NCBI GenBank assembly: GCA_029861865.1 | Contig: JAOTYL010000001.1 | Coordinates: 1 to 64,000 of the forward strand | Source: Myxococcales bacterium | GTDB taxonomy: Bacteria > Myxococcota_A > Polyangia > Polyangiales > Houyiibacteriaceae | Direction: 5' to 3' | DNA length: 64,000 bases | Shown here: positions 1-64,000 of the stretch, one piece after another | Position numbering within the stretch: the stretch's first letter is position 1 | Layout of the letters: every line of letters begins with the position of its first letter | Notes under the pieces: generated by a model | The model's database searches: none | What the model was told of the DNA's origin: nothing | The model's input: the letters and a program-made list of their open reading frames with translations, nothing else | Made by a program: the position numbers and the translations under genes

Positions 1-103
1 GGACTTATGTCCGCTCCGACTTGAAGCAATCCAGTCCCAACCGAGTCCCGCGCAGGAAAAAGGGGACAGTCCCCTTTTTCCTGTCAGTGCCAGTGTCAGT
101 GCC
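1..103. repeat. 103-bp direct repeat, copy A
   Basis: Bases 1-103 are identical to 5938-6040. The copy contains a short GGACTTATGTCC palindrome at its left end, a long palindrome at 53-83 and the first units of the hexamer array. The window starts at base 1, so the repeat may extend further left. The two copies bracket the transposase, reverse transcriptase and mobilization genes. Confidence 0.95.
53..83. repeat. 31-nt palindrome with GGGGACAGTCCCC core
   Basis: Fifteen-base arms pair perfectly around a single central A: an AGGAAAAAGGGGAC arm, extended by one C/G pair, faces its complement. As RNA or single-stranded DNA it would form a very stable hairpin. The same core recurs at 5990-6020 and, with different outer bases, at 41334-41352. 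Palindromes of this kind are typical substrates of Y1 REP-type transposases, and one such gene lies at 480-1397. The pairing of palindrome and enzyme is inference. Confidence 0.9.
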
Positions 104-216
104 GGTGCCAGTGCCAGTGCCGGTGCCAGTGCCAGTGTCAGTGTCAGTGCCAGTGCCAGTGTCAGTGCCAGTGTCAGTGCCAGTGTCAGTGCCAGTGTCA
201 GTGTCAGTGTCAGTGT
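85..216. repeat. CAGTGY hexanucleotide array, 22 units
   Basis: Twenty-two head-to-tail hexamers, mostly CAGTGC and CAGTGT with a few CGGTGC variants, directly follow the palindrome. The open frame through it (a Pro-Val-Ser-Val polymer) is a by-product of the repeat, with no credible start or domain. I treat the array as non-coding. Confidence 0.95.
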
Positions 217-479
217 TACAGCAAAAGATCTGACCTACAAAAAGATCAAAAGATCTGACCGAGGTTGGCGCTGTTCAAAGCGAGACGTCGACGAGGACGC
301 GAGCACGACTCGAGGCGGTTCAAGTACGATGGTCTGCATCCATGGCGCGTCGGATGCTTGTAGACCGTTGAGTGTCGGAGTCGTGCAGCGACCGAACATT
401 GCAATTGCAGCATCGTGAACGCACGTCGGCTCCGCCGCAGTGGAAGCCGTGGCTGATCGCGCTACGACGGCCTAGAGGC
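217..479. other. Intergenic DNA with a short direct repeat
   Basis: This stretch separates the hexamer array from the 3' end of the Y1 transposase gene. The 13-mer AAAAGATCTGACC occurs at 223-235 and again at 248-260. Nothing else coding or structured is evident; open frames here are antisense to, or read into, the transposase. Confidence 0.6.
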
Positions 480-1397
480 CTACGGCCCCGGTCCACACCG
501 GGCACCGTGGTACACGCGCATCCACCAGGTGCCTTCGGGGAAGCAGACGCTGCGGTCTCCAGCGGTCCACCTCGCGAGGGCGCGTTGGTACTGCGCCGCA
601 AACGCGCGCAGACGCTTGACCGCTTCGGTCGCGGCGCTTCGATGCCCGGCCGCCGCAAATTGCGGATTCAAGCTCCCAAACACTTCGTAGCTCTTGGCTC
701 GCTTGGTGTGTGCGAGTCGCAGCACGCGCCTCGGACCCACAAAGGCCATGCCGGTGCGCTTGGCCTTGTTCCAGGCTTGATGTTGCCGCTCCCGCACCCG
801 TTCGGTGATGCGCTCGCGCGCGAGCTCTGCACCATAGTCGAGCTCGAGTGCGACCGGCATCTGCAGCCGAAGCTCGATGACCTCGGGCCACTCGGGGTTG
901 TTGGGGTCGAAGTAGTGCGCGGGCCGCTCAGCCCGGATGACGCGGGTGCCGATGTGTGCTGGGAGCGTGTGTGCCCCAGGCCAGTCCTTGGCGTAGCGTA
1001 CCGCAAGCGCTTCGACCGGGTTGGCGATGAGGTACGCGATCGACTCGATCATCGCCTCCGGGGTCACAAGGGCATGGGCGCCGCTACTTCGTTTGTTGAA
1101 GACTTCCTCGGGCCATCCCCGGTAGGCCTTGGTGCACAAGGCAAGATTGCGGTGAAAGGTCTGTAGGAATCGTGGAAGCTCGCCCCGGACGTCGGTGACG
1201 ACCTCGTGCGAGTGGGTCGACATGAGGCAGGCGGCGTGGACAAGGACGCCATGAAGCTGCGCGGCATGAGCTAAGCAATACCAATAGGCTTGCTCCATCT
1301 GCCGGGACAGATCGGGATTGAGCAAGAAGTGGCGACGGGTGGTGCGCCGAGACAGGGCGAGAGTGGTCCCGGGGTCCACGATACGAGGTCGTGTCAT
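480..1397 (-). CDS. REP-associated / IS200-like Y1 transposase
   Basis: This 305-residue protein resembles the Y1 transposase family (IS200/IS605 TnpA and REP-associated RAYTs), single-strand nucleases acting through a catalytic tyrosine. The N-terminal half has the usual layout: an RRTTRRHFLLNP start, a Tyr-rich helix, then MSTHSHEVV at about residues 59-67, which takes the place of the HUH metal-binding motif. The later IANPVEALAV segment matches the family's I..NPV motif. The C-terminal 100 residues are Arg-rich. Start is the ATG at 1397; no good Shine-Dalgarno precedes it. REP-like hairpins lie just upstream. No terminal inverted repeats of a classical IS are visible. The non-hydrophobic Ser between the two His residues is slightly atypical, so activity is uncertain. 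Confidence 0.75.
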   Translation of the reverse strand: MTRPRIVDPGTTLALSRRTTRRHFLLNPDLSRQMEQAYWYCLAHAAQLHGVLVHAACLMSTHSHEVVTDVRGELPRFLQTFHRNLALCTKAYRGWPEEVFNKRSSGAHALVTPEAMIESIAYLIANPVEALAVRYAKDWPGAHTLPAHIGTRVIRAERPAHYFDPNNPEWPEVIELRLQMPVALELDYGAELARERITERVRERQHQAWNKAKRTGMAFVGPRRVLRLAHTKRAKSYEVFGSLNPQFAAAGHRSAATEAVKRLRAFAAQYQRALARWTAGDRSVCFPEGTWWMRVYHGARCGPGP

Positions 1398-1532
1398 ACC
1401 GTCTTTGACAGAAGCGAGAATGATGCCAATCGGGTCTCTCCTGGTTTCGCGGACTTAGGCGGCTCCCCGTGGCGGATGGACGGTCGCCCGCCGGCGGACG
1501 CCAACGCACGAAACTACCGAGCAATCTGTGAG

Positions 1533-1562
1533 GCACCGCCACGTTTTCCGCAACGTCGGTGC
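1533..1562. repeat. REP-like hairpin, copy 1
   Basis: GCACCG-CC-ACGTT pairs with AACGTCGGTGC around a short TTCCGC loop, leaving a two-base bulge in the left arm. An imperfect stem of this size with a conserved head sequence is what REP/BIME elements look like, and it sits next to a RAYT-like gene. Confidence 0.7.
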
Positions 1563-1689
1563 GATCTTTGTTTCGTTTTGTGCCAATCGGGTCTCTCCTG
1601 GTTTCGCGGACTTAGGCGGCTCCTCGTGGCGGATGGACGGTCGCCCGCCGGCGGACGCCAACGCACGAAACTACCGAGCAATCTGTGAG

Positions 1690-1719
1690 GCACCGCCACG
1701 TTTTCCGCAACGTCGGTGC
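1690..1719. repeat. REP-like hairpin, copy 2
   Basis: This is the second copy of the same 30-base hairpin, identical in its stem to the one at 1533-1562. Confidence 0.7.
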
Positions 1720-1746
1720 GATCTTTTGTTCCGAGCAATCTGTGAG

Positions 1747-1776
1747 GCACCGCCACGTTTTCCGCGACGTCGGTGC
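1747..1776. repeat. REP-like hairpin, copy 3
   Basis: This third copy has a single change in the right arm (GACGT for AACGT), which weakens one stem pair. It belongs to the short unit 1731-1790, which lacks the left part of the 157-bp repeat. Confidence 0.65.
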
Positions 1777-1969
1777 GATCTTTGTTTCGTTCCTGGCATC
1801 GCCATCGGAACCTGTTTACAGCCACAACGGGTCCTGCGATGATGGCCTACTCGGGTCAGGCGCGGAAACGCATCGTGCCTGCTGACGCCCTTGCCGACAC
1901 CGGCATCGGCTTGTTTGTCGACGTCCTTGCCGTCACTGGCATCGGCGCCATCAGGAAAGGGACGGAACC

Positions 1970-2776
1970 ATGAGGAAAGTTTTGATTTCTGCGACCCTGG
2001 CCTTGGCCACCGTGGCCGTGATGCTGGTCGCCGCTGGGGCGACCGAGGCGAAGGGACCGAAAGCGAGCTTGCTTTCCGCGACCGAGTGCGCGCTCGACCT
2101 CGGCATGGGTAGTGCCACGTTGGTGGTCACGACCACGCTGACGAACCAGAGCAGCGGAAATGTGATTGCGGAGGTGCGAGAAGAGGGCGTGATTGAGGGC
2201 ACCTTCAAGGAAGTGGGTTCCCGTGGCAACACGAACCTCACATTTGACGACGCCCCCATCTACCCGGCGGAGGTCGACCCGCAACTGACGATCACTGAAG
2301 AGTTCGACATCTGCGACGTCTTCCGCGTTGCCAGGGAGCTGAATGCCAAGGCCACCGTCAACTATGGGGTCTCAGGCGGCGATGAAGCGACACGAACCGT
2401 GATGAATCGGTGTACCGATAACCCGGACACGGAGGAGGATGAGGGTCCCATCTACGTGGAGGACTTTTTCGATCAAATCGAAGCGGCCTGTGCAGCCGTG
2501 GCGTGCCCCTGCCAAGAGGCGTACGATGCCGTCGTATTCGACCCCGCACCGGACAGATGCGAGACCGACAACTTAGAAACTGCGACGCTGACAAACGTTA
2601 GCATCAACAACCTAAGTCCCGACACACTAAGACAGGAGTCAACCCATATATGCATAGCCGCACAGGACGGGCTGAATACTGAGTTTATATTCGTATCCAG
2701 CGAGGAGGCAAGCGCCTGTGTCCAAGCCATTCTTGACCGCGCTACCGCTGAAGGCGTGATGTGCACAGTGTTTTGA
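1970..2776 (+). CDS. Secreted cysteine-rich protein of unknown function
   Basis: This is a 268-residue protein with a clear Sec signal peptide (RK at the N-terminus, then a hydrophobic run ending in AGATEA). The mature part holds ten cysteines, including a CPC pair, suggesting a disulfide-bonded exported protein. I recognise no family. A purine-rich GGGACGGA lies just upstream of the ATG. The gene converges with the reverse transcriptase gene and their 3' ends overlap by 35 bases, so the last dozen residues, including a terminal MCTVF, are encoded opposite the RT C-terminus. The first two thirds have ordinary GC-rich codons, but about 2565-2770 is distinctly AT-richer (AATACTGAGTTTATATTCG). 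That change suggests a chimeric or recently altered 3' end. Confidence 0.7.
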   Translation: MRKVLISATLALATVAVMLVAAGATEAKGPKASLLSATECALDLGMGSATLVVTTTLTNQSSGNVIAEVREEGVIEGTFKEVGSRGNTNLTFDDAPIYPAEVDPQLTITEEFDICDVFRVARELNAKATVNYGVSGGDEATRTVMNRCTDNPDTEEDEGPIYVEDFFDQIEAACAAVACPCQEAYDAVVFDPAPDRCETDNLETATLTNVSINNLSPDTLRQESTHICIAAQDGLNTEFIFVSSEEASACVQAILDRATAEGVMCTVF

Positions 2777-3746
2777 GTATGGTTGGGTGTCGGGTCTCTG
2801 GGCACCGCGCCCACCCGCACCACCTTCTGATGTACGCGTCCAACCGGGGGGAGCCGCAAGGCTCCCTCCGGTCCTGCTCGTAAAGCCGGTGCGCACGTTC
2901 GAGGAATCGCTCCACCGTCGCCCGCGCCAGCGTGAGCCGGCCAGGCGCGAGGTGGTAGCCGAGGAAATCGAAGCCGCGCTCGACGCGGCCGATGAAGGTC
3001 TTGTCCTGGGCTTTCTCCAAGCCTAGGCCCGTGAGTGTCTCGTTCACGATCTTCACCGCGCGGCGCAGTTTGTGGCGCGTGGGCGCGAGCACGATCACGT
3101 CGTCCATGTAACGGACGAAGAAGAGGCCGGTGGCTTCGACGCGCTGGTCCAGCTCCGCCAGGAAGAACGCACCGAGCAGGGGGGAGAGCGGGCAGCCGAG
3201 CGGGATGCCGCGCCGGTGCTCGAAATAGAGTCCGCCCCGCTCGGCGACCCGCCCGCACATCTGGCCCACGAGGTTGAGCACGTCGCGGTCCGGGACGACG
3301 GCCGCCAGTCGATCCAGAAGCTTCACGTGGTCGATCGAGGCGTAGTAGCTCGCCACGTCGGTCTTGAGCACGAAGCGTGCGCTGGGGAGCTGCCGCATGA
3401 CCCGGCGCACCGCGGCCTTGGCGCCCCCGTTGCCTTTCACGTGGACGCAGCGGCGTGAGACGGACAGGCGCTCGTCGAGCACGGCGGCCAGCGCCTTGAG
3501 CACCAGCGCATCGCGGGCCGACCACAGGTCGATCTCCTCGCCACTCTCGCGAGTGACGCGCTCCTGCAGCCCGAAGCGAAAGCGCCCGCTGCGCAGCTCC
3601 GCTTGCACCTCGGACTTCTCCGACGGCCAGGTACGCCGGAACGACCAGACATCGGCCACGTCGGGCCAGCGCCGCCGCTGCGTGCAGAGCCAGCCGTAGG
3701 CGCGGTCGAGCACGGCGTCCGAGGCCAGGCGGTCGGTGAGCCTCAT
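2742..3746 (-). CDS. Reverse transcriptase, group II-intron-like, unclassified
   Basis: A 334-residue RNA-directed DNA polymerase. Ordered RT motifs are visible: the RCVHVKGNGGAKAAVR block, LKTDVASYYASIDH (motif A, catalytic Asp), RGIPLGCPLSPLLGAFFL where group II RTs have PQG, FFVRYMDDVIVLAPT (motif C, YMDD), and RVERGFDFLGY near the thumb. It has no endonuclease domain and no obvious maturase domain, and no intron RNA was recognised around it. The motif is also not the SQ-type motif of diversity-generating retroelement RTs. It therefore fits the stand-alone group II-like RTs whose functions are mostly unknown. It lies downstream of a relaxase and overlaps the secreted-protein gene tail to tail. 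Start is the ATG at 3746. The tail after RRWCGWARC may be an extension into the neighbouring gene. Confidence 0.85.
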   Translation of the reverse strand: MRLTDRLASDAVLDRAYGWLCTQRRRWPDVADVWSFRRTWPSEKSEVQAELRSGRFRFGLQERVTRESGEEIDLWSARDALVLKALAAVLDERLSVSRRCVHVKGNGGAKAAVRRVMRQLPSARFVLKTDVASYYASIDHVKLLDRLAAVVPDRDVLNLVGQMCGRVAERGGLYFEHRRGIPLGCPLSPLLGAFFLAELDQRVEATGLFFVRYMDDVIVLAPTRHKLRRAVKIVNETLTGLGLEKAQDKTFIGRVERGFDFLGYHLAPGRLTLARATVERFLERAHRLYEQDRREPCGSPRLDAYIRRWCGWARCPETRHPTILKTLCTSRLQR

Positions 3747-3997
3747 GCGTGGCGGTGAAGACTACCGCCCGAGCCGCGATCCTCAGAGCCGGCGATCCAC
3801 CACCATTGACAATATCTCGGTAAACAGTGGCGGGTGTTCTTGCGGCGCTCTGGGGGTAAAGGAGACGGGTCTTTTCTCGAAGTCGCGATGCTTTGCGACG
3901 CCCGGCGTAGAGACCACGATATGACAGCGCAGGGCACGCGCTGGAGCGAAGCCCGCGCTGCATTCGGCGTCTAGCATACACTTCTTCATTCTATTCC
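3747..3997. other. Intergenic DNA between relaxase and reverse transcriptase
   Basis: About 250 bases lie between the relaxase stop and the RT start. The right part is AT-richer than its surroundings (TTCATTCTATTCCCTATATGG near 3985-4005). No intron domain V-like hairpin, template repeat or convincing small gene was recognised. If the RT copies its own transcript, this is where a non-coding RNA would most naturally sit. Confidence 0.5.
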
Positions 3998-5239
3998 CTA
4001 TATGGAATGGTTGGAACGGCCTCGTTCCGGCTCTCGTCGCCGCAGAAGTCGAATCGCACGAGCGTCGCGGTGTGCGGCGCGACTCGCGACGAAATGACGC
4101 CATGTGCCGGGGTGCGGAGTCTTCTGAATCGCCCTCCGTTCGGCTGCGAGCGTCCGCTTGAGGGCCCGGGATTCGATGGCTTGGCGGAGCGCCAGTTGTT
4201 CCAAGAGTCGTTTCCGGTCGCGGCGGGACACGGGTAGGGTGGCGATCCCGCTCCGCTGACGACGATACCTCCGCTTGAGTTGTCCACGCTCGCGAGAGGC
4301 GGCGTCTCGGTAGCTGCTCCAGGCGTGTTCCCGCTGCAGACGGGCCTGGTCGAGGGACTGCTCGTATTCCTTCCACAAGCCCTGCGGCGCGATGGCCGGG
4401 ACGGGGGAATATCGCCGAATCGCGGTTCTTGCCGCTTCCAGGTGATGCGCGGGCGCTGGCTGGAAGGCTCCGAACCGTTGGCAGAGGCGCGGCTTGCTGA
4501 GCTCGCGGCCGACGAATGACGCCTTCACACGGACGCCCCGCTCAACGTCCTCGAAGACGAGCCCGTTGCCATGCAGTCGAAGCACAACGCCAAGACGGGC
4601 GCACGTCTGATGTAGCTCGTCCCAGCTCCGCAACTCCCCGGCCTGAAGGGCGGGACCGAGCTTCTTTCGGGCCCAGCGAGCAAAGCTTTCGATCCCGTGG
4701 TGGGCTTCGCAGTCCGCCGCCCTCTGCGGGACTTTCTCACGATCGCGCACTCTGGACTGAAGCGGCGTGAGTCCGAGCTCTGGTTCAAGGACACGGCCCG
4801 CGGTGAAGAGCTTCTGGTGATCCCACGCCGGCGAGTGAATCCGAAAGGTCTCCGGGTGGATCTTGTGGATGGCCACGTGCACATGCTCGTGGTCTTTGTC
4901 GTTGTGACGGGCGGCGATGTACTGGTGGCCGGAGAACCCCAAAGTCTCCACCAGGTTTTCCACAACACGCCTGAGCTCGTTCCCGTTGAGGCTTCGGTCC
5001 TCCGGGTGAAGGGAGATGACCATGTGATACGTGCGGTTGTTGCCCGCGCGGGTGTTCTGCGCATGCACGGCCTCGACGAGTCGGCACGCGAGCTCAAGGT
5101 CGCCGGGCCCGGTCACGCCAGGAAGATTGGCGGCCAGGAACCAGGTCGCGCGCGGCTTGTCGCTTCGACCCCGAATGTAGCGCCCGAGCTGACGAAAGCC
5201 TCGGTTGCTTGCCGATGCACGTTGGTGCCGAATTATCAC
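3998..5239 (-). CDS. MobP-type relaxase (IncP TraI-like)
   Basis: This 413-residue protein begins with a relaxase domain like TraI of IncP plasmids. It carries a Tyr in LGRYIRG at about residue 21 (candidate nicking tyrosine), RTYHMVISLHPED, and the metal-binding motif RHNDKDHEHVHVAIHK. It would nick one strand at oriT and pilot it for conjugative mobilization. The chosen start is the GTG at 5239, because it overlaps the stop of mobC (GTGA), a translational-coupling arrangement. A longer frame to 5269 is open but less likely. The second half is basic and partly coiled. It ends well short of full-length TraI and has no primase domain, so it is either a short mobilization relaxase or a truncated one. 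Confidence 0.85.
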   Translation of the reverse strand: MIIRHQRASASNRGFRQLGRYIRGRSDKPRATWFLAANLPGVTGPGDLELACRLVEAVHAQNTRAGNNRTYHMVISLHPEDRSLNGNELRRVVENLVETLGFSGHQYIAARHNDKDHEHVHVAIHKIHPETFRIHSPAWDHQKLFTAGRVLEPELGLTPLQSRVRDREKVPQRAADCEAHHGIESFARWARKKLGPALQAGELRSWDELHQTCARLGVVLRLHGNGLVFEDVERGVRVKASFVGRELSKPRLCQRFGAFQPAPAHHLEAARTAIRRYSPVPAIAPQGLWKEYEQSLDQARLQREHAWSSYRDAASRERGQLKRRYRRQRSGIATLPVSRRDRKRLLEQLALRQAIESRALKRTLAAERRAIQKTPHPGTWRHFVASRAAHRDARAIRLLRRREPERGRSNHSI

Positions 5240-5697
5240 GGATGGCCTGCTAAACGCTCGACCGCCCAACGGACTTGGATGATGGAGTCGAGAAGCTCGA
5301 GGTTCAGCCTGTTGTGGCTGGATGGATCAGACACGCCCTCCCGGATGGCGAGCTTGAGGAGGCCGCCGATGCGGTTGAGGTCGGCGTGAACCCGCGAGAC
5401 CTCGGTAAGGGCTTGCGCGTCGACTGTACTTTCGAGGCGAGCGGTCCTGAGACAGCGTCGGAGGACCTCTGCGCGCGAACAGCTCGTCTGTTGAGCGAAG
5501 GTGTCGAGCCGACTGAAATCGTCCTCGTCCATGCGGAACGAAACCATTCGGGATTTCTGCTTCCTGTGGGCGCCAGGTTCGAAATTTAGATGGCCTACCG
5601 AGTGAGGTTCGACGGGCAAGGTCGAGCTCGGCTCGTTGACCTGACGTTGACGTGGCGATCTGAAATCAAGTGATTTGGCGTGACGAGTGGTGAACAT
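5236..5697 (-). CDS. MobC/TraJ-like relaxosome accessory protein
   Basis: A 153-residue protein encoded immediately before the relaxase with a four-base overlap. RMVSFRMDEDDFSRLDTFA followed by SRAEVLRRCLRTARL is a ribbon-helix-helix DNA-binding pattern. The next part, VHADLNRIGGLLKLAIREG, is the MobC-type helical segment, in which N.IG.LL is typical. It should bind oriT and load the relaxase. The first 45 residues are low-complexity, and the true start could be the internal Met before VSFRM. Position and motif together make the assignment good. Confidence 0.8.
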   Translation of the reverse strand: MFTTRHAKSLDFRSPRQRQVNEPSSTLPVEPHSVGHLNFEPGAHRKQKSRMVSFRMDEDDFSRLDTFAQQTSCSRAEVLRRCLRTARLESTVDAQALTEVSRVHADLNRIGGLLKLAIREGVSDPSSHNRLNLELLDSIIQVRWAVERLAGHP

Positions 5698-5760
5698 GGC
5701 GATGCAGGTAAGTCCCGACGATTGTTGGTAATTGGTTTAGATCATTACAGGTAAGAGAAG
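5698..5760. other. Candidate oriT region upstream of mobC
   Basis: Mobilization operons usually carry oriT just upstream of the accessory gene. Here the 8-mer CAGGTAAG occurs twice in direct orientation (5705-5712 and 5748-5755), with an inverted repeat GTAAT/ATTAC (5728-5732 and 5744-5748) between them. No nick sequence could be assigned. The call rests on position and repeats. Confidence 0.35.
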
Positions 5761-5782
5761 CGTAGCGATCGTGGGTTCAGCG

Positions 5783-5806
5783 ACTTCGAATCCCGCCCCC
5801 GGCACT
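5783..5806 (+). other. tRNA 3'-end-like fragment, possible attachment site
   Basis: TTCGAATCCCGCCCCCGGCA followed by CTA reads like the T-loop, 3' T-stem strand and 3' acceptor strand of a bacterial tRNA. The bases before it (GCGAC) do not pair with CCCGC, so only the 3' part of a tRNA is present. Integrated elements that target tRNA 3' ends leave exactly such a fragment at the distal end, next to the mobilization genes. An intact tRNA would then lie left of this window. Resemblance by chance cannot be excluded. Confidence 0.35.
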
Positions 5807-5937
5807 ACCTAACAGGCCTGCAAGTGCGGCTTAGGCGTTCCAGGTGTTCGAGTTGGTTGCACGGGACTCGCACCCGTCGGGTGTACTCGCCCCGCGTTGC
5901 GTGGCTGCGTACTGGGGCTGGATGGCTTCAGCTCCGC
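5807..5937. other. Intergenic DNA, weak tRNA-like arm
   Basis: No gene is seen. On the minus strand near 5850-5880, ACGGG-TGCGAGT-CCCGT could fold as a T-arm with one change from the usual TTCGA loop, but no complete cloverleaf follows. Confidence 0.4.
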
Positions 5938-6040
5938 GGACTTATGTCCGCTCCGACTTGAAGCAATCCAGTCCCAACCGAGTCCCGCGCAGGAAAAAGG
6001 GGACAGTCCCCTTTTTCCTGTCAGTGCCAGTGTCAGTGCC
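5938..6040. repeat. 103-bp direct repeat, copy B
   Basis: This copy is identical to bases 1-103. Perfect identity over 103 bases, 5.9 kb apart, implies recent duplication, gene conversion or recombination. The copies diverge only inside the hexamer array. Confidence 0.95.
5990..6020. repeat. 31-nt palindrome with GGGGACAGTCCCC core, second copy
   Basis: This is the same perfect 15-base-arm palindrome as at 53-83, inside direct repeat copy B. Confidence 0.9.
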
Positions 6041-6207
6041 AGTGCCAGTGCCAGTGTCAGTGTCAGTGCCAGTGCCAGTGTCAGTGTCAGTGTCAGTGTC
6101 AGTGCCAGTGTCAGTGTCAGTGTCAGTGTCAGTGTCAGTGTCAGTGTCAGTGCCAGTGTCAGTGCCAGTGTCAGTGCCAGTGCCAGTGTCGGTGTCAGCG
6201 TCAGTGT
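6022..6207. repeat. CAGTGY hexanucleotide array, 31 units
   Basis: About 31 hexamers run from the palindrome to just short of the isomerase gene stop at 6225. The count differs from the 22 units of the first array, as expected for slippage-prone repeats. Long open frames through it on both strands are artefacts. Confidence 0.95.
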
Positions 6208-6224
6208 CCGAGCACGAGTGCGCG

Positions 6225-6824
6225 TTACCGGAGGCCTAGGGACCAGGCTATCGCCGCTCCTAGGCGGTCGTTGCCCCAAAAGAGCTCTTTGCCGACTGTG
6301 AAGCTTGGGGCGCCGAAGATTCCGTGGTGCTTGGCTTCCTCGGTTTGGGCGCGGAGTCGTTCTTTGTTGGTGGGCGCGTCGGAGGCCTCGATCACGGTGG
6401 CCGAATCGCGGCCGAGGTCGGTCAGGATCTCTGCGAGCACACCCGTATCGGAGATTTCACGATCCTCGGCGAAGTTTGCGACAAAGACAGCGCGGGTGAG
6501 CTCCGCACACCAACCCTCATCCGCAGCGATGCAGGCGATGCGTGCTGCCCGTAGCCCGTTGCGCGGAAAAACCGATGGTCGGCTGAAGTCGAGCGCATAC
6601 TCGTCGCAAAGCCGCTCGAGGTCCCGCCACATGTAGCGACCCTTCGTGGGATAGATGTTGAAAGGTGAATCGTTCCAGCCTTGCTCCGCGAAGATCGGGC
6701 CAAGCAAGAAAGGCCGCCAGACCAACTGCGCGCCAGCCGCGTCAGCCACGGCTTCGATGCGCATTGCAGATAGATAGGAGTACGTGCTCGCGAACTCGTA
6801 CCAGAAATGAACCGGATCCTTCAT
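6225..6824 (-). CDS. 2-hydroxychromene-2-carboxylate isomerase-like (DsbA/kappa-GST family)
   Basis: A 199-residue thioredoxin-fold protein of the DsbA/kappa-class GST family, matching glutathione-dependent 2-hydroxychromene-2-carboxylate isomerases (NahD). It has VHFWYEFASTYSYLSA at the N-terminus, where Ser replaces the DsbA CxxC, VWRPFLLGPIF, an all-helical insert, and GIFGAPSFTVGKELFWGNDRL with the cis-Pro loop and the WGNDR motif at the end. Family members act in aromatic degradation, but no such pathway genes are nearby, so the substrate is open. It is flanked on both sides by hexamer arrays; one ends 17 bases beyond its stop and the other begins about 25 bases before its start. Confidence 0.85.
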   Translation of the reverse strand: MKDPVHFWYEFASTYSYLSAMRIEAVADAAGAQLVWRPFLLGPIFAEQGWNDSPFNIYPTKGRYMWRDLERLCDEYALDFSRPSVFPRNGLRAARIACIAADEGWCAELTRAVFVANFAEDREISDTGVLAEILTDLGRDSATVIEASDAPTNKERLRAQTEEAKHHGIFGAPSFTVGKELFWGNDRLGAAIAWSLGLR

Positions 6825-6849
6825 CGGTGTTCGGACCCTAGCAAGAAGG

Positions 6850-6951
6850 CAGTGACAGCGACAGCGACAGTGACAGCGACGGTGCCGGTGCCAGTGCCAG
6901 TGCCAGCGACAGTGTCAGTGCCAGTGTCAGTGTCAGTGTCAGTGTCAGCGA
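6850..6951. repeat. CAGYGN hexanucleotide array, 17 units, degenerate
   Basis: About 17 hexamers of the same CAGTGY type lie here, with more CAGCGA and CAGTGA variants on the left. This locus lacks the 103-bp repeat and the palindrome. It lies in the promoter-proximal region of the isomerase gene and just past the 3' end of the esterase gene. Confidence 0.9.
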
Positions 6952-6997
6952 GACCGCCGGTGTTGGGGGCGGGTCCGGATCTCCGGACCCTGATCTA

Positions 6998-8908
6998 CTA
7001 CTCGCAGACTATGACCACGTCTTCGCCTTGTTGCTCGAACGGAGGCGCTAGCGGGTCCGGTCTTGGGTCGCCGTCGAGCAGCAAGCCACAGTTTTCGCAA
7101 AGGACGTTGGTCCAGTTCTCATCACGGCCGTCGGGGCCGCTTGCCAGCATAGCGTTGACCCAGTCGACAACGGTTGGGACGTTGCCCGTGATGTCGTCAT
7201 AGACTTTGTTGTTGCCAAACATCGTGTGGCGCGAACCCGTGCCAAAGTAGTAACGGTAGTTGTCTGGGACAACGTCAAACGTCTGCACCGACTGTGCCAG
7301 CGCTACGCGGCCAAACGCACAGCTGGCCTCCCACCAAGTGAGCCCGCCAACCGGGCTACCGACCAGCATGATATTATAGAAACCGGTCTGGCCTCCCGAG
7401 CCTCCATCATGCAAAGTCGAGTAGTGCGCCCAGTTGGTCTCGGGAAACTCGGTGGCGACCGCCTCGGTGTAGGCCGGCATGCCGCCCATTTCGGTAATCG
7501 CCTCGAGAACTCCGGGGATGTCCGGCAGGTTTGCGTCGAAGTTCCAGTTGCTGAACTCGTTTTGCAGAAAGTCCTCAGTGATGACGCCATTGCCCGCGTC
7601 GGCGAGCACGTGAATCTGCGATGCGGGCCAGACCTCGTGGAGTAGCGGTCCGTTGAACCAGGCGCCGTACGCCCCGGCGCTCGAGCCCGTCACCAACACC
7701 TCTTCGGGATTGAGGAAATGCTCCCGCGCCCATTTCTCGGCGACCTTGGAGTTGTGATAGCCCTTGTGCTCAACCGTGAGGCCGCCGTAATCCTGCGTCG
7801 TGTCACCGAAATGGACGTCGCAACTGCAGTACGAGACGAACACGACGTTCCAATCGCGGAACGGGTTGTTTTCGTTCGTCAGATCCGCAAAACCTGTGGC
7901 AAAACCGTTCAGGTCGGCGGGGGGTGAGGTGCTGCAGGTCGGGAGGTTGCAGGTGAGACTGTCCCAGCATGCGCCTCCGCCCATGTAGTACATCACCACC
8001 TTATTGACGCTGCCGCGCTTTGCGAAGTAGCGATACTCGTCGCCCTGCATGCACTGGGGCGTGTACGTTCTTCCGAGATAATCGGTCGCTCCCGGTAGGA
8101 GCGCAGTGTACTGGTCAGCGGCCAGGCCGGGCGTCACGATCGTATTTTGTACGAGCTCGTCGGTCAGTCCCTGGAGGTCGTCACGAACGCCGGTATCGAT
8201 CGCGGTCGTTGGGCAGGTTCCGGAGGTGGCCCCGGCCCAGGCCGTCAAGAAGGCGTCAAAGGCCGCACTCTTGGCAACATCGAGGGTCGAGCCGTCCGCA
8301 TCGGCGTATAGGTCGCTGATATGCGCGCCCTCAGCGGCGAGCACGTCGTCGCAGGCGTCGCCTGCGGCGGTGAGCAGGGCAGCCCCACATGCAGCTTGCT
8401 CGGCTTGCCCGAGGTCCAGCCCATCATTGATGGAGCCGGCGATCAAAGCGATCGACGCTTCCATGGTGGCGCCCGCGTCGCTCGACGTAAGGGCCAGATC
8501 CGAGCAATCGGCGTCGTTGGCTTCGGCGTCCGACTCGGCGGCGCCCCACGCGTTTCCTAGGTCGGTAGTGGCAGCGGCAACCGCAGAGTTTCGCGCGTCG
8601 GCGTCTTGGTCGGTCTCCCAGCCGGCCCACGCGTCGAATACGGACTTGCAGAACGTGCTCGCAGCCGCCTGTTTTGCACCGACGCAGATGCTGCCCGCGT
8701 ACGGTGCTGGCGGTACCTCGCCGCCTGAGCCGCCGCCGCCCATGGCCCCAGTGCCCCCGGTCCCTGGGGCGCCGCCGGTCCCTGGGGCGCCGCCAGTCCC
8801 TGCGGTGCCGCCAGTACCTCCCGTTCCGTCACTGGAATCGCTATCGCTACAGCCGACATGTAGCGCCAGCGGAATCGCAAGTATCAACGCAAGTTTCAAA
8901 AGTCTCAT
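6998..8908 (-). CDS. Pectinacetylesterase/Notum-like lipoprotein hydrolase
   Basis: A 636-residue exported lipoprotein. The signal peptide ends at LALHVGC (lipidated Cys about residue 20), followed by a Gly/Thr-rich linker (TGGTGGTAGTGG and similar) and a Cys-containing helical domain of about 200 residues. The catalytic part resembles the pectinacetylesterase/Notum family of alpha/beta hydrolases, with VVMYYMGGGACWDS near the oxyanion site, FVSYCSCDVHFG, the nucleophile elbow VTGSSAGAYG, and late Asp and His residues. It probably deacylates an extracellular ester. The start is the ATG at 8908, because GGAGG lies five bases upstream; an in-frame GTG six bases earlier overlaps that site. The exact substrate is unknown. 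Confidence 0.85.
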   Translation of the reverse strand: MRLLKLALILAIPLALHVGCSDSDSSDGTGGTGGTAGTGGAPGTGGAPGTGGTGAMGGGGSGGEVPPAPYAGSICVGAKQAAASTFCKSVFDAWAGWETDQDADARNSAVAAATTDLGNAWGAAESDAEANDADCSDLALTSSDAGATMEASIALIAGSINDGLDLGQAEQAACGAALLTAAGDACDDVLAAEGAHISDLYADADGSTLDVAKSAAFDAFLTAWAGATSGTCPTTAIDTGVRDDLQGLTDELVQNTIVTPGLAADQYTALLPGATDYLGRTYTPQCMQGDEYRYFAKRGSVNKVVMYYMGGGACWDSLTCNLPTCSTSPPADLNGFATGFADLTNENNPFRDWNVVFVSYCSCDVHFGDTTQDYGGLTVEHKGYHNSKVAEKWAREHFLNPEEVLVTGSSAGAYGAWFNGPLLHEVWPASQIHVLADAGNGVITEDFLQNEFSNWNFDANLPDIPGVLEAITEMGGMPAYTEAVATEFPETNWAHYSTLHDGGSGGQTGFYNIMLVGSPVGGLTWWEASCAFGRVALAQSVQTFDVVPDNYRYYFGTGSRHTMFGNNKVYDDITGNVPTVVDWVNAMLASGPDGRDENWTNVLCENCGLLLDGDPRPDPLAPPFEQQGEDVVIVCE

Positions 8909-9011
8909 AAGCACCTCCGGGAGCGCCCTTTTTTGTGCATAGCAGCGCCCCTGTCAAGGTCCGAAAGCGGCCGATTTGGGCTTCGCCCCGGGGATCCATC
9001 ATGTTAAAAGC

Positions 9012-9326
9012 ATGAAGATATTTGGGGGAATGCTGGTTGCGGCCGTGTTGGCCTGCGGCTGTGGGGATGCAAGGTCTGCTTCGCAGGCTTGCGGTGAGCT
9101 CTGTACTGTGCCGGATGAGTGCTTCGTTCAGTTGGGCATTCCAGTGCCGGATGGAGACTGCATGCAGGCTTGCGAGGCGCAGATCGAGCTGGTCGGCGTC
9201 GATTGCGTGTACGCGATCTCGGATACCATCGCTTGTCTTCCAACGTGCGATGTGGAGGCGCTGACCAACGAGCAGCTGCTGGCCTGCCAAGACGAGGCCT
9301 TGGGCATCAGCCAGGCGTGCGACTAG
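9012..9326 (+). CDS. Small cysteine-rich lipoprotein, unknown function
   Basis: A 104-residue protein starting MKIFGGMLVAAVLACGCG, with a lipobox placing the lipidated Cys at about residue 15. The mature part has many cysteines (CGELC, CFVQ, CMQAC, CVYA, CLPTC, CQDE), a pattern of disulfide-bonded small exported proteins. The start was moved inward to the ATG that begins the signal peptide. Its 3' end overlaps the next gene by four bases, tail to tail. Confidence 0.65.
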   Translation: MKIFGGMLVAAVLACGCGDARSASQACGELCTVPDECFVQLGIPVPDGDCMQACEAQIELVGVDCVYAISDTIACLPTCDVEALTNEQLLACQDEALGISQACD

Positions 9327-9562
9327 GCGGCGAAGGTTTCGTCGACTCGATTCGCCTTGTCGACGAATCGGCGGCGTTCCGTGTTGACCAAGTCGAGCAG
9401 TTGCTTTTGGTCGATCAGGTCGGCATCGAGCAGTGCGCGCATGTAGCCGTCAGCGTAACCGCGTGCCTGCGCGAGAGAGGCGTAGTTGGCGCCGCTGAAT
9501 CGGGTTTCGATGGTCTTTCGCACGAGGCCGCGTAGCGTCCCCTTGAGCTCGTCTAGGTTCAT
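9323..9562 (-). CDS. Small hypothetical protein
   Basis: A 79-residue, mainly helical, soluble protein of no recognised family. A strong ribosome-binding site (GGAAGGAACC) lies at proper distance from the ATG, which supports real translation. It has no signal peptide or membrane segment. It lies downstream of the PfkB kinase gene on the same strand with a 62-base gap. Confidence 0.55.
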   Translation of the reverse strand: MNLDELKGTLRGLVRKTIETRFSGANYASLAQARGYADGYMRALLDADLIDQKQLLDLVNTERRRFVDKANRVDETFAA

Positions 9563-9624
9563 GGCGGTTCCTTCCTGAGACCGAGTGTCGAAATCGACGC
9601 GCTTCGGTCAAGAAAACTGCCGGG

Positions 9625-10518
9625 CTAGAAGGTGGTGAGCTCTCGAAATTCGCGGATGCGGTCCTCGAGGTCTTCGCGACTGAGATTCTCGAGGGCTCCG
9701 ATGCCCACGTCTTGCACACAGAACGACGCTGCCGCCGAGCCACAGATGACGGCCTGACGGAGGTCATCGTGCCCGGCTTGCGCAAGGTAGCCGAGGAATC
9801 CGCCCGCAAACGAATCTCCCGCACCGGTGGGATCCGCGACCGTCTTCAACGGATAGGCCGGCGCGCAAAAGATGTCCTCCTCCAAAAACAGCAGCGCACC
9901 ATATTCCCCGCGCTTCACGATCACGGTCTCGGGCCCGAGCACTCGGAGCGCCTCGGCGACCGCCAGTGGATGATGGAACCCGGACAGTTGCCTGGCCTCC
10001 TCCTCGTTGATGACGAGGATATCGACGCGCGAAAGCAGCTCTTTGAGCGCGCCAAGCGCGGTGTCGATCCAGAGATTCATCGTGTCGGCGATGACGAGCC
10101 TCGGGGAGCGTACCTGGTCGAGAACATGAAGCTGAAGCTCGGGGGCGATGTTGCCCAGCATCACGAACTCGGAGTCACGGAAGCGCTCGGGAATCTTGGG
10201 CTCGAAGTCGGCGAAGACGTTCAGGTCGGTTTGGATCGTCGTCCGAGAGGTGAGGTCATCCGCGTAGCGGCCTTCCCAGTGGAAGGTTTCGCCATGGGCC
10301 ACCTCGAGCCCGGTCGTGTCGATGCCTCGTCCGCGGAACATGTCGACCGCTTTTCTCGGGAAGTCTTTTCCTACAACTCCGACCAACCGCACCGGCGCCA
10401 GTTGAGACGCTGCAAGCGACGCATAGGTCGCGGAGCCACCGAGGATACGGGCGTGGGAGCCGAGGTGATTGTGAATCGTATCGAATGCGACCGAGCCGAC
10501 GACGAGAAGCGAGGACAT
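9625..10518 (-). CDS. PfkB-family carbohydrate/nucleoside kinase
   Basis: A 297-residue ribokinase-family kinase. The N-terminal GGSATYASLAASQLAPV and GVVGKDFP match PfkB signature 1 and the sugar-binding lid. DPTGAGDSFAGGFLGYLA is signature 2, carrying the catalytic Asp and the anion hole. It phosphorylates a sugar or nucleoside hydroxyl with ATP. The gene starts eight bases after the mtnP stop, so the two are almost certainly cotranscribed. A role in recycling the ribose or adenine part of methylthioadenosine is plausible, but the substrate cannot be read from the sequence. A longer frame upstream runs into mtnP and was not used. Confidence 0.85.
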   Translation of the reverse strand: MSSLLVVGSVAFDTIHNHLGSHARILGGSATYASLAASQLAPVRLVGVVGKDFPRKAVDMFRGRGIDTTGLEVAHGETFHWEGRYADDLTSRTTIQTDLNVFADFEPKIPERFRDSEFVMLGNIAPELQLHVLDQVRSPRLVIADTMNLWIDTALGALKELLSRVDILVINEEEARQLSGFHHPLAVAEALRVLGPETVIVKRGEYGALLFLEEDIFCAPAYPLKTVADPTGAGDSFAGGFLGYLAQAGHDDLRQAVICGSAAASFCVQDVGIGALENLSREDLEDRIREFRELTTF

Positions 10519-10526
10519 AAGACCTT

Positions 10527-11399
10527 TCAATGGATGTACGGGCCGATGAGCGGTCGCAGCTTTTCGCGCGCCGCCTGGGAAATCGAGTCGGGGTTTGTGA
10601 TCAGCGCCCCGGCTAGAGCCGACGTGGCAGGGCGACCCGTGGGGTCGGGCACGGTGTTGGAAAGCTCTGCGATGATCTTTTTGGCTTTTGAAACGTTTGC
10701 GTTCATGACCTCGAGTATCGCCTCGACGGTCACCGCATCGTGGGCTTGGTGCCAGCAGTCGTAGTCCGTCGCCATCGCAAGGGTGGCGTACGGAAGCTCT
10801 GCCTCTCGTGCGAGGCGTGCTTCGGGCATGTTGGTCATCCCGATCACCGATACGCCCCACGATCGATAGAGCAACGATTCGGCACGCGTCGAAAACTGCG
10901 GGCCCTCGATGCAAAGATAAATCCCACCGCGATGTACCGGTGCCCCCGCGGCCTCCGCAGCGCCTGCCAGTGCTTCTGCAAGTTGCTCGTCCACAGGCTC
11001 CGCAAACTCGACGTGGGCGACGACCCCGTCGTCTTCGAAGAAAGTGTCGATCCGATGTCTCGTACGGTCGATGAATTGATCGACTATGACCATGTCACCA
11101 GGATGGATGTCGTTTTGCATTGAGCCGACAGCCGAGACGCTGAGGATTTGCTCCGCGCCGGCCATCTTCAGAGCCAGGACGTTTGCTCGATAGTTGATTC
11201 GATGGGGTGGGGTGCCATGCCCACGGCCGTGTCGCGGAAGAAACAGCAGCCTGGTGTTGTTGAGGGTTCCCGCGATGATCGCGTCGGAGGGTTTCCCGAA
11301 TGGAGTGGTCGTCTCGAGCTCATCGACGTCGGTCAAACCCCCGAGCTCGTAAAGGCCGCTTCCGCCGATCACACCCAACGTTCGCTCGATTTTGCCCAT
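10527..11399 (-). CDS. mtnP: S-methyl-5'-thioadenosine phosphorylase
   Basis: A 290-residue member of the PNP/MTAP family. It converts methylthioadenosine plus phosphate to adenine and 5-methylthioribose-1-phosphate in methionine salvage. Diagnostic stretches are GVIGGSGLYEL at the start, LFLPRHGRGH (phosphate site), PHRINYRAN, SVSAVGSMQ, CIEGPQFSTRAES and VIGMTNMPEARLAREAE (base site), and ATDYDCWH. Length is normal for the family. The rest of the methionine salvage pathway is not in the window; only the PfkB kinase accompanies it. Confidence 0.93.
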   Translation of the reverse strand: MGKIERTLGVIGGSGLYELGGLTDVDELETTTPFGKPSDAIIAGTLNNTRLLFLPRHGRGHGTPPHRINYRANVLALKMAGAEQILSVSAVGSMQNDIHPGDMVIVDQFIDRTRHRIDTFFEDDGVVAHVEFAEPVDEQLAEALAGAAEAAGAPVHRGGIYLCIEGPQFSTRAESLLYRSWGVSVIGMTNMPEARLAREAELPYATLAMATDYDCWHQAHDAVTVEAILEVMNANVSKAKKIIAELSNTVPDPTGRPATSALAGALITNPDSISQAAREKLRPLIGPYIH

Positions 11400-11453
11400 C
11401 TCAGCCTGCGCACGCTCGTATCATGTCGGTTGCGAAGCGTCGAATCCCACCGG

Positions 11454-11804
11454 CTATCGGTAGGCCTGGCGCATGACCACGAAGGTCTTGACCTCGCCCT
11501 TTCGGAAGATTTCGAGCTGCACGCTCGAGCCGACCGGACCCCGCAGGCGCTCTACGATCTCCGCATACGGCATTTCGCGAACGGACTCGCCGTTGATCGA
11601 CAGAATCACGTCGTCGGTCTGCAGACCGGCCAGGGAAGCGGCGCCACCAGGCGGGGTATCGACCACCCGAAGCCCGCCGCCCTCCGAATAGGCCAGGCGC
11701 GCATGGATGCCCCCCGTTGGCTGCCCACGGCTGCTTCCCCCACAACCTGCGAAGGCCAATGAGGTGACGGCCCAAACCACCAACAGATTCCGATACCGCT
11801 TCAC
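11454..11804 (-). CDS. PDZ-domain lipoprotein
   Basis: A lipoprotein of about 116 residues. A hydrophobic leader ending AFAGC places the lipidated Cys near residue 21, and a single PDZ domain follows (GGLRVVDTPPGGAA, LAGLQTDDVILSINGESV, a final beta strand of KTFVVMRQ). PDZ domains bind C-terminal or internal peptides, so an envelope scaffold or protease-adaptor role is possible. I chose the GTG at 11804 because the signal peptide begins there. A longer frame to 11894 is open, and no strong ribosome-binding site decides between them. It is divergent from the FHA protein gene. Confidence 0.65.
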   Translation of the reverse strand: MKRYRNLLVVWAVTSLAFAGCGGSSRGQPTGGIHARLAYSEGGGLRVVDTPPGGAASLAGLQTDDVILSINGESVREMPYAEIVERLRGPVGSSVQLEIFRKGEVKTFVVMRQAYR

Positions 11805-11859
11805 GCCCGCACCGACATAGCGGGCCCCGCGATGAGTGCAAACGTTCAGCCTGGGAGAA

Positions 11860-11887
11860 TTGACACGATTGGTGGCCGGAGTACCAT
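11860..11887 (+). promoter_or_regulatory. Candidate sigma-70-type promoter for the FHA gene
   Basis: TTGACA at 11860-11865 and TACCAT at 11882-11887 are separated by 16 bases, about 50 bases before the FHA gene start. Match to consensus is good at -35 and fair at -10. Confidence 0.4.
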
Positions 11888-11935
11888 TCGTCAACCCCTT
11901 GAAACTGTGAATGAAATTGCACTCGGGTCGACGAT

Positions 11936-13444
11936 ATGTTTAAGCTCGTGATCTCGGACGACGAAGGTCAGACCACCGTCGTTCCGCTGCTTCGCGATCA
12001 GATTACGATCGGCCGTCAAGAGGGAAACACGATCCGGCTCACCGAGCGCAACGTTTCGCGGAACCACGCGCGCCTGGTCAAACGGGAGGGGTCTTACGTC
12101 GTCGAGGACCTGGGCTCCTATAACGGGATCACGGTCAATGGGGAGCGGGTCGATGCCGCTGCCGAGCTGTCCTCGGGCGACCAACTCGGCATAGGCGACT
12201 ACGCGCTTGCCCTTCGATCGGACACGGCTCCGGTGGCGCCGAGGCCTGCCGCGCCTGCCGCGGACAGCAGGCCACCCCCGCGGCTCGTCGTGCTGAGCGA
12301 TCCTGCTGCCGGCGCCGAGTTCTCGCTGAGCAAACCGATCATGCGGATCGGTCGGGACGAGCGGCTCGATATTTGGATCAACCACAAATCGATTTCCCAC
12401 GAGCACGTTGAGATCCAGTTCGCAGACGGGGTTGTGACGGTCTTCGACCTCGAAAGCGCAAACGGAGTCCGAGTCAACGGGATCGACACGAAGCGTGCCA
12501 TTTTGGAGTCGGGAGACATTCTCGAGCTCGGCGCAGTGAGCTTTCGGTTCGTGAGACCGCAAGGGACGCGCGCGCTCGAACAGCTTCCTACGGAGGCGCC
12601 CGAATCACCCGCTCCGTCGTCCAAGCACAAGCCCTTTTTCGTAGTGGGGCTCCTCGGGCTTCTCGCATTGGCGGGAGTCGGCGCAATCCTCGTGACCATG
12701 CCGGAGACGCATCCCGAATTCGCGGTGCCTGTTCCGGTCGCGCCGATTGCCGAAATCGAGCGGCAGGAACCGACACCCGAGCCTCCGGCAGAGCTTGCCG
12801 CCCAAGAAGCCACGAGCACCACGGACACGCCCGTTAGCGAGGTCGCTGCGCCCGACGAGCTCGAGCCGATCGACGAACCGCAGGAGTGGGAGGAGCTTCT
12901 CGCGCGCGCCCAATCCAGGCTTGCCCGCGGACAGATCGACGCGGCCTACCAGATCGCAAGCGAGCTCCCGACGGACAGTGTGCTTCGAGACACGCCCGAG
13001 TTCGGAGAGATTCGCTATCGCTACGCGCAGGCTCACATTTCGGCTGGGGACGAGGCGCTCAGCGATGGAGATGCGGAGCTCGCCAAGCAGGAGGCGCGGC
13101 GTGTGCTTGGACTGAAGGGAATCACTGCGAAGCAGCGACGGGACGCGAAGCGTTTGCTGAGCCAGGCGCGTCGGCCGCCGCCGCCCCCCACACAGCCTTC
13201 GGTGAGCCCGGAGGAGGCCCTGGCCGAGGCCCATCAGTGCGTGGCCAGCGGGGACAACCCATGCGTCATTCGGGTCCTCGAAGGGGGGCAAGCGCGCAGC
13301 CCGGCTGCCCTTGCGCTCCTGATCGAGACCTATCGCGCCATGGACGATCTTCCCGCCGCCCGGAGGCATATGCGGGCCTTCGTGGACCGCTATCCCGATA
13401 ACCCGAGGACGCCGAGATACCGCCAAATGCTGACCTCGGAGTAA
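11936..13444 (+). CDS. Tandem FHA-domain membrane protein with TPR-like C-terminus
   Basis: A 502-residue protein with two forkhead-associated domains. Domain 1 spans about residues 1-95 (ITIGRQEGNTI, RNVSRNHARL, GSYNGITVNG). Domain 2 spans about 115-205 (MRIGRDERLDI, SISHEHVEI, ESANGVRVNG). Both keep the Gly-Arg, Ser..His and Asn residues that bind phosphothreonine. A transmembrane segment at about 225-245 (FFVVGLLGLLALAG) is followed by an acidic, Pro-rich spacer and tetratricopeptide-like helices. It probably couples Ser/Thr kinase signalling in the cytoplasm to an envelope partner. No kinase gene is in the window. It precedes the OmpA-like gene by 57 bases. Confidence 0.88.
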   Translation: MFKLVISDDEGQTTVVPLLRDQITIGRQEGNTIRLTERNVSRNHARLVKREGSYVVEDLGSYNGITVNGERVDAAAELSSGDQLGIGDYALALRSDTAPVAPRPAAPAADSRPPPRLVVLSDPAAGAEFSLSKPIMRIGRDERLDIWINHKSISHEHVEIQFADGVVTVFDLESANGVRVNGIDTKRAILESGDILELGAVSFRFVRPQGTRALEQLPTEAPESPAPSSKHKPFFVVGLLGLLALAGVGAILVTMPETHPEFAVPVPVAPIAEIERQEPTPEPPAELAAQEATSTTDTPVSEVAAPDELEPIDEPQEWEELLARAQSRLARGQIDAAYQIASELPTDSVLRDTPEFGEIRYRYAQAHISAGDEALSDGDAELAKQEARRVLGLKGITAKQRRDAKRLLSQARRPPPPPTQPSVSPEEALAEAHQCVASGDNPCVIRVLEGGQARSPAALALLIETYRAMDDLPAARRHMRAFVDRYPDNPRTPRYRQMLTSE

Positions 13445-13501
13445 TGCAGGGGTGCAGAATCGTTGATTAAGAGGCTCTGCCCATGACAGACTGAGAGCGG
13501 G

Positions 13502-15538
13502 GTGTTTGGGGGAGCACAGAGCAATGGGGGACCGTTCGCGCGGTGTGCGTGGCTGTTGGCACTCGCGCTGAGTACGGCGGCGCTCCCAGGCGTGGCCCAC
13601 GCTCAAGATGCGCGCCTGACCGAGGGTGGGATGGACCTTCACCTCTTCCGGCCAGCGGTCGACACCCGCGGTTACTTCAGCGTCAACGGGGCGGGGGTGC
13701 TTCCCCGCAATAAGTTCAGCTTTGGGCTGGCGATGGATGCCGGCTTTGGCATTCTCCGATACAACGGCTTCGAGACGAACCCCAACGTGTTGGCGAGCGA
13801 GGCCACTAGGGACGGCCGCATTTCGCGGCAGTCGTTCACGGGGAACTTCATCTTCAACTTCGGGATCGTCGACCGGTTGGTGGTCGGGATCATGCTTCCG
13901 ATCACCTTCTTTCGCGGGGACTCGGTGCAAACGCCGGACCGCGGCGGGAGCTGCCTCAGCGGATCGACCACGTGTCTTTACAACGTGGGTGACGCGCCCG
14001 AGGGCTTGCGATCTCAAGGCGTCGGCGATCTGCAGATCCACGTGAAAGCGCGGTTGTACAGCAACCGTTGGTTCGGGTTGGCAGCGATCCTTCGCGCGCA
14101 GTTTCCGACCGCCAAGACCGATCAGTTCGCCGGAGAGCCAGGGGTGGGGCTGTGGCCAACGGCGGTGTTCGAGTTCGAGCCACACGAAAAGATTCGGCTC
14201 GCGCTCGAGGGCGGCTATCGTTGGAACTCGGGAACAGGGGCGGCGTTCATCTGGGATGGACGATCGGAGCCAGGCGTCGGCGTGCCGCCTGGAACGGCAA
14301 CCGACCCCGTCGATCAGGGCGCTGGCAATCGTTTCACCTACAACGACCTGATCACATTCGGCTTTGGTGCGAGCTTTAGGATCGCTCGATCGCTCGACCT
14401 CGTGCTCGAGTACTACGGAACACAGATCGCCCAGGAAATCGGGACCAAAGGCACGCTCTCAATGGAAGCTCTCGGCGGGTTCAAGTACTTCGTCGCCGGC
14501 AACAGCTTCCTCTATCTTGGCGCCGGGGCGGGAATTCCGAAAACGGGTTTTCAGGCCTCGGACATCCGTGCCTTGCTCGGGATCCGCTACGAGCCCGCTA
14601 TCGAGGATAGAGACAAAGACGGCATACCCGACGACAAAGACGCCTGTCCTGACGATCCTGAAGACAAAGATGGGTTCGAAGATAGCGACGGCTGTCCCGA
14701 TCTCGACAACGATGGCGACGGCATCCTCGACGTCGACGATGCGTGTCCGCTCGTGAAGGAAGACTACGACGGCGATCGCGACGAAGATGGATGTCCCGAG
14801 GGTCGCGAGGGCGATCGTGACGGTGACGGAATCCCAGACGACGTCGATGACTGTCCCGACGTTCCGGAGGACTTCGACGGCTTCCAAGACGAAGACGGGT
14901 GTCCGGATCCCGATAACGATGGCGATGGCATTCCCGACGACAAAGATCTCTGCCCGAACGATCCCGAAGACGTCGACGGTTTCCAAGACGAAGACGGATG
15001 TCCGGATGTCGACAATGACGGCGACCGCATCTTGGATGTCGATGACGCTTGCCCGAACGACCCGGAGACCTACAACGGGCACGAGGACGAAGACGGATGT
15101 CCCGACAAGGGTCTCGTGATCGTCGAAGACACCCAGATCACCATTCTCGAGAAGATCTACTTCGAGACCGACAGTGCGATCATCAAGCCCCGAAGCTTCC
15201 CGCTTCTGGATGCGGTCGCGGCGACTCTGAATGGCAACCCGCAGATCACCCTCGTCGAGATTCAGGGCCACGCTGACGAGCGCGGCAGCGACCAGTACAA
15301 TATCAAGCTCACGCGGGCCCGCGCGGCCTCGGTGATGAGTGCCTTGATCGAGCGAGGGGTCCTGAACGATCGGCTGCGATCGGCGGGCTACGGCGAGCGT
15401 TGCCCGGTGGATCCCAAGCACGACGCTGCAGCCTGGGAGAAAAATCGGCGAGTCGAGTTCAAGATCATCGAAACCGACGCCGGTCCCACCGGAGTTGAGG
15501 TAACATGTCCGCGGGGCCGTTCCTTGGTGCCGAGGTGA
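13502..15538 (+). CDS. OmpA-family outer membrane protein with thrombospondin type-3 repeats
   Basis: A 678-residue outer membrane protein. A GTG start begins a signal peptide ending AHAQD. Residues of about 40-370 look like a beta-barrel with alternating aromatic strands. About 375-535 hold Asp-rich type-3 thrombospondin repeats (DGIPDDKDACPDDPED, DGDGILDVDDACP and so on), which bind Ca2+ in other proteins. The C-terminal 120 residues form an OmpA peptidoglycan-binding domain (IYFETDSAIIKP, EIQGHADERGSDQYNIKLT, RAASV, NRRVEFKI). Predicted role: surface barrel tethered to the cell wall through a Ca2+-stiffened stalk. The YkvA-like gene follows after one base. Confidence 0.9.
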   Translation: MFGGAQSNGGPFARCAWLLALALSTAALPGVAHAQDARLTEGGMDLHLFRPAVDTRGYFSVNGAGVLPRNKFSFGLAMDAGFGILRYNGFETNPNVLASEATRDGRISRQSFTGNFIFNFGIVDRLVVGIMLPITFFRGDSVQTPDRGGSCLSGSTTCLYNVGDAPEGLRSQGVGDLQIHVKARLYSNRWFGLAAILRAQFPTAKTDQFAGEPGVGLWPTAVFEFEPHEKIRLALEGGYRWNSGTGAAFIWDGRSEPGVGVPPGTATDPVDQGAGNRFTYNDLITFGFGASFRIARSLDLVLEYYGTQIAQEIGTKGTLSMEALGGFKYFVAGNSFLYLGAGAGIPKTGFQASDIRALLGIRYEPAIEDRDKDGIPDDKDACPDDPEDKDGFEDSDGCPDLDNDGDGILDVDDACPLVKEDYDGDRDEDGCPEGREGDRDGDGIPDDVDDCPDVPEDFDGFQDEDGCPDPDNDGDGIPDDKDLCPNDPEDVDGFQDEDGCPDVDNDGDRILDVDDACPNDPETYNGHEDEDGCPDKGLVIVEDTQITILEKIYFETDSAIIKPRSFPLLDAVAATLNGNPQITLVEIQGHADERGSDQYNIKLTRARAASVMSALIERGVLNDRLRSAGYGERCPVDPKHDAAAWEKNRRVEFKIIETDAGPTGVEVTCPRGRSLVPR

Positions 15539-15539
15539 T

Positions 15540-16103
15540 ATGTCGCGCGAGCGCTTCGTCGAACTGATGACGCCTGCACTGAGCCGCTTCAGTCAGGACC
15601 TAAAGTCTGTTTTGCGAATCGTCGAAGATCCGGAGATCGACGACGAGAGTCGCATCGTGGCAGCGGGAGGCCTTCTGCACGTGATCTCTTCGGTCGGCGC
15701 CATTCCTGGGGTCCGCGGCGTGCTCAGGCACTTGGGCGACGTCTTGGTGATCCGCCTGACACTCGATCGCGTCCGAAGTAGCTCGCCAGCTACCTTCGAA
15801 CGTCACGTCGCCGAGTCGCCCGAGATGTTGGAGCCGCTCTCCGAAGAGCTCGAAGTCACGCGAGCTTACCTCGGCGATCGCATTCAAGTGCTCGAAAAAG
15901 TCGTCGACAAGTTTCCCAAGCTCCAACACCAAGGCCACCAAGCTGCTGGCTGCATCGGGGACACCGAATCGAGCAACTGGCTCTATGACGCCGTTCACGA
16001 AGCACTGATCGACGAGATCGAGTTCGACGACGACGACGTGGTGCGCGAGTTGAAGAACGTGGACCAGATCCTCGATCCGCTCTCCGCGCGTCTTGGCCGC
16101 TGA
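15540..16103 (+). CDS. Hypothetical protein with YkvA/DUF1232-like segment
   Basis: A 187-residue protein. The segment SRIVAAGGLLHVISSVGAIPGVRGVLRHLGD at about 40-70 resembles the hydrophobic core of YkvA/DUF1232 proteins (normally ISPxDLIPD...GYLDD), although here the motif is degenerate. The C-terminal half is acidic and helical (EFDDDDVVRELKNVDQI). It starts one base after the OmpA stop, indicating cotranscription. Function unknown. Confidence 0.7.
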   Translation: MSRERFVELMTPALSRFSQDLKSVLRIVEDPEIDDESRIVAAGGLLHVISSVGAIPGVRGVLRHLGDVLVIRLTLDRVRSSSPATFERHVAESPEMLEPLSEELEVTRAYLGDRIQVLEKVVDKFPKLQHQGHQAAGCIGDTESSNWLYDAVHEALIDEIEFDDDDVVRELKNVDQILDPLSARLGR

Positions 16104-16108
16104 AAAGA

Positions 16109-17719
16109 CTAGGCCGCTTCGCGTTGGCTTTCCGTGATCTTGCGGATAAGCCACGTCCCCTTGGAAACCTTGACCGGTTTGGTCGGCGTTTGGCAGCCGA
16201 GCGCACGGATCAAGGCCATGGTGTCGGGTCCCCAGTCGACCAGTCGTCCAATCCGGCCATCGGCGCTTCGAAAGTCGGGCTCCACGCCAATTCGTCGCCT
16301 AGCGAGATCGTCGGCATCGGACTGCGCACGCGTCTCGACGAGGAGCATGACTTGGCGGCGTGCGACGAAACCAAGCATGCGCGTGGTCATTACGAAGGCG
16401 AGGCTCAGAAGCCCGGCTCGCTCCGCTGGGAGAAAGACGCGACATCGTGGAGCGTCTGGTCCGCAAGTCTCCCAGCGAAGGCACATCGGCGGCGCTTCCG
16501 GCGTGAGTCGTAGGTCCGCGACGAACTTACGAAGCTTTTCGGCTGACTCTTCAGCTGTTGGCACCGTGTGCTGACGGGTTCCGGTGAAGAATACCGGCAG
16601 GAGAAACAGGGCCGCGAACGGTTGGTCGAGCACGACGGCAACGGCGAAGGAAGCTCCGAGGACGACCAGCCCAATCGCGGTGGTGCTATCGAGAAGGTCG
16701 ATCGGCGCCATCTTTCGCTCCCGTTGGCGGATCGGCGCGGTCGGTCGCCACGTTCGCTCGAGTGGGAGTGTGCTCGCTTTGATGGGACGGTGTAGCGTCA
16801 ACACCAGCATTGGAATCGCGCAGATGATGTCGTGCGGAGCAAGCCAAAGGCTCAACGCGAGGACCGAGGCGGCCGCCATGAGCACCACCGCCCAAGAGGA
16901 GCGAACGACCAGGCTCGAAGGGCCGGTCCGCATCTCGATCGCACGACGTTTGAGAAGGACCAGGCACGTCAGCAGCGCGACAGCCCAGGGCAGGGGGTGG
17001 CGCTCCTTTGCATCGAGGGGCCGAAATCCGGAGGGGGTCGGCTCATCGGGCGCCGCAGGAGGCAAAGTCACCGCGCTCGTGGGCACGTCGAAGATCAGTT
17101 TCCAAGGGGTGTGCCTCGGGAGGTGGATCCGGCGCCACTCCAGTTGGGTCACATTTTGCCTGTTGGTGACGCTGAGCTCGACGCCCGGGCCCATATCTTG
17201 GAGCTCGTGCGGAACGAAGGCGCCCTTCGGAGCGCGAATGTCCACCGAGACTTCGTGGAGCCCGGTCTCCCATGCCGGCAGCGTCCAAGCGAGCCGGGCG
17301 CGGTCGCTATCGGCTCCACCAAGCGGTCGAGCTTCGCCTTGGCTTCGATACCGGAGCACCACGCGATACTCACCTTTGCGAGGTGCACCTCTCCGCTCGA
17401 AAGAGAGCCGAATGAGACCGTCCTCGGTGATTTCGGCTTCCGGACGATAGGTCTCCCCGTCTTCAGAGTACAGATAGGGAGGCCTTCGTCGGTCGAGCTC
17501 GACCTCGGATCCAACTCCGGCGAGCTCGAGCTCATGTAGCCAACCGGCTTGAACCTGCACGTCGAGCTTCAGCAACACGCTCATCGACGCGTCGGGACCG
17601 ACCTCGACCGTGGCGTTTGCGCTCTTGACCACCGTTCGGGTCCACGCTCCTGCAGGAGAGGCCACGCCGAGGGTGACGAACAACACGAACGACAGACCGA
17701 CACCACGCCTCAAAGACAT
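16109..17719 (-). CDS. Exported membrane protein of unknown function
   Basis: A 536-residue protein. A signal peptide ending ASPAGAW is followed by a beta-rich periplasmic domain of about 220 residues (VEVGPDASMSVLLKLDVQV, YRVVLRYRSQGEARPLGG) and then several transmembrane segments between about 240 and 390 (ALLTCLVLLK, VVLMAAASVLALSLWL, IGLVVLGASFAVAVVL, PFAALFLLPVFF). A cytosolic domain of about 140 residues ends it. I do not recognise the family. It is convergent with the YkvA-like gene and lies downstream of the M50 protease gene on the same strand, 40 bases away. Confidence 0.65.
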   Translation of the reverse strand: MSLRRGVGLSFVLFVTLGVASPAGAWTRTVVKSANATVEVGPDASMSVLLKLDVQVQAGWLHELELAGVGSEVELDRRRPPYLYSEDGETYRPEAEITEDGLIRLSFERRGAPRKGEYRVVLRYRSQGEARPLGGADSDRARLAWTLPAWETGLHEVSVDIRAPKGAFVPHELQDMGPGVELSVTNRQNVTQLEWRRIHLPRHTPWKLIFDVPTSAVTLPPAAPDEPTPSGFRPLDAKERHPLPWAVALLTCLVLLKRRAIEMRTGPSSLVVRSSWAVVLMAAASVLALSLWLAPHDIICAIPMLVLTLHRPIKASTLPLERTWRPTAPIRQRERKMAPIDLLDSTTAIGLVVLGASFAVAVVLDQPFAALFLLPVFFTGTRQHTVPTAEESAEKLRKFVADLRLTPEAPPMCLRWETCGPDAPRCRVFLPAERAGLLSLAFVMTTRMLGFVARRQVMLLVETRAQSDADDLARRRIGVEPDFRSADGRIGRLVDWGPDTMALIRALGCQTPTKPVKVSKGTWLIRKITESQREAA

Positions 17720-17759
17720 GAGCCGACCCTAAGAAATTCCTAGCTTTCGGTGAAATTTC

Positions 17760-18680
17760 CTACTGCATCCGAAGCCAGGCCGGCATGAACAGCAGCCCGA
17801 AAAGCGAAAGGGTTAACAGGCCCACGATGCGGCGTCGGGGGGAGAGGACCGAATCCTCGGTGGGGGGATGGTCGGGCCCCGTAGCACGGGTGAGGATCCA
17901 CAAGACGAATGCCCATACGAGCCACTGCAGGCCGGCGCTTGCGTCGTAGATCAAACGGTCACCGCGCGCGCCCTCGAGGTAGGTCGGCAAGCCGTACGCG
18001 ACGCAGACGAGCAGTGCCAATGCCGGCAAGAACCGAATCACGTGCCGAGAGATTCGGTCCTGACGTCTACCCCAGAGCGCGTAGGCTACATGGCCGCCAT
18101 CGAGCTGCCCGAACGGCAATAGATTGATCATGGTGACCAAGAGTCCCGCCCAGCCCGCCAGTGCGGTCGGGGTCAACATGATGTCATAACCGTCAGGGAT
18201 CGGACCCTTGAGCGTGTAGAGAAGGCCGAGATAGAGAATCGATCGACCTTCGATCATGTAGTTCCCGTCGGGCAGCGCATCGATCGGCGACGTCGCAATG
18301 CCGTAAATCACGACGGGGATGGCGACGACCATGCCGGCAAGTGGGCCGGCTGCGCCGATGTCGAGAAGCGCATTTCGCGATCGAATTCGCTCGCGGATCT
18401 GAATGACGGCTCCCATCGTGCCGAGCAGAAAGAAGGGCACCGGGATGAAGTAGGGGAGCGAAACATCGACTCGGTGGTACATCCCAGCAAAGAAATGCCC
18501 AAACTCGTGGGCGAGCAGGATTCCCATCAGAGGAAGCGAGAACACCCATCCTGCGCCCAGCTCCTCGAGCGATGTGGGTACGTGACCGAGAACCATTCCG
18601 GCTCCCACGTAGAAAGTCGACAGAAAGGTCAGCACCACCAGGACGAAGGGTAGACCCCATCGCGTCTTTCGCCGCTTCAC
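17760..18680 (-). CDS. Site-2 protease-type (M50) intramembrane metalloprotease
   Basis: A 306-residue polytopic membrane protein with the M50 active-site motif HEFGHFFAG (HExxH zinc site) in an early helix and the second metal-ligand motif NLLPFGQLDGGHV in a later one. Such proteases cut transmembrane substrates, commonly anti-sigma factors, during regulated intramembrane proteolysis. No PDZ domain is present, placing it with the compact polytopic members. Start is a GTG. It is divergent from the GH15 gene, with only 56 bases between them. Confidence 0.88.
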   Translation of the reverse strand: MKRRKTRWGLPFVLVVLTFLSTFYVGAGMVLGHVPTSLEELGAGWVFSLPLMGILLAHEFGHFFAGMYHRVDVSLPYFIPVPFFLLGTMGAVIQIRERIRSRNALLDIGAAGPLAGMVVAIPVVIYGIATSPIDALPDGNYMIEGRSILYLGLLYTLKGPIPDGYDIMLTPTALAGWAGLLVTMINLLPFGQLDGGHVAYALWGRRQDRISRHVIRFLPALALLVCVAYGLPTYLEGARGDRLIYDASAGLQWLVWAFVLWILTRATGPDHPPTEDSVLSPRRRIVGLLTLSLFGLLFMPAWLRMQ

Positions 18681-18696
18681 TGGGGGCCTCTAGCAT

Positions 18697-18714
18697 GTGC
18701 GTTCTAAAGCGCAC
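18697..18714. promoter_or_regulatory. Inverted repeat in the M50/GH15 divergent promoter region
   Basis: GTGCG and CGCAC face each other across eight bases (GTGCGTTCTAAAGCGCAC) in the middle of the 56-base divergent gap. A shared operator is possible, but the arms are short. Confidence 0.3.
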
Positions 18715-18736
18715 GATCTGCTATTCTCCCGGGCGC

Positions 18737-20638
18737 ATGGATCTCTACAGCGCCGCCAAACGCCTCAACCAGCCTTTCGTCTTTGAAAACGAGGCGTCGC
18801 GAGGGGATCTTTCGATCGCGGATCACGGCTTGATCGGCGACGGATTCTCCGCTGCCTTGGTTCGCGCAGACGGCGCCATCGACTGGCTTTGCCTGCCTCG
18901 TTTCGACAGCCCGAGCGTGTTTGCGTCGCTGCTCGACGAACACAAGGGCGGATCGACCTCGATCACGCCCATCCAGTATCCGTTCGAGAGTCTCCAGCGC
19001 TACGATCCTGGCACCAACGTTCTGGAAACTCTTTTCCAAATCAAGGGACACGGGACGATTCGCCTCACCGATTACATGCCGTGGGCGGATGATCCGCGCC
19101 TTGCGATCCACGAGGTCCATCGCCGAGTTCAGTGCGTCGAAGGCGAGGCAAAAGTCAAAGTCGTGTTCGATCCTCGTTTCGACTATGGGCGCAGCGAGTC
19201 GACTATCGACATCGATGGGCGTTCTGCTCTCGCGAAAGGAGCTGGGGGCGAGAGGCTCGTGGCGGTGCTCGGAGGCGTCGGCAAGTGGGAGCCTCGTCCC
19301 GAAGGCGGAGTTCAGGCCGTGTTTCGCTTGAAAGCCGGTGAACGCGGATGGGTGGTGATCAGTTGGAACGCCTCCGAGTCGGAGTCGATCTTGGCATACC
19401 GGCCGTTCGAGTTTCTACGTACCACCCGCAATCGATGGCGCGACTGGTCACGATCGCTGCAATACGACGGCCCCTGGCGCCACCACGTGGTCCGGTCGGC
19501 GCTCCTTCTCAAGCTCTTGATGTACGCGCCGACCGGGGCCATGGTCGCGGCGCCGAGCACTTCGATTCCGGAGTGGATCGGCGGAGTCCGCAACTGGGAC
19601 TACCGATACACATGGACCCGCGACACGGCGATGGCCGTCCGGGCAGCAAACCTACTCGGTTGCGATCGAGAGGCACGCGACTTTTTCCATTTCGTACGAG
19701 ACACACTCGAGCGCGACCGAGATCTCCACATCATGTACGCCGTCGATGGCGGTCGCGTTCCCGACGAGGAGACTCTCGAACACTTCTCCGGTTACAAGGG
19801 CTCGCGTCCGGTTCGCATCGGCAATGGCGCACGCGATCAACTACAGCTCGACACCGCTGGCGCTTTGATGGACGCGGCTTATGTCTATGAAAAAGGTGGG
19901 GGTTCACTGACAGTGCGAGGGTGGCGCCGGCTTAGAGAAGTCGTCCAGAGCGTGGTCGCCACTTGGAAAGAGCCCGACCATGGGATTTGGGAGCCACGGG
20001 GTGGCAAGCGTCACAACGTGCATTCGAAGTTGATGAGCTGGCTTGCTTTGCAACGTGGCGCCGAGCTCGCACCTTTGTTTGGTGAACATCAGTTGCAGCG
20101 CGGTTGGCGGCGAGTCGCCGATGAGCTTCACGCTGAGCTATGTGTGCGCGGGTTGGATCGCACGGGAAGCCGTTTCGTAGCCGCCTATGACTACGAGCAT
20201 CCCGATGCATCGCTTCTGCTTCTTCCCATTCATGGTTTCCTGCCTCCAACAGACGACCGTGTGCTGCGCACCGTCGAGTGGATTCGGGCTGCGCTTGGCG
20301 ACGATTCATTCATCTACCGGTACCGCACCGATGACGGCGTGGGCGGAGAAGAAGGGGCGTTCGTTTTGTGTGGTTTTTGGCTCGCCGAAGTGTTGGCGAT
20401 GGCTGGACAGGTGGATGAAGCCCAGAGTGTGTTTGTCGCCCACGCCGAGGCATCCAATCATCTGGGCCTGCTCGCGGAGCAGATCGAGCCCTCTTCGCGC
20501 GCGTCGCTCGGCAACTTTCCACAGGCGTTCAGTCATCTCGGCTTGATCAACGCGGCAGCGAGGATCGATCTAGCGCTGCGGTTGCGAGACGAAGGCTCGC
20601 ACCGTGTCCCCGAGGTCGAGATCGGACGTTCTTCGTGA
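18737..20638 (+). CDS. Glycoside hydrolase family 15 protein (glucoamylase/trehalase type)
   Basis: A 633-residue cytosolic GH15 enzyme. It has the bacterial GH15 layout: an N-terminal beta-sandwich (IADHGLIGDGFSAALVRADG, IDWLCLPRFDSPSVFASLLD) and an alpha/alpha barrel with WIGGVRNWDYRYTWTRDTAM, the EPDHGIWEPRGGKRHNVHSK segment carrying the conserved acid, and GEEGAFVLCGFWLAEVLAMA near the second catalytic Glu. It hydrolyses alpha-glucosides; whether it acts on glucan or trehalose cannot be told. The start is the internal ATG at 18737, where homology begins, not the longer open frame. Its stop overlaps the next gene's start (GTGA). Confidence 0.88.
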   Translation: MDLYSAAKRLNQPFVFENEASRGDLSIADHGLIGDGFSAALVRADGAIDWLCLPRFDSPSVFASLLDEHKGGSTSITPIQYPFESLQRYDPGTNVLETLFQIKGHGTIRLTDYMPWADDPRLAIHEVHRRVQCVEGEAKVKVVFDPRFDYGRSESTIDIDGRSALAKGAGGERLVAVLGGVGKWEPRPEGGVQAVFRLKAGERGWVVISWNASESESILAYRPFEFLRTTRNRWRDWSRSLQYDGPWRHHVVRSALLLKLLMYAPTGAMVAAPSTSIPEWIGGVRNWDYRYTWTRDTAMAVRAANLLGCDREARDFFHFVRDTLERDRDLHIMYAVDGGRVPDEETLEHFSGYKGSRPVRIGNGARDQLQLDTAGALMDAAYVYEKGGGSLTVRGWRRLREVVQSVVATWKEPDHGIWEPRGGKRHNVHSKLMSWLALQRGAELAPLFGEHQLQRGWRRVADELHAELCVRGLDRTGSRFVAAYDYEHPDASLLLLPIHGFLPPTDDRVLRTVEWIRAALGDDSFIYRYRTDDGVGGEEGAFVLCGFWLAEVLAMAGQVDEAQSVFVAHAEASNHLGLLAEQIEPSSRASLGNFPQAFSHLGLINAAARIDLALRLRDEGSHRVPEVEIGRSS

Positions 20639-21603
20639 GCACGTCCTCGGCGGGGCAAGAGCCGCGCACACTTCGAGCCGTCACCAAGAGATTCGGGGGA
20701 CTGACCGTGGCTCTTTCGGTCGGGACAGGGATTGGCTTGTGGCTTACACAAGAGGCCTGGTTCCTCTCCTCGTTCGCTATTTTTGTCCCCTTGGCCACGG
20801 CTGGCGTCCTGCTGTTGACGACCCTCGCGCGCGCCGCGGTGCGATCGGCGATACCCCCTCAACTCGACAAACCATCCGTACGGAGCGTAGAGCCTCCAGA
20901 CCCGACTCCTGGCCCGAGCTCGGAGAGATCCGGTCCAGAGGACGACGTGGACTATCTGATGGCGCTTCGACACGAGTTTCGGACTCCTTTGAACGCGGTG
21001 CTTGGTTTCTCCGACGTGCTGCTCGGGCGCATCGACGGCGAGATCAACGAGTCTCAGCAAGAGGACATCGAGATAATTCGGGCATCGGGTATCAAGCTGA
21101 GAGTCCTTCTCGACAGCGCTCTCGACCTATCGCAGCTGGCGACCCAAGATCTCAAGCTCGACATCGAGACGGTCGACGGGAAGGACATCGTCAAGCGCGC
21201 CGCCAATGAGGCCTCGCAACTCTGGGCCGGAAAACAGACCGCGCGTGTCTCCGTATCGGACGAACCATGTTTGGTCGCCACAGACGAAGCGCGTCTTCGA
21301 AGATGCATCGTGGTGCTCGCTGATTTTCTCGCGATGGACAACCGGAAAGCCTCCATCGAGATCGACCTCGACCATTCCGAGGGTCGTGTCGTCGTGTCCG
21401 TAGCCGCACTGCCCTCCGATCGGCTCACTCTCGACGCCCTGCCGACCCCGACCGAGGTGCTCGCTGCCGAAGACCCAATGAAGATCCGTCGTTGGCCCGT
21501 CGCCATTACCTCGGAGGTGATCGCGCTCCACGGTGGGTCGCTCTACCACGGGGACGATCCAGCGCGGTTTGTCATCCGGCTGCCGACAGGCGGAGCGACA
21601 TGA
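20635..21603 (+). CDS. Histidine kinase-like membrane protein with degenerate ATPase domain (1)
   Basis: A 322-residue protein with two N-terminal transmembrane helices (about 22-66), a linker, and a HisKA dimerization domain holding LRHEFRTPLNAV (phospho-acceptor His about residue 113). The C-terminal domain keeps only the outline of a HATPase: where an N-box (N....KF) is expected it has VLADFLAMDNRKA, and no DxGxG or GLGL box is visible, although the end SEVIALHGGSLYHG is recognisable. It may be a pseudokinase or act as a phosphatase or scaffold. The GTG start overlaps the GH15 stop, and the stop overlaps the next, paralogous gene. Confidence 0.85.
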   Translation: MSTSSAGQEPRTLRAVTKRFGGLTVALSVGTGIGLWLTQEAWFLSSFAIFVPLATAGVLLLTTLARAAVRSAIPPQLDKPSVRSVEPPDPTPGPSSERSGPEDDVDYLMALRHEFRTPLNAVLGFSDVLLGRIDGEINESQQEDIEIIRASGIKLRVLLDSALDLSQLATQDLKLDIETVDGKDIVKRAANEASQLWAGKQTARVSVSDEPCLVATDEARLRRCIVVLADFLAMDNRKASIEIDLDHSEGRVVVSVAALPSDRLTLDALPTPTEVLAAEDPMKIRRWPVAITSEVIALHGGSLYHGDDPARFVIRLPTGGAT

Positions 21604-22523
21604 AACTCGCTGGCGTAGCGGTGCTGACGGCCCTGTACTTCGTCGCGGTGTGGATCTTGATAGCGCAGGAGCACAGGTACCTCGGTGCGTTCGTGGTGTT
21701 CGTCGTGGCTTTGGTCGCCGCTATCCAAGTCGTGCGCTCCCTGGAAGTGTCACCGAGTAGTTTCTCGGCAGCGGGTAACACGCTGCCCGCCACCTCGATT
21801 CAAGAAACCATTGAAACCCATGCGGCTGAGCCGGAGACCCCCGAGCGCCAGCGCGCGCGTTTTCTCGGCGCGCTGGGGCACGAGCTTCGCAATCCGCTCA
21901 ATTCGGTCACCGGTTTTGCGGACATGCTGCTGAGTGGGCTCGATGGCGACCTCAATGCGGAGCAGGAGCGCAGCGTGATCACCATTCGCGCTAGTGCCGA
22001 GCGGCTGCTGCGGCTCGTAGCCACCGTCGTCGATCGAGCGCGAGTCCGGGCGGGCACCTTTCGGCTTCAGCAGCAATGGGTTGCGCCCTCGGAGTTGGTA
22101 TCGGAAGCCGCCAATTTCGTACGAACGCGGGCTGAAGGGAAATCGGTGATCGGGGATGTCGCAGATGCGCTTCCGCGCGTGTTCGTCGACCGTCACCGAA
22201 CCATCGATGCGCTCGTAGCCCTGGCTGTTCTCGTCATTCATTCGTCCGGGACTGACGTCGCAATCCGCGTAGCCCCCCCTCGTCGCGACCAGGTGGGCAA
22301 AGGCTTCGTTCAATTTGATCTGATCACCCACCTTAAGGATTCGTCGGCGGACACGCTTTCGATCGTCGAGCGGCTCGAGCGGCCGTCCTCGCGAACCGAC
22401 GCGCTGGGGTTGGAAGTATCGGTCGCGAGAAGCATCATCGAGGCCCACGGAGGGCGCATCTGGACCGAGGCGGGGACGGCGGGAAGCCTTCGTGTATGCA
22501 TGACCCTCCCCATCTCCTCGTAG
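21600..22523 (+). CDS. Histidine kinase-like membrane protein with degenerate ATPase domain (2)
   Basis: A 307-residue paralogue of the preceding protein in tandem, with an ATGA overlap. It has two transmembrane helices (about 4-42) and a HisKA domain with LGHELRNPLNSVTGF (His about 94). The C-terminal domain again lacks a convincing N-box and G-boxes (HRTIDALVALAVLVIHSS where NLLxNAIKF is expected), while SIIEAHGGRIWTEAG and the final strand remain. Two adjacent genes with the same loss suggest that this reduced domain is their normal state. No response regulator is adjacent. The stop codon lies in the left arm of the hairpin element. Confidence 0.85.
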   Translation: MKLAGVAVLTALYFVAVWILIAQEHRYLGAFVVFVVALVAAIQVVRSLEVSPSSFSAAGNTLPATSIQETIETHAAEPETPERQRARFLGALGHELRNPLNSVTGFADMLLSGLDGDLNAEQERSVITIRASAERLLRLVATVVDRARVRAGTFRLQQQWVAPSELVSEAANFVRTRAEGKSVIGDVADALPRVFVDRHRTIDALVALAVLVIHSSGTDVAIRVAPPRRDQVGKGFVQFDLITHLKDSSADTLSIVERLERPSSRTDALGLEVSVARSIIEAHGGRIWTEAGTAGSLRVCMTLPISS

Positions 22524-22647
22524 TGTGCGGATCTTTTCGCTTGTGGTCGGCTTACCTCCTCGTTCGCTCCCTGCGAGGTACAGACGTACCTCTCAGTCGC
22601 TCTCTGCGGGGGCGCTCGACCACAAACAAAAATCTCTCGCACACTAT
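22521..22647. repeat. Nested inverted-repeat element between convergent genes
   Basis: A left arm at 22521-22549 (starting TAGTGTGCGGATC) and a right arm at 22618-22647 pair imperfectly over about 30 bases. Inside lies a perfect smaller stem GAGGTAC-AGAC-GTACCTC (22575-22592). The arms abut the stop codons of both flanking convergent genes. It can serve as a bidirectional terminator, and its length and nested symmetry also fit a MITE- or REP-type element. Confidence 0.75.
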
Positions 22648-22651
22648 CTGC

Positions 22652-23488
22652 TTAGCTGTCGGTTTTGAGCGCCTCTAGAATCGCGCGGTATGCTTTGTTC
22701 CGCTTCCAGCCTGCCTCCGTTTGAAGTCTGTGCGTCATTTCCTTGGTCGAGAGGCCCTCGCGTTTCCAATCGACCACCAGCGCGCGAACATCGACGTCCT
22801 TTTCGACTGGCTCCCCCGATGCTCCTTCGATCACCAAGGTGATCTCTCCTTTTGCGGGGGCCGCAAGCCCAGCGCTGACTTCTTCGACCGTTCCTCGGAT
22901 CGTCTGTTCATGCACCTTCGTGAGCTCTCGGCAAAGAGCCAGTCGCCGGCCGTTTCCCAACGCTTGCCCGAGGTCCTGCAGCGTTGCGTGGATTCGGTAC
23001 GGCGACTCGAAGATTACGGTCGTGATCTCCGACTGCGAGATCCGAGACAAAACTTCCTCGCGTTCGCGTCCGCTCTTCGGCAGAAACCCCTCGAACGTGA
23101 ACCGTCGCACGGGAAGCCCCGCCACGCTCAGAGCCGCCACCACCGCGCTCGGTCCCGGGATCGCCTCCACGACGACACCCGCCTCGGCGGCGCACGACAC
23201 CAGATATGCCCCCGGGTCACTCACGACCGGCGTGCCGGCATCGCTCACGAGGGCGAAATAAGCGCCCGACACCAACTCTTGCACGAGCTGGTCGACTTTC
23301 GCATCGTCTGTGTGCTCGTGGAACGAGCGGAGCGGGGTGCGAATCCCATACTTCGTGCAGAGGGTGCGCGTGTGGCGTGTATCCTCGGCGAGAATGGCGT
23401 CGGCCTCCCGTAGTATTCGAAGCGCCCGAATAGTGATGTCATCGAGGCATCCGATGGGCGTGGCCACAACCGACAGGCACCCGGTCAT
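22652..23488 (-). CDS. rsmI: 16S rRNA (cytidine-2'-O)-methyltransferase RsmI
   Basis: A 278-residue SAM-dependent tetrapyrrole-methylase-fold enzyme that 2'-O-methylates C1402 of 16S rRNA. Family landmarks are VVATPIGCLDDITIRAL at the N-terminus, AEDTRHTRTLC, RSFHEHT, LVSDAGTPVVSDPG, AIPGPSAVVAALSVAGLP, GFLPKSGRERE and FESPYRIHATL. GCLDD replaces the more usual GNLxD, a small variation. Length is normal. It follows rpoH on the same strand by 43 bases. Confidence 0.93.
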   Translation of the reverse strand: MTGCLSVVATPIGCLDDITIRALRILREADAILAEDTRHTRTLCTKYGIRTPLRSFHEHTDDAKVDQLVQELVSGAYFALVSDAGTPVVSDPGAYLVSCAAEAGVVVEAIPGPSAVVAALSVAGLPVRRFTFEGFLPKSGREREEVLSRISQSEITTVIFESPYRIHATLQDLGQALGNGRRLALCRELTKVHEQTIRGTVEEVSAGLAAPAKGEITLVIEGASGEPVEKDVDVRALVVDWKREGLSTKEMTHRLQTEAGWKRNKAYRAILEALKTDS

Positions 23489-23531
23489 GATGGCGCGTTA
23501 CCACATCTCGCTCAGCCTGCGAACCGGCCCG

Positions 23532-24515
23532 CTACGGCGACTCGTACACCTCGACCACCGTCTCGCCGAGCTCTTGCCGCAGGAAGTCTTTGAGCTTTTG
23601 CAAGAGGCGCTTTTCGATCTGGCGGACCCGCTCCCGGCTGACCCCGAAGTCATCACCGAGGGCCTGAAGCGTCTTGGGGTCCTCGGCGACGAGGCGTTCT
23701 CGAAAAATCGTTGCTTCTTTACCTTTGAGAGTCTTTCCAAACTCCCTGATCTTGACCGTAAACTGGTCACCAAGTTGCGCGTCCGCGAGAGCTTCATCGA
23801 TGCGTTCGCCCTCCGAAGGCAGCAGCTCGACCCTCGCAACGGGGCGCCCCTCGGATGTTCCTACCGGTGCGTCGAGCGAGGCATCACCGGCCGCGAGCCG
23901 CATGTCCATCGATACCACGTCTCGCTCCGGAACGTTCAGCCTCTCGGCAATCAGCTCTGCGGTAGGCTCGATTCCCATTGCGGACAGTCGTGCCTTTTCT
24001 TTTTGGAGATTGAAGAAGAGCTTGCGCTGTGCTTGCGTGGTGCCGACCTTCACGAGTCGATGGTTGTTGAGGATGTAGCGGAGGACGTAAGCACGGATCC
24101 ACCATGCCGCGTAACTCGATAGCTTGACGCCCTTGTAGGGGTCGTACTTCTTGACAGCCTGCATCAAGCCGATGTTTCCCTCTTGCACGAGGTCGAGGAT
24201 GTTTTTGTAGGCCTGCCGATAGTCATAGGCGATCTTGACGACCAGTCGGAGGTTGGAAGTGACGAGCCGTTTCGCCGCCTCGACGTCTCCTTTCTCGAAA
24301 TACTGCACAGCGAGGTCGTGCTCCTCTTCTTTTGACAGAAGTGGATAACGCCCCACGTCCCGCATGTAGACACCGAGCGGGTCGCGTCGCGATAGCGCCG
24401 ACCCCGCGACAAGCAATGCATCGCCGTCTTTCGAAGAATCCTCGGGCGGTCCGTCGAGCACCTCGACGTCGCCGATCTCGTCGATTTCGTCTGGCAGATC
24501 TTCGTCTTCAATCAT
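23532..24515 (-). CDS. rpoH: RNA polymerase sigma factor, RpoH/sigma-32 group
   Basis: A 327-residue group-2/3 sigma-70-family factor. Region 1.2/2.1 is DPLGVYMRDVGRYPLLSKEEEHDLA. Regions 2.2-2.4 are DLVQEGNIGLMQAVKKYDP and SSYAAWWIRAYVLRYILNN. The RpoH-box-like VKVGTTQAQRKLFFNL follows, then region 3 and region 4.2, a helix-turn-helix GVSRERVRQIEKRLLQKLK. An acidic 45-residue N-terminal extension precedes the core. RpoH-type factors direct heat-shock or developmental regulons. It lies 61 bases downstream of gspN and could be read from the secretion operon as well as from its own promoter. Confidence 0.88.
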   Translation of the reverse strand: MIEDEDLPDEIDEIGDVEVLDGPPEDSSKDGDALLVAGSALSRRDPLGVYMRDVGRYPLLSKEEEHDLAVQYFEKGDVEAAKRLVTSNLRLVVKIAYDYRQAYKNILDLVQEGNIGLMQAVKKYDPYKGVKLSSYAAWWIRAYVLRYILNNHRLVKVGTTQAQRKLFFNLQKEKARLSAMGIEPTAELIAERLNVPERDVVSMDMRLAAGDASLDAPVGTSEGRPVARVELLPSEGERIDEALADAQLGDQFTVKIREFGKTLKGKEATIFRERLVAEDPKTLQALGDDFGVSRERVRQIEKRLLQKLKDFLRQELGETVVEVYESP

Positions 24516-24576
24516 GGGCTTGCTTCGTGAGTGCGATCTCTAGGGCAAGAGCCCCCAGACCGTCCAGTCAACGATG

Positions 24577-25584
24577 TCACCTGGCCGTGGCAGCCGGTGC
24601 TCGAAAGGCTTCTTTCCCCGCACCTTGAGGCCGGAGGCGCCCGGCGGCTGATCCGTTGACCTTGTACTGAAGCGATCCGTCGGGAGCCAAGGCGGCCTTG
24701 TAGGCATCTCCCGTGGAGGCCAGCTCGATCATGGCGGCCATCTTGGGGCTGCGCGTTTTGTAGCCGTCCTCGATCTTGGCCTTGAGCATCAAGTTGAGCT
24801 GTGATCGTTTCATCGGCCGGGCGAGCCTGACGTTGCCGAGAACATCGAGCTTCAAGTCTTTGCCGTCTGCTTTGAAGCTTTCGATGGTGGCCGTCCCCTC
24901 TTCGACCGTCGCTTGGACGTTCAGATTCCCAGCATCCGCCTCGTCGAGCGTGAGTCCGCCCCAGCCCGGAATGTTGAGCTTGGTCTTACCGTCGCCGACG
25001 CTCATGGCTTCGATCGTCAGCGTCACATTTCCCATTGACTCTCCGACCTCGCTGGGCATCTCCAAGCTGATCTCGCCGTCAAGCTTTCCTGTGACCGGGA
25101 TCTTGGTAAACCTTCGGAGTGCCGGGATCTGCTTGAGCTCGATACTCGAAAGCTCGGCATCGAGCTCGAAGTTTTCTTCCCCGATCGCGACATCTCCTTG
25201 AGCGTTCCCGCCAGCGAGATTTGCATCGAAGCTAAATGACTTGGTATCGGAGAGTGCCGACAGGATCGAGGCTCGGACCGTGAGCTCGTCAAACACGACG
25301 TCGACGGGTGGTTCGTCCCCGTCGGCTGGCAGGACGAGGCGCACTCCTTCGAGCGTCACGCCACTCAATCTCGAGGGGCTGAGATCGATGATCTCGAGCC
25401 CATAGCCGCGCTCGCCGGCCTCTTCGACGAGTCGATCTCGCAGTCGCTCGTAGGGGAAAGTCCAGTAGGCGAAGACGACGAAGCAGAACACGAAAAACGC
25501 CGGGTACCCCGCCCACCTGAGCGCATTCCGCCATGAAACCTCGGGTAGCTTCTCGGTCAATCTCTCCCAGGAAAGGTCGGCCAT
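24577..25584 (-). CDS. gspN: Type II secretion system protein GspN
   Basis: A 335-residue protein with one N-terminal membrane helix (YPAFFVFCFVVFAYWTFPYERL) and a large beta-rich periplasmic domain, typical of the GspN form found in deltaproteobacteria. Repeated strands with the LSGVTLEGVRL pattern resemble AsmA-like folds. GspN is an accessory of the secretion machine of uncertain role. The start is the ATG four bases after the gspM stop. It is the last gene of the cluster. Confidence 0.8.
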   Translation of the reverse strand: MADLSWERLTEKLPEVSWRNALRWAGYPAFFVFCFVVFAYWTFPYERLRDRLVEEAGERGYGLEIIDLSPSRLSGVTLEGVRLVLPADGDEPPVDVVFDELTVRASILSALSDTKSFSFDANLAGGNAQGDVAIGEENFELDAELSSIELKQIPALRRFTKIPVTGKLDGEISLEMPSEVGESMGNVTLTIEAMSVGDGKTKLNIPGWGGLTLDEADAGNLNVQATVEEGTATIESFKADGKDLKLDVLGNVRLARPMKRSQLNLMLKAKIEDGYKTRSPKMAAMIELASTGDAYKAALAPDGSLQYKVNGSAAGRLRPQGAGKEAFRAPAATAR

Positions 25585-25588
25585 GAAC

Positions 25589-26158
25589 TTACTCCTCCAC
25601 CCCGGAGGGGCCGCCCTCGCGATCGTACGCATTGACGGCGAGCTTGGCGCTGTAGCTCGTTCGAAGCCGTGCGCCGTCCAGTTGAATTCGCTCGATGGCG
25701 ACTGGATAGGAGCTGTTCTTGATGTCCGCCAGCATGTCGATCAAGGGCCGAAGCTCCACGTTAGGCAGGGATACGCGAACCGAACGACGGCTATAGTTGC
25801 CCATGTCGAGCTTGGGTTGGTCGGTGATCGACAATCCGCTGACGCCGTATTGCTGGGCGCTTTCTTCGAGGAACCCACCAAGCGACGGAGTTTTGCGGTT
25901 GTAGAGGCGTTCGACGGCGCGCCGCTCGGCCTTCTGTTGCTGGAGGCGTGCCTCTGACCGATAGATGTCGCTCAGAACCTCGTTGATGTCGGTGTTCTCA
26001 GTCTCGATGTCCGAGATGGTCGCCAGCATCAGGTACATCGGCACGACTAACGACATCAGGGCGAAAACGGAACCCATCATCACCAGCAAGCGTCGTTCGC
26101 GTTGGTTGAGGGTATCAAACCAGCCGCGCAGGTTGTCGAAGGCGTCGCCAAAAGCCAT
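25589..26158 (-). CDS. gspM: Type II secretion system protein GspM
   Basis: A 189-residue bitopic inner-membrane protein: a short cytosolic N-terminus with LNQRERRLLVMMGSVFAL leading into a transmembrane helix, then a coiled coil rich in Gln/Arg/Ala and a ferredoxin-like periplasmic domain. It pairs with GspL to hold the GspE ATPase to the inner-membrane platform. It starts immediately after gspL (the two are one base apart). Confidence 0.85.
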   Translation of the reverse strand: MAFGDAFDNLRGWFDTLNQRERRLLVMMGSVFALMSLVVPMYLMLATISDIETENTDINEVLSDIYRSEARLQQQKAERRAVERLYNRKTPSLGGFLEESAQQYGVSGLSITDQPKLDMGNYSRRSVRVSLPNVELRPLIDMLADIKNSSYPVAIERIQLDGARLRTSYSAKLAVNAYDREGGPSGVEE

Positions 26159-26159
26159 C

Positions 26160-27629
26160 TCAGCCTCCCTCAGCGATGGTTGTAGGCCCGCTTGGGCAGT
26201 CGATCTTGACGACTACCTTGTAGTCCTTGCGGTCTTCTGCTGCGGTCGAAATGGAGCCCTTCTCGACCTCTGCGAAGCACCGGTGACTTTGGAGCTCGTC
26301 GACGATTCGATCGCGTTCAGCGATGGATCCTACCCTTCCTTGGATCTCGAACCGGCCGCTATTGCCTTCGTCGTCGATTTCGATGAGAAGTCGGCGTGTG
26401 TCGTGTGCGATCTCGACTGGGATGCTCTCGGAGATCGCCTCCAATACGTCGTACGCGTCGAAGCGGGGTAATGGGTCGTCCACCCTCGGCCCCGCGGTGA
26501 GCAGCTCTCGCGCGTGCATGGCGCTCCGCGTTTCCTCCCCGAGAAGATCTTCGCTCACCGAGGCGAGTTTTTCGACTAGTTGCTCGTGCTCGGCGTTAGC
26601 AACCCGATAGCGGGCCAGGAGGGAGATACCGAACGACAGCACGACGGCCGCCGCGCAGATCGCGATGAGGCGTAGGTTCTTGCGGATCTGCCCCGCTCCA
26701 ACTTTCGAGGCGAATTCGCCTTGGAGGAGGTCGAGCTTCTTCTTTCGAATGGTGGCGCGGGCCGCTAGCGCCGCCGCCCGCGCAAACTTGGGTTCGTTCT
26801 CGTCATCGGCTCCGGGGGCAGATGGCAACGGAACGACGCCGCATTCGATGCCGAGTTGGCTTGAGAGCCATCGCCTGGCGCTTTCCATTGGAGCCGTTTC
26901 ACCGCATGACAGGATTAGATCCGGCTCTTCGGAGCGCTGGGCTCGGTAGCTTGCGAGCGTCCGCTGGAGTGAAGACCCGAGCTGCTCGCGGCGTCCCGAT
27001 TCGACCAGATCCATCCCTCCCGATACGGTGCGTGCGAATGTGCACTCGCCTCCGTGGAGCACGCAGAAGTCGGTGTTTTGGTGTCCGACGTCGATCACGA
27101 GCAAAGTACGATCTCGCATCGACTCCGGCAGCAGCGGCCCGAGTCCGTCGAAGCAAGACGCGCCGACCGCCAGCTCTCCCGGATTCACCCCCACAGCCTG
27201 AAGCTCGCGCAGCCGGCTTGCGACCATTTCGCGAGGGACAGCGACCGCCATGACCTGAACGTTCGTCGCGTCGCGGCCGACGATTTGATGATCGACGATC
27301 GCGTTTTCAATCTCGAATGGCAGCACGGATTCGAGCAAGCCGGGCAAAACCTCGCCGACTCTCTTTTCGATCCCGGCCGGCAACTCGACTAAACGTAGGG
27401 AAGCCGACTGTCCGTCGAGCGCGGCGATGATCCGATCCGGTGACCGTGGGCTTTCACTGATGACCTTCCGTACTGCCGCCCGAAGCTGGTCGACGGTAGC
27501 ATCGGAGTCGTTCGGGCTCGAAAGCGCAGTCTCGGCATAGCGCTCGATCTCGAACCCGCGCAGGCTCGTCCGCAAGAACGCTCCTCGGACCGCCCGCGGT
27601 GTTACTTCTAAACCAAGAACCAATGACAT
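26160..27629 (-). CDS. gspL: Type II secretion system protein GspL
   Basis: A 489-residue protein. About residues 1-270 form an actin/PilM-like cytosolic fold (LVLGLEVTPRAVRGAFLR at the start, LLVIDVGHQNTDFCVLHGGE at about 170-190). A membrane helix follows (LIAICAAAVVLSFGISLLA, about 317-335), then a periplasmic ferredoxin-like domain. It binds GspE in the cytosol and GspM in the membrane. The DVGHQNTDF loop retains nucleotide-binding-like residues, closer to PilM than to proteobacterial GspL. Confidence 0.85.
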   Translation of the reverse strand: MSLVLGLEVTPRAVRGAFLRTSLRGFEIERYAETALSSPNDSDATVDQLRAAVRKVISESPRSPDRIIAALDGQSASLRLVELPAGIEKRVGEVLPGLLESVLPFEIENAIVDHQIVGRDATNVQVMAVAVPREMVASRLRELQAVGVNPGELAVGASCFDGLGPLLPESMRDRTLLVIDVGHQNTDFCVLHGGECTFARTVSGGMDLVESGRREQLGSSLQRTLASYRAQRSEEPDLILSCGETAPMESARRWLSSQLGIECGVVPLPSAPGADDENEPKFARAAALAARATIRKKKLDLLQGEFASKVGAGQIRKNLRLIAICAAAVVLSFGISLLARYRVANAEHEQLVEKLASVSEDLLGEETRSAMHARELLTAGPRVDDPLPRFDAYDVLEAISESIPVEIAHDTRRLLIEIDDEGNSGRFEIQGRVGSIAERDRIVDELQSHRCFAEVEKGSISTAAEDRKDYKVVVKIDCPSGPTTIAEGG

Positions 27630-27630
27630 C

Positions 27631-28983
27631 TCAATTCACCCGATAGTAGTGGAAAACCCCCAAGCCCGGCATCCGTCCCGCATTGGGCGGTGGTGGAACC
27701 CATCGCGTGTGGAAGTTGACGACCGACTCGATACGCACTTGGGAGTGCCCAACCTGTCCGGTCGCCACGATGGTGAAAATCCTAGCCGCTGTGGCGAAAG
27801 TACGACCAAGCGCCTCGCGCTGTGCTTCCGTGAGCTCAACTGGAGCGAAAAGAATCTCGCTCTCCTCGCCGAGAAAACCCTGGAGCATCCCATAAAGGTT
27901 TTTGGATCCCGTCTTGCCTTCCACGAACCCGATGAAGTCCGAGGGCTGCGTGAAGAGGGGAATCGGAATCAGCATCCGCACGGTGCTGAGGATCTGCGTG
28001 AACTTGATCGCCTCGAGGGGGTCGATGCACAGCGTAGCTTCGGGAATCTCGCTGCACAGGCGCGCGAGCAACACCTGAGGGTTGGCCTCGTTGACGTTCA
28101 CCAGGCCGGAAGCGTAGATTGTGACGATCCGCGATTCGGGGTCGTTCGGGACCGGCTCGACGAACGTCGCCCAAAAATCGTCATTGAAACCGCGAACCAG
28201 CCGCAACTCTTGGATCGAATCCAAGGGCGCATTCTTGTTGCGGTAAGAGTCCCCGTACAGTTGGTAGATCGAGTCGTCCTCAGCGCCAGTGCCCCCGGTG
28301 CGGGTCGTTGCGGCCCCCGGGTCGAAGTCGGTTCGCTGGATGTCGCGGTCCCACCAGTCGATGACGGCAGAAACGACGTCCTGACGGGTGGTGATGTTGC
28401 CGTTTTCGTCTTGTTTGGAAAACAGGAAATCATAGGGATTGTCCGGCTGGTAGCCACCGGTCAGCGCGAATAGCTGCACTGCGACGTTGCTGCGTGCCCG
28501 CTCGCCATCGAGGAAAAGGGGATCGTTCAAATTGATTTTTCCGTTTTCGCTGACCACGAGGATGTTGCAGGTCCCTGGGATGTCGTCGAAGCCGGTGGTG
28601 TCGCCAAAGTCGATCCCGAGTTGAGTGAGCGTGTCGCGTTGGTCTTCCGGCGTGCAAAAGGGCGACAAAATCGCGTTCGCGAAATCCCACACCGGCAGCT
28701 GCGGCGCAGCACGACCGGTGGCCGCCTGATAGAGCGGGTTGACGAAGCGACGTATCTCTGGCTCCTTCGCGATGAGCAGCCTCGTCAGGTTGGTAGCGCT
28801 TTTCGCCAAGTACTCTGCTTGGAGTGCATCGCGCTGTGCCGTCGAAACTGCGAACGCAGTCCCCGTCGTCTGATGCATGTCCGCGAGCATCACCGCAAGA
28901 ATCGCTACCGTAGTGATGGCGACGATGAGAGCCACTCCTTCCTCGGAGCTCTTTTCGCGTCTTTTTCTGGCTTGCGACGTCAT
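27631..28983 (-). CDS. gspK: Type II secretion minor pseudopilin GspK
   Basis: A 450-residue minor pseudopilin, long like other GspK proteins. The N-terminus EEGVALIVAITTVAILAVML is the type III prepilin-like segment in which Gly-Val replaces Gly-Phe and the Glu at +5 is absent, as is normal for GspK. The inserted alpha domain (KLNLND-type turn KINLNDPLFLDGE; VNVNEANPQVLLARL helix-hairpin-helix-like) is visible. GspK caps the pseudopilus tip with GspI and GspJ. It overlaps gspJ by four bases. Confidence 0.88.
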   Translation of the reverse strand: MTSQARKRREKSSEEGVALIVAITTVAILAVMLADMHQTTGTAFAVSTAQRDALQAEYLAKSATNLTRLLIAKEPEIRRFVNPLYQAATGRAAPQLPVWDFANAILSPFCTPEDQRDTLTQLGIDFGDTTGFDDIPGTCNILVVSENGKINLNDPLFLDGERARSNVAVQLFALTGGYQPDNPYDFLFSKQDENGNITTRQDVVSAVIDWWDRDIQRTDFDPGAATTRTGGTGAEDDSIYQLYGDSYRNKNAPLDSIQELRLVRGFNDDFWATFVEPVPNDPESRIVTIYASGLVNVNEANPQVLLARLCSEIPEATLCIDPLEAIKFTQILSTVRMLIPIPLFTQPSDFIGFVEGKTGSKNLYGMLQGFLGEESEILFAPVELTEAQREALGRTFATAARIFTIVATGQVGHSQVRIESVVNFHTRWVPPPPNAGRMPGLGVFHYYRVN

Positions 28984-29663
28984 GGGTTGTAGTTCGCGTG
29001 GTTGAGTGCGTAGTTGATCGGGATCGAGACCCGGGTGCCGAATGACTGGGTCTTTCCGGGTCTATGCGGATCTTTGACGGTAAGCCGGACTCGCACCTGT
29101 GTGGGCAATCGATTCGGCTGTGCAAACTGATCATCGCTAGCCCAGTTTTCGATCCACTCGCTCAACATCGGATCAAAATACTCGATGTTGAATTCCTCCA
29201 CCCCCTTCAGCAAGATCTGCGACCTTCCTCCTCGCCTGGGGTCCTCGTCGATTCGGTTCTGCTCCCGCCGCGCAAGAACGCGCTCGCCGGGCTCATCGGG
29301 GTCCTCGGTCACGAAATAGCTGATCTCGTTTTGGTCGGACTCATGGGCGTTGCGGTAGAGCCGGCGGTGGGAGAAAGACGTAAAGTCGAGCCGGTCGTCT
29401 TCACCACGGTCGGTACCCACGAACGCGGTCTGAACGGAACGGAGATCGAGTGATGGATTCACGTGGGTCGACACGAACGCCATCGAAACCTCGCGAACGA
29501 TTCGCTCGAGCGCCATGTGAACGGTTCGGTAGTGGTTCACGTCAGACTCAACGCGTTCCTTGTTCAACGCGGTCTGCGCAAAACCTCCGTAGATCATCGT
29601 CCCAACCAGGGCGAGGATCGTAACGGCTAGAATGATCTCGAGCAGTGTGAACCCTCGTTTCAT
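28980..29663 (-). CDS. gspJ: Type II secretion minor pseudopilin GspJ
   Basis: A 227-residue minor pseudopilin with a very short leader (MKRG) and the prepilin motif FTLLEIILAVTILALVGTMI; cleavage is after Gly by the prepilin peptidase. The C-terminal beta domain is the usual size. It forms the pseudopilus tip with GspK and GspI and overlaps both neighbouring genes by four bases. Confidence 0.9.
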   Translation of the reverse strand: MKRGFTLLEIILAVTILALVGTMIYGGFAQTALNKERVESDVNHYRTVHMALERIVREVSMAFVSTHVNPSLDLRSVQTAFVGTDRGEDDRLDFTSFSHRRLYRNAHESDQNEISYFVTEDPDEPGERVLARREQNRIDEDPRRGGRSQILLKGVEEFNIEYFDPMLSEWIENWASDDQFAQPNRLPTQVRVRLTVKDPHRPGKTQSFGTRVSIPINYALNHANYNP

Positions 29664-30280
29664 GAGCCCTCGTCCGTGGTGGTGGGCTCTTCCTCGCGCG
29701 CAGGCTGCTCGGAAACCAGGAACTGGATCACGTCGAAGCCCCTATCCTTGTCGCCCTCTTTCCATCTCACCGATACGGTTGCCCGCCGTACTTGCTCCTC
29801 GAAGAAAGGCTTGAGGATCGGGAATCCTATCTGAAGTGCCATCAGGGCGAGATTGCCCGCCTCACCAGCGACGACGGCTTCGGGGGTTCCGCCTTGCTCC
29901 GTGATCGATTCATAAGTTTCGTTCAAACGCTGAGTGCTCTGATCTTTTTCGCTCAGCTCTTCGTCTGCGTCCTCGTCCGCTCCGAGCTCGGGCAGAATGA
30001 CCCGCTCGATGATCCAGCTGCATTCGTAACCTTCGACTGGCGCGTGCTCGCAGCAGTTGTCGTCGTCGGCCTTGTCCACCAACGGGAGGCCCTCGATCGC
30101 GATCACTTCTTCGATCTCACCCATCTTGCAGCGGGCCAGAGTGGTCGCGACGTTTTGCCGTTTGGCTCGCTGTGCGACGTTGGAGGCTCCGACCTCGCTC
30201 GAAAAGATCGCAGTCAAGGCGAGACCGAGGATCGCGACCGCGATCATCACTTCGAGCAGGGTGAATCCACGAGAGGTCAT
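29660..30280 (-). CDS. gspI: Type II secretion minor pseudopilin GspI
   Basis: A 206-residue minor pseudopilin beginning MTSRGFTLLEVMIAVAILGL, with cleavage after Gly. It is longer than many GspI proteins (about 120-130 residues), because of an acidic Glu/Asp-rich insert (GADEDADEELSEKDQS) in the middle. It overlaps gspH and gspJ by four bases, implying coupled translation. Confidence 0.87.
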   Translation of the reverse strand: MTSRGFTLLEVMIAVAILGLALTAIFSSEVGASNVAQRAKRQNVATTLARCKMGEIEEVIAIEGLPLVDKADDDNCCEHAPVEGYECSWIIERVILPELGADEDADEELSEKDQSTQRLNETYESITEQGGTPEAVVAGEAGNLALMALQIGFPILKPFFEEQVRRATVSVRWKEGDKDRGFDVIQFLVSEQPAREEEPTTTDEGS

Positions 30281-30969
30281 AGTGAATCCCGGACTTCCCC
30301 TTCGTCATCGAGGTCGGAAAGGGGTTCGTAGGCATAGGGATAGATGCGCGCGTCCCCGGTCAGAGGGTGGATCTCGATGCTGTAGATGGTATCGCTTCCG
30401 TCGTTGAGTTGGATGACCGTGTGCTCGGTGACTCCGCCAGGAAAGAAATACACGCCACCTTCGCCGTCGGTGCGCGGCTGGGAGTCCCTCGGCGTCACCA
30501 GGGCGTGAATCTCGATCCCATCGCCGATCGGTTGAGGCTGGTAGCGTTTGATCGGCTCGCCTTCCCGCGTTGTGATCGGTGAAAATGCCGAGATCACGGG
30601 AGGTTCGCGATCGAGTGGTTTTTCGATTCGCTGTCTTGCGATCTCCCAGGGATCGACCGCCCCTCCGGTGTCCGATTCGAGCTGCTCGTAGTTGGCGATC
30701 GTGACCGGGGCTTCGGTTTCCTCGACCGCCATGGTGTTCCTCTCGAAGTCGAACTGAAGCCGAGTCGTGGTTCCGTGCGTGACAGAACGGCTGTATGCGT
30801 ACTGTGCCGCGCTCATCACCTTGAACGATGCCGATCGCAGTCGCGTCCTCGTCAGTGCGCCTACCCCGAAGGTCGCCCCAGAGACCACCACGGCAATGAT
30901 CGCCACCACCAAGATCACTTCGATCAGGGTGAAGCCGCCATGGGGTCGATGTGGGCTTCGCTGGCGCAT
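30277..30969 (-). CDS. gspH: Type II secretion pseudopilin GspH
   Basis: A 230-residue pseudopilin. A basic leader (MRQRSPHRPHG) is followed by GFTLIEVILVVAIIAVVVSG and a beta-rich domain. GspH is thought to link the tip complex to the GspG major pilin. The gap to gspG is five bases. Confidence 0.85.
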   Translation of the reverse strand: MRQRSPHRPHGGFTLIEVILVVAIIAVVVSGATFGVGALTRTRLRSASFKVMSAAQYAYSRSVTHGTTTRLQFDFERNTMAVEETEAPVTIANYEQLESDTGGAVDPWEIARQRIEKPLDREPPVISAFSPITTREGEPIKRYQPQPIGDGIEIHALVTPRDSQPRTDGEGGVYFFPGGVTEHTVIQLNDGSDTIYSIEIHPLTGDARIYPYAYEPLSDLDDEGEVRDSL

Positions 30970-30974
30970 GGATT

Positions 30975-31361
30975 CTAGATGTCGTCTTCCGTGTTGAACT
31001 GCAGATCCGGTCCAGCCGAAATGACTCCAATGTCGTCTTCACAGGTCACTTGAAACTCTGTGTCCCAAGCGTCGGTGGTCCTCTTGGATCCATCGAGGTA
31101 CCTCTCCGTCACCAGCTCTTCGACCGTGGGGCACTCCCGCGGATTGTCCGCGACGTAAAGCATGACCGCCGAGCGTAGCGCTTGCGCGTCGGCCTTCGTG
31201 CTCTTGATGCGAGCCTTCTCGAGTTGGGGCAAAAGAGCCACAGCGACGCCACCAGCAATCATCGCGAAAATCGTGATCACGATCATGATCTCGATGAGCG
31301 TCATGCCCTGGCGCCGCTTCCGTCGCGCCAGCCGCCTCTGTCGGCTTCTATCAATCGTCAT
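30975..31361 (-). CDS. gspG: Type II secretion major pseudopilin GspG
   Basis: A 128-residue major pseudopilin. After a very basic leader (RRLARRKRRQG) comes MTLIEIMIVITIFAMIAGG, then the typical ARIKSTKADAQALRSAVMLY helix. The C-terminal ISAGPDLQFNTEDDI is the conserved Ca2+-binding loop. The start was set to the ATG at 31361 because GGGAGGCTCC precedes it at the right distance. It forms the pseudopilus shaft. Confidence 0.9.
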   Translation of the reverse strand: MTIDRSRQRRLARRKRRQGMTLIEIMIVITIFAMIAGGVAVALLPQLEKARIKSTKADAQALRSAVMLYVADNPRECPTVEELVTERYLDGSKRTTDAWDTEFQVTCEDDIGVISAGPDLQFNTEDDI

Positions 31362-31378
31362 GGAGCCTCCCGTTTGCA

Positions 31379-31801
31379 TCATTGAATGTTATCGTCTTGG
31401 AGAAGCGAGCCGCTTGGGCCCGCGGAGATCACGTCGGCTTCTTCCTCGAAATAACCGGGACATCGGATGGCGAGCGGTCGGCCCCAACCATCCTTCGGCA
31501 TCGCATCGAGATAGTGCTTCTGAGAGCGTGGGGGATGAAGTAGCTCCGCGTTGGAGCTCGGGCATCGGCCCATATCGGTCCGAAAACGGTCGATTGCCTG
31601 CTTCAGCTGGGCGATCGCCACCTCGGTGTTGCGAGCTCGTATGCGGTGCCGCGAGTATCGAATGAACCCCGCTGCTACCACTACGATGAGCGCCAGCCCC
31701 AGCAGCGCTTGCCAACGCGGATTGCTGAGGGGCCCGCGCCAACGCCCGCCCCGCCTTTCCCAAGGCAGCGAAATGCGTTCTTTTTGTTTCCGACGCGCCA
31801 A
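31379..31801 (-). CDS. GspG-like membrane protein without prepilin motif
   Basis: A 140-residue protein. A basic N-terminus is followed by a transmembrane helix (ALLGLALIVVVAAGFIRY) and a domain that copies GspG: EVAIAQLKQAIDRFRTDMGRCP, DGWGRPLAIRCPG, and a C-terminal VISAGPSGSLLQDDNI matching the Ca2+ loop of the adjacent GspG. The G-F/M-T-L-I-E prepilin peptidase site is missing, so it should stay an uncleaved membrane protein. It lies between gspF and gspG with small gaps. It may be a diverged GspG duplicate acting as an assembly factor; this role is inference. Confidence 0.75.
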   Translation of the reverse strand: MARRKQKERISLPWERRGGRWRGPLSNPRWQALLGLALIVVVAAGFIRYSRHRIRARNTEVAIAQLKQAIDRFRTDMGRCPSSNAELLHPPRSQKHYLDAMPKDGWGRPLAIRCPGYFEEEADVISAGPSGSLLQDDNIQ

Positions 31802-31810
31802 TACAGTCCC

Positions 31811-33034
31811 TCATTGAATCATCTCGTTGAGCTGTAGCAGTGGCATGAGGATGGCAAAAGCGATGCCGCCCACGACCGCGCCCATGACCACGATCAGCAG
31901 TGGTTCGAGGATCGACGTCATCGCTCCAACGCGCACCTCGACCTGTTGGTCGTAGGCGTCCGCCACATGGATGAGCATCTCCTCGAGCTGACCCGACTGT
32001 TCGCCCACCGCGATCATGTGGGTGACGATTGGCGGAAAGCGGTCCCCCTCCCGGAGGGGCTTGGCAATCCCCTCTCCCTCGCGAACGCTTTCCCGAGCGT
32101 TTTCGACCACCCGCATCAGCTCGGTGTTGCCGAGCACGTTGCGGGTGATGTCCATCGCGGTGAGCACCGGCACCCCACTGGCGAGCAGGGTTGCCAAGGT
32201 TCGGGAAAAACGGGTCACCGCGACCATCGTCAACAAAGGCCCAAAGAGCGGAACTTCGAGTACGAAGATGTCCCACTTCTTGCGGCCCTCCTCGGTGTCG
32301 CGCCAGCGCCGAAACCAGTAAATACCGCCCGCGAGCAGAGCTCCAAGCAACCACCAGTAGTTGCTAAACAAGTTGCTGACCCAGATCAGCAAGCTCGTGT
32401 ACCAGGGCAGCGACTGGTTGAAGTTCTCGAAGATGGAAGTGACCTTGGGCACGACGACCGACATCATGAGAAACAAGATCAGAAACACTACGACCGCCAT
32501 GACGATTGGGTAAGCGAGCGCACCGCGGACTTTACTTTGAAGCCTCGTCTGGTCGTCCAAGAAATCTGCGAGCCGTGCTAGCACCTCTTCGAGCGTTCCG
32601 GATGCTTCGCCGGCCGCGATCATGTTCACGTAAAGCGTCGGAAAGATCTTGGGGTGCGCTTTCATCGCGTCGGCAAGGTTCGCGCCTTCGTTGACTTGGT
32701 TGCGGGTATCGGTGAAGGCCGTCTTGAGCTCGGGATGGTCGAGCTGGTCGATGAGAGCGCTCAACGCTTGGACGAGCGGCACCCCCGAACGCAAGAGGAC
32801 CGACAGTTGCCGGGTCGCGATCGCCACATCCAACGTCGTGACCCTGCGAAAAAGCTTCCCGAAGTCGATGTCGCGCGCAGCCTTTCTGGCCGCCTCGGAT
32901 TGTTCGAGGATCTCCGTCGCCAGGATCCCATCGCGCTTCAGAAGGTTGCGGAGCGCCTTTGCGCTGTCCGCGTCGCGAACGCCCTTGACCGACTTACCTC
33001 TCGCGTCGAGACCTTTGTAAGCGTAAACTGACAT
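31811..33034 (-). CDS. gspF: Type II secretion inner-membrane platform protein GspF
   Basis: A 407-residue polytopic protein with two GspF/PilC domains (about 65-190 and 270-395), recognisable from FTRQLSVLL-type (IATRQLSVLLRSGVPLVQAL) and RFSRTLATLLASGVPVLTAM starts and the paired MIAAGEASGTLEE and MIAVGEQSGQLEE segments. Three membrane helices are visible. It transmits the motion of GspE to the growing pseudopilus. Confidence 0.93.
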   Translation of the reverse strand: MSVYAYKGLDARGKSVKGVRDADSAKALRNLLKRDGILATEILEQSEAARKAARDIDFGKLFRRVTTLDVAIATRQLSVLLRSGVPLVQALSALIDQLDHPELKTAFTDTRNQVNEGANLADAMKAHPKIFPTLYVNMIAAGEASGTLEEVLARLADFLDDQTRLQSKVRGALAYPIVMAVVVFLILFLMMSVVVPKVTSIFENFNQSLPWYTSLLIWVSNLFSNYWWLLGALLAGGIYWFRRWRDTEEGRKKWDIFVLEVPLFGPLLTMVAVTRFSRTLATLLASGVPVLTAMDITRNVLGNTELMRVVENARESVREGEGIAKPLREGDRFPPIVTHMIAVGEQSGQLEEMLIHVADAYDQQVEVRVGAMTSILEPLLIVVMGAVVGGIAFAILMPLLQLNEMIQ

Positions 33035-33037
33035 CGA

Positions 33038-34810
33038 TCATACCTCGGCGGCTTGGGTCGCTGCGAGCACCTCCTCGACGCTCGTCACTCCAGCGATGAC
33101 CTGACGCGCGCCATCGTCACGCAGCGGTCGCATCCCCTGCTGTTGTGCCACGCGCTGGATGGTTTTGGCGTCACTGTTGTTCAGGATCTCACGACGGACC
33201 GGCTCGTCGATCAACATCATCTCGAAAATCCCGATGCGCCCGCGATAGCCCGTAGCGCTACATGCATCGCAGCCCCCCGGGTGGAAGAACTTGAGGCTGC
33301 CCGTGCTCGTGGGCTCAGGGAGAGTGGCGGGATCGGTGCTCCCGAGCACGGTCGTCGCGGCCACTTTTTTTAGCTCGCCGAGCTTTTGTGGAGCTTCAGA
33401 TGTCTCGATTCCCAGCTCGAGAAGATCCTGCGCGGTCGGCGTGTACGGTATCCGGCACAAGCCACAGAGTCGCCGAACGAGTCGCTGAGCAAGCACCGCC
33501 ATCACCGAAGAGGAGATTTGATAGGGTTGCACGTCCATGTCGACGAGGCGGGTGATCGCGCTCGGTGCGTCGTTGGTGTGGAGCGTGGAAAGGACGAGAT
33601 GGCCCGTGAGGGATGCGTGAATGGCGATCTCCGCCGTCTCGGTATCGCGAATCTCGCCGACCATGATCACGTCTGGGTCTTGTCGGAGGAAGCTTCTCAT
33701 GCCGGAGGCGAAGGTGAGCCCGATCTTCGGTTGCACCTGCATCTGCCCGATACCTCGAAGCTCGTATTCGACGGGATCCTCGGCGGTGAGGATGTTCTTT
33801 TCCGGGGTGTTAATCTTGTTCAGGCACGCATACAGAGTCGTCGTCTTACCGGAGCCGGTGGGGCCGGTGACCAATACGATCCCGTTCGGACGCTGGATCA
33901 GGTGCTCGAGTTGATCGAGCTCGCGTCTCGCGAAACCGAGATCGATCAGGTTGAGCAGGACCTGCTCTTTGTCGAGAAGACGCATCACGACGCGCTCACC
34001 CTTGGCGGTGGGTATGGTGGAAACACGAACATCGACCACCTTGCCGGCGATTTTCTTCGTGATGCGACCGTCCTGTGGCAGCCGCTTCTCGGCAATGTTC
34101 AGACCGGCCTCGATCTTCACGCGGCTGACGATCGACGCGAGGAAACCACGATTGGCTTCCTTTCTCGGCACCAATCGCCCGTCGATGCGATACCGCACGA
34201 CGACCTTTTCATCGGTTGGCTCGATGTGAATGTCCGAAGCTCGCTCTTTGACTGCGGTGTAGAAGAGGTTGTTGACCCAGCGAATGACCGGCGCTTCGTC
34301 GGTCATATCGATCAAGTCGCGAAGCTCCTCGACTTGTTCTCCCTCTTTGGCGTCGGCCAGCGCGGTTTCGTCTTTGCGTTCGTAGACCCGATTGATCGCG
34401 TCATCGATGGCCTCTTCGGACGCAGCAACGGCGACGATTGTCTTGCCGAGCAGAATTCGGAGGTCGTCGATTGGGAAAGGGTCGAGGGGGTTCGCAACGG
34501 CGACGCGAACCGTGCTGTCAGACTCACCCAACGGAAGAACCCTGTTTTGGCGTGCGAAGTTGATTGGAACCGTATCGATGAGCTCCTCGGGGATTTGGTC
34601 CGTCGCGATCTTCTCGACGAACTCCATGCCCACCTCGTCGGCTAGCGCCCTCACGACCTTCCCATCCTCGACGACGTGGGTCGCGACGAGGAAGTCACGC
34701 AGATCGACCGCGCGTTCGGCGGCGCTTTCTAACGCGTGATCGAGCCTATCGGGCTCGAGCGCTCCGCGGCGCACCAAGATCTCTCCGATGTAGCGCTGCT
34801 CGAAGCTCAT
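33038..34810 (-). CDS. gspE: Type II secretion ATPase GspE
   Basis: A 590-residue hexameric ATPase. The N-terminal N1/N2 domains (about 1-170) interact with GspL. The motor domain has Walker A GPTGSGKTTTLYACLN, the Asp box, Walker B DPDVIMVGEIRDTETAE and the His box. Near the end, CGLC and CDAC form the tetracysteine zinc motif of the GspE family. It powers pseudopilus assembly. Only three bases separate it from gspD and gspF. Confidence 0.95.
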   Translation of the reverse strand: MSFEQRYIGEILVRRGALEPDRLDHALESAAERAVDLRDFLVATHVVEDGKVVRALADEVGMEFVEKIATDQIPEELIDTVPINFARQNRVLPLGESDSTVRVAVANPLDPFPIDDLRILLGKTIVAVAASEEAIDDAINRVYERKDETALADAKEGEQVEELRDLIDMTDEAPVIRWVNNLFYTAVKERASDIHIEPTDEKVVVRYRIDGRLVPRKEANRGFLASIVSRVKIEAGLNIAEKRLPQDGRITKKIAGKVVDVRVSTIPTAKGERVVMRLLDKEQVLLNLIDLGFARRELDQLEHLIQRPNGIVLVTGPTGSGKTTTLYACLNKINTPEKNILTAEDPVEYELRGIGQMQVQPKIGLTFASGMRSFLRQDPDVIMVGEIRDTETAEIAIHASLTGHLVLSTLHTNDAPSAITRLVDMDVQPYQISSSVMAVLAQRLVRRLCGLCRIPYTPTAQDLLELGIETSEAPQKLGELKKVAATTVLGSTDPATLPEPTSTGSLKFFHPGGCDACSATGYRGRIGIFEMMLIDEPVRREILNNSDAKTIQRVAQQQGMRPLRDDGARQVIAGVTSVEEVLAATQAAEV

Positions 34811-34813
34811 CCG

Positions 34814-37588
34814 TCAGTCCTCCAACCCTTCGCTTGTTGGGCTCGGCGGAGGTTCTTCTTCGGTGGGCTGCTCGACAGCCGCCGCCGACTCGGCCTCCGT
34901 CTCCGGCTCGATCACGTCGGGCTCCTCCGGTGCGGGTTCCGTCTCAGGCTCAGTCTCAGGCTCCGTTTCGGGCTCGGGCTCGACGTCCGGAGCCACTTCC
35001 GGTTCGTCCGGGAACACGACCGGGGGCGGTGGCGCTCCGGCGCCTTCCTGCAAGTCGGCCTCCGTCGGCTCCATGGCTTCGCGCTCGATGTCTTCCCTGG
35101 CCTCTTCCCCGTTCGGTCCGATCACCAGGGTGTCTTCCTCGAGCTGGGGCTCGGTCGGCACGTATGAACCGATCGGCGCACGTGGCACGTGATCGGGGGG
35201 CGGTTCGAGCTCCGCGGCTTGAGCGAGTCGAATCTCCTCTTCGACCGTATCGATCTCGTTGATGATTTCGGAGACGACACCACGGGTGCGCGAGTAATCG
35301 ATGTGAGGTGTGAATTTGTCTTCGCCGAAGACGAAGTAACGGTCGATCATCTGCTGCCGTTCCTGCATCTTACGCTCGAAGATTTCGCGAAGATCGCCCG
35401 GGTCTCGGATGATGTAGGGCGTTAGGATGAGCAGCAGGTTGGTCTTTTTCTTCTGCTTGTTCGTCTTTCGGAACAGCGCACCGAGAATCGGGATATCACC
35501 GAGGACCGGAACCTTGTCTTCCGTGTTTTGAATCGCGTCGCGCATCAGGCCGCCGATGACGATGGTCTGCTGGTCCCGGACCATGACCTCGGTTCGTGCG
35601 GTTCGACGGTTGATCGACACAACGCCCAACGTCCCCGAGGTCGCGCCCTGCTCGGAGATCTCTTCCTCGATCTCGAGGCGAACTTCGTTGTTCTCATTGA
35701 TGTGCGGGACGACTCGAATTGTCGTGCCCACGTCCTGACGAGCGACGCTACCGAGACCACCGGCGAGTCCGGCAAGAGCGCCAATGTCTTGTCCTCCCGC
35801 CGCCGCGGTGCTCAATGCGCCGAGGCTTCCGGCGCCTGCGAAGGTCCCTGGGGCCACGCCGTTGGTCTGGAGTGGAATGTTCTCGCCCACGCTGATCTCG
35901 GCTTCGGTGTTATCGAGCGCGATGATGTGCGGTGTCGAGAGAACGTCCGCATCACCGGTAGATGCGAGTGCCGTCACGACCACGCCAAAACCCGGGACCG
36001 AGAAGCCAACCAATTGTTGCGAGTTCTCGATCGTTGGGCCGCGCACACCGAGCGCGAGGCCGGTCAGGTTGTTCTGGGTGATGTCGATCGAGGATGGTGC
36101 GTTGAACCCGAACAGCGAAAGGGACCCGTCGGTCGGGAAGTTGCCGGCACCGCCATGAAACGCGAAGCCGAGCTCCGAAGTGCGCTCTACGCCGAGCTCC
36201 ATGACGACCGCCTCAATGAACACCTGTTTGCGCGGCGCGTCGAGGCGTTCGATCACGCGCTTGAGCGCGGTGTAGTCGTGAAGCGATGAAGTGATGACCA
36301 GTGCGTTGGCCGGCTCGTATGCGGTGACCGCGACGGCGCCCTCGAACAAGGAGCCGGAAGGGACTTGTGACGCTGCCGCTCCTCGCTGAAGCGCGGCTGC
36401 GCGGGCAGCTGGGGTACCAGGCGTCGCTCGGGGGCTAGCCGCGCCCACCAATGAGGTCAGTGCTGCGGCGATGTCCGCGGCCGCCCCATGTTGCACGTAG
36501 TGAACGTGAATACGGCCCTCGCCCTCGAGCGGCACATCGAGTTGGCGGATCATCTCGAGGATACGCAGGTAGGCACGCTCCGTTGCAATGATGATCAGTG
36601 AGTTCGTCCGCTCGTCGGCGATGATGTTTCGGATGGCGCTTTCCGCTGTCACGCTGCCGATCACTTGGGCAGTGGCGGCGGCGCCCTTCGCGGCCTTTGC
36701 TGGCTGGGGTTTTCGTTTCGCCCCCGCGGGCGTCGCCGGGGCGTCCTCGGCAGGGAAAATCTCCAGGAGCCGAGCGGCAAGCTCGCCAGCATTCGCGTAG
36801 TGAATCGGCTCGATCCAGGTCTGCGTGCCGCTTCTCGGCAGGTCGACTGCCGCGATGAGCCTCAGCATCCGACGGATCTGGGACCCGGTGTCGGTCATGA
36901 TCAGCATGTTGGTGGGTCCGTAGGAGGTGATGCTCCCTTCACGAGATGCGAATCGAACGAGCAGATTGGTGACATCGTCCGCGGAGACGTTCTCGAGGTG
37001 GTGCATTCGGGTCACGTAGCGGTCGGAAGCAGGAACGGGGGTTCCATCTGAATAGAGCGGAATTGCGGTTCGTTCGACACCGCCGAGCTCTTCGATCTTG
37101 AGGTATCGGCCGGCAGGAACGACCGTGTAGCCGTTGACCTCGAGGACGGAGAGAAACGCTTGGTAGGCTTCCGCGACCGTGACTTTGGTGGGAGCAAACA
37201 CGGTCGCCTTAATCGTTCGAAGCTTGCTCGGCAGAATGAAGCGGCGTCCGGTCATGTTCGAGATCAATCGAACCAGGTCGGCTAGATCGGCCTCTTCCAG
37301 GTTGAAGGTCACCTTCGTTCTCGGCGACATGGCCTTGAACTCGACTCCGGTCTCAAACTGTGGAAGTTCCAGATCCTCGGTGCCCTGGACGAGCGTATCG
37401 ACGCCTTCGTCCTTTTCCGCCTCGGGTTTCGGCTTCGGAGCCGACCCGATTGGAACCGGCGCGCTCGGCAACCTCACTGGCGGAGGTGCTTTGGGTTTCG
37501 CTTCGTCTTCCTGGGCGATGGCTTCGTGTCCTGCACTGAGCAAGAGCGATCCAACGACCAAGCACACAAGATGTTTTCGTAACTTCAC
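34814..37588 (-). CDS. gspD: Type II secretion outer-membrane secretin GspD
   Basis: A 924-residue secretin. A signal peptide (HLVCLVVGSLLLSAG) is followed by a low-complexity Pro/Lys linker, then the N0 domain (VTFNLEEADLADLVRLISN), N1-N3 repeats and the secretin core (STPHIIALDNTEAEISVGENIP, VVPHINENNEVRLEIEEEIS, RDQQTIVIGGLMRD). The C-terminus is an unusual acidic Glu-Pro-Thr-rich tail of about 90 residues (EPETEPETEPETEP). It forms the outer membrane channel. The tail replaces the S-domain expected for a pilotin, so targeting may differ. Confidence 0.93.
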   Translation of the reverse strand: MKLRKHLVCLVVGSLLLSAGHEAIAQEDEAKPKAPPPVRLPSAPVPIGSAPKPKPEAEKDEGVDTLVQGTEDLELPQFETGVEFKAMSPRTKVTFNLEEADLADLVRLISNMTGRRFILPSKLRTIKATVFAPTKVTVAEAYQAFLSVLEVNGYTVVPAGRYLKIEELGGVERTAIPLYSDGTPVPASDRYVTRMHHLENVSADDVTNLLVRFASREGSITSYGPTNMLIMTDTGSQIRRMLRLIAAVDLPRSGTQTWIEPIHYANAGELAARLLEIFPAEDAPATPAGAKRKPQPAKAAKGAAATAQVIGSVTAESAIRNIIADERTNSLIIIATERAYLRILEMIRQLDVPLEGEGRIHVHYVQHGAAADIAAALTSLVGAASPRATPGTPAARAAALQRGAAASQVPSGSLFEGAVAVTAYEPANALVITSSLHDYTALKRVIERLDAPRKQVFIEAVVMELGVERTSELGFAFHGGAGNFPTDGSLSLFGFNAPSSIDITQNNLTGLALGVRGPTIENSQQLVGFSVPGFGVVVTALASTGDADVLSTPHIIALDNTEAEISVGENIPLQTNGVAPGTFAGAGSLGALSTAAAGGQDIGALAGLAGGLGSVARQDVGTTIRVVPHINENNEVRLEIEEEISEQGATSGTLGVVSINRRTARTEVMVRDQQTIVIGGLMRDAIQNTEDKVPVLGDIPILGALFRKTNKQKKKTNLLLILTPYIIRDPGDLREIFERKMQERQQMIDRYFVFGEDKFTPHIDYSRTRGVVSEIINEIDTVEEEIRLAQAAELEPPPDHVPRAPIGSYVPTEPQLEEDTLVIGPNGEEAREDIEREAMEPTEADLQEGAGAPPPPVVFPDEPEVAPDVEPEPETEPETEPETEPAPEEPDVIEPETEAESAAAVEQPTEEEPPPSPTSEGLED

Positions 37589-37622
37589 GATGATTTCCCG
37601 CCTTGGATTCCCTGCAGTCGCG

Positions 37623-38597
37623 TCATTGAATGTTGTATTCGATGGTCATTTCTTTGTTCTGTCTCTTCACGGCTAAGCTGAGCGCGTCCGCCGTGCGCAA
37701 ACGCGAGTAAGCCTCGAGAGCCGTGTCTGGGCTCGTCATGTCGAAACCGTTGATCGTGCGAAGCATGTCGCCGTTGCGAATCCCGAGCTTGCCAAGCAAG
37801 CTAGTTCGACGAATGCCATAGAGCTTCACACCCACGACGCGCCCATCCTCCTCATGCGGGATGACGCGGGCCGTTTTCATGATGCTGCCTTGATTTGCGA
37901 GCACCTTGTCCACGATGCTCCGTTGAATGTTGAATTTCGTGTCGCTCACCTTTTCGATCCCTTGATCGAGCTCTTCGTTGCTGAGCCCCGCATTTCGAGC
38001 GCTCGAAGCGGTGCTGGGTCGAGAGGTGCTCTTGACCGGAAGCGGAAGTGGCTTCGCCCCGGCTTCTTCTTCTGCGAACATCGAGAGCTCACAAGCGCCC
38101 GCGCCAGACGGTTGGACGACCACGCTAGATGCGCGCACCGCGAGCACGTACGAGCCCTCTACGCTCGAACCTTTCCGGTAAAGCATCGTCTTGCCTTCGT
38201 TCCCCGCGATCGCAGCAAAAGACCACTCGGGATCGGTGGGGCTCACGACCGAACCCACCAGCCGTAGCTTGCCGGTACATCGCGGTGCTGGCTTCGATGG
38301 ATCCCACTCGCCCGCCGGTGCGCCTGGGATGGATTCGGCGAGAGGCTCGAGCGTGAGATCACCGCGCGACGAGTCGAAGATGTTGCGTTTGAGGATCACG
38401 GCTGGGTCGCGCTTGCGTAGAAACTCGGGATTCGTGGTGGCGATTCGTGTCCGCGTTCGCGATGACGCCGTCGGATCCCTGTCGAGAAGCTCCGCCGCGA
38501 GGACACGGGTCGTACCCTGCGCTAGGAAGAAAGCGCACAGCGCCAGCGTTGCGAGAATGATCGCTGTCGAAAATCGTTGTTCGCGCGGATTTGCCAC
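37623..38597 (-). CDS. gspC: Type II secretion protein GspC
   Basis: A 324-residue protein linking the inner membrane platform to the GspD secretin: a membrane helix at about 12-30 (AIILATLALCAFFLAQG), the HR homology region around DPAVILKRNIFDSS and the strands after it, and a C-terminal PDZ domain (GVKLYGIRRTSLLGKLGIRNGDMLRTINGFDM). The start is a GTG at 38597 with no Shine-Dalgarno. It is the first gene of the operon, beginning about 15 bases after the -12 element of a sigma-54-type promoter. Confidence 0.9.
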   Translation of the reverse strand: MANPREQRFSTAIILATLALCAFFLAQGTTRVLAAELLDRDPTASSRTRTRIATTNPEFLRKRDPAVILKRNIFDSSRGDLTLEPLAESIPGAPAGEWDPSKPAPRCTGKLRLVGSVVSPTDPEWSFAAIAGNEGKTMLYRKGSSVEGSYVLAVRASSVVVQPSGAGACELSMFAEEEAGAKPLPLPVKSTSRPSTASSARNAGLSNEELDQGIEKVSDTKFNIQRSIVDKVLANQGSIMKTARVIPHEEDGRVVGVKLYGIRRTSLLGKLGIRNGDMLRTINGFDMTSPDTALEAYSRLRTADALSLAVKRQNKEMTIEYNIQ

Positions 38598-38611
38598 CGG
38601 TTACTAGTAGA

Positions 38612-38625
38612 GCAACGCCCGTGCC
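38612..38625 (-). promoter_or_regulatory. Sigma-54-type promoter of the gsp operon
   Basis: On the minus strand the sequence is GGCACGGGCGTTGC, an exact GG-N10-GC match and close to the TGGCAC-N5-TTGC consensus. It lies about 15 bases before the gspC GTG, predicting transcription start at roughly 38600 and an almost leaderless message. The neighbouring upstream gene encodes a GAFTGA-type sigma-54 activator. Confidence 0.65.
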
Positions 38626-38753
38626 GAGTTTGATCCGCAAAAACCCCAATGATCTCAGGCCCTATTGCCCGTTGGGTGCGTTTGTTCTGCGACAACGTGG
38701 CGGGCTTTCCGGGGGGGGTTTGACAAATTGACAGCGCGGACCTGATCGAGCGC

Positions 38754-40112
38754 TCAGGCTGCCTCGTCTCCCTTTTCCGCGCCGAGCTTTCGATAGATCG
38801 TTCGTGCCGAGATTCCGAGCAGTTGAGCGGCGAGTTGTTTGTCGCCTGCCGTGTGCTGCAGCGTGCCGTGGATAACTCGCTGTTCGACCTCGCTAAGCGG
38901 TGTTCCGACCGGAAACGTGAAGGCATCGACTTGCGGTTCGGCGCGCGCCACCGGGTCAGGAAGGTCTTCGAGCTTGATGACCCCGCTGGTATTGAGAACG
39001 ACCGCTCGCTCGATCACGTTTTGAAGCTCTCGCACGTTGCCGGGCCAATCGTATGCAATGAGCTGCTCGAGTGCGCCTTTATCAACGACCAGCGGTTCTT
39101 TTTGGTTCTTGACGCAATACGTTTCAACGAAGTGTTCGGTGAGCAATGCGATGTCTTCGCGGCGTGCTCGGAGTGGTGGACTCGTGAGCGCGATGACGTT
39201 GAGACGGTAATACAGGTCTTCACGAAACTCACCTGCGTCAACTGCGGCACGCAGATCGCGGTTCGTCGCTGCAATGAGCCGGAAGTCAGCCTTCTTGGTT
39301 TGACCACCGACCGGCTGGTACTCGCCCTCTTGCAAGACGCGGAGCAGCTTCACTTGAACGGTGGGCGACAGCTCGCCGATTTCGTCGAGGAACAGGGTGC
39401 CACCTTCAGCCTCCGCAATGCGCCCGCCTCGGCGCGCAATCGCGCCCGTAAATGCGCCTTTTTCGTGACCGAAAAGCTCGGACTCGACGATCGTCTCGGG
39501 AAGCGCGGAAAGATTTACGCCGACGAACTTGCCGCGTCCGCTGTGCTCGTGGATGAAGCGTGCCAGGAGCTCTTTGCCGGTCCCGCTCTCGCCGAGAATC
39601 AATACGTTTGCCGAGGACGGCGCCGCTTGCGTCGCGATCTCCAGCGCATGCCGGAGGGCAGGCGCCGACCCGACGATGTTTCGATCGCTCAACTGCGACA
39701 GTTGTTGGCGGAGGTCTTTGTTTTCGACGACGAGCTGGTGACGCTCAGCCGCTTTGCGAACCGTTTTCACCATGTGTATTCGTTTGAGCGGTTTCTCCAC
39801 GAAGTCGTAAGCTCCGGCCCGCATTGCGTCGACGGCCTTTTCGACCGTACCGAACGCGGTCATCAACACGACCTCGGCGTCGGGGACCACCATCTTCAAC
39901 GCTTTGACCAACTCGATGCCGTTCATCCCAGGCATCATCAAGTCGCTGACAACCACGTGGACCGCGTGTTGGCGACACACATCGAGGGCCTTTTGTCCGC
40001 TCGTGGCGGTCAGGACGGCAAAGCCCTCTCGTTCGAAGATCCTTCGGAGCGACTCGATGTTCGGTGCCTCGTCGTCGACGACGAGCACGGAGATTTCTTT
40101 TGGACCAGTCAT
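38754..40112 (-). CDS. Sigma-54-dependent response regulator (NtrC family)
   Basis: A 452-residue activator: receiver domain (residues 1-120; VLVVDDE, phospho-acceptor Asp about 57 in VVSDLMMPGMNG, conserved Lys later), AAA+ domain with Walker A GESGTGKE, the sigma-54-contacting GAFTGA loop, and GGTLFLDEIGELSP, and a C-terminal Fis-type helix-turn-helix (AAQLLGISARTIYRKLG). It should melt sigma-54 promoters when phosphorylated. The ATG at 40112 was chosen, with GGGAG upstream, over a longer frame. Its gene ends 157 bases before gspC, so control of the secretion operon is likely. No cognate kinase gene is adjacent. Confidence 0.92.
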   Translation of the reverse strand: MTGPKEISVLVVDDEAPNIESLRRIFEREGFAVLTATSGQKALDVCRQHAVHVVVSDLMMPGMNGIELVKALKMVVPDAEVVLMTAFGTVEKAVDAMRAGAYDFVEKPLKRIHMVKTVRKAAERHQLVVENKDLRQQLSQLSDRNIVGSAPALRHALEIATQAAPSSANVLILGESGTGKELLARFIHEHSGRGKFVGVNLSALPETIVESELFGHEKGAFTGAIARRGGRIAEAEGGTLFLDEIGELSPTVQVKLLRVLQEGEYQPVGGQTKKADFRLIAATNRDLRAAVDAGEFREDLYYRLNVIALTSPPLRARREDIALLTEHFVETYCVKNQKEPLVVDKGALEQLIAYDWPGNVRELQNVIERAVVLNTSGVIKLEDLPDPVARAEPQVDAFTFPVGTPLSEVEQRVIHGTLQHTAGDKQLAAQLLGISARTIYRKLGAEKGDEAA

Positions 40113-40136
40113 GCGAGACTCCCTGGCAATCAGTGT

Positions 40137-40159
40137 TGACATAATGTCAGGAAATGACA
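40137..40159. promoter_or_regulatory. Overlapping TGACA/TGTCA palindromes before the response regulator gene
   Basis: TGACATAATGTCA (40137-40149) is a perfect palindrome, and TGTCAGGAAATGACA (40145-40159) is a second inverted repeat sharing its middle half-site. Three TGACA-type half-sites at two spacings, 25-47 bases before the start codon, look like an operator for a dimeric regulator. Confidence 0.5.
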
Positions 40160-40273
40160 AGTCGTCCGTATGTTCTTGCATTACGTAACTCATCGTAATT
40201 ACCTATGTTTAGCGGCACGCATGCCAAAGTCACGCGCCTGCTTTCAGCGCTAACCTGCAATCGGCGAGCCAGA

Positions 40274-41299
40274 TCAGAACAGCAAGGGGAGCTGGGGCCC
40301 GGAGGGCTCGGTCGGTTTTGACGGAACCTCGGGGGCGTAGTTCCGCTCGTGATCGAGCCCGAGCCGATCGCAGTGCAAAGCGAACAGCTGCTCGATGGCG
40401 GCCCACCGAGCCCCTTTGCCGAGCATTCGGGAGCCGAAGTCGCTGTCGCTGATCCGGCCGCCACGGACATCGCGGATTGCGCTCATCACACGTGCGTGGC
40501 GCAAGGGGAACGCGTCGGCCAACCGCTGTTCGAAGATCGGGCCGACTTCGAGCGGAAGACGCAAGAGGATTTTGAATGCACGCTTGGCTCCCGCGTCGTG
40601 TGCGCGTCTCAGGATCTCGGGAATCTGATCGTCGTTTAGCCCTGGGATGATCGGGGCAATCCCGACGGCCGTATCGAGACCGGCGTCCGACAGCAGCCGC
40701 AGCGTCTCGAATCGCTTGCTCGGAGGGCTAGCGAACGGCTCGATCGCCCGCGCATCCTCATCGTTGAAAAAGGGGATGCTGAGTGCGACTCGACAGGAAG
40801 CGCTTTTTTGGAGCTCTTGGAGGATGTCGATATCGCGCCGAACGAGCTTTCCCTTGGTGATGATCGTGACCGGATTGGCATGTTCGACGCAGGCCTCGAG
40901 GCACCCACGTGTCAACGCGTAATGCGCCTCGAGTGGCTGGTAGCAATCAGTGTTACCGGAAAACGCCACGACCTCACGGCGCCAAGATTTCTTTTCGAAC
41001 GTTGCGCGCAGCCGTTCGACGATGTTCACCTTCGCTACGATCTGGCGCTCGAAGTCCGTGCCTGCGCCAAAGCCGAGATAGGGGTGGGTCGGACGCGCAT
41101 AACAGTACGCACACCCGTGAAAACACCCGCGATACGGATTCAGGCTCCAGCGAAAGCCAATATCGGGGCTCTCGTTCTGCGCGAGAGCAGCCTTGGTGTG
41201 CTCCTCGTGTACGCGTAAGTCGGCAGGCGGGGGTACTCCCTCCCACTCCAGATAGGCTTCCTCGAAGCGGTTGGGCGGATTATCGCGGTACCCCGGCAC
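40274..41299 (-). CDS. PA0069-family radical SAM protein
   Basis: A 341-residue radical SAM protein of the PA0069/Rv2578c type, related to spore photoproduct lyases. NPYRGCFHGCAYCYARPTH contains the CxxxCxxC cluster motif, and FSGNTDCYQPLE, VTIITKGKLVRRDIDIL and PIIPGLND are typical later motifs. The C-terminus is conserved (DSDFGSRMLGKGARW). The biochemical reaction of the family is not settled. I chose the GTG at 41299, close to where the family similarity starts (NPPNRFE); a TTG at 41326 is also possible. Confidence 0.88.
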   Translation of the reverse strand: MPGYRDNPPNRFEEAYLEWEGVPPPADLRVHEEHTKAALAQNESPDIGFRWSLNPYRGCFHGCAYCYARPTHPYLGFGAGTDFERQIVAKVNIVERLRATFEKKSWRREVVAFSGNTDCYQPLEAHYALTRGCLEACVEHANPVTIITKGKLVRRDIDILQELQKSASCRVALSIPFFNDEDARAIEPFASPPSKRFETLRLLSDAGLDTAVGIAPIIPGLNDDQIPEILRRAHDAGAKRAFKILLRLPLEVGPIFEQRLADAFPLRHARVMSAIRDVRGGRISDSDFGSRMLGKGARWAAIEQLFALHCDRLGLDHERNYAPEVPSKPTEPSGPQLPLLF

Positions 41300-41333
41300 T
41301 GAACAAAAGTACAGCAACCTCCACAATCACGCA

Positions 41334-41352
41334 AATGGGGACAGTCCCCATT
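41334..41352. repeat. Palindrome with GGGGACAGTCCCC core, third occurrence
   Basis: AAT-GGGGAC-A-GTCCCC-ATT is a perfect palindrome around a central A, overlapping the stop codon of the metallophosphoesterase gene (41351-41353). The 13-base core is the same as at 53-83 and 5990-6020, but the outer arms differ and no hexamer array follows. Confidence 0.85.
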
Positions 41353-42460
41353 AATCTGCGTAGGGGATCGCTTGGCAGGTTTCGTGGGCGCCGTGCCAGC
41401 GCATGAGCGTCGTTTGCGGCTTTCCGTCTTCGTCGTAGCTGATCACGGCATAGGTGAGGCCACTGTCTTGACCGAGGTATTGAAGGTCGAGGTTGATCAT
41501 CTTCACCCATGTCCCGGTATTGACGAGAATCCGGTCATTGGGGAGCTGCAGGTATCGGGGGCCGTGACTGTGGCCGACGATCAGAGTGTGCGCACCGCGG
41601 ATCTTGTTGAGGGCGCGAATCGCTTGCTCGTCGTACCCCCCGCGTGCCACCTCGAAGATCTCTTCGCGCAGCAGCCGGGGAAAATTCACTAGACGATGGC
41701 GCCAAGCTCGGATCGTGAAGATTCGATGGCGGAGGAAGTATAACGTCGATCGCCACAAGAACTTCATGACGAACCGCGGGTCAAGAAAAAGAGAAGACCA
41801 CAAGAAACGCCGAAGGGGCTGGATGCGATCCACATGACTTCGAACTTCTTTCAGTGGATTCATGACTTCTAAGATCCACAAGCTTCCCCAGGGAAGGGCA
41901 AGTACTTCCGTTCCATCGCGACGGGTGCGCGTGATCTGCGAATAATCGACCCGGTGGATGCGCTCGAACTGGTGGCCGTGCCGGATCTGAATCCCCTCGG
42001 GCAGGTAGTACGTGTCCGACGAAGTCACGAAGCTCACGCGGTCCGAAGCGCCTCCAGGTGCGACATATCGACGAAAGAGCTCCTGGACCCCGGGAAACCA
42101 CAGCTCGAGATCGTGATTCCCGGGTAAGTAGGTCACGCGATTGCTGGGCTTGTGGAGGAACTCCTTGATCGCCAGAACGAATTTGGGATGCCCGTCGAGG
42201 CATTGCTGCAGCTTGGCGACCGCGATCTCCTCGGTAACCTCGGTTGGCCATTGGTTGGCGATCTTCACTTTCAGCAGATCGAAAATGTCACCGTTCAGGA
42301 TGAGCTCGACGCTACCGTCCCGCCCCGCCAGCTTGTCGTAGTGCTCGACCAGCTCGGCAAAACGATCGTCATGGATGAAGTCTTCGAGCGGGTTCAGTTG
42401 CCCACGCCGGGTCCCCGTTCCCAGATGCAGGTCGCTGAGCACGATCCGGTAGAGCTTCAC
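41351..42460 (-). CDS. Calcineurin-like metallophosphoesterase
   Basis: A 369-residue phosphoesterase. The metal-binding blocks occur in order: LSDLHLGTG, LILNGDIFDLLK, YLPGNHDLE, IRHGHQFE, and IVGHSHGPRYL followed by VNTGTW. The layout fits UDP-2,3-diacylglucosamine pyrophosphatase-like (LpxH/YbbF) and general DNA/phospholipid phosphoesterases, with an Arg-rich helical insert in the middle (about 210-280). The exact substrate is not readable. Start is a GTG. The terminal codons overlap the palindrome at 41334. Confidence 0.85.
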   Translation of the reverse strand: MKLYRIVLSDLHLGTGTRRGQLNPLEDFIHDDRFAELVEHYDKLAGRDGSVELILNGDIFDLLKVKIANQWPTEVTEEIAVAKLQQCLDGHPKFVLAIKEFLHKPSNRVTYLPGNHDLELWFPGVQELFRRYVAPGGASDRVSFVTSSDTYYLPEGIQIRHGHQFERIHRVDYSQITRTRRDGTEVLALPWGSLWILEVMNPLKEVRSHVDRIQPLRRFLWSSLFLDPRFVMKFLWRSTLYFLRHRIFTIRAWRHRLVNFPRLLREEIFEVARGGYDEQAIRALNKIRGAHTLIVGHSHGPRYLQLPNDRILVNTGTWVKMINLDLQYLGQDSGLTYAVISYDEDGKPQTTLMRWHGAHETCQAIPYAD

Positions 42461-42515
42461 CTCGAGCTACCCCCAACCGATGAGGTATCGCGAAGCGTGC
42501 CCGCGGGCCAGCTTC

Positions 42516-43268
42516 TTACAGACCGCTCGACTTCAGGCTCTGGTCCTCCTCCTCGGTCAGCGGCATGTGAAGGCCACACTCTCGCTTTTTGCCGAGGATA
42601 CGCCCGTCGCGGGGATCCATCTCCTCCGTCGTTGGAATCGTGGAATGGTGGTCACCGATCGAACGGTAGCCCTGCTCGACGAGCGGGTGGTGTGGCAAAC
42701 CGTGCTTCTCCATGTAGCTTTCCATGTCCCGAAAGGTCCACCGCAAGATCGGATGAATCTTGATCCTTCCGTCTTGCCGGTCGATGCGGCGCAGACCGGA
42801 ACGGTGCTCGGTTTGCTCTGCTCGGACGCCGGCCATCCAGGCCTCTGCACCCAAGTCTCGCAACGCACGTTGCATGGGCTCGACTTTGTTGATCTGCAGG
42901 TAACGCTGAACGCCTTCCTCGCCCTGCTCCCAGAGCTTTCCGTAAAGCGCCTCTTGGCGAGCTGCCGACATCCTGGCCGAATAAAAACGAACATCGAGAT
43001 CGAGCCGCTTGATCAGGTCCTCCGCGAACTTGTAAGTCTCCTCGAAGAGGTACCCAGTATCGACGCAGACGATGGGTGTCCGAGGCGCGATGCGATGGAT
43101 CAGGTGCAACATCACGCCAGAGGTGGCGCCGAAGCTCGTAGACGCGACCAGCCGTTCGCCGTAGCGCTCGTGTGCCCAAGCGATCAGCTCGTCGGGCGTG
43201 GAGGCCTCGAGAGCTCGGTTCTCTCGATCCAAGTCGGCGTCGACGGCAGCGATGCGGGCGGCTTCCAT
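42516..43268 (-). CDS. cysH: Phosphoadenosine phosphosulfate reductase
   Basis: A 250-residue PAPS reductase, which reduces PAPS to sulfite with thioredoxin. It has the PP-loop ASTSFGATSGVMLHL, VCVDTGYLFEETYKFAE, and the C-terminal ECGLH whose Cys is the catalytic nucleophile. The paired cysteines that ligate the 4Fe-4S cluster in APS reductases are missing, so the PAPS-type substrate is favoured. The start was set at the ATG 43268; a longer frame to 43334 is open and the ribosome-binding site does not decide. A perfect palindrome ACTTGACAAGT lies at 43283-43293, just upstream of the chosen start. No other cys genes are adjacent. Confidence 0.88.
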   Translation of the reverse strand: MEAARIAAVDADLDRENRALEASTPDELIAWAHERYGERLVASTSFGATSGVMLHLIHRIAPRTPIVCVDTGYLFEETYKFAEDLIKRLDLDVRFYSARMSAARQEALYGKLWEQGEEGVQRYLQINKVEPMQRALRDLGAEAWMAGVRAEQTEHRSGLRRIDRQDGRIKIHPILRWTFRDMESYMEKHGLPHHPLVEQGYRSIGDHHSTIPTTEEMDPRDGRILGKKRECGLHMPLTEEEDQSLKSSGL

Positions 43269-43388
43269 AGCGATCCGGAGTAACTTGACAAGTCTGGTGC
43301 AGTTTTGCAACGCGTCCAGCGTCCGTGGTGCCATCTAATCACACAGGACCGAAATTTACAGCGTATTTTTGATCATCCAAGGGCTGTT

Positions 43389-43413
43389 ATTCTTGATTGA
43401 ATGAATCAAGAAT
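43389..43413 (-). terminator. Hairpin at the 3' end of the glutathione reductase gene
   Basis: ATTCTTGATT and AATCAAGAAT form a perfect ten-base stem with a five-base loop, starting at the gor stop codon. There is no clear U tract after it, so termination or mRNA protection is possible. Confidence 0.45.
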
Positions 43414-44750
43414 TAGCGTAGCGTGACGAATTCCTCCGCTGATGTCGGGTGTATCCCGATCGTCGCGTCGAAGACAGCCTTGGTTGCTCCGGCCTTCATC
43501 GCTACCGCCAAGCCCTGGATGATCTCGGCCGCGCCGTGCCCCGCCATGTGGCATCCGACCACGCGGTCATCTTCGGCGTTCACGATGAGCTTGACGATGG
43601 TCCGTTCTTTTCGCTCGCTCATCGCGAGCTTGAGCGGTGTGAATACCGAGCGGTAGACGCGCACATCCGGACAGTGGTGCCAGGCTTCCTCTTCTGTGAG
43701 GCCTACCGTCGCAAGCTCCGGCTGACAGAAAACCGCGGTTGGGATGTTTCGATAGTCGATGCGGAACTCGCTTTCGCCAAAGAACCGATGCGCGAAGTGC
43801 ATCCCTTCCCCAATGGCAACGGGGGTTAGCTGAACGCGGTCGGTGACGTCGCCCACGGCGTGGATGGACGGGACCGAGCTCGTGTAGTCGTCATCGACTA
43901 CGATGCCTCCCCGCGTGCCGAGCTCTACGCCAAGTGCTTCGAGTCCGAGTCCAAGCGTGTTGGGCGTGCGGCCAATCGCAAACAGAGGAAAGTCGGTTTC
44001 GAGTGTATCGCCGTTATCGAGCCGAGCTTCGATGCTTGGGCCGCGTTTGCGAAGCTCTTCGACCTGCGTCTCGAGAACGATCCGAACACCCTTGGCTTCG
44101 AGCTCGTTGTGAAGATGACAGCGCAAATCACGATCGAATCCCCTGAGAATCTCCTCGCCGCGGTGCACGATGGTGACCTCGACTCCCAACGCGCAAAACA
44201 CCGACCCGAGCTCGAGGGCGATGTACCCGGCGCCGACTACCAGCATTCGCTTTGGTAGCGCCGCAAGTGTAAACACGGCGTTGGAGGTCAGGGCCAACTC
44301 CGCTCCGGGAATGTCCGGCCTTCGAGGGCGGCCGCCGGTCGAAATGAGGATCCGCGTCGCCGTTCGCTCGGCGCCTTCGATGCGAACCGTGTTTTGGTCG
44401 ACTAGCTCTGCGCGGCCCCGAAACAGCTCGATCCCAGCACGTTCGAGGAGCTCGAAGTAGATAGCGTTCAGTCGTGCGATCTCTCGGTTCTTGTTCTCGA
44501 GAAGCCTGCGCCAATCGAATGAAGGTTCGCCGGACCAGCCGTACCCTCGTGCGTCATTGAGGTCGTAGGCAAAGTGGGAACCGTATACGAATAGCTTTTT
44601 CGGCACACACCCAACGTTGACACACGTGCCCCCGAGGCGATCCATCTCACAAATCGCGACACGCGCGCCGAGCTCGCTGGCGATCCGAGCGGCTCTCACA
44701 CCTCCGGACCCGGCTCCGACGACGATCAGGTCGTAGTCATGGTGGGTCAT
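43413..44750 (-). CDS. gor: Glutathione reductase
   Basis: A 445-residue FAD/NADPH disulfide reductase. The FAD site is IVVGAGSGGVRAAR. The redox pair is GGTCVNVGCVPKK (Cys about 43 and 48). The second GxGxxA loop VVGAGYIALELGSVF binds NADPH with the Arg-type downstream loop (HRGEEILRGFDRD), and HAVGDVTDRVQLTPVAI and the C-terminal HPTSAEEFVTLR with the catalytic His are present. It keeps glutathione reduced, using NADPH. It lies upstream of cysH on the same strand, and the two join thiol and sulfur metabolism. Confidence 0.92.
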   Translation of the reverse strand: MTHHDYDLIVVGAGSGGVRAARIASELGARVAICEMDRLGGTCVNVGCVPKKLFVYGSHFAYDLNDARGYGWSGEPSFDWRRLLENKNREIARLNAIYFELLERAGIELFRGRAELVDQNTVRIEGAERTATRILISTGGRPRRPDIPGAELALTSNAVFTLAALPKRMLVVGAGYIALELGSVFCALGVEVTIVHRGEEILRGFDRDLRCHLHNELEAKGVRIVLETQVEELRKRGPSIEARLDNGDTLETDFPLFAIGRTPNTLGLGLEALGVELGTRGGIVVDDDYTSSVPSIHAVGDVTDRVQLTPVAIGEGMHFAHRFFGESEFRIDYRNIPTAVFCQPELATVGLTEEEAWHHCPDVRVYRSVFTPLKLAMSERKERTIVKLIVNAEDDRVVGCHMAGHGAAEIIQGLAVAMKAGATKAVFDATIGIHPTSAEEFVTLR

Positions 44751-44786
44751 GATCTCGGGCTCAGGTATGGCTCAGGGATTGCTCAC

Positions 44787-45452
44787 TTACCAGCTCGCGA
44801 ATTCGCGCAGGGCCTGCACGACGGAGATCTCGGTGCAGCCGCCTTGTAGGAGAGTCATCGCGCCCTGTTCGGTAACCCCGACGTAGAGCTCACGCTCGTC
44901 GTCTGGTACCAGCGGCACGAGCCTCTCGTCGACACCCGATTTGGCGAGCAAAGCGTTCATTGCCCGAACGAGCGCGCGGACTGCAACCGTGCCGCTTTCC
45001 CCGGTTTCGTCTTCTTCGTCGGTGACTGCGCTGAAGTGCTCGCCTGCCCGAAGTACGAGCGGACCGCCGTCGGTGCCGATTCGCTGCAACTTGACTGGAG
45101 CGACTTCGGAGTTGAGATCGGCGAGCGCCGCAACGATTTGATGCGCCGTCACGGAAAAGCGGTCGTGATGGACGAAGAAGCGATCACTGGCGCAACGGCG
45201 CGAGGCGACCGAGGCATCCTCATTTCCTTCGTAATAGAGCTCCAAAATGTCCATTCGCCGGGAGTCGACTCGTTCTTCGCTGATGTTCGATACGATCGCC
45301 GCGAGCTGCCGAGCGTCGAGCTCGCAGGCCAGACCAGCGGCGTTCAGCAGGCTGACGAACTCCTGGTCACGCTTCGAATACCCCGCGGCCTCGTCCTGCA
45401 AATGCAGTTCATCCGCAGGCGGTGGCACCGATTCTTTCAGCGACGCGGTCAT
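44787..45452 (-). CDS. Hypothetical protein
   Basis: A 221-residue soluble, acidic protein without signal peptide or membrane helix. I do not recognise a family. The first 110 residues are helical and the middle has strands rich in Val and Leu; EEDETGESG is an acidic loop. The ATG at 45452 was used instead of a TTG one codon earlier. It lies between the gor gene and a second hypothetical gene, same strand. Confidence 0.6.
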   Translation of the reverse strand: MTASLKESVPPPADELHLQDEAAGYSKRDQEFVSLLNAAGLACELDARQLAAIVSNISEERVDSRRMDILELYYEGNEDASVASRRCASDRFFVHHDRFSVTAHQIVAALADLNSEVAPVKLQRIGTDGGPLVLRAGEHFSAVTDEEDETGESGTVAVRALVRAMNALLAKSGVDERLVPLVPDDERELYVGVTEQGAMTLLQGGCTEISVVQALREFASW

Positions 45453-45460
45453 CAACCCCT

Positions 45461-45487
45461 GTATTAGTGTTCAACAAATGAAGTCAA
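45461..45487 (-). promoter_or_regulatory. Possible promoter of the 44787-45452 gene
   Basis: On the minus strand, TTGACT and TAATAC are spaced by 15 bases; the -10 ends nine bases before the ATG, so the message would have almost no leader. The short spacing makes this tentative. Confidence 0.3.
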
Positions 45488-45586
45488 AGGTCGACCCTCT
45501 GACACAATTGGCACTCCCAAGACCCCGAAAGCGAAGAATTACGGTTGGCGCCTCTCATCGACCCGCACAGTTGTTCACCGGTCGCC

Positions 45587-46186
45587 TCAGGAGTCGTCGC
45601 CTTGGCACAGGACGAACCATGCCGACATGGGTTTTGCGCGCTTGAATGCGCGACCGATGATGACGTGCTTCGAGACACCTCGAAGGACATCTTGGGTGCC
45701 GTTGTAGACGAAAGCGGAAAGTCGGGAAGAGTTCGAAAGAATTTCAGGCCACTCGCTGGGTCGTCCGGGGGGGACACGCAGGTAGTCGACCAGGACCTCG
45801 CCCTCGTTTTCGTGGGGATAGGCGACAAAGTATCCGGGGCCTACGACCGTCTCGATGAAGCCGCCGCTTCGATTGTACCCCCAAAGCTCGGCGCTCCTCG
45901 TTGCCGCCTCTGGCTTCACGAACACCTTTGCAAAGTGAGAGAACGCGGGGAGCGAGTTCTTTCCGTGGTGCACGACCTCTTTCATCGGTGGACGCATTCG
46001 AGGGACGATATCGTCCAGCGAGATCGGCTTGTGGCCGCGAGCCGCCTCGAACAGACGTGCTTGGTGCTTTCGACCAAGTGTCCGGATTTCGGAGATACGT
46101 TGCTCGGAATCGAGGCTGTCGAGGTAGGCTTCCACCGCCCCGATGTCGGGCGTATTCTCACTCAACATCTCCTGGAGCCGTCCCAT
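45587..46186 (-). CDS. Hypothetical protein
   Basis: A 199-residue soluble protein with no motif I recognise. Residues 1-60 are helical (IGAVEAYLDSLDSEQRISEIRTLGRKHQARLFEAA), and the rest looks like a mixed beta domain (SAELWGYNRSGGFIETVVGPGYFVAYPHE). No export signal is seen. The gene stands upstream of 44787-45452 and downstream of the UPF0262 gene, same strand, with small gaps, so a common transcript is likely. Confidence 0.6.
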   Translation of the reverse strand: MGRLQEMLSENTPDIGAVEAYLDSLDSEQRISEIRTLGRKHQARLFEAARGHKPISLDDIVPRMRPPMKEVVHHGKNSLPAFSHFAKVFVKPEAATRSAELWGYNRSGGFIETVVGPGYFVAYPHENEGEVLVDYLRVPPGRPSEWPEILSNSSRLSAFVYNGTQDVLRGVSKHVIIGRAFKRAKPMSAWFVLCQGDDS

Positions 46187-46221
46187 GCAAAACGTATGTC
46201 CGAAGTCTAGCGCAGCGGCAA

Positions 46222-46698
46222 CTAGCGAATCGGACGATGCGTGTGAATACCAACGAGTCTGGTGGTATCGACCCGTAGGGACAGGAGCAAAGTGAACAGT
46301 TTGCGCATGCTTTCGTGATCGAAGCCAAAATCGCGAAGCTCACGCCTGAGCAATCTGCCGGCTCGGTCATGCGTCACCTTCTTGGCCATGTCGAGCGCTT
46401 CCATCTGATTGACACCCTCGGCGCTCGCAATCTGACGAAGGATATCGACGTACTCGGTGATGTGCTCGGAAAGCAACTCGTGCGGGATGGTTTTGCTGTC
46501 GAGGACATCTCCTTTCGGGGATCTCGCCTCCAGCACGAAGTGTTGCTCAGTGAGTGAGATGTGAAGCGTGGCGTCGTAGTCGACCGCGTCCTGGATCTTC
46601 GCAAGAAGCTCCCGGATGTTGGCGTCCCACTCGATGTGTTGCGCCTCGGAGCCGCGCGACAGAGTGCGCTCGTCGATCACCACCGCATCGAAGGACAT
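46222..46698 (-). CDS. UPF0262 family protein
   Basis: A 158-residue protein matching the UPF0262 family: an opening VVIDERTLSRGSEAQHIEW, then LHISLTEQHFVLEAR, a helix VDILRQIA..GVNQMEALDMAKKVTHDRAG, and the end MRKLFTLLLSLRV. Family members are short cytosolic proteins of unknown function. It is divergent from the HAD-like phosphatase gene at 46763. Confidence 0.75.
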   Translation of the reverse strand: MSFDAVVIDERTLSRGSEAQHIEWDANIRELLAKIQDAVDYDATLHISLTEQHFVLEARSPKGDVLDSKTIPHELLSEHITEYVDILRQIASAEGVNQMEALDMAKKVTHDRAGRLLRRELRDFGFDHESMRKLFTLLLSLRVDTTRLVGIHTHRPIR

Positions 46699-46762
46699 GG
46701 CCGGAACATATCAGTTTCGCATCGGCCTGCATCTTTCGAGCGCCGGCTGCTATGGTTCGCAG

Positions 46763-47821
46763 ATGGCCCCGGAGCTCAGCGAGCGTAGAGACCAGATCGT
46801 CTATCGATGGGACCTCGATAAGACCTACCTGCGAACGGATTTCGACACGCTGCGTGACCTCGTTCGTACGGCGTTCGAGCCCGCCTCTCGTAAGCGTGCC
46901 TATCCTGGTGCCAGTGCGCTCTTGCGCGAAATCCGCTCCACCGAGCCAGCAGCGATCTTCATACTATCGGGAAGCCCCGAGCAGATGCGAAGCGTGCTCG
47001 AGGCGAAGTTGAGGCTCGACGGGATTCGATGGGACGGTCTCACGCTGAAACCGAGCCTGCGAAACCTGGCGCGAGGTCGGTTTCGGTTTCTCCGAGATCA
47101 GGTGAGCTACAAGCTCACCGCTCTCCTGCGCTCGCGGACCAACGTAGACCCGACGACCGACGAGATCATGTTCGGCGACGATGCCGAGGGGGATGCGTTC
47201 ATCTACTCACTTTACGCGGATATCGCTGCAGGCCGCGTCAGCCAGGAGCTTCTCATGCAAGTGGCGGAGGCGGCCCACGTGTACCCGGACGACATCCCCC
47301 AGATTGTGCGCATCGCAGCACGCGTGCCTCGTCGAGATGCGATTCGGCGCATCTTCATTCATCTCGAGCGTGTTTCCTCGACCGTCGGCTTCAATGACTT
47401 CGGACACCGCGTTTGCCCGTTTTACAATTACTTTCAGCCCGCCCTAGTGCTGCTCGATGACGGAGCTCTCGACGCAGATGCCGTGCTTCGAGTTGGCGCA
47501 GACTTGGTCGTCGCCCACACATTCAACCCTGAAGTCCTCGCAGCGAGCTTCGATGATTTGCGGCGCCGAGGCTACTTGAGCAAACGGGTGGTGGATCGAA
47601 TCTCAGGGAGCCTCGAGAGCATCGTGCCGGCGACGTTCGGACAAGCCTCCGGCCCGCTGCGAGCGCTCGTTAAGACCATGGAGGAAGCGCGACCGGAGCT
47701 CCCCGAAGAGGTCGAGGTCGACGCGACCAAGGAAGATTATCTCAGCTTGTTCAAGCGGGACCAAGCAAGAGCGCGCGCAGCCAAACGTCGCGCCGTCTGG
47801 ACGCGGGAGATACCTCGCTAG
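46763..47821 (+). CDS. HAD-like phosphatase (App1/DUF2183-like)
   Basis: A 352-residue protein. VYRWDLDKTYLRTDF contains the HAD motif DxDxT, FILSGSPEQMRSVLEAKLRLDGI resembles the App1/DUF2183 middle segment (motif II Ser), and a conserved Lys in SYKLTALL and the EIMFGDDAEGDAFIYSLYAD acidic motif complete a HAD site. App1 relatives are phosphatidate phosphatases, but the match is partial. The start was placed at the ATG 46763, since frames further upstream overlap the divergent UPF0262 start. The 3' end overlaps the HEAT gene by four bases, tail to tail. Confidence 0.7.
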   Translation: MAPELSERRDQIVYRWDLDKTYLRTDFDTLRDLVRTAFEPASRKRAYPGASALLREIRSTEPAAIFILSGSPEQMRSVLEAKLRLDGIRWDGLTLKPSLRNLARGRFRFLRDQVSYKLTALLRSRTNVDPTTDEIMFGDDAEGDAFIYSLYADIAAGRVSQELLMQVAEAAHVYPDDIPQIVRIAARVPRRDAIRRIFIHLERVSSTVGFNDFGHRVCPFYNYFQPALVLLDDGALDADAVLRVGADLVVAHTFNPEVLAASFDDLRRRGYLSKRVVDRISGSLESIVPATFGQASGPLRALVKTMEEARPELPEEVEVDATKEDYLSLFKRDQARARAAKRRAVWTREIPR

Positions 47822-48489
47822 CGTGGCTCGAGACCGAGCATGGCGAGTGCATCTCGTGCTAGCTCGCCTATCGTGGTCTTTTCTTCGTCTTCGAAATCCT
47901 CGAGGGTCACTTCGCGCGAGTCGTTTGTGAGGCCTTTCAGATCCGTTACGGCCTCCGGATCCTGGAGCTGCGCAAGAGCTTCGATTGCGGCGGCTGCGAC
48001 GTCTGGATCGGGATGCCCCAAGAACCTGCGAATGAGGGGGAGGGCGCTTGGCTCGGCGATCTCCGCCAACACCCAAGGGAGCTCACACATCGCGAGGCCG
48101 CCCCGTAAGGTGGCGTCATCGCCACGGGGCTCTCGTGCATCGGCTTCGAGTGCACGTTCGATGCCGCGGGCTACCTCCGCATAGCGTTCGAATCCTAGAT
48201 CGCGCAAAGCCTCTCCGGCTGCCACCCGTACGCGTGGCTCGGGGTCGTTGAGGATCGCGATCAACGCGTCGGTCATTCGGGGACCTGGCACCTGTGCGCA
48301 GAGATCGGCCAACCTTTCCAAGCGCATGATAGCTTCATCCCGATCATCCATGCGCAATGCCTGCTCGGTCTCGCGTTCGAGCAGCGCGCTGAGCTCCTCG
48401 GAGCTTCGTTTGCGGAGCAGTGTTTTCTCCGCAGTTCGCATCGCGCGATCTGCCTCGAAGATTCGTCGTAGCTCGTCCGAAAGCGACAT
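47818..48489 (-). CDS. HEAT-repeat protein
   Basis: A 223-residue helical protein with HEAT/PBS-lyase-like repeats (DALIAILNDPEPRVRVAAGEALRDLG, LPLIRRFLGHPDPDVAAAAIEALAQLQD), a fold used for protein binding. The N-terminal 70 residues are a charged helix. It begins seven bases after the mfd stop, so it is read from the mfd transcript. The ATG at 48489 was used instead of a longer frame inside mfd. Confidence 0.8.
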   Translation of the reverse strand: MSLSDELRRIFEADRAMRTAEKTLLRKRSSEELSALLERETEQALRMDDRDEAIMRLERLADLCAQVPGPRMTDALIAILNDPEPRVRVAAGEALRDLGFERYAEVARGIERALEADAREPRGDDATLRGGLAMCELPWVLAEIAEPSALPLIRRFLGHPDPDVAAAAIEALAQLQDPEAVTDLKGLTNDSREVTLEDFEDEEKTTIGELARDALAMLGLEPR

Positions 48490-48496
48490 GGCGGGC

Positions 48497-52055
<3,559 letters not shown>

Positions 52056-52066
<11 letters not shown>

Positions 52067-53369
52067 CGGATCGCTTGCGCATCACTTGCCGCAGGCGCTG
52101 AGCCAACCACGGTGGCGTCACGACCGTGCTCGCCATCACCATGAGAACGATCGCCGCATATACCCCTGCGGCGATCAGTGGCTTGCCTTCGAACCTGATT
52201 CCGGCGCCCACGTTGGCGAAGATCAAACCGACCTCTCCGCGCGGGACCATGCCAATACCAACCGTCAGGCGATCGGCTGTCTTGCCGCGAACGCCCAGAC
52301 CAGTGACGAGCTTGCCGACGATCGCGACGATCGTCAGCGCAAGAGCCAGGAACAACGGCTCGGTCCCGATGCCCGAGAGCTGCACCATCATGCCTGTGCG
52401 CACGAAGAAGATCGGCGCCACCACCGCGACGATGGGCCCGATGATTTCGGTCAAATCATGGGCTGACGTCTTCCCAAAGGGACGAACGTGGACTTCGTCC
52501 AAGATGAGACCAGCGGCGAAAGCTCCGACGATTGGAGCTAGGCCTGCCTCGCCCGAGACGCCGGCGAGAAGCAAACAGAGGCCAATTGCCACCGCTGCAA
52601 GGACGTCTTGTGTGCGGAGCTTCGAAGCGGCTCGAAACACTCCCGGCACCACGTACGCTCCGAGGACCAACGCGCCAACCAAGAAACCAGCTGCGAGACC
52701 GATGATCTTGGTGAGATCCAATGCTCCTGGCACCGCGCCAAACTCGGCGATGCTTGCGACGACTGCGAGGACGATCAAACCCAACACGTCGTCGATCACC
52801 GCAGCGCCAAGGATGACACGCGTTTCCGGTTGAGCCATCGCGTTCAAGTCCTTGAGGACGCGTGCAGTGATTCCCACGCTCGTCGCGCAAAGCGTGGCAC
52901 CGATGAAGAGGTGAAGAGAGAATGGCGCATCTGGGAGAAGCCAAAGACTCACTCCGTATCCCAGAGCCATCGGTGCAACGACCCCGATGATCGCAACCGA
53001 GCCCGAGGTCGGTGCGACCGCGCGCATCTCGGTCAAGGTAGACTCGAGCCCGACTTCGAACAGCAGCAGGACGACGCCAAACTCCGCGAGGAACTCTATA
53101 GGCACGAGCTCGGCAGCTCCGTCGAAAGTGTGCATGCCGATCATCCCTAGGTTGCCGAGTACGATGCCGACACACAGCTCGCCGAGGACGGACGGCTGGT
53201 TCAATCGGACGGCTACCTCGCCGCCGATCTTCGCTGCCAGGATCATCCCGGCGAGGATCAGCCAGATCTTGGCATCGAGACCGTGACCATCCTGGCTTGC
53301 GAACGCGGTCGCCGGCACGGCGGCGAACAAAGCTAGCATCAGCGAAAAGCGAGCCGGGCGGCGACGCAT
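52056..53369 (-). CDS. CPA2-family cation:proton antiporter
   Basis: A 437-residue integral membrane protein with about twelve helices, resembling the KefB/NapA-type CPA2 antiporters. Landmarks are LNQPSVLGELCVGIVLGNLG early, FEVGLESTLTEM, the ion-site helix ILGAAVIDDVLGLIVLA with the Asp pair, and PRGEVGLIFANVGAG. It would exchange Na+ or K+ for H+. No RCK/TrkA-N domain is attached. The N-terminus looks like a signal peptide (ALFAAVPATAFAS); I used the ATG at 53369, 53399 being an alternative. It overlaps mfd by 11 bases. Confidence 0.88.
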
Positions 53370-53453
53370 AGGGGCGGGACCATAGAGAGGGCAGCTCATC
53401 GCTGCAAGGCCGCAGCCCGCGAATACCTTGCGACTGAGAGGTGCCTCGGGTAA

Positions 53454-53467
53454 TGAATGCTCATTCA
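53454..53467. promoter_or_regulatory. TetR-type operator before the acyl-CoA dehydrogenase gene
   Basis: TGAATGCTCATTCA is a perfect palindrome of six-base half-sites two bases apart, 15 bases before the start codon. TetR-family regulators of fatty-acid breakdown, such as Bacillus FadR, use similar TGAATG half-sites. Binding here would block ribosome or polymerase access. Confidence 0.6.
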
Positions 53468-53481
53468 GTCAGGAAGGCGGC

Positions 53482-54624
53482 ATGGAACGTACCATTTTCT
53501 CTGAGGACCACGAGATCTTTCGCCGCAACTTCAGGCAGTTCGTCGACACTCGTGTCGTTCCGCGACAAGCCAAGTGGCGCAAGCAGGGAGTGGTCGATCG
53601 CGAGATCTGGTTGGAAGCGGGCAGTGCGGGGTTCTTGTGCCCGTGGCTCGACGAGGAATACGGAGGTCCCGGTGGGGACTTCTTGCATTCCGTCGTGGTG
53701 ATGGAGGAGCTGGCGCGTGCGTATGAGTCGGGTTGGGCGGCAGGTCTCCATTCCGACATCATCGTGCCCTACATCGAGGCCTTTGGGACCCCGGACCAAA
53801 AGAAACGATGGCTTCCCAAATGTGCCAGTGGCGAGGTGGTGACGGCACTCGCCATGACGGAGCCCGGTACCGGATCCGACCTTGCTGCGATCGCGATGAC
53901 AGCCAAGCGCGATGGCGACGAGTATGTGTTGAACGGTGCCAAGACTTTCATTTCGAACGGCATGTCGTGTGACCTCGTGGTGGTCGCAGCGCGGACTGAA
54001 AACTCGGAAGACCCGCATCGGAGCGTTTCGTTGTTCCTGGTTGAAGGCGATCGGCCTGGCTTTATTCGAGGCCCAAAGCTGGAGAAAATGGGTCTCGAAA
54101 GTCAGGACACGGCCGAGCTCGCGTTCGACGACTGCCGAATTCCCGCGAACAACCTCGTCGGCCAAGAAGGCGGTGGCTTTATGATGCTGATGCAGAACCT
54201 CCAGCAAGAACGGCTGACGGTCGGCGTCATGTCTCAGGCAGGTGCGGAAAAGGTCTTGGAAGACACCATCGCGTACACCCAACAACGAAAGGCGTTCGGT
54301 CGCCCGATCTCCAAGTTTCAGAACACGCAGTTCAAGCTGGCTGAGTGCGCGACCGAGATCGAAATTGGACGCGCTTTCCTCGACAAGCTGTTGGCAGAGC
54401 ACATCGCTGGCAAGTACCTGGTCAAAGAGTGCTCGATGGCGAAGTACTGGCTCTCTGAGATGCAAGGACGGGTCGTCGACACATGTCTTCAGCTCTATGG
54501 CGGCTATGGCTACATGTTGGAGTACCCGATCAGCCGTGCCTTCATGGATGCGCGGGTGCAGCGGATTTACGCTGGCACCAACGAGATCATGAAAGTAATC
54601 ATTGCCAAGCAGATGGGTCTATGA
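53482..54624 (+). CDS. Acyl-CoA dehydrogenase
   Basis: A 380-residue FAD acyl-CoA dehydrogenase, catalysing the first oxidation of beta-oxidation with ETF as acceptor. It has the domain order all-alpha, beta (TALAMTEPGTGSDLAAIAM; FISNG), C-terminal four-helix bundle (RKAFGRPISKFQNTQF, LQLYGGYGYMLEYPISR, IYAGTNEIMKVIIAKQ). The YAGTNE end resembles long-chain enzymes, whose catalytic Glu is in a different helix from the YEGT Glu of short-chain ones. AGGAAGG just before the ATG supports the start. Expression is likely controlled by the palindrome upstream. Confidence 0.9.
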   Translation: MERTIFSEDHEIFRRNFRQFVDTRVVPRQAKWRKQGVVDREIWLEAGSAGFLCPWLDEEYGGPGGDFLHSVVVMEELARAYESGWAAGLHSDIIVPYIEAFGTPDQKKRWLPKCASGEVVTALAMTEPGTGSDLAAIAMTAKRDGDEYVLNGAKTFISNGMSCDLVVVAARTENSEDPHRSVSLFLVEGDRPGFIRGPKLEKMGLESQDTAELAFDDCRIPANNLVGQEGGGFMMLMQNLQQERLTVGVMSQAGAEKVLEDTIAYTQQRKAFGRPISKFQNTQFKLAECATEIEIGRAFLDKLLAEHIAGKYLVKECSMAKYWLSEMQGRVVDTCLQLYGGYGYMLEYPISRAFMDARVQRIYAGTNEIMKVIIAKQMGL

Positions 54625-54697
54625 GGGCCTGGGCCTCCCCCACTAGCAAAGCAAAAGCGGCTTGACCCAGTCGTTGGTTGTGTAGATCCTGGCGCTC

Positions 54698-55069
54698 GTG
54701 TCGGAGAGTCCCACACCAAAAGACAAAGGTGGTTCGCGGAACGAGGCGAACGACCGGGAAGCAGATCTCGATGCCCAGGCCCAGGCGGGTCCCCGGGTGA
54801 GCCGAATGCGCGTCGGCGACGAGGACATCCTCGTGTTGAGCGTTCCGCTGCCGAAGCTTCGCTATCCTGTGGGTACGACGTCGGCGGAGCATGAGATCAT
54901 CGACTTGGTGCTGCACGGGTTGACGGCAAAGGAAATTGCGGTGGAGCGCAATGCATCGCTCAGGACTGTTACCACCCAACTCGGGACGATCTTTCGGAAG
55001 GCACACGTGAACTCCCAAGCGGAGCTGATCTCGGTGATGACGGACGACCGAAAGCCCGAAGACGGTTGA
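54698..55069 (+). CDS. LuxR-type helix-turn-helix protein (orphan)
   Basis: A 123-residue protein. The last 65 residues are a LuxR/FixJ-type helix-turn-helix (AEHEIIDLVLHGLTAKEIAVERNASLRTVTTQLGTIFRKAHVNSQAELISVM). The N-terminal part is disordered and has no receiver or ligand domain. The start is a GTG at 54698. A stem-loop follows 22 bases after the stop. The gene is alone between a flavin-dependent dehydrogenase and a minus-strand oxidoreductase. Confidence 0.75.
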   Translation: MSESPTPKDKGGSRNEANDREADLDAQAQAGPRVSRMRVGDEDILVLSVPLPKLRYPVGTTSAEHEIIDLVLHGLTAKEIAVERNASLRTVTTQLGTIFRKAHVNSQAELISVMTDDRKPEDG

Positions 55070-55090
55070 ATGCAGCAGCTCCAAATAAAG

Positions 55091-55129
55091 CGACGCGGCT
55101 AGTCAGCCCGTTTCCGACCAGCCGCGTCG
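55091..55129. terminator. Stem-loop after the LuxR-type gene
   Basis: CGACGCGGCT (55091-55100) pairs perfectly with AGCCGCGTCG (55120-55129), with AGTC/GACC extending the stem inward. The stable stem lacks a U tract on either strand, so it may be a terminator or a stability element for the plus-strand LuxR-type gene. Confidence 0.55.
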
Positions 55130-55308
55130 AAGCCCAGCATATGCATGGGCAGGTAGCAGAGCGCACGATTTGTTGCTCTCGCCCCTGTGATTCTCTAAAT
55201 ACGCCCTCGCGCCCGCCGAAGCTATACGTAATTGTTCACATCGTGCGCGAGCTGGGGGATAGGACCATCAGTGGGCGAAACGTCGGAGGGAGGCGTGTCT
55301 CGCACGTG

Positions 55309-56316
55309 TTACGCGCGGGCGAGCGCTGTAATGAAGGCCGCGACCCCGGGCCAGGGCATCCCCGGGGGCAGGCTGATGAGGGGCTGTTCCATCCCGAGCT
55401 CCCGACGCCTGGCGAGCTCGCGGCGACAGTGAAGGGGGTCCCCTGAGATCGTCAGAGCTTCGATCATCTCATGGGTGACCGCCTCGGCCGCATTACTTCG
55501 CGTCGCCTTGTCGCGGTACAACCGTTCGATTTCGAGACACTCTTCCGCCCAGCCGAAACCAGAGAGCAACTCCTTGTAGTAGTCGCCCATGCCGCCCACG
55601 TAGAAAGCGATGAGCTCGCGTGCCTTGGTCGACGCCTTGCTACCCGGGATCGGAATCACCGTCGAAAACGGCGCGGTCTTGATGTCCTTTGGGTCACGAC
55701 CTGCCTTGGCTGCGCCTTCGGCGATCCACTTGCGGCCATCGTCGAGCCGATTGTACGGCCAGAAGATCGGCATCCAACCGTCGGCCATCTCGCCGATGCT
55801 CGTAATCGACTTTTGCTTGAGGGCGGCCACGTAGATCGGAATGCGCCGGCGCGTCGGTTTGAAGTCCAGTGTGAATGGCCGGTATTTTCGTAGCTTGGTG
55901 TCGGCTTCGCTGAGGGGTCGCCCATCGAGGAGCGTCCGCACGACCCGAATCACGTCCCGGGTCTGCGTGAGGGGCTTTTCGAAATCACGGCCGTGAAGGC
56001 CCTCGATGACGTTCTTGCCGCTGGTGCCCAACCCGAGAATGAAACGCCCCCCGCTGATCTCGTCCAAGGTGGCAGCCTGCATCCCGATCAGCGCAGGCGA
56101 ACGACTATAGATGTTGATGATGCCGGTCCCGAGCTTGATCCGTTTGGTGCGCAGGGCGATCTCAGTCAGAAGCGAGAATACCTCGTAGCCCCAGACTTCG
56201 GGCAGCCAAAAGGAATCATATCCCAAGCGGTCCGCGAGAATTGCTGCCTTGAGGTACGTCTTGCGGTCATAGTCTCGCCAAAATGCGACAAGGCCGGTGG
56301 TCGGCTTACTCAACAT
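55309..56316 (-). CDS. Luciferase-like (LLM-class) flavin or F420-dependent oxidoreductase
   Basis: A 335-residue TIM-barrel protein of the bacterial luciferase family: [65 protein letters not shown], then [24 protein letters not shown]-like ([15 protein letters not shown]) and the [12 protein letters not shown] strand. This layout is common to F420-dependent as well as FMN-dependent members; the cofactor cannot be told from sequence. The chosen ATG has GGAGGAAGC before it. The enoyl-CoA hydratase gene follows 56 bases upstream of it on the same strand. Confidence 0.85.
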
Positions 56317-56372
56317 GCTTCCTCCATGGGCTCGTCCTACCGACGCTGCGCGTAGCTGACAGGGCTTGGCTG

Positions 56373-57155
56373 TCAATGCCCTTTGAAGTTGGGTCTCCTC
56401 TTTTCCAGAAACGCCCGGACTCCTTCTTTGAAGTCCTCGCTCTGGTAGCACAGCTCGATCGACTCGCGGACTCGAGCACTGTCGCGCTCCGCCTCTGGCC
56501 GCGCGAGCTCCTGAAGTGTCATTTTCGCGCTCCGCAACGTGAGTGGCGCGTTGTCCGCGATCCTCTGCGCGAGCTCATCCACCGCCTGATCGAGGTTATC
56601 TTTTTCAAACACTCGATTGACGAGACCGATGCGGTAGGCTTCATCCGCGTCGACCCGCCGAGCCGTGAAGAGCAAGTCCGCAGTTGCCGGCGCGCCCACT
56701 GTTCGGATCAGCGCCTGGATACCGGCCGTGTGATAGCCGAGGCCGAGCCGGGCTGGGGGGATGGCAAACTCGGCGTCGTCTGCGGCGTATCGGAGGTCTG
56801 CCGTCAATGCAATCGCTGCGCCTCCCCCGATACAGTATCCGTGGATGAGCGCGATCAGGGGCTTGTCGAGCTCGCGAAGCGCGGCAAACGCGCGGGCAGT
56901 CATGACATCGTAGCGCCGGCCGCCGTCGCCCGTTCGCATCTGCTCGAACTCCGAGATGTCCGCCCCCGAGACGAATGCTTCAGACCCCTCGCCTCGCATC
57001 ACGACGACTCGGAGGTCGTCGTCCTCGTCAAGCTCACGCACGACCTCCGGAATTGCCTCCCACATCTTGACCGTGATCGCATTTCGACGCGCGGCGTGAT
57101 TGAAGACCAAGTGTGCAATGCTCCCGCTCCGGTGGATCTCGACGTTGCCGCTCAT
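56373..57155 (-). CDS. Enoyl-CoA hydratase/isomerase family protein
   Basis: A 260-residue crotonase-fold protein. The oxyanion-hole segments are [11 protein letters not shown] and [20 protein letters not shown]. The usual active-site Glu loop is altered: [17 protein letters not shown] stands where PE-LGL-P-G is expected, so one of the two catalytic glutamates is missing and the reaction may differ from simple hydration. The start is the ATG at 57155; a longer frame is open. Cotranscription with the luciferase-like gene is possible. Confidence 0.82.
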
Positions 57156-57230
57156 GGCGGCCAATCCTAGCAGCAAAATCAAGTCTGTGACTTGCCCAGG
57201 GCAGGTCGCCAATGACGGGGAAGTCGGAGG

Positions 57231-58172
57231 CTAGAGCATGCGGTTGACGATGGCGTTCCGGCGCAGCTCTTCGATGAAGATTCGTTCTTGGCGGCGCATG
57301 GCCGTGTCGAGCATTTCGCGGAAGAGCTCTTCTTTCATTTCGTCGAAGGACGGAAAATCAGACCCGACCTCGCGGTCTTGGACATAGAAGATGTGGAAGC
57401 CTCCGCTACCTCGCACTGGGTCGCTGATATCCCCCGGGTCGAGCGGCATCAGCACACGACCGAGGTCTTCAGGCAAGTCGCCCTCGGCAATCCAGCCAAG
57501 CTCCCCGCCTCCAAGCTCTTCAGCCCTCTCCTCGAAGTTGTCTGGAGTGAGGGCGGCACGAACGACGCCGGCTTCTTTTCGCACGGCTGCCGTCTCGGTT
57601 GCCGATGCGTCAGGGTCGAGGCGTACCACCAAGTGTGAAACCTTGAACCGTAGCTGTTCGTTTTCGCCCCTTGCACGCTTCTCGTAGCGACGCCTCACCT
57701 CGTCCTCGGTGATGTTGACGCGCGATCGCACGCGCTCATTGATCAACTTGTATCGAGCAAGCTGTTTCTTGAGGTCGGCGCGGTATTGGGCTTCGCTCAT
57801 CCCTTGGCTTCTCACGGCTTCGATAAACTGTTCCTCGGTCATATTGTTTTGCGACCGAATATTCGTGATTGCGGATTCGACATCAGCGTCGGTGACGACG
57901 ATCCCAGATTCGGACGCGAGCTGCCGAAGAAGCTCTTCCTCGATGAGGAGGTTCAACAGTTGGTCGTAGAGTTCTTTGAGTCGAGCCGCTCGTTCCGTAT
58001 CTGTGGGGGCCTCCGAGACCTGGGGTAGGAATGGAACTGCACGTTTTCGAAGGTCGCTGAGGAAGATCGCTTTGTCATTCACCGTGGCGACCACGCGCTC
58101 GACGACGTCGGCGCCCGCGACGGGGCCAACCAGAAACGTCAGAAGCAGCACTGCACCCAAAAGCGTCTTCAT
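57231..58172 (-). CDS. SurA-like parvulin peptidyl-prolyl isomerase
   Basis: A 313-residue periplasmic protein: signal peptide ending VAGAD, a SurA-type N-terminal chaperone domain (RVVATVNDKAIFLSDLRKRAVPFL), a coiled segment, and a parvulin domain (LRFKVSHLVVRLDP, ERAEELGGGELGWIAEGDLPEDLG, VRGSGGFHIFYVQDRE), and a final helix. It probably folds outer-membrane proteins. It overlaps the second parvulin gene by four bases. Confidence 0.9.
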   Translation of the reverse strand: MKTLLGAVLLLTFLVGPVAGADVVERVVATVNDKAIFLSDLRKRAVPFLPQVSEAPTDTERAARLKELYDQLLNLLIEEELLRQLASESGIVVTDADVESAITNIRSQNNMTEEQFIEAVRSQGMSEAQYRADLKKQLARYKLINERVRSRVNITEDEVRRRYEKRARGENEQLRFKVSHLVVRLDPDASATETAAVRKEAGVVRAALTPDNFEERAEELGGGELGWIAEGDLPEDLGRVLMPLDPGDISDPVRGSGGFHIFYVQDREVGSDFPSFDEMKEELFREMLDTAMRRQERIFIEELRRNAIVNRML

Positions 58173-59110
58173 CGTTCCTTTGCTGGCCCCGGGATGTCGA
58201 CCCTTACGTCCGCGAGTGCGTCGTAGTCGATCTCGACCTCAATGTCCTTGCGAAGTCTATCGAGCAATGCCTCCATCGCGGCTTCCTTCTTTTCACGCGC
58301 CAACTTGTGGCGAATCGCGCGCTTGGCTTGCTCGTAGGTGCGCTTCAAAGCCGCCCGCTTTCCTGTCAGCATCACGATGTGATAGCCCTCGGGCGTCTTG
58401 ATCAAGTTTGGAAAGACCTCACCGACGCGTTTCAAGGTGAACGCTGCGTCACGCACGGCTTTGGGCGGATGTCCCTCTGCGTCTGCCGCGAAGAACTGAA
58501 GGTCGCCGCCGTCTCTGCTGTTGGCTTCGTTTTCGGACTTCTCTCGCGCCAACTTCCGGAACTGATTGATGTCTGATTTCCGGGCCTCGGCTAGAACCTT
58601 TTCGGCCTCGGCGCGGTCTTTGACGAGGATGTCACTGGCTCGAACCTGCGCTGGGCGGTCAAACTCGTGTGGATTCGCGTCGTAGACGGTTTGGATTTCC
58701 TCGTCCGTGATTTCGGCCAACTTGACCTTCGCGTCTACCTCTTTCTTGATGAGCTGCTGAGTCATCGCGGTGCGCCTAGCGCGTTGGATCTCGGGCTTCT
58801 CGGCGTAACCCCGTCGCTTTGCTTCGTACACGAGCAACTCGAAGCGGACTAAGTTGTCGAGAAACTCGCGTCGTCGCTCGGGGCTTTCGAAGCGCGATTG
58901 AAGATACGGCGACTGTGAAGCGAGCCGGTCGGCGAACTCCCCGACGGTGATCGTTCGATCGCCGATCGTCACCAATACCTCGTTCGCTTGAGCCTCGCTC
59001 AAGCCGTGCTTGGGCCACTCCTCGTCTTGCGCGGAAGTTTGCTCGTCCTTCTTCGAGCATCCCCCCAGGGCAACGGCGAGAGTGAGGATGAGCGCGCTTT
59101 TTCGAGTCAT
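58169..59110 (-). CDS. Parvulin-type foldase lipoprotein
   Basis: A 313-residue lipoprotein (lipobox ALGGC, Cys about 18). An N-terminal helical domain (VLVTIGDRTITVGEFADRLASQSPYLQ) is followed by a parvulin domain (QVRASDILVKDRAEAEKVLAEAR, SRDGGDLQFFAADAEGHPP, VRDAAFTLKRVGEV, TPEGYHIVMLTG), as in PrsA-like foldases. It and the SurA-like protein form a pair of envelope chaperones in one operon. Confidence 0.9.
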   Translation of the reverse strand: MTRKSALILTLAVALGGCSKKDEQTSAQDEEWPKHGLSEAQANEVLVTIGDRTITVGEFADRLASQSPYLQSRFESPERRREFLDNLVRFELLVYEAKRRGYAEKPEIQRARRTAMTQQLIKKEVDAKVKLAEITDEEIQTVYDANPHEFDRPAQVRASDILVKDRAEAEKVLAEARKSDINQFRKLAREKSENEANSRDGGDLQFFAADAEGHPPKAVRDAAFTLKRVGEVFPNLIKTPEGYHIVMLTGKRAALKRTYEQAKRAIRHKLAREKKEAAMEALLDRLRKDIEVEIDYDALADVRVDIPGPAKER

Positions 59111-59157
59111 TCTCAGCCGGTTAGCATATAGCGCGTTCGCGGCAACGAGGCCAAAGT

Positions 59158-59550
59158 TCAGGCAGCGCCCCGTTGCGCAAGGACCTCGCGCACCTTCTCG
59201 GCGAGGTCATCCAGCTCGAAGGGTTTGTCGAGAAACCCGTCTGCGCCGTAGAGCGGTGAAGTCATTTCGTTGAGGCGCTCGCCGATCCCAGTGAGCATGA
59301 TCACCCCAGTGTGTTCGAGGGAGTCGTCTTCGCGGATTGCGCGGCATACTTCCCAACCACTCATTCCGGGCATCATGACGTCGAGCACCACCAACGTCGG
59401 CTTTTCTTTGCGCGCGAGACGAAGCGCCTCTTCGCCGTCGGAAGCCTCTACAATTTCGGCGGGGAGTGCGCTCAGATGTCGTGCTACGAGCGCCAATATC
59501 TCCAAGTCATCGTCGGCGACCAGTATCTTGGTCGCGGAGTCAGTCGTCAT
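59158..59550 (-). CDS. Stand-alone receiver-domain response regulator
   Basis: A 130-residue CheY-like protein: ILVADDDLEILA, phospho-acceptor Asp about 57 in VVLDVMMPGMSG, Thr in IMLTGIGE and the conserved Lys in DGFLDKPFELDDL. There is no output domain, so it acts by protein-protein contact. It lies alone between the foldase pair and the bat operon, same strand. Confidence 0.9.
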   Translation of the reverse strand: MTTDSATKILVADDDLEILALVARHLSALPAEIVEASDGEEALRLARKEKPTLVVLDVMMPGMSGWEVCRAIREDDSLEHTGVIMLTGIGERLNEMTSPLYGADGFLDKPFELDDLAEKVREVLAQRGAA

Positions 59551-59611
59551 CTGGACAATGCTCCTCGTTGTGCGAGCCCGGGTCGCATCCTCGGTCTGTT
59601 GCTCGGCATTG

Positions 59612-60424
59612 TCAATGCGTTGCGTCTTCAGCGTCGATGCGGCCCACAGCGCTCGTCGGCGCCCAGCCTTCGAGACCGCCGATCACGCGCAATTTGACAG
59701 AGTCGCGGTCCTGATCGACGAGCTCGCCGCGATCTCCGCCACGCGCCTCTCCACGCACACGGGCCCTTGGATCGGGTCCCTCGCGAAGCGCAACCCGATC
59801 CTCGAGAACGACCGCACGAGGCCCATCGCGAAGCAGGCCGGACTTCACGGCCAAACCGAGCGCGCTGAAGATGAACACGACAGCGGATGAGACGAGCAAG
59901 GCGTAGAGGCTGCGCCCGCGCGATCGGCGCGCCCAAGCCCAGGCCAGGGAGCCGAAGAACGAGAGGTTGGCGGCGAGCAGCGCATAGGCGAGCCCGTTCT
60001 CCGTGAACGGCTGGTAGAGCGCATCGCTGATCGAATTGCTGCGCTGGATCGATGCTTCTCCTTCGGCTTCTGCTCGCATCTCTTCGAGAGCTCTCTCTGC
60101 ATCCCGGAGGTTTTCGGACGCTTTGTCATCGCTTGGGCGCAGGGTGAGTGCGAGCTCGTAGTTGAAGATTGCCCGTGGGTAGTCGCCGGATTGAGCGAGC
60201 GCCGTTCCTAGGTTGAAGTAGACATCCGGGTCGTGCACGCCGGCCGCGACCAATTCCCGGTACCTCGTGATCGCAGCCGGATGGTTGCCTCGGGAGGCCT
60301 CGAAGTTTGCCGCTGAAAAGATGTCCCCGAGCTTCGATGCACGGCCTTCAGGCGCGGGCTGCTCTGCAGAGACGACGCCCGCCGCGGTCAACGTCAACAA
60401 TGCGACAGATAGGATGCGTATCAT
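59612..60424 (-). CDS. BatE-like TPR and SH3-like protein
   Basis: A 270-residue protein: a signal peptide, tetratricopeptide repeats (SAANFEASRGNHPAAITRYRELVAAG, NLGTALAQSGDYPRAIFNYELALTLRP), two transmembrane helices around 150-190, and a C-terminal bacterial SH3-like domain (VLEDRVALREGPD, LRVIGGLEGWAP). This matches BatE of the Bacteroides/Leptospira aerotolerance operon. It overlaps batD by four bases. Confidence 0.8.
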   Translation of the reverse strand: MIRILSVALLTLTAAGVVSAEQPAPEGRASKLGDIFSAANFEASRGNHPAAITRYRELVAAGVHDPDVYFNLGTALAQSGDYPRAIFNYELALTLRPSDDKASENLRDAERALEEMRAEAEGEASIQRSNSISDALYQPFTENGLAYALLAANLSFFGSLAWAWARRSRGRSLYALLVSSAVVFIFSALGLAVKSGLLRDGPRAVVLEDRVALREGPDPRARVRGEARGGDRGELVDQDRDSVKLRVIGGLEGWAPTSAVGRIDAEDATH

Positions 60425-62223
60425 CGCGTTCCTCTGACGCGCTGAATGCGCTCGACCATCGTTTCCGTGCGCTGGAGACAGCGCTGCATCTCTTCGGTGT
60501 TCACACCCGAGGCGGCGAAACGAGCGAAGTCCGCACCCTCGAGCTCGTTGATGATTCGCTCTATCAGGTCGCCATCGAGCCCAGCAGCCACGAGACGCGG
60601 ACGAAGCTCCACATTCGACAAGCCACGTACGGGTTCGGACGTGTGGGTCACGAGAGCATGCGTAATCGAGGCCACTATCCTGTCATAGAAAGCCCGGGGA
60701 TCATCGTCGCGAAGGGCTTGTCGGGCCTCGTCGATGAGCGCGCGTTGGACCGCTCCCGCCGTGGCCCCTCGATGCCTTTGTCGACGCACGATGCTGACTC
60801 CAATCGTGAGCACGATGAAGATTAGCGGGGGCAAGGCTAGCAGCCAGGCGAACCAAGGCCGTTGTCGGACCGGGGTCGTTTCACGAGTGAGCGCGCTGTA
60901 CATTCGGATGGGCCCAAACACGGCGTCTTCTCGCGTCGGCGCTGCTTCCATCGGCGATACCGTGGGCTGGACTGGTCTAGCGACTCCGATCGCGGAGAAC
61001 GTGAGTGCCTGCGTGCTCACCGAGCCGTATTGCTGGCTCGAGGGATCGAAGTAATTGAGCTCTATAGCGGGAACCGTGTGTCTTCCGGGAGTCTCTGGGA
61101 TCAGAATCCACTCCCACGAACGTGTGCCACCGAGCGCCTTTCCATAAAATCGCTGCTCATCTCGGATGACGGGCTGAAGGCTCCGAACGCCAGCCATCGG
61201 GGGCAACTCGATGCGTAGATCTTGGATGTTTCCAACACCCGTTGCATCGACGCGCAGAGTCACCGCGTTGCCCGTATTCACGGAAGCTCGGTCGAGCCGA
61301 GCGCTAACCGAGTACTTCCCTACAAACGCGTCGGGCGGACCGGACCCCGGCAAGGGCTTGACGTTCACCGTCACTGGGACTCCCGTACGCTCTACGCGCT
61401 CGGGGGCATCGAATAGGTTCATCGTGCTGATGTCGAACGTGACCTTCGGCGCTCCGATCGTCAGCTCTCCAGACCGCTGCGGGAACGCGGCGGTCTTCTG
61501 AAGCACATACACTCGGTATGGAACCCCGTTGACCTGCACCACTTGGCCCTCGAAACTCGTAAGCTGCTGTTCATACACCCAGAACCCGTCCATCGAGGGC
61601 TTGGTGGGGTTGACCGACCGGCCTGCCACACCGACCTTGGTGTAGAGGTAAACCGCCACATCGACCTGCTGCCCGATGTAGACCTCTTCTTGCCCGACGA
61701 CGGTTCGCAAGAATGCGCGAGCTTCGTAGCGCGCACCAGAAAGGTCTTCGCCGAGCTCGGGAGGCGGAGTAGGCGTTGCCGGTTCACTGGTGGCGGTCTT
61801 GTCCGACGGCACAACGATGACGGTGAGCGAGTTACTGCGGAACGTTTTGCCGTCCACCTTGGCAACAGCGGGCGAGAACTCGAATGCTCCAGCGGAAATC
61901 GCGCGCACTGTGTACTGGTGCGAAAGGCTTGACTGGACTTTCATGCCCGACCCAAAGCCAAAGCTGACCTGCATGGGTCGCGCTGTCTGGTGCGCGAGGA
62001 TATCGAGCTCGGGATGCTTCTTGAGGTCGGCGAACTTGAGATCCTCTAGGCTTCCCCCTTTCACGTTGACCCGAACTTCCAGGCTGAACGTCTCACCGAC
62101 CCGAATCTCTCGCGGGGTCGCGCTGAGAATGACCTCTGCCTCGGCATCGGCTCTTGCGTGCGCACCGTGGACCAGAGCTCCGATCGCCACCAAGCATACG
62201 AACGTGGTAGGTCGTATCACCAA
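60421..62223 (-). CDS. BatD-like membrane protein
   Basis: A 600-residue protein: signal peptide, several immunoglobulin-like beta domains (ILSATPREIRVGETFSLEVRV opens; FLRTVVGQEEVYIGQQVDVAVYLYT follows), one C-terminal transmembrane helix (FAWLLALPPLIFIVLTIGV), and a cytosolic helical tail. These are the features of BatD in Bat operons, associated with oxidative-stress tolerance. It sits between batC-like and batE-like genes with overlaps. Confidence 0.85.
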   Translation of the reverse strand: MVIRPTTFVCLVAIGALVHGAHARADAEAEVILSATPREIRVGETFSLEVRVNVKGGSLEDLKFADLKKHPELDILAHQTARPMQVSFGFGSGMKVQSSLSHQYTVRAISAGAFEFSPAVAKVDGKTFRSNSLTVIVVPSDKTATSEPATPTPPPELGEDLSGARYEARAFLRTVVGQEEVYIGQQVDVAVYLYTKVGVAGRSVNPTKPSMDGFWVYEQQLTSFEGQVVQVNGVPYRVYVLQKTAAFPQRSGELTIGAPKVTFDISTMNLFDAPERVERTGVPVTVNVKPLPGSGPPDAFVGKYSVSARLDRASVNTGNAVTLRVDATGVGNIQDLRIELPPMAGVRSLQPVIRDEQRFYGKALGGTRSWEWILIPETPGRHTVPAIELNYFDPSSQQYGSVSTQALTFSAIGVARPVQPTVSPMEAAPTREDAVFGPIRMYSALTRETTPVRQRPWFAWLLALPPLIFIVLTIGVSIVRRQRHRGATAGAVQRALIDEARQALRDDDPRAFYDRIVASITHALVTHTSEPVRGLSNVELRPRLVAAGLDGDLIERIINELEGADFARFAASGVNTEEMQRCLQRTETMVERIQRVRGTR

Positions 62224-63080
62224 TCCTTCTCCGGCGGCCTGCGCCCCGCGCTCTTACGGCGCGCTCGCTGTAGCGGAAGGCTCTCCTCGTTCTGCTCCAG
62301 CGCATCGAGAAACCGCTGCACGTCGTCTTGCGGCATCCGCTCCTCTCGCCGCTCCTGGCTCTGTCCCTGTCCCTCCTGCGGTTCTCGTTCTTGCTCCCGC
62401 TCCTCTTCCTGCTGCTCCTCCTGTTCCCGCCCCTCTTCCTGCTGCCCCTCTTCCTGCTCCTGCCCCTGTTCCTGCCCCTGTTCCTGTTCCTGCTCCTGCC
62501 CCTGTTCCTGTTCCTGTTCCTGTTCCTGCTCCTGCTCCTGCTCCTGCCCCTGCTCCTGCTCCTGCTCCTGTTCCTGCTGCTTCTCTTCCTGCTCCCGAAT
62601 CCGCTGCAGCGCGTACTCGAGATTCCACGCTGCGTTTCGGTCGCCGGGCCGAATGCGAAGAGAACGCTTGAACGCGTCGGCCGCCTCACGGAAGCTCGCG
62701 GTGGCTTGCTCGTGATCCTCCTGTTGCGCCAGCACGTCGCCCTGCCGAGCGTAGGCAATCCCGAGATCGTAGTAGGCGTCTGAGCGCGTGCTGGTCGGCG
62801 CCGATGGATCGGCCGCAGCCAGAAACGCTTCCTTCGCTAGTTCAGTCGACTCTTGAGCGAGAAGCGCGAGGCCGCGATTGAGCTGAACGCCCTTTGAATC
62901 GGGCAGCTCTTCGGCTGCGGAGTCATAGGCCTCGAGCGCCGCGGCGTACTGCTCCTCGGACATGAGGGCATTGCCCTTCTTGACGTCGGAGTTCTCGGTT
63001 CGAAGCGGGCTCCAGGCGAACGCAGTCGTCGGAGCGATTAGAGCGACTAAGCAAGCCAATCCCAGCAGGGCCCTTTTCAT
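62217..63080 (-). CDS. BatC-like TPR protein with Glu-Gln dipeptide repeats
   Basis: A 287-residue exported protein: a signal peptide ending TTAFAW, TPR units (KGNALMSEEQYAAALEAYDSAAEELPDS, YDLGIAYARQGD, ASFREAADAFKRSLRI), then a long Glu-Gln and Gly-Gln stretch (EQEQEQGQEQEQ pattern) and a basic end. The repeat region, typical of BatC linkers, is encoded by slippage-prone CTGYTC hexamers. The start is the ATG at 63080, inside the longer frame. It overlaps batB by four bases. Confidence 0.85.
   Translation of the reverse strand: MKRALLGLACLVALIAPTTAFAWSPLRTENSDVKKGNALMSEEQYAAALEAYDSAAEELPDSKGVQLNRGLALLAQESTELAKEAFLAAADPSAPTSTRSDAYYDLGIAYARQGDVLAQQEDHEQATASFREAADAFKRSLRIRPGDRNAAWNLEYALQRIREQEEKQQEQEQEQEQGQEQEQEQEQEQEQEQGQEQEQEQGQEQGQEQEEGQQEEGREQEEQQEEEREQEREPQEGQGQSQERREERMPQDDVQRFLDALEQNEESLPLQRARRKSAGRRPPEKDW
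62345..62600. repeat. CTGYTC-type hexamer repeat encoding Glu-Gln
   Basis: Between about 62345 and 62600 the plus strand alternates CTGCTC, CTGTTC and CTGCCC hexamers, encoding Gln-Glu and Gln-Gly pairs on the minus strand. The repeat keeps the frame, so copy-number changes would only lengthen or shorten the linker. Confidence 0.85.
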
Positions 63081-64000
63081 GCTTCCCTCCGTCGCCGTCG
63101 GACGACCCACGCTTCGGGAAGCAATCCCTCGAGCACGATGAGGAGGAACGCAGGCAAGAGCACCAACGCGAAGCGATTCTCGTGGACGGTTACTCGCCGT
63201 GCTTTCTGCTCGGTTGCCTGCAATTGCTGGAACGCAGCTCGAATCTGGTCGACCCCTACGGTGCCCTCGCGGGCTCGAAAGTATTGACCTCCGGTGATCG
63301 ACGCGACCTCCTCCAGCTTAGCTTCGTTTTCGGTGGTGAGCGCGGTCATGATGAGGCGGCCGGCCGAGTCTTTCATGTGGCCCGTGAGCGTTCCGTCGGA
63401 AGTGTAGCTCGGGATCGGCTCGCCGTTACTCGAACCGATGCCGACGGTGTAGACCTGAATGCCGGCGGCCTTGAGCTCCTCGGCTGCCGCGATGGGATCC
63501 CCCTCGTGATCCTCGCCGTCGGTGAACAGAAGGACGACCTTCGAGCGAGGGTTCGGCTCGTTGGCCTCGCTCCGGCCCTCGTTGGAGCTCTCGATGAGCC
63601 GTTTCGAGGCGATGAGGGCCTTGCCGATCGCAGTTCCACCGAAGGGCATGTCCATGGGGCCGAGGTCTCGTAGGAACAAACGGATGGCCGAATAGTCGAC
63701 CGTCATCGGGAATGCCATCGCGTCCCCTGCAAAGGCCACGAGCCCCACACGATCGCCATCGAGGTCGTTCAGCAAGCGCTCGAGCTCCGCTTTGGCTCGT
63801 TTGATCCGGCTCGGATGAACGTCTTGTGCGAGCATGCTCTTCGAGAAGTCGAGCGCGATGACGACATCGATGCCGCGCTTACGAAGCACTCGGGTCCGGC
63901 TTCCATATTGAGGGCCTGCGAATGCGACGATCAGGAGTGCGATCCCGACAGTGACCAGCAGTGCTCGAGCCAACCGCCACCATCGGGCATGACCGACGAT
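63077..64000 (-). CDS. BatB-like von Willebrand A-domain protein, 5' end outside the window
   Basis: A partial protein of about 308 residues whose frame stays open to the right edge. It has a membrane helix (ALLVTVGIALLIVAFAGP), then a VWA domain with an intact MIDAS metal site: DFSKS (DxSxS), a Thr in GGTAIG and an Asp in LLFTDGEDHEG. A second membrane helix lies at the C-terminus (FALVLLPAFLLIVLEGLLPEAW). This is the order of BatA/BatB proteins. It heads the BatB-C-D-E run seen here; batA, a MoxR ATPase and a DUF58 gene would be expected to its right. Confidence 0.9.
   Translation of the reverse strand: MVGHARWWRLARALLVTVGIALLIVAFAGPQYGSRTRVLRKRGIDVVIALDFSKSMLAQDVHPSRIKRAKAELERLLNDLDGDRVGLVAFAGDAMAFPMTVDYSAIRLFLRDLGPMDMPFGGTAIGKALIASKRLIESSNEGRSEANEPNPRSKVVLLFTDGEDHEGDPIAAAEELKAAGIQVYTVGIGSSNGEPIPSYTSDGTLTGHMKDSAGRLIMTALTTENEAKLEEVASITGGQYFRAREGTVGVDQIRAAFQQLQATEQKARRVTVHENRFALVLLPAFLLIVLEGLLPEAWVVRRRRREA

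Follow-up and report, generated by a model that had tools for sequence, protein, structure and literature searches.

The stretch of DNA analysed here (64,000 nucleotides, referred to as the window) carries two convergent genes, one encoding a reverse transcriptase (RT) and the other an apparently exported protein (Table 1). The original prediction had described an RT with the motifs YMDD and GIPLGCPLSPLLG, which overlaps tail to tail by 35 nt with the gene of an exported ten-cysteine protein, and the ORF coordinates confirm this arrangement. The RT, which had been regarded as unclassified, can be assigned: residues 9-314 match the RT_UG4 profile with 352.8 bits (E 3.5e-106), whereas the runner-up profile reaches 140.5 bits. 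Five reference UG4 loci score 298-450 bits against the UG4 profile. With this profile far ahead of those of the other classes, we conclude that the RT belongs to class UG4.

Table 1 Features of the RT locus, with positions in the window.
Feature	Position	Strand	Basis
Exported ten-Cys protein, 268 aa, putative variable partner	1970-2776	+	ORF, hydrophobic N-terminus
3' part of partner gene, foreign-looking composition, possible cassette	2560-2776	+	GC
Tail-to-tail overlap of RT and partner genes, 35 nt	2742-2776		ORF coordinates
UG4 reverse transcriptase, 334 aa, YMDD	2742-3746	-	Intact ORF; UG4 profile match
Covariance-model match, UG4 junction RNA	2821-2908	-	49.8 bits, E 3.4e-11
Folded junction, 140-nt context	2832-2896	-	P1, P2 and P3 in best predicted fold
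P1 GUGCGC/GCGUAC	2896-2891 with 2837-2832	-	Window fold
P2 GCUU-UAC-GAGC	2886-2876	-	Window fold
P3 hairpin	2872-2843	-	Window fold
MobP/TraI-type relaxase	3998-5269	-	Upstream of RT, same strand
NikA-like accessory gene	5236-5697	-	Upstream of RT, same strand

The RT is the only one of its kind in its genome, and UG4 RTs are scarce in Myxococcota, the other convincing cases in 377 genomes being truncated or broken copies. Its nearest relative (L002) is degraded and lies where a 6-kb contig ends; no exported neighbour was seen there. The dN/dS ratio of UG4 RTs (0.07-0.15) indicates purifying selection. The C-terminal 20 residues of the window RT, which span the gene overlap, lie outside the UG4 domain and have no counterpart in relatives. 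Structure models from single sequences were of low quality (mean pLDDT 43 and 37) and were set aside. A group II intron was rejected, in agreement with the original prediction: neither the intron RNA (domain V/VI) nor any other Rfam RNA was found in the window, or in 2500-4100 at E values up to 1, and the match to the group II maturase profile TIGR04416 (101.9 bits) stays below the cut-off of 300. An RT that falls inside a known intron family with an intact intron nearby, which had been named as the outcome speaking against a new system, was not seen.

The N-terminus of the partner protein is hydrophobic with an A-x-A type end, as judged by eye, and its cysteines number 10 in total. The gene has no match in Pfam, NCBIfam or PADLOC. 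A conserved family of cysteine-rich partners was rejected, since homologues are absent from 57 genomes (its own and those of relatives) and from 72,556 plasmids; this lack of conservation could be explained if the partner is the variable part of the system. The GC content of its 3' part (2560-2776) is 51%, compared to 61% in the rest of the gene and 70% in the RT gene, and 0.4% of same-size windows are as low. Such a foreign-looking segment would fit a cassette, but is by itself a weak indication.

The relaxase and the NikA-like gene probably belong to a mobilisable element by which the module was brought in, and lie outside the UG4 module itself. On the other side, a gene similar to REP-associated tyrosine transposases (480-1397, minus strand) scores below the curated cut-off and adjoins repeats of 61 and 151 nt with 92-98% identity (1424-1791). 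In addition, the region of RT, relaxase and transposase lies between the two copies of a 215-nt direct repeat (1-215 and 5938-6152, 96% identical), which contains the palindrome CAGGAAAAAGGGGACAGTCCCCTTTTTCCTG as well as (CAGTGN)n tracts; the contig starts within this repeat.

A predicted three-way-junction RNA inside the RT gene

Embedded in the UG4 coding sequence, at its 3' end, is a conserved RNA, predicted to fold into a three-way junction with one invariant hairpin and two covarying stems. All eight relatives that were folded (8/8) give the same junction, which consists of a basal stem P1, the hairpin P2 (GCUU-NNN-GAGC) and a long variable hairpin P3. The best fold of the window RNA at 100 nt differs, but P1, P2 and P3 are all present in a context of 140 nt. 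Across UG4 the invariant P2 is given as GCUU-UAU-GAGC, the loop in the window being UAC. In the codon alignment the hairpin corresponds to CGG-CTT-TAT/GAG-GAG, and Leu288 is encoded by CTT in 22/22 genes, although CTT makes up only about 4-20% of the remaining leucine codons of these genes. A single hairpin at one homologous site of all RTs, our first idea, was superseded by the junction. The original prediction had pointed to a small structured RNA near 2740-2800 or 3747-3997; the junction lies on the RT strand and adjoins the first interval, and the second, a candidate ncRNA interval, has no Rfam match.

In an alignment of 23 sequences, standard pairs occupy 86.7% of the pair cells, compared to 39-49% when the partners are slid against each other, covariation amounts to 0.342 (0.09-0.12 slid), and 11 of the 16 pairs show double changes. 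For 35 distinct sequences aligned by a covariance model (CM) the values are 81.4% and 0.318, in an alignment that leans to the model by which it was made. Synonymous-codon resampling with the proteins held fixed gave 63.8 ± 1.8% pairing and a maximum of 70.1% in 1000 resamplings, so that coding fails to explain the pairing. With respect to the strand, 55 GU cells allow pairing in the RT-sense RNA alone and 2 AC cells in the antisense alone, which argues for an RT-sense RNA and disfavours an antisense RNA or a DNA cruciform.

Since the window sequence is among the 23 rows on which the CM was trained, the independent weight rests on three held-out loci, which match with E values of 2e-20 to 2e-14. 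Of all loci searched, the model hits UG4 loci and their remnants only. In 377 genomes the noise lies at about 27-34 bits, the range of matches in three genomes (G073, G028 and G308) that lie in no UG4 RT, compared to 49.8 bits for the window. An RT fragment next to the gene of an inverse autotransporter contains a decayed junction (29.8 bits, L117:602-686), as would be expected were the RNA to decay after the death of the RT. The junction RNA is absent from Rfam, and the CM also serves to detect UG4 loci, dead remnants among them. A second cluster of synonymous conservation lies at RT residues 77-81 of the UG4 alignment (codons GCC, GAT and CTG).

Exported genes and homology borders at related loci

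We examined the neighbourhoods of UG4 RTs in thirty annotated stretches and in six Myxococcota loci, and nearly every one of these RTs is followed immediately on its 3' side by an exported, adhesin-like gene. In plasmid fimbrial operons this gene is codirectional with the RT, and the partner resembles a two-domain tip adhesin in several cases and is unannotated in several others. In Salmonella, the partner is an inverse autotransporter gene, which is convergent, with an RT overlap of 19 nt in L100 and of 99 nt in L101; at a further Salmonella locus (L012) the RT match stops 10 nt short of the 3' end of the adhesin gene. The last gene of a Photobacterium fimbrial cluster is likewise convergent, with an overlap of 69 nt, and in family f31 of the Myxococcota the RT remnants converge with exported genes, most of which are of the PEP-CTERM type. 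In the window the exported gene is not fimbrial and has no homologues. Exceptions to the rule are L015 and L109, where transposases lie 3' of the RT, and the degraded contig end L002.

The constant feature is therefore an exported gene immediately 3' of the RT, and convergence is one of two orientations. Of the conserved two-gene system with a recurrent convergent neighbour that had been predicted, the stand-alone, non-intron RT beside an exported gene holds, but neither the convergence nor the cysteine-rich protein itself is conserved. Unrelated neighbours of the homologues, which had been named as evidence against such a system, were not seen.

Two further elements were observed at these loci. 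Genes of tyrosine-type DNA invertases lie upstream of Salmonella inverse autotransporters (L115:6310-6969 and 25587-26246), which suggests that the same adhesins may be subject to a separate on/off switch. A dispersed repeat of about 86 nt (79-91% identical; L052:8003-8088 with copies in L056, L071, L072 and L092) is found near several UG4 remnants of family f31.

Where related loci combine RT DNA of 76-97% identity with different partners, the homology ends 1-86 nt past the RNA. In the convergent Salmonella loci this end falls inside the RT ORF, and the C-terminal tails of the RTs are consequently unrelated. Twice, a divergent allele has taken the place of the adjacent adhesin domain, with flanks that are nearly identical and of which one consists of RT and RNA. 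Two adhesin genes of plasmid NZ_CP019190.1 are 100% identical over about 4.35 kb and 33-82% identical over the last ~1.35 kb, i.e. the tip region, before 95-100% identity resumes about 50 nt ahead of the stop codon and extends through the RT 3' end. Two E. marmotae plasmids are 95-100% identical (60-nt windows) in the upstream gene, the RT and the RNA, 47-72% in the N-terminal domain of the adhesin, 83-92% in its pilin-like domain and 97-100% from 8228 to ~8827. Three tip sequences are almost unique among the 72,556 plasmids. The differences in the tracts of two relatives affect all codon positions and the four bases at similar rates, with little or no adenine bias, which points to the replacement of divergent alleles and not to mutagenesis of the kind found in diversity-generating retroelements (DGRs). 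This variation is seen in relatives and not in the window because there is no second copy in its genome to compare; the genome holds a single copy, and neither a donor copy nor a relative of the partner was found in it.

RT copies also lie beside extra adhesin genes, where they are 5'-truncated at differing points and several retain the RNA. Two f31 copies in one genome share their truncation point, so that the duplication came after the truncation, and the Salmonella RT copies sit in duplications that cover the whole adhesin gene.

A tentative cassette-copying model and its alternatives

Our tentative reading, which we favour without considering it established, is that UG4 loci form a retroelement module, in which the 3' end of the RT gene is a recognition RNA that abuts a cassette for the variable part of an exported protein, and in which the RT copies this cassette. 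A read-through RNA would run from the junction into the neighbouring cassette, and the RT would bind the junction in cis within this RNA and copy the adjacent cassette, from a resident or an incoming donor copy, into cDNA. The cDNA could then recombine at the expressed locus, where RT and RNA would provide homology at one end and conserved parts of the gene at the other, and the cell would swap its surface protein and keep the machinery. Where a 5'-truncated RT copy with its RNA adjoins a further adhesin copy, this would mark a donor cassette. The sequences show to which class the RT belongs, how the RNA is built, that an exported partner recurs and that replacements in relatives are bounded on one side by RT and RNA, and we infer from them a replacement driven by the RT via cDNA. 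With somewhat less confidence, we extend the model to UG4 RTs as the possible core of an undescribed class of retroelements in Pseudomonadota plasmids and Myxococcota, which would copy whole domain cassettes beside an RT-embedded junction RNA and whose truncated copies would mark the donors. Several points count against cassette copying: the RNA flanks the adhesin sense strand in one orientation and the antisense strand in the other, transposases lie 3' of the RT in L015 and L109, and the exchange tracts look like ordinary allele exchange, for which no RT is needed.

The exchange tracts are accounted for equally well if adhesin alleles are exchanged between plasmids by ordinary homologous recombination under selection for new receptors, with the UG4 RT as a supplier of homology and RT and RNA engaged in other work, e.g. 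in the control of the expression of the RT or the adjacent gene. The tracts are indeed homologous alleles between identical flanks and carry no mutational signature, adhesins are commonly diverse where no RT is present, and the window genome has no donor. We nevertheless consider this explanation rather unlikely, as it does not account for the RT, the RNA or the recurrence: the same RT class and RNA occur by fimbrial adhesins, inverse autotransporters and PEP-CTERM proteins of different phyla, always on the same side, and the conservation of the RNA at that border would be left unexplained.

Two other explanations are less likely. The RT gene could be a selfish retroelement, with the junction as 3' recognition signal for target-primed reverse transcription beside genes of exported proteins and with 5'-truncated copies like those of LINE elements. 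Many copies are indeed 5'-truncated with an intact 3' end, and the carriers are relaxase elements or plasmids; we regard this as improbable, since the Salmonella copies lie inside duplications with the entire adhesin gene and the shared truncation point in f31 places the truncation before the duplication. Least probable to us is an anti-phage defence similar to that of DRT systems, in which RT and junction RNA make a protective cDNA and the linkage to adhesins reflects plasmid hot spots. PADLOC lists RT_UG4 among its DRT candidates, and in DRT2 the RT has an ncRNA next to it as its partner (PMC12039810). On the other hand, the curated DRT cut-offs are not reached, the neighbours examined are adhesin genes and not a defence island (one chromosomal copy in E. 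coli lies ~2.3 kb from an anti-phage gene), and we found no paper testing UG4 in defence in the open-access literature.

Comparison with known systems

Several RT classes lack a known function, and UG4 is among them. The class (Toro and Nisa-Martinez 2014, PMC4244168; myRT, PMC8934634) and its co-occurrence with fimbrial genes, which myRT found near 66% of UG4 RTs (PMC8934634), are already known, and UG4 itself is uncharacterised. The window RT belongs to the same class by profile; the sections of these two papers on which we draw describe neither an RNA within the RT gene nor the placement of the partner immediately 3' of it, convergent non-fimbrial partners or the border of variation. In the open-access literature, which leaves many subscription papers and bioRxiv preprints outside, we found no description of the RNA, the variation border or a function of UG4. 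The embedded RNA, the homology break after it, the replacement of adhesin domains and the truncated RT copies by adhesins thus appear to be new here, with priority to be checked. With a conserved RNA at the edge of a hypervariable adhesin gene, what was a statistic on neighbouring genes becomes a mechanism that can be tested directly, and if the model is true, the replacement of domain cassettes would join the known routes by which reverse transcription diversifies surface proteins.

A DGR such as that of the Bordetella phage BPP-1 (PMC3240598) likewise has an RT by a variable surface or receptor-binding gene and a structured element, with varying stem sequence, beside the variable part. This element is a DNA hairpin, in contrast to the RNA on the RT strand in UG4, and UG4 loci show whole-domain replacement instead of point changes. 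A DGR was rejected because the hallmarks tested, a template repeat of 1970-2776 within 1-7000, near-identical to the 3' end of the target gene, and adenine-directed substitutions in the tracts of two relatives, are absent.

Retrons and ncRNA-dependent DRT systems (DRT2, DRT9) resemble UG4 in that the RT has a cognate structured RNA in cis, but in UG4 this RNA lies inside the 3' end of the RT coding sequence and the partner is an exported protein. By curated profiles both were rejected for the window RT: Retron St85 scores 37.9 of the 235 bits needed, with no Rfam match for an msr-msd, and Drt2, Drt3a, Drt4 and Drt5 are all far below their cut-offs. Adhesin or pilin cassette systems of the pilE/pilS type combine one expressed surface gene with divergent copies elsewhere and conserved flanks, and operate by DNA recombination alone. 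UG4 loci share with them the expressed gene, the divergent copies and the conserved flanks, but in UG4 one flank is the RT gene with its RNA.
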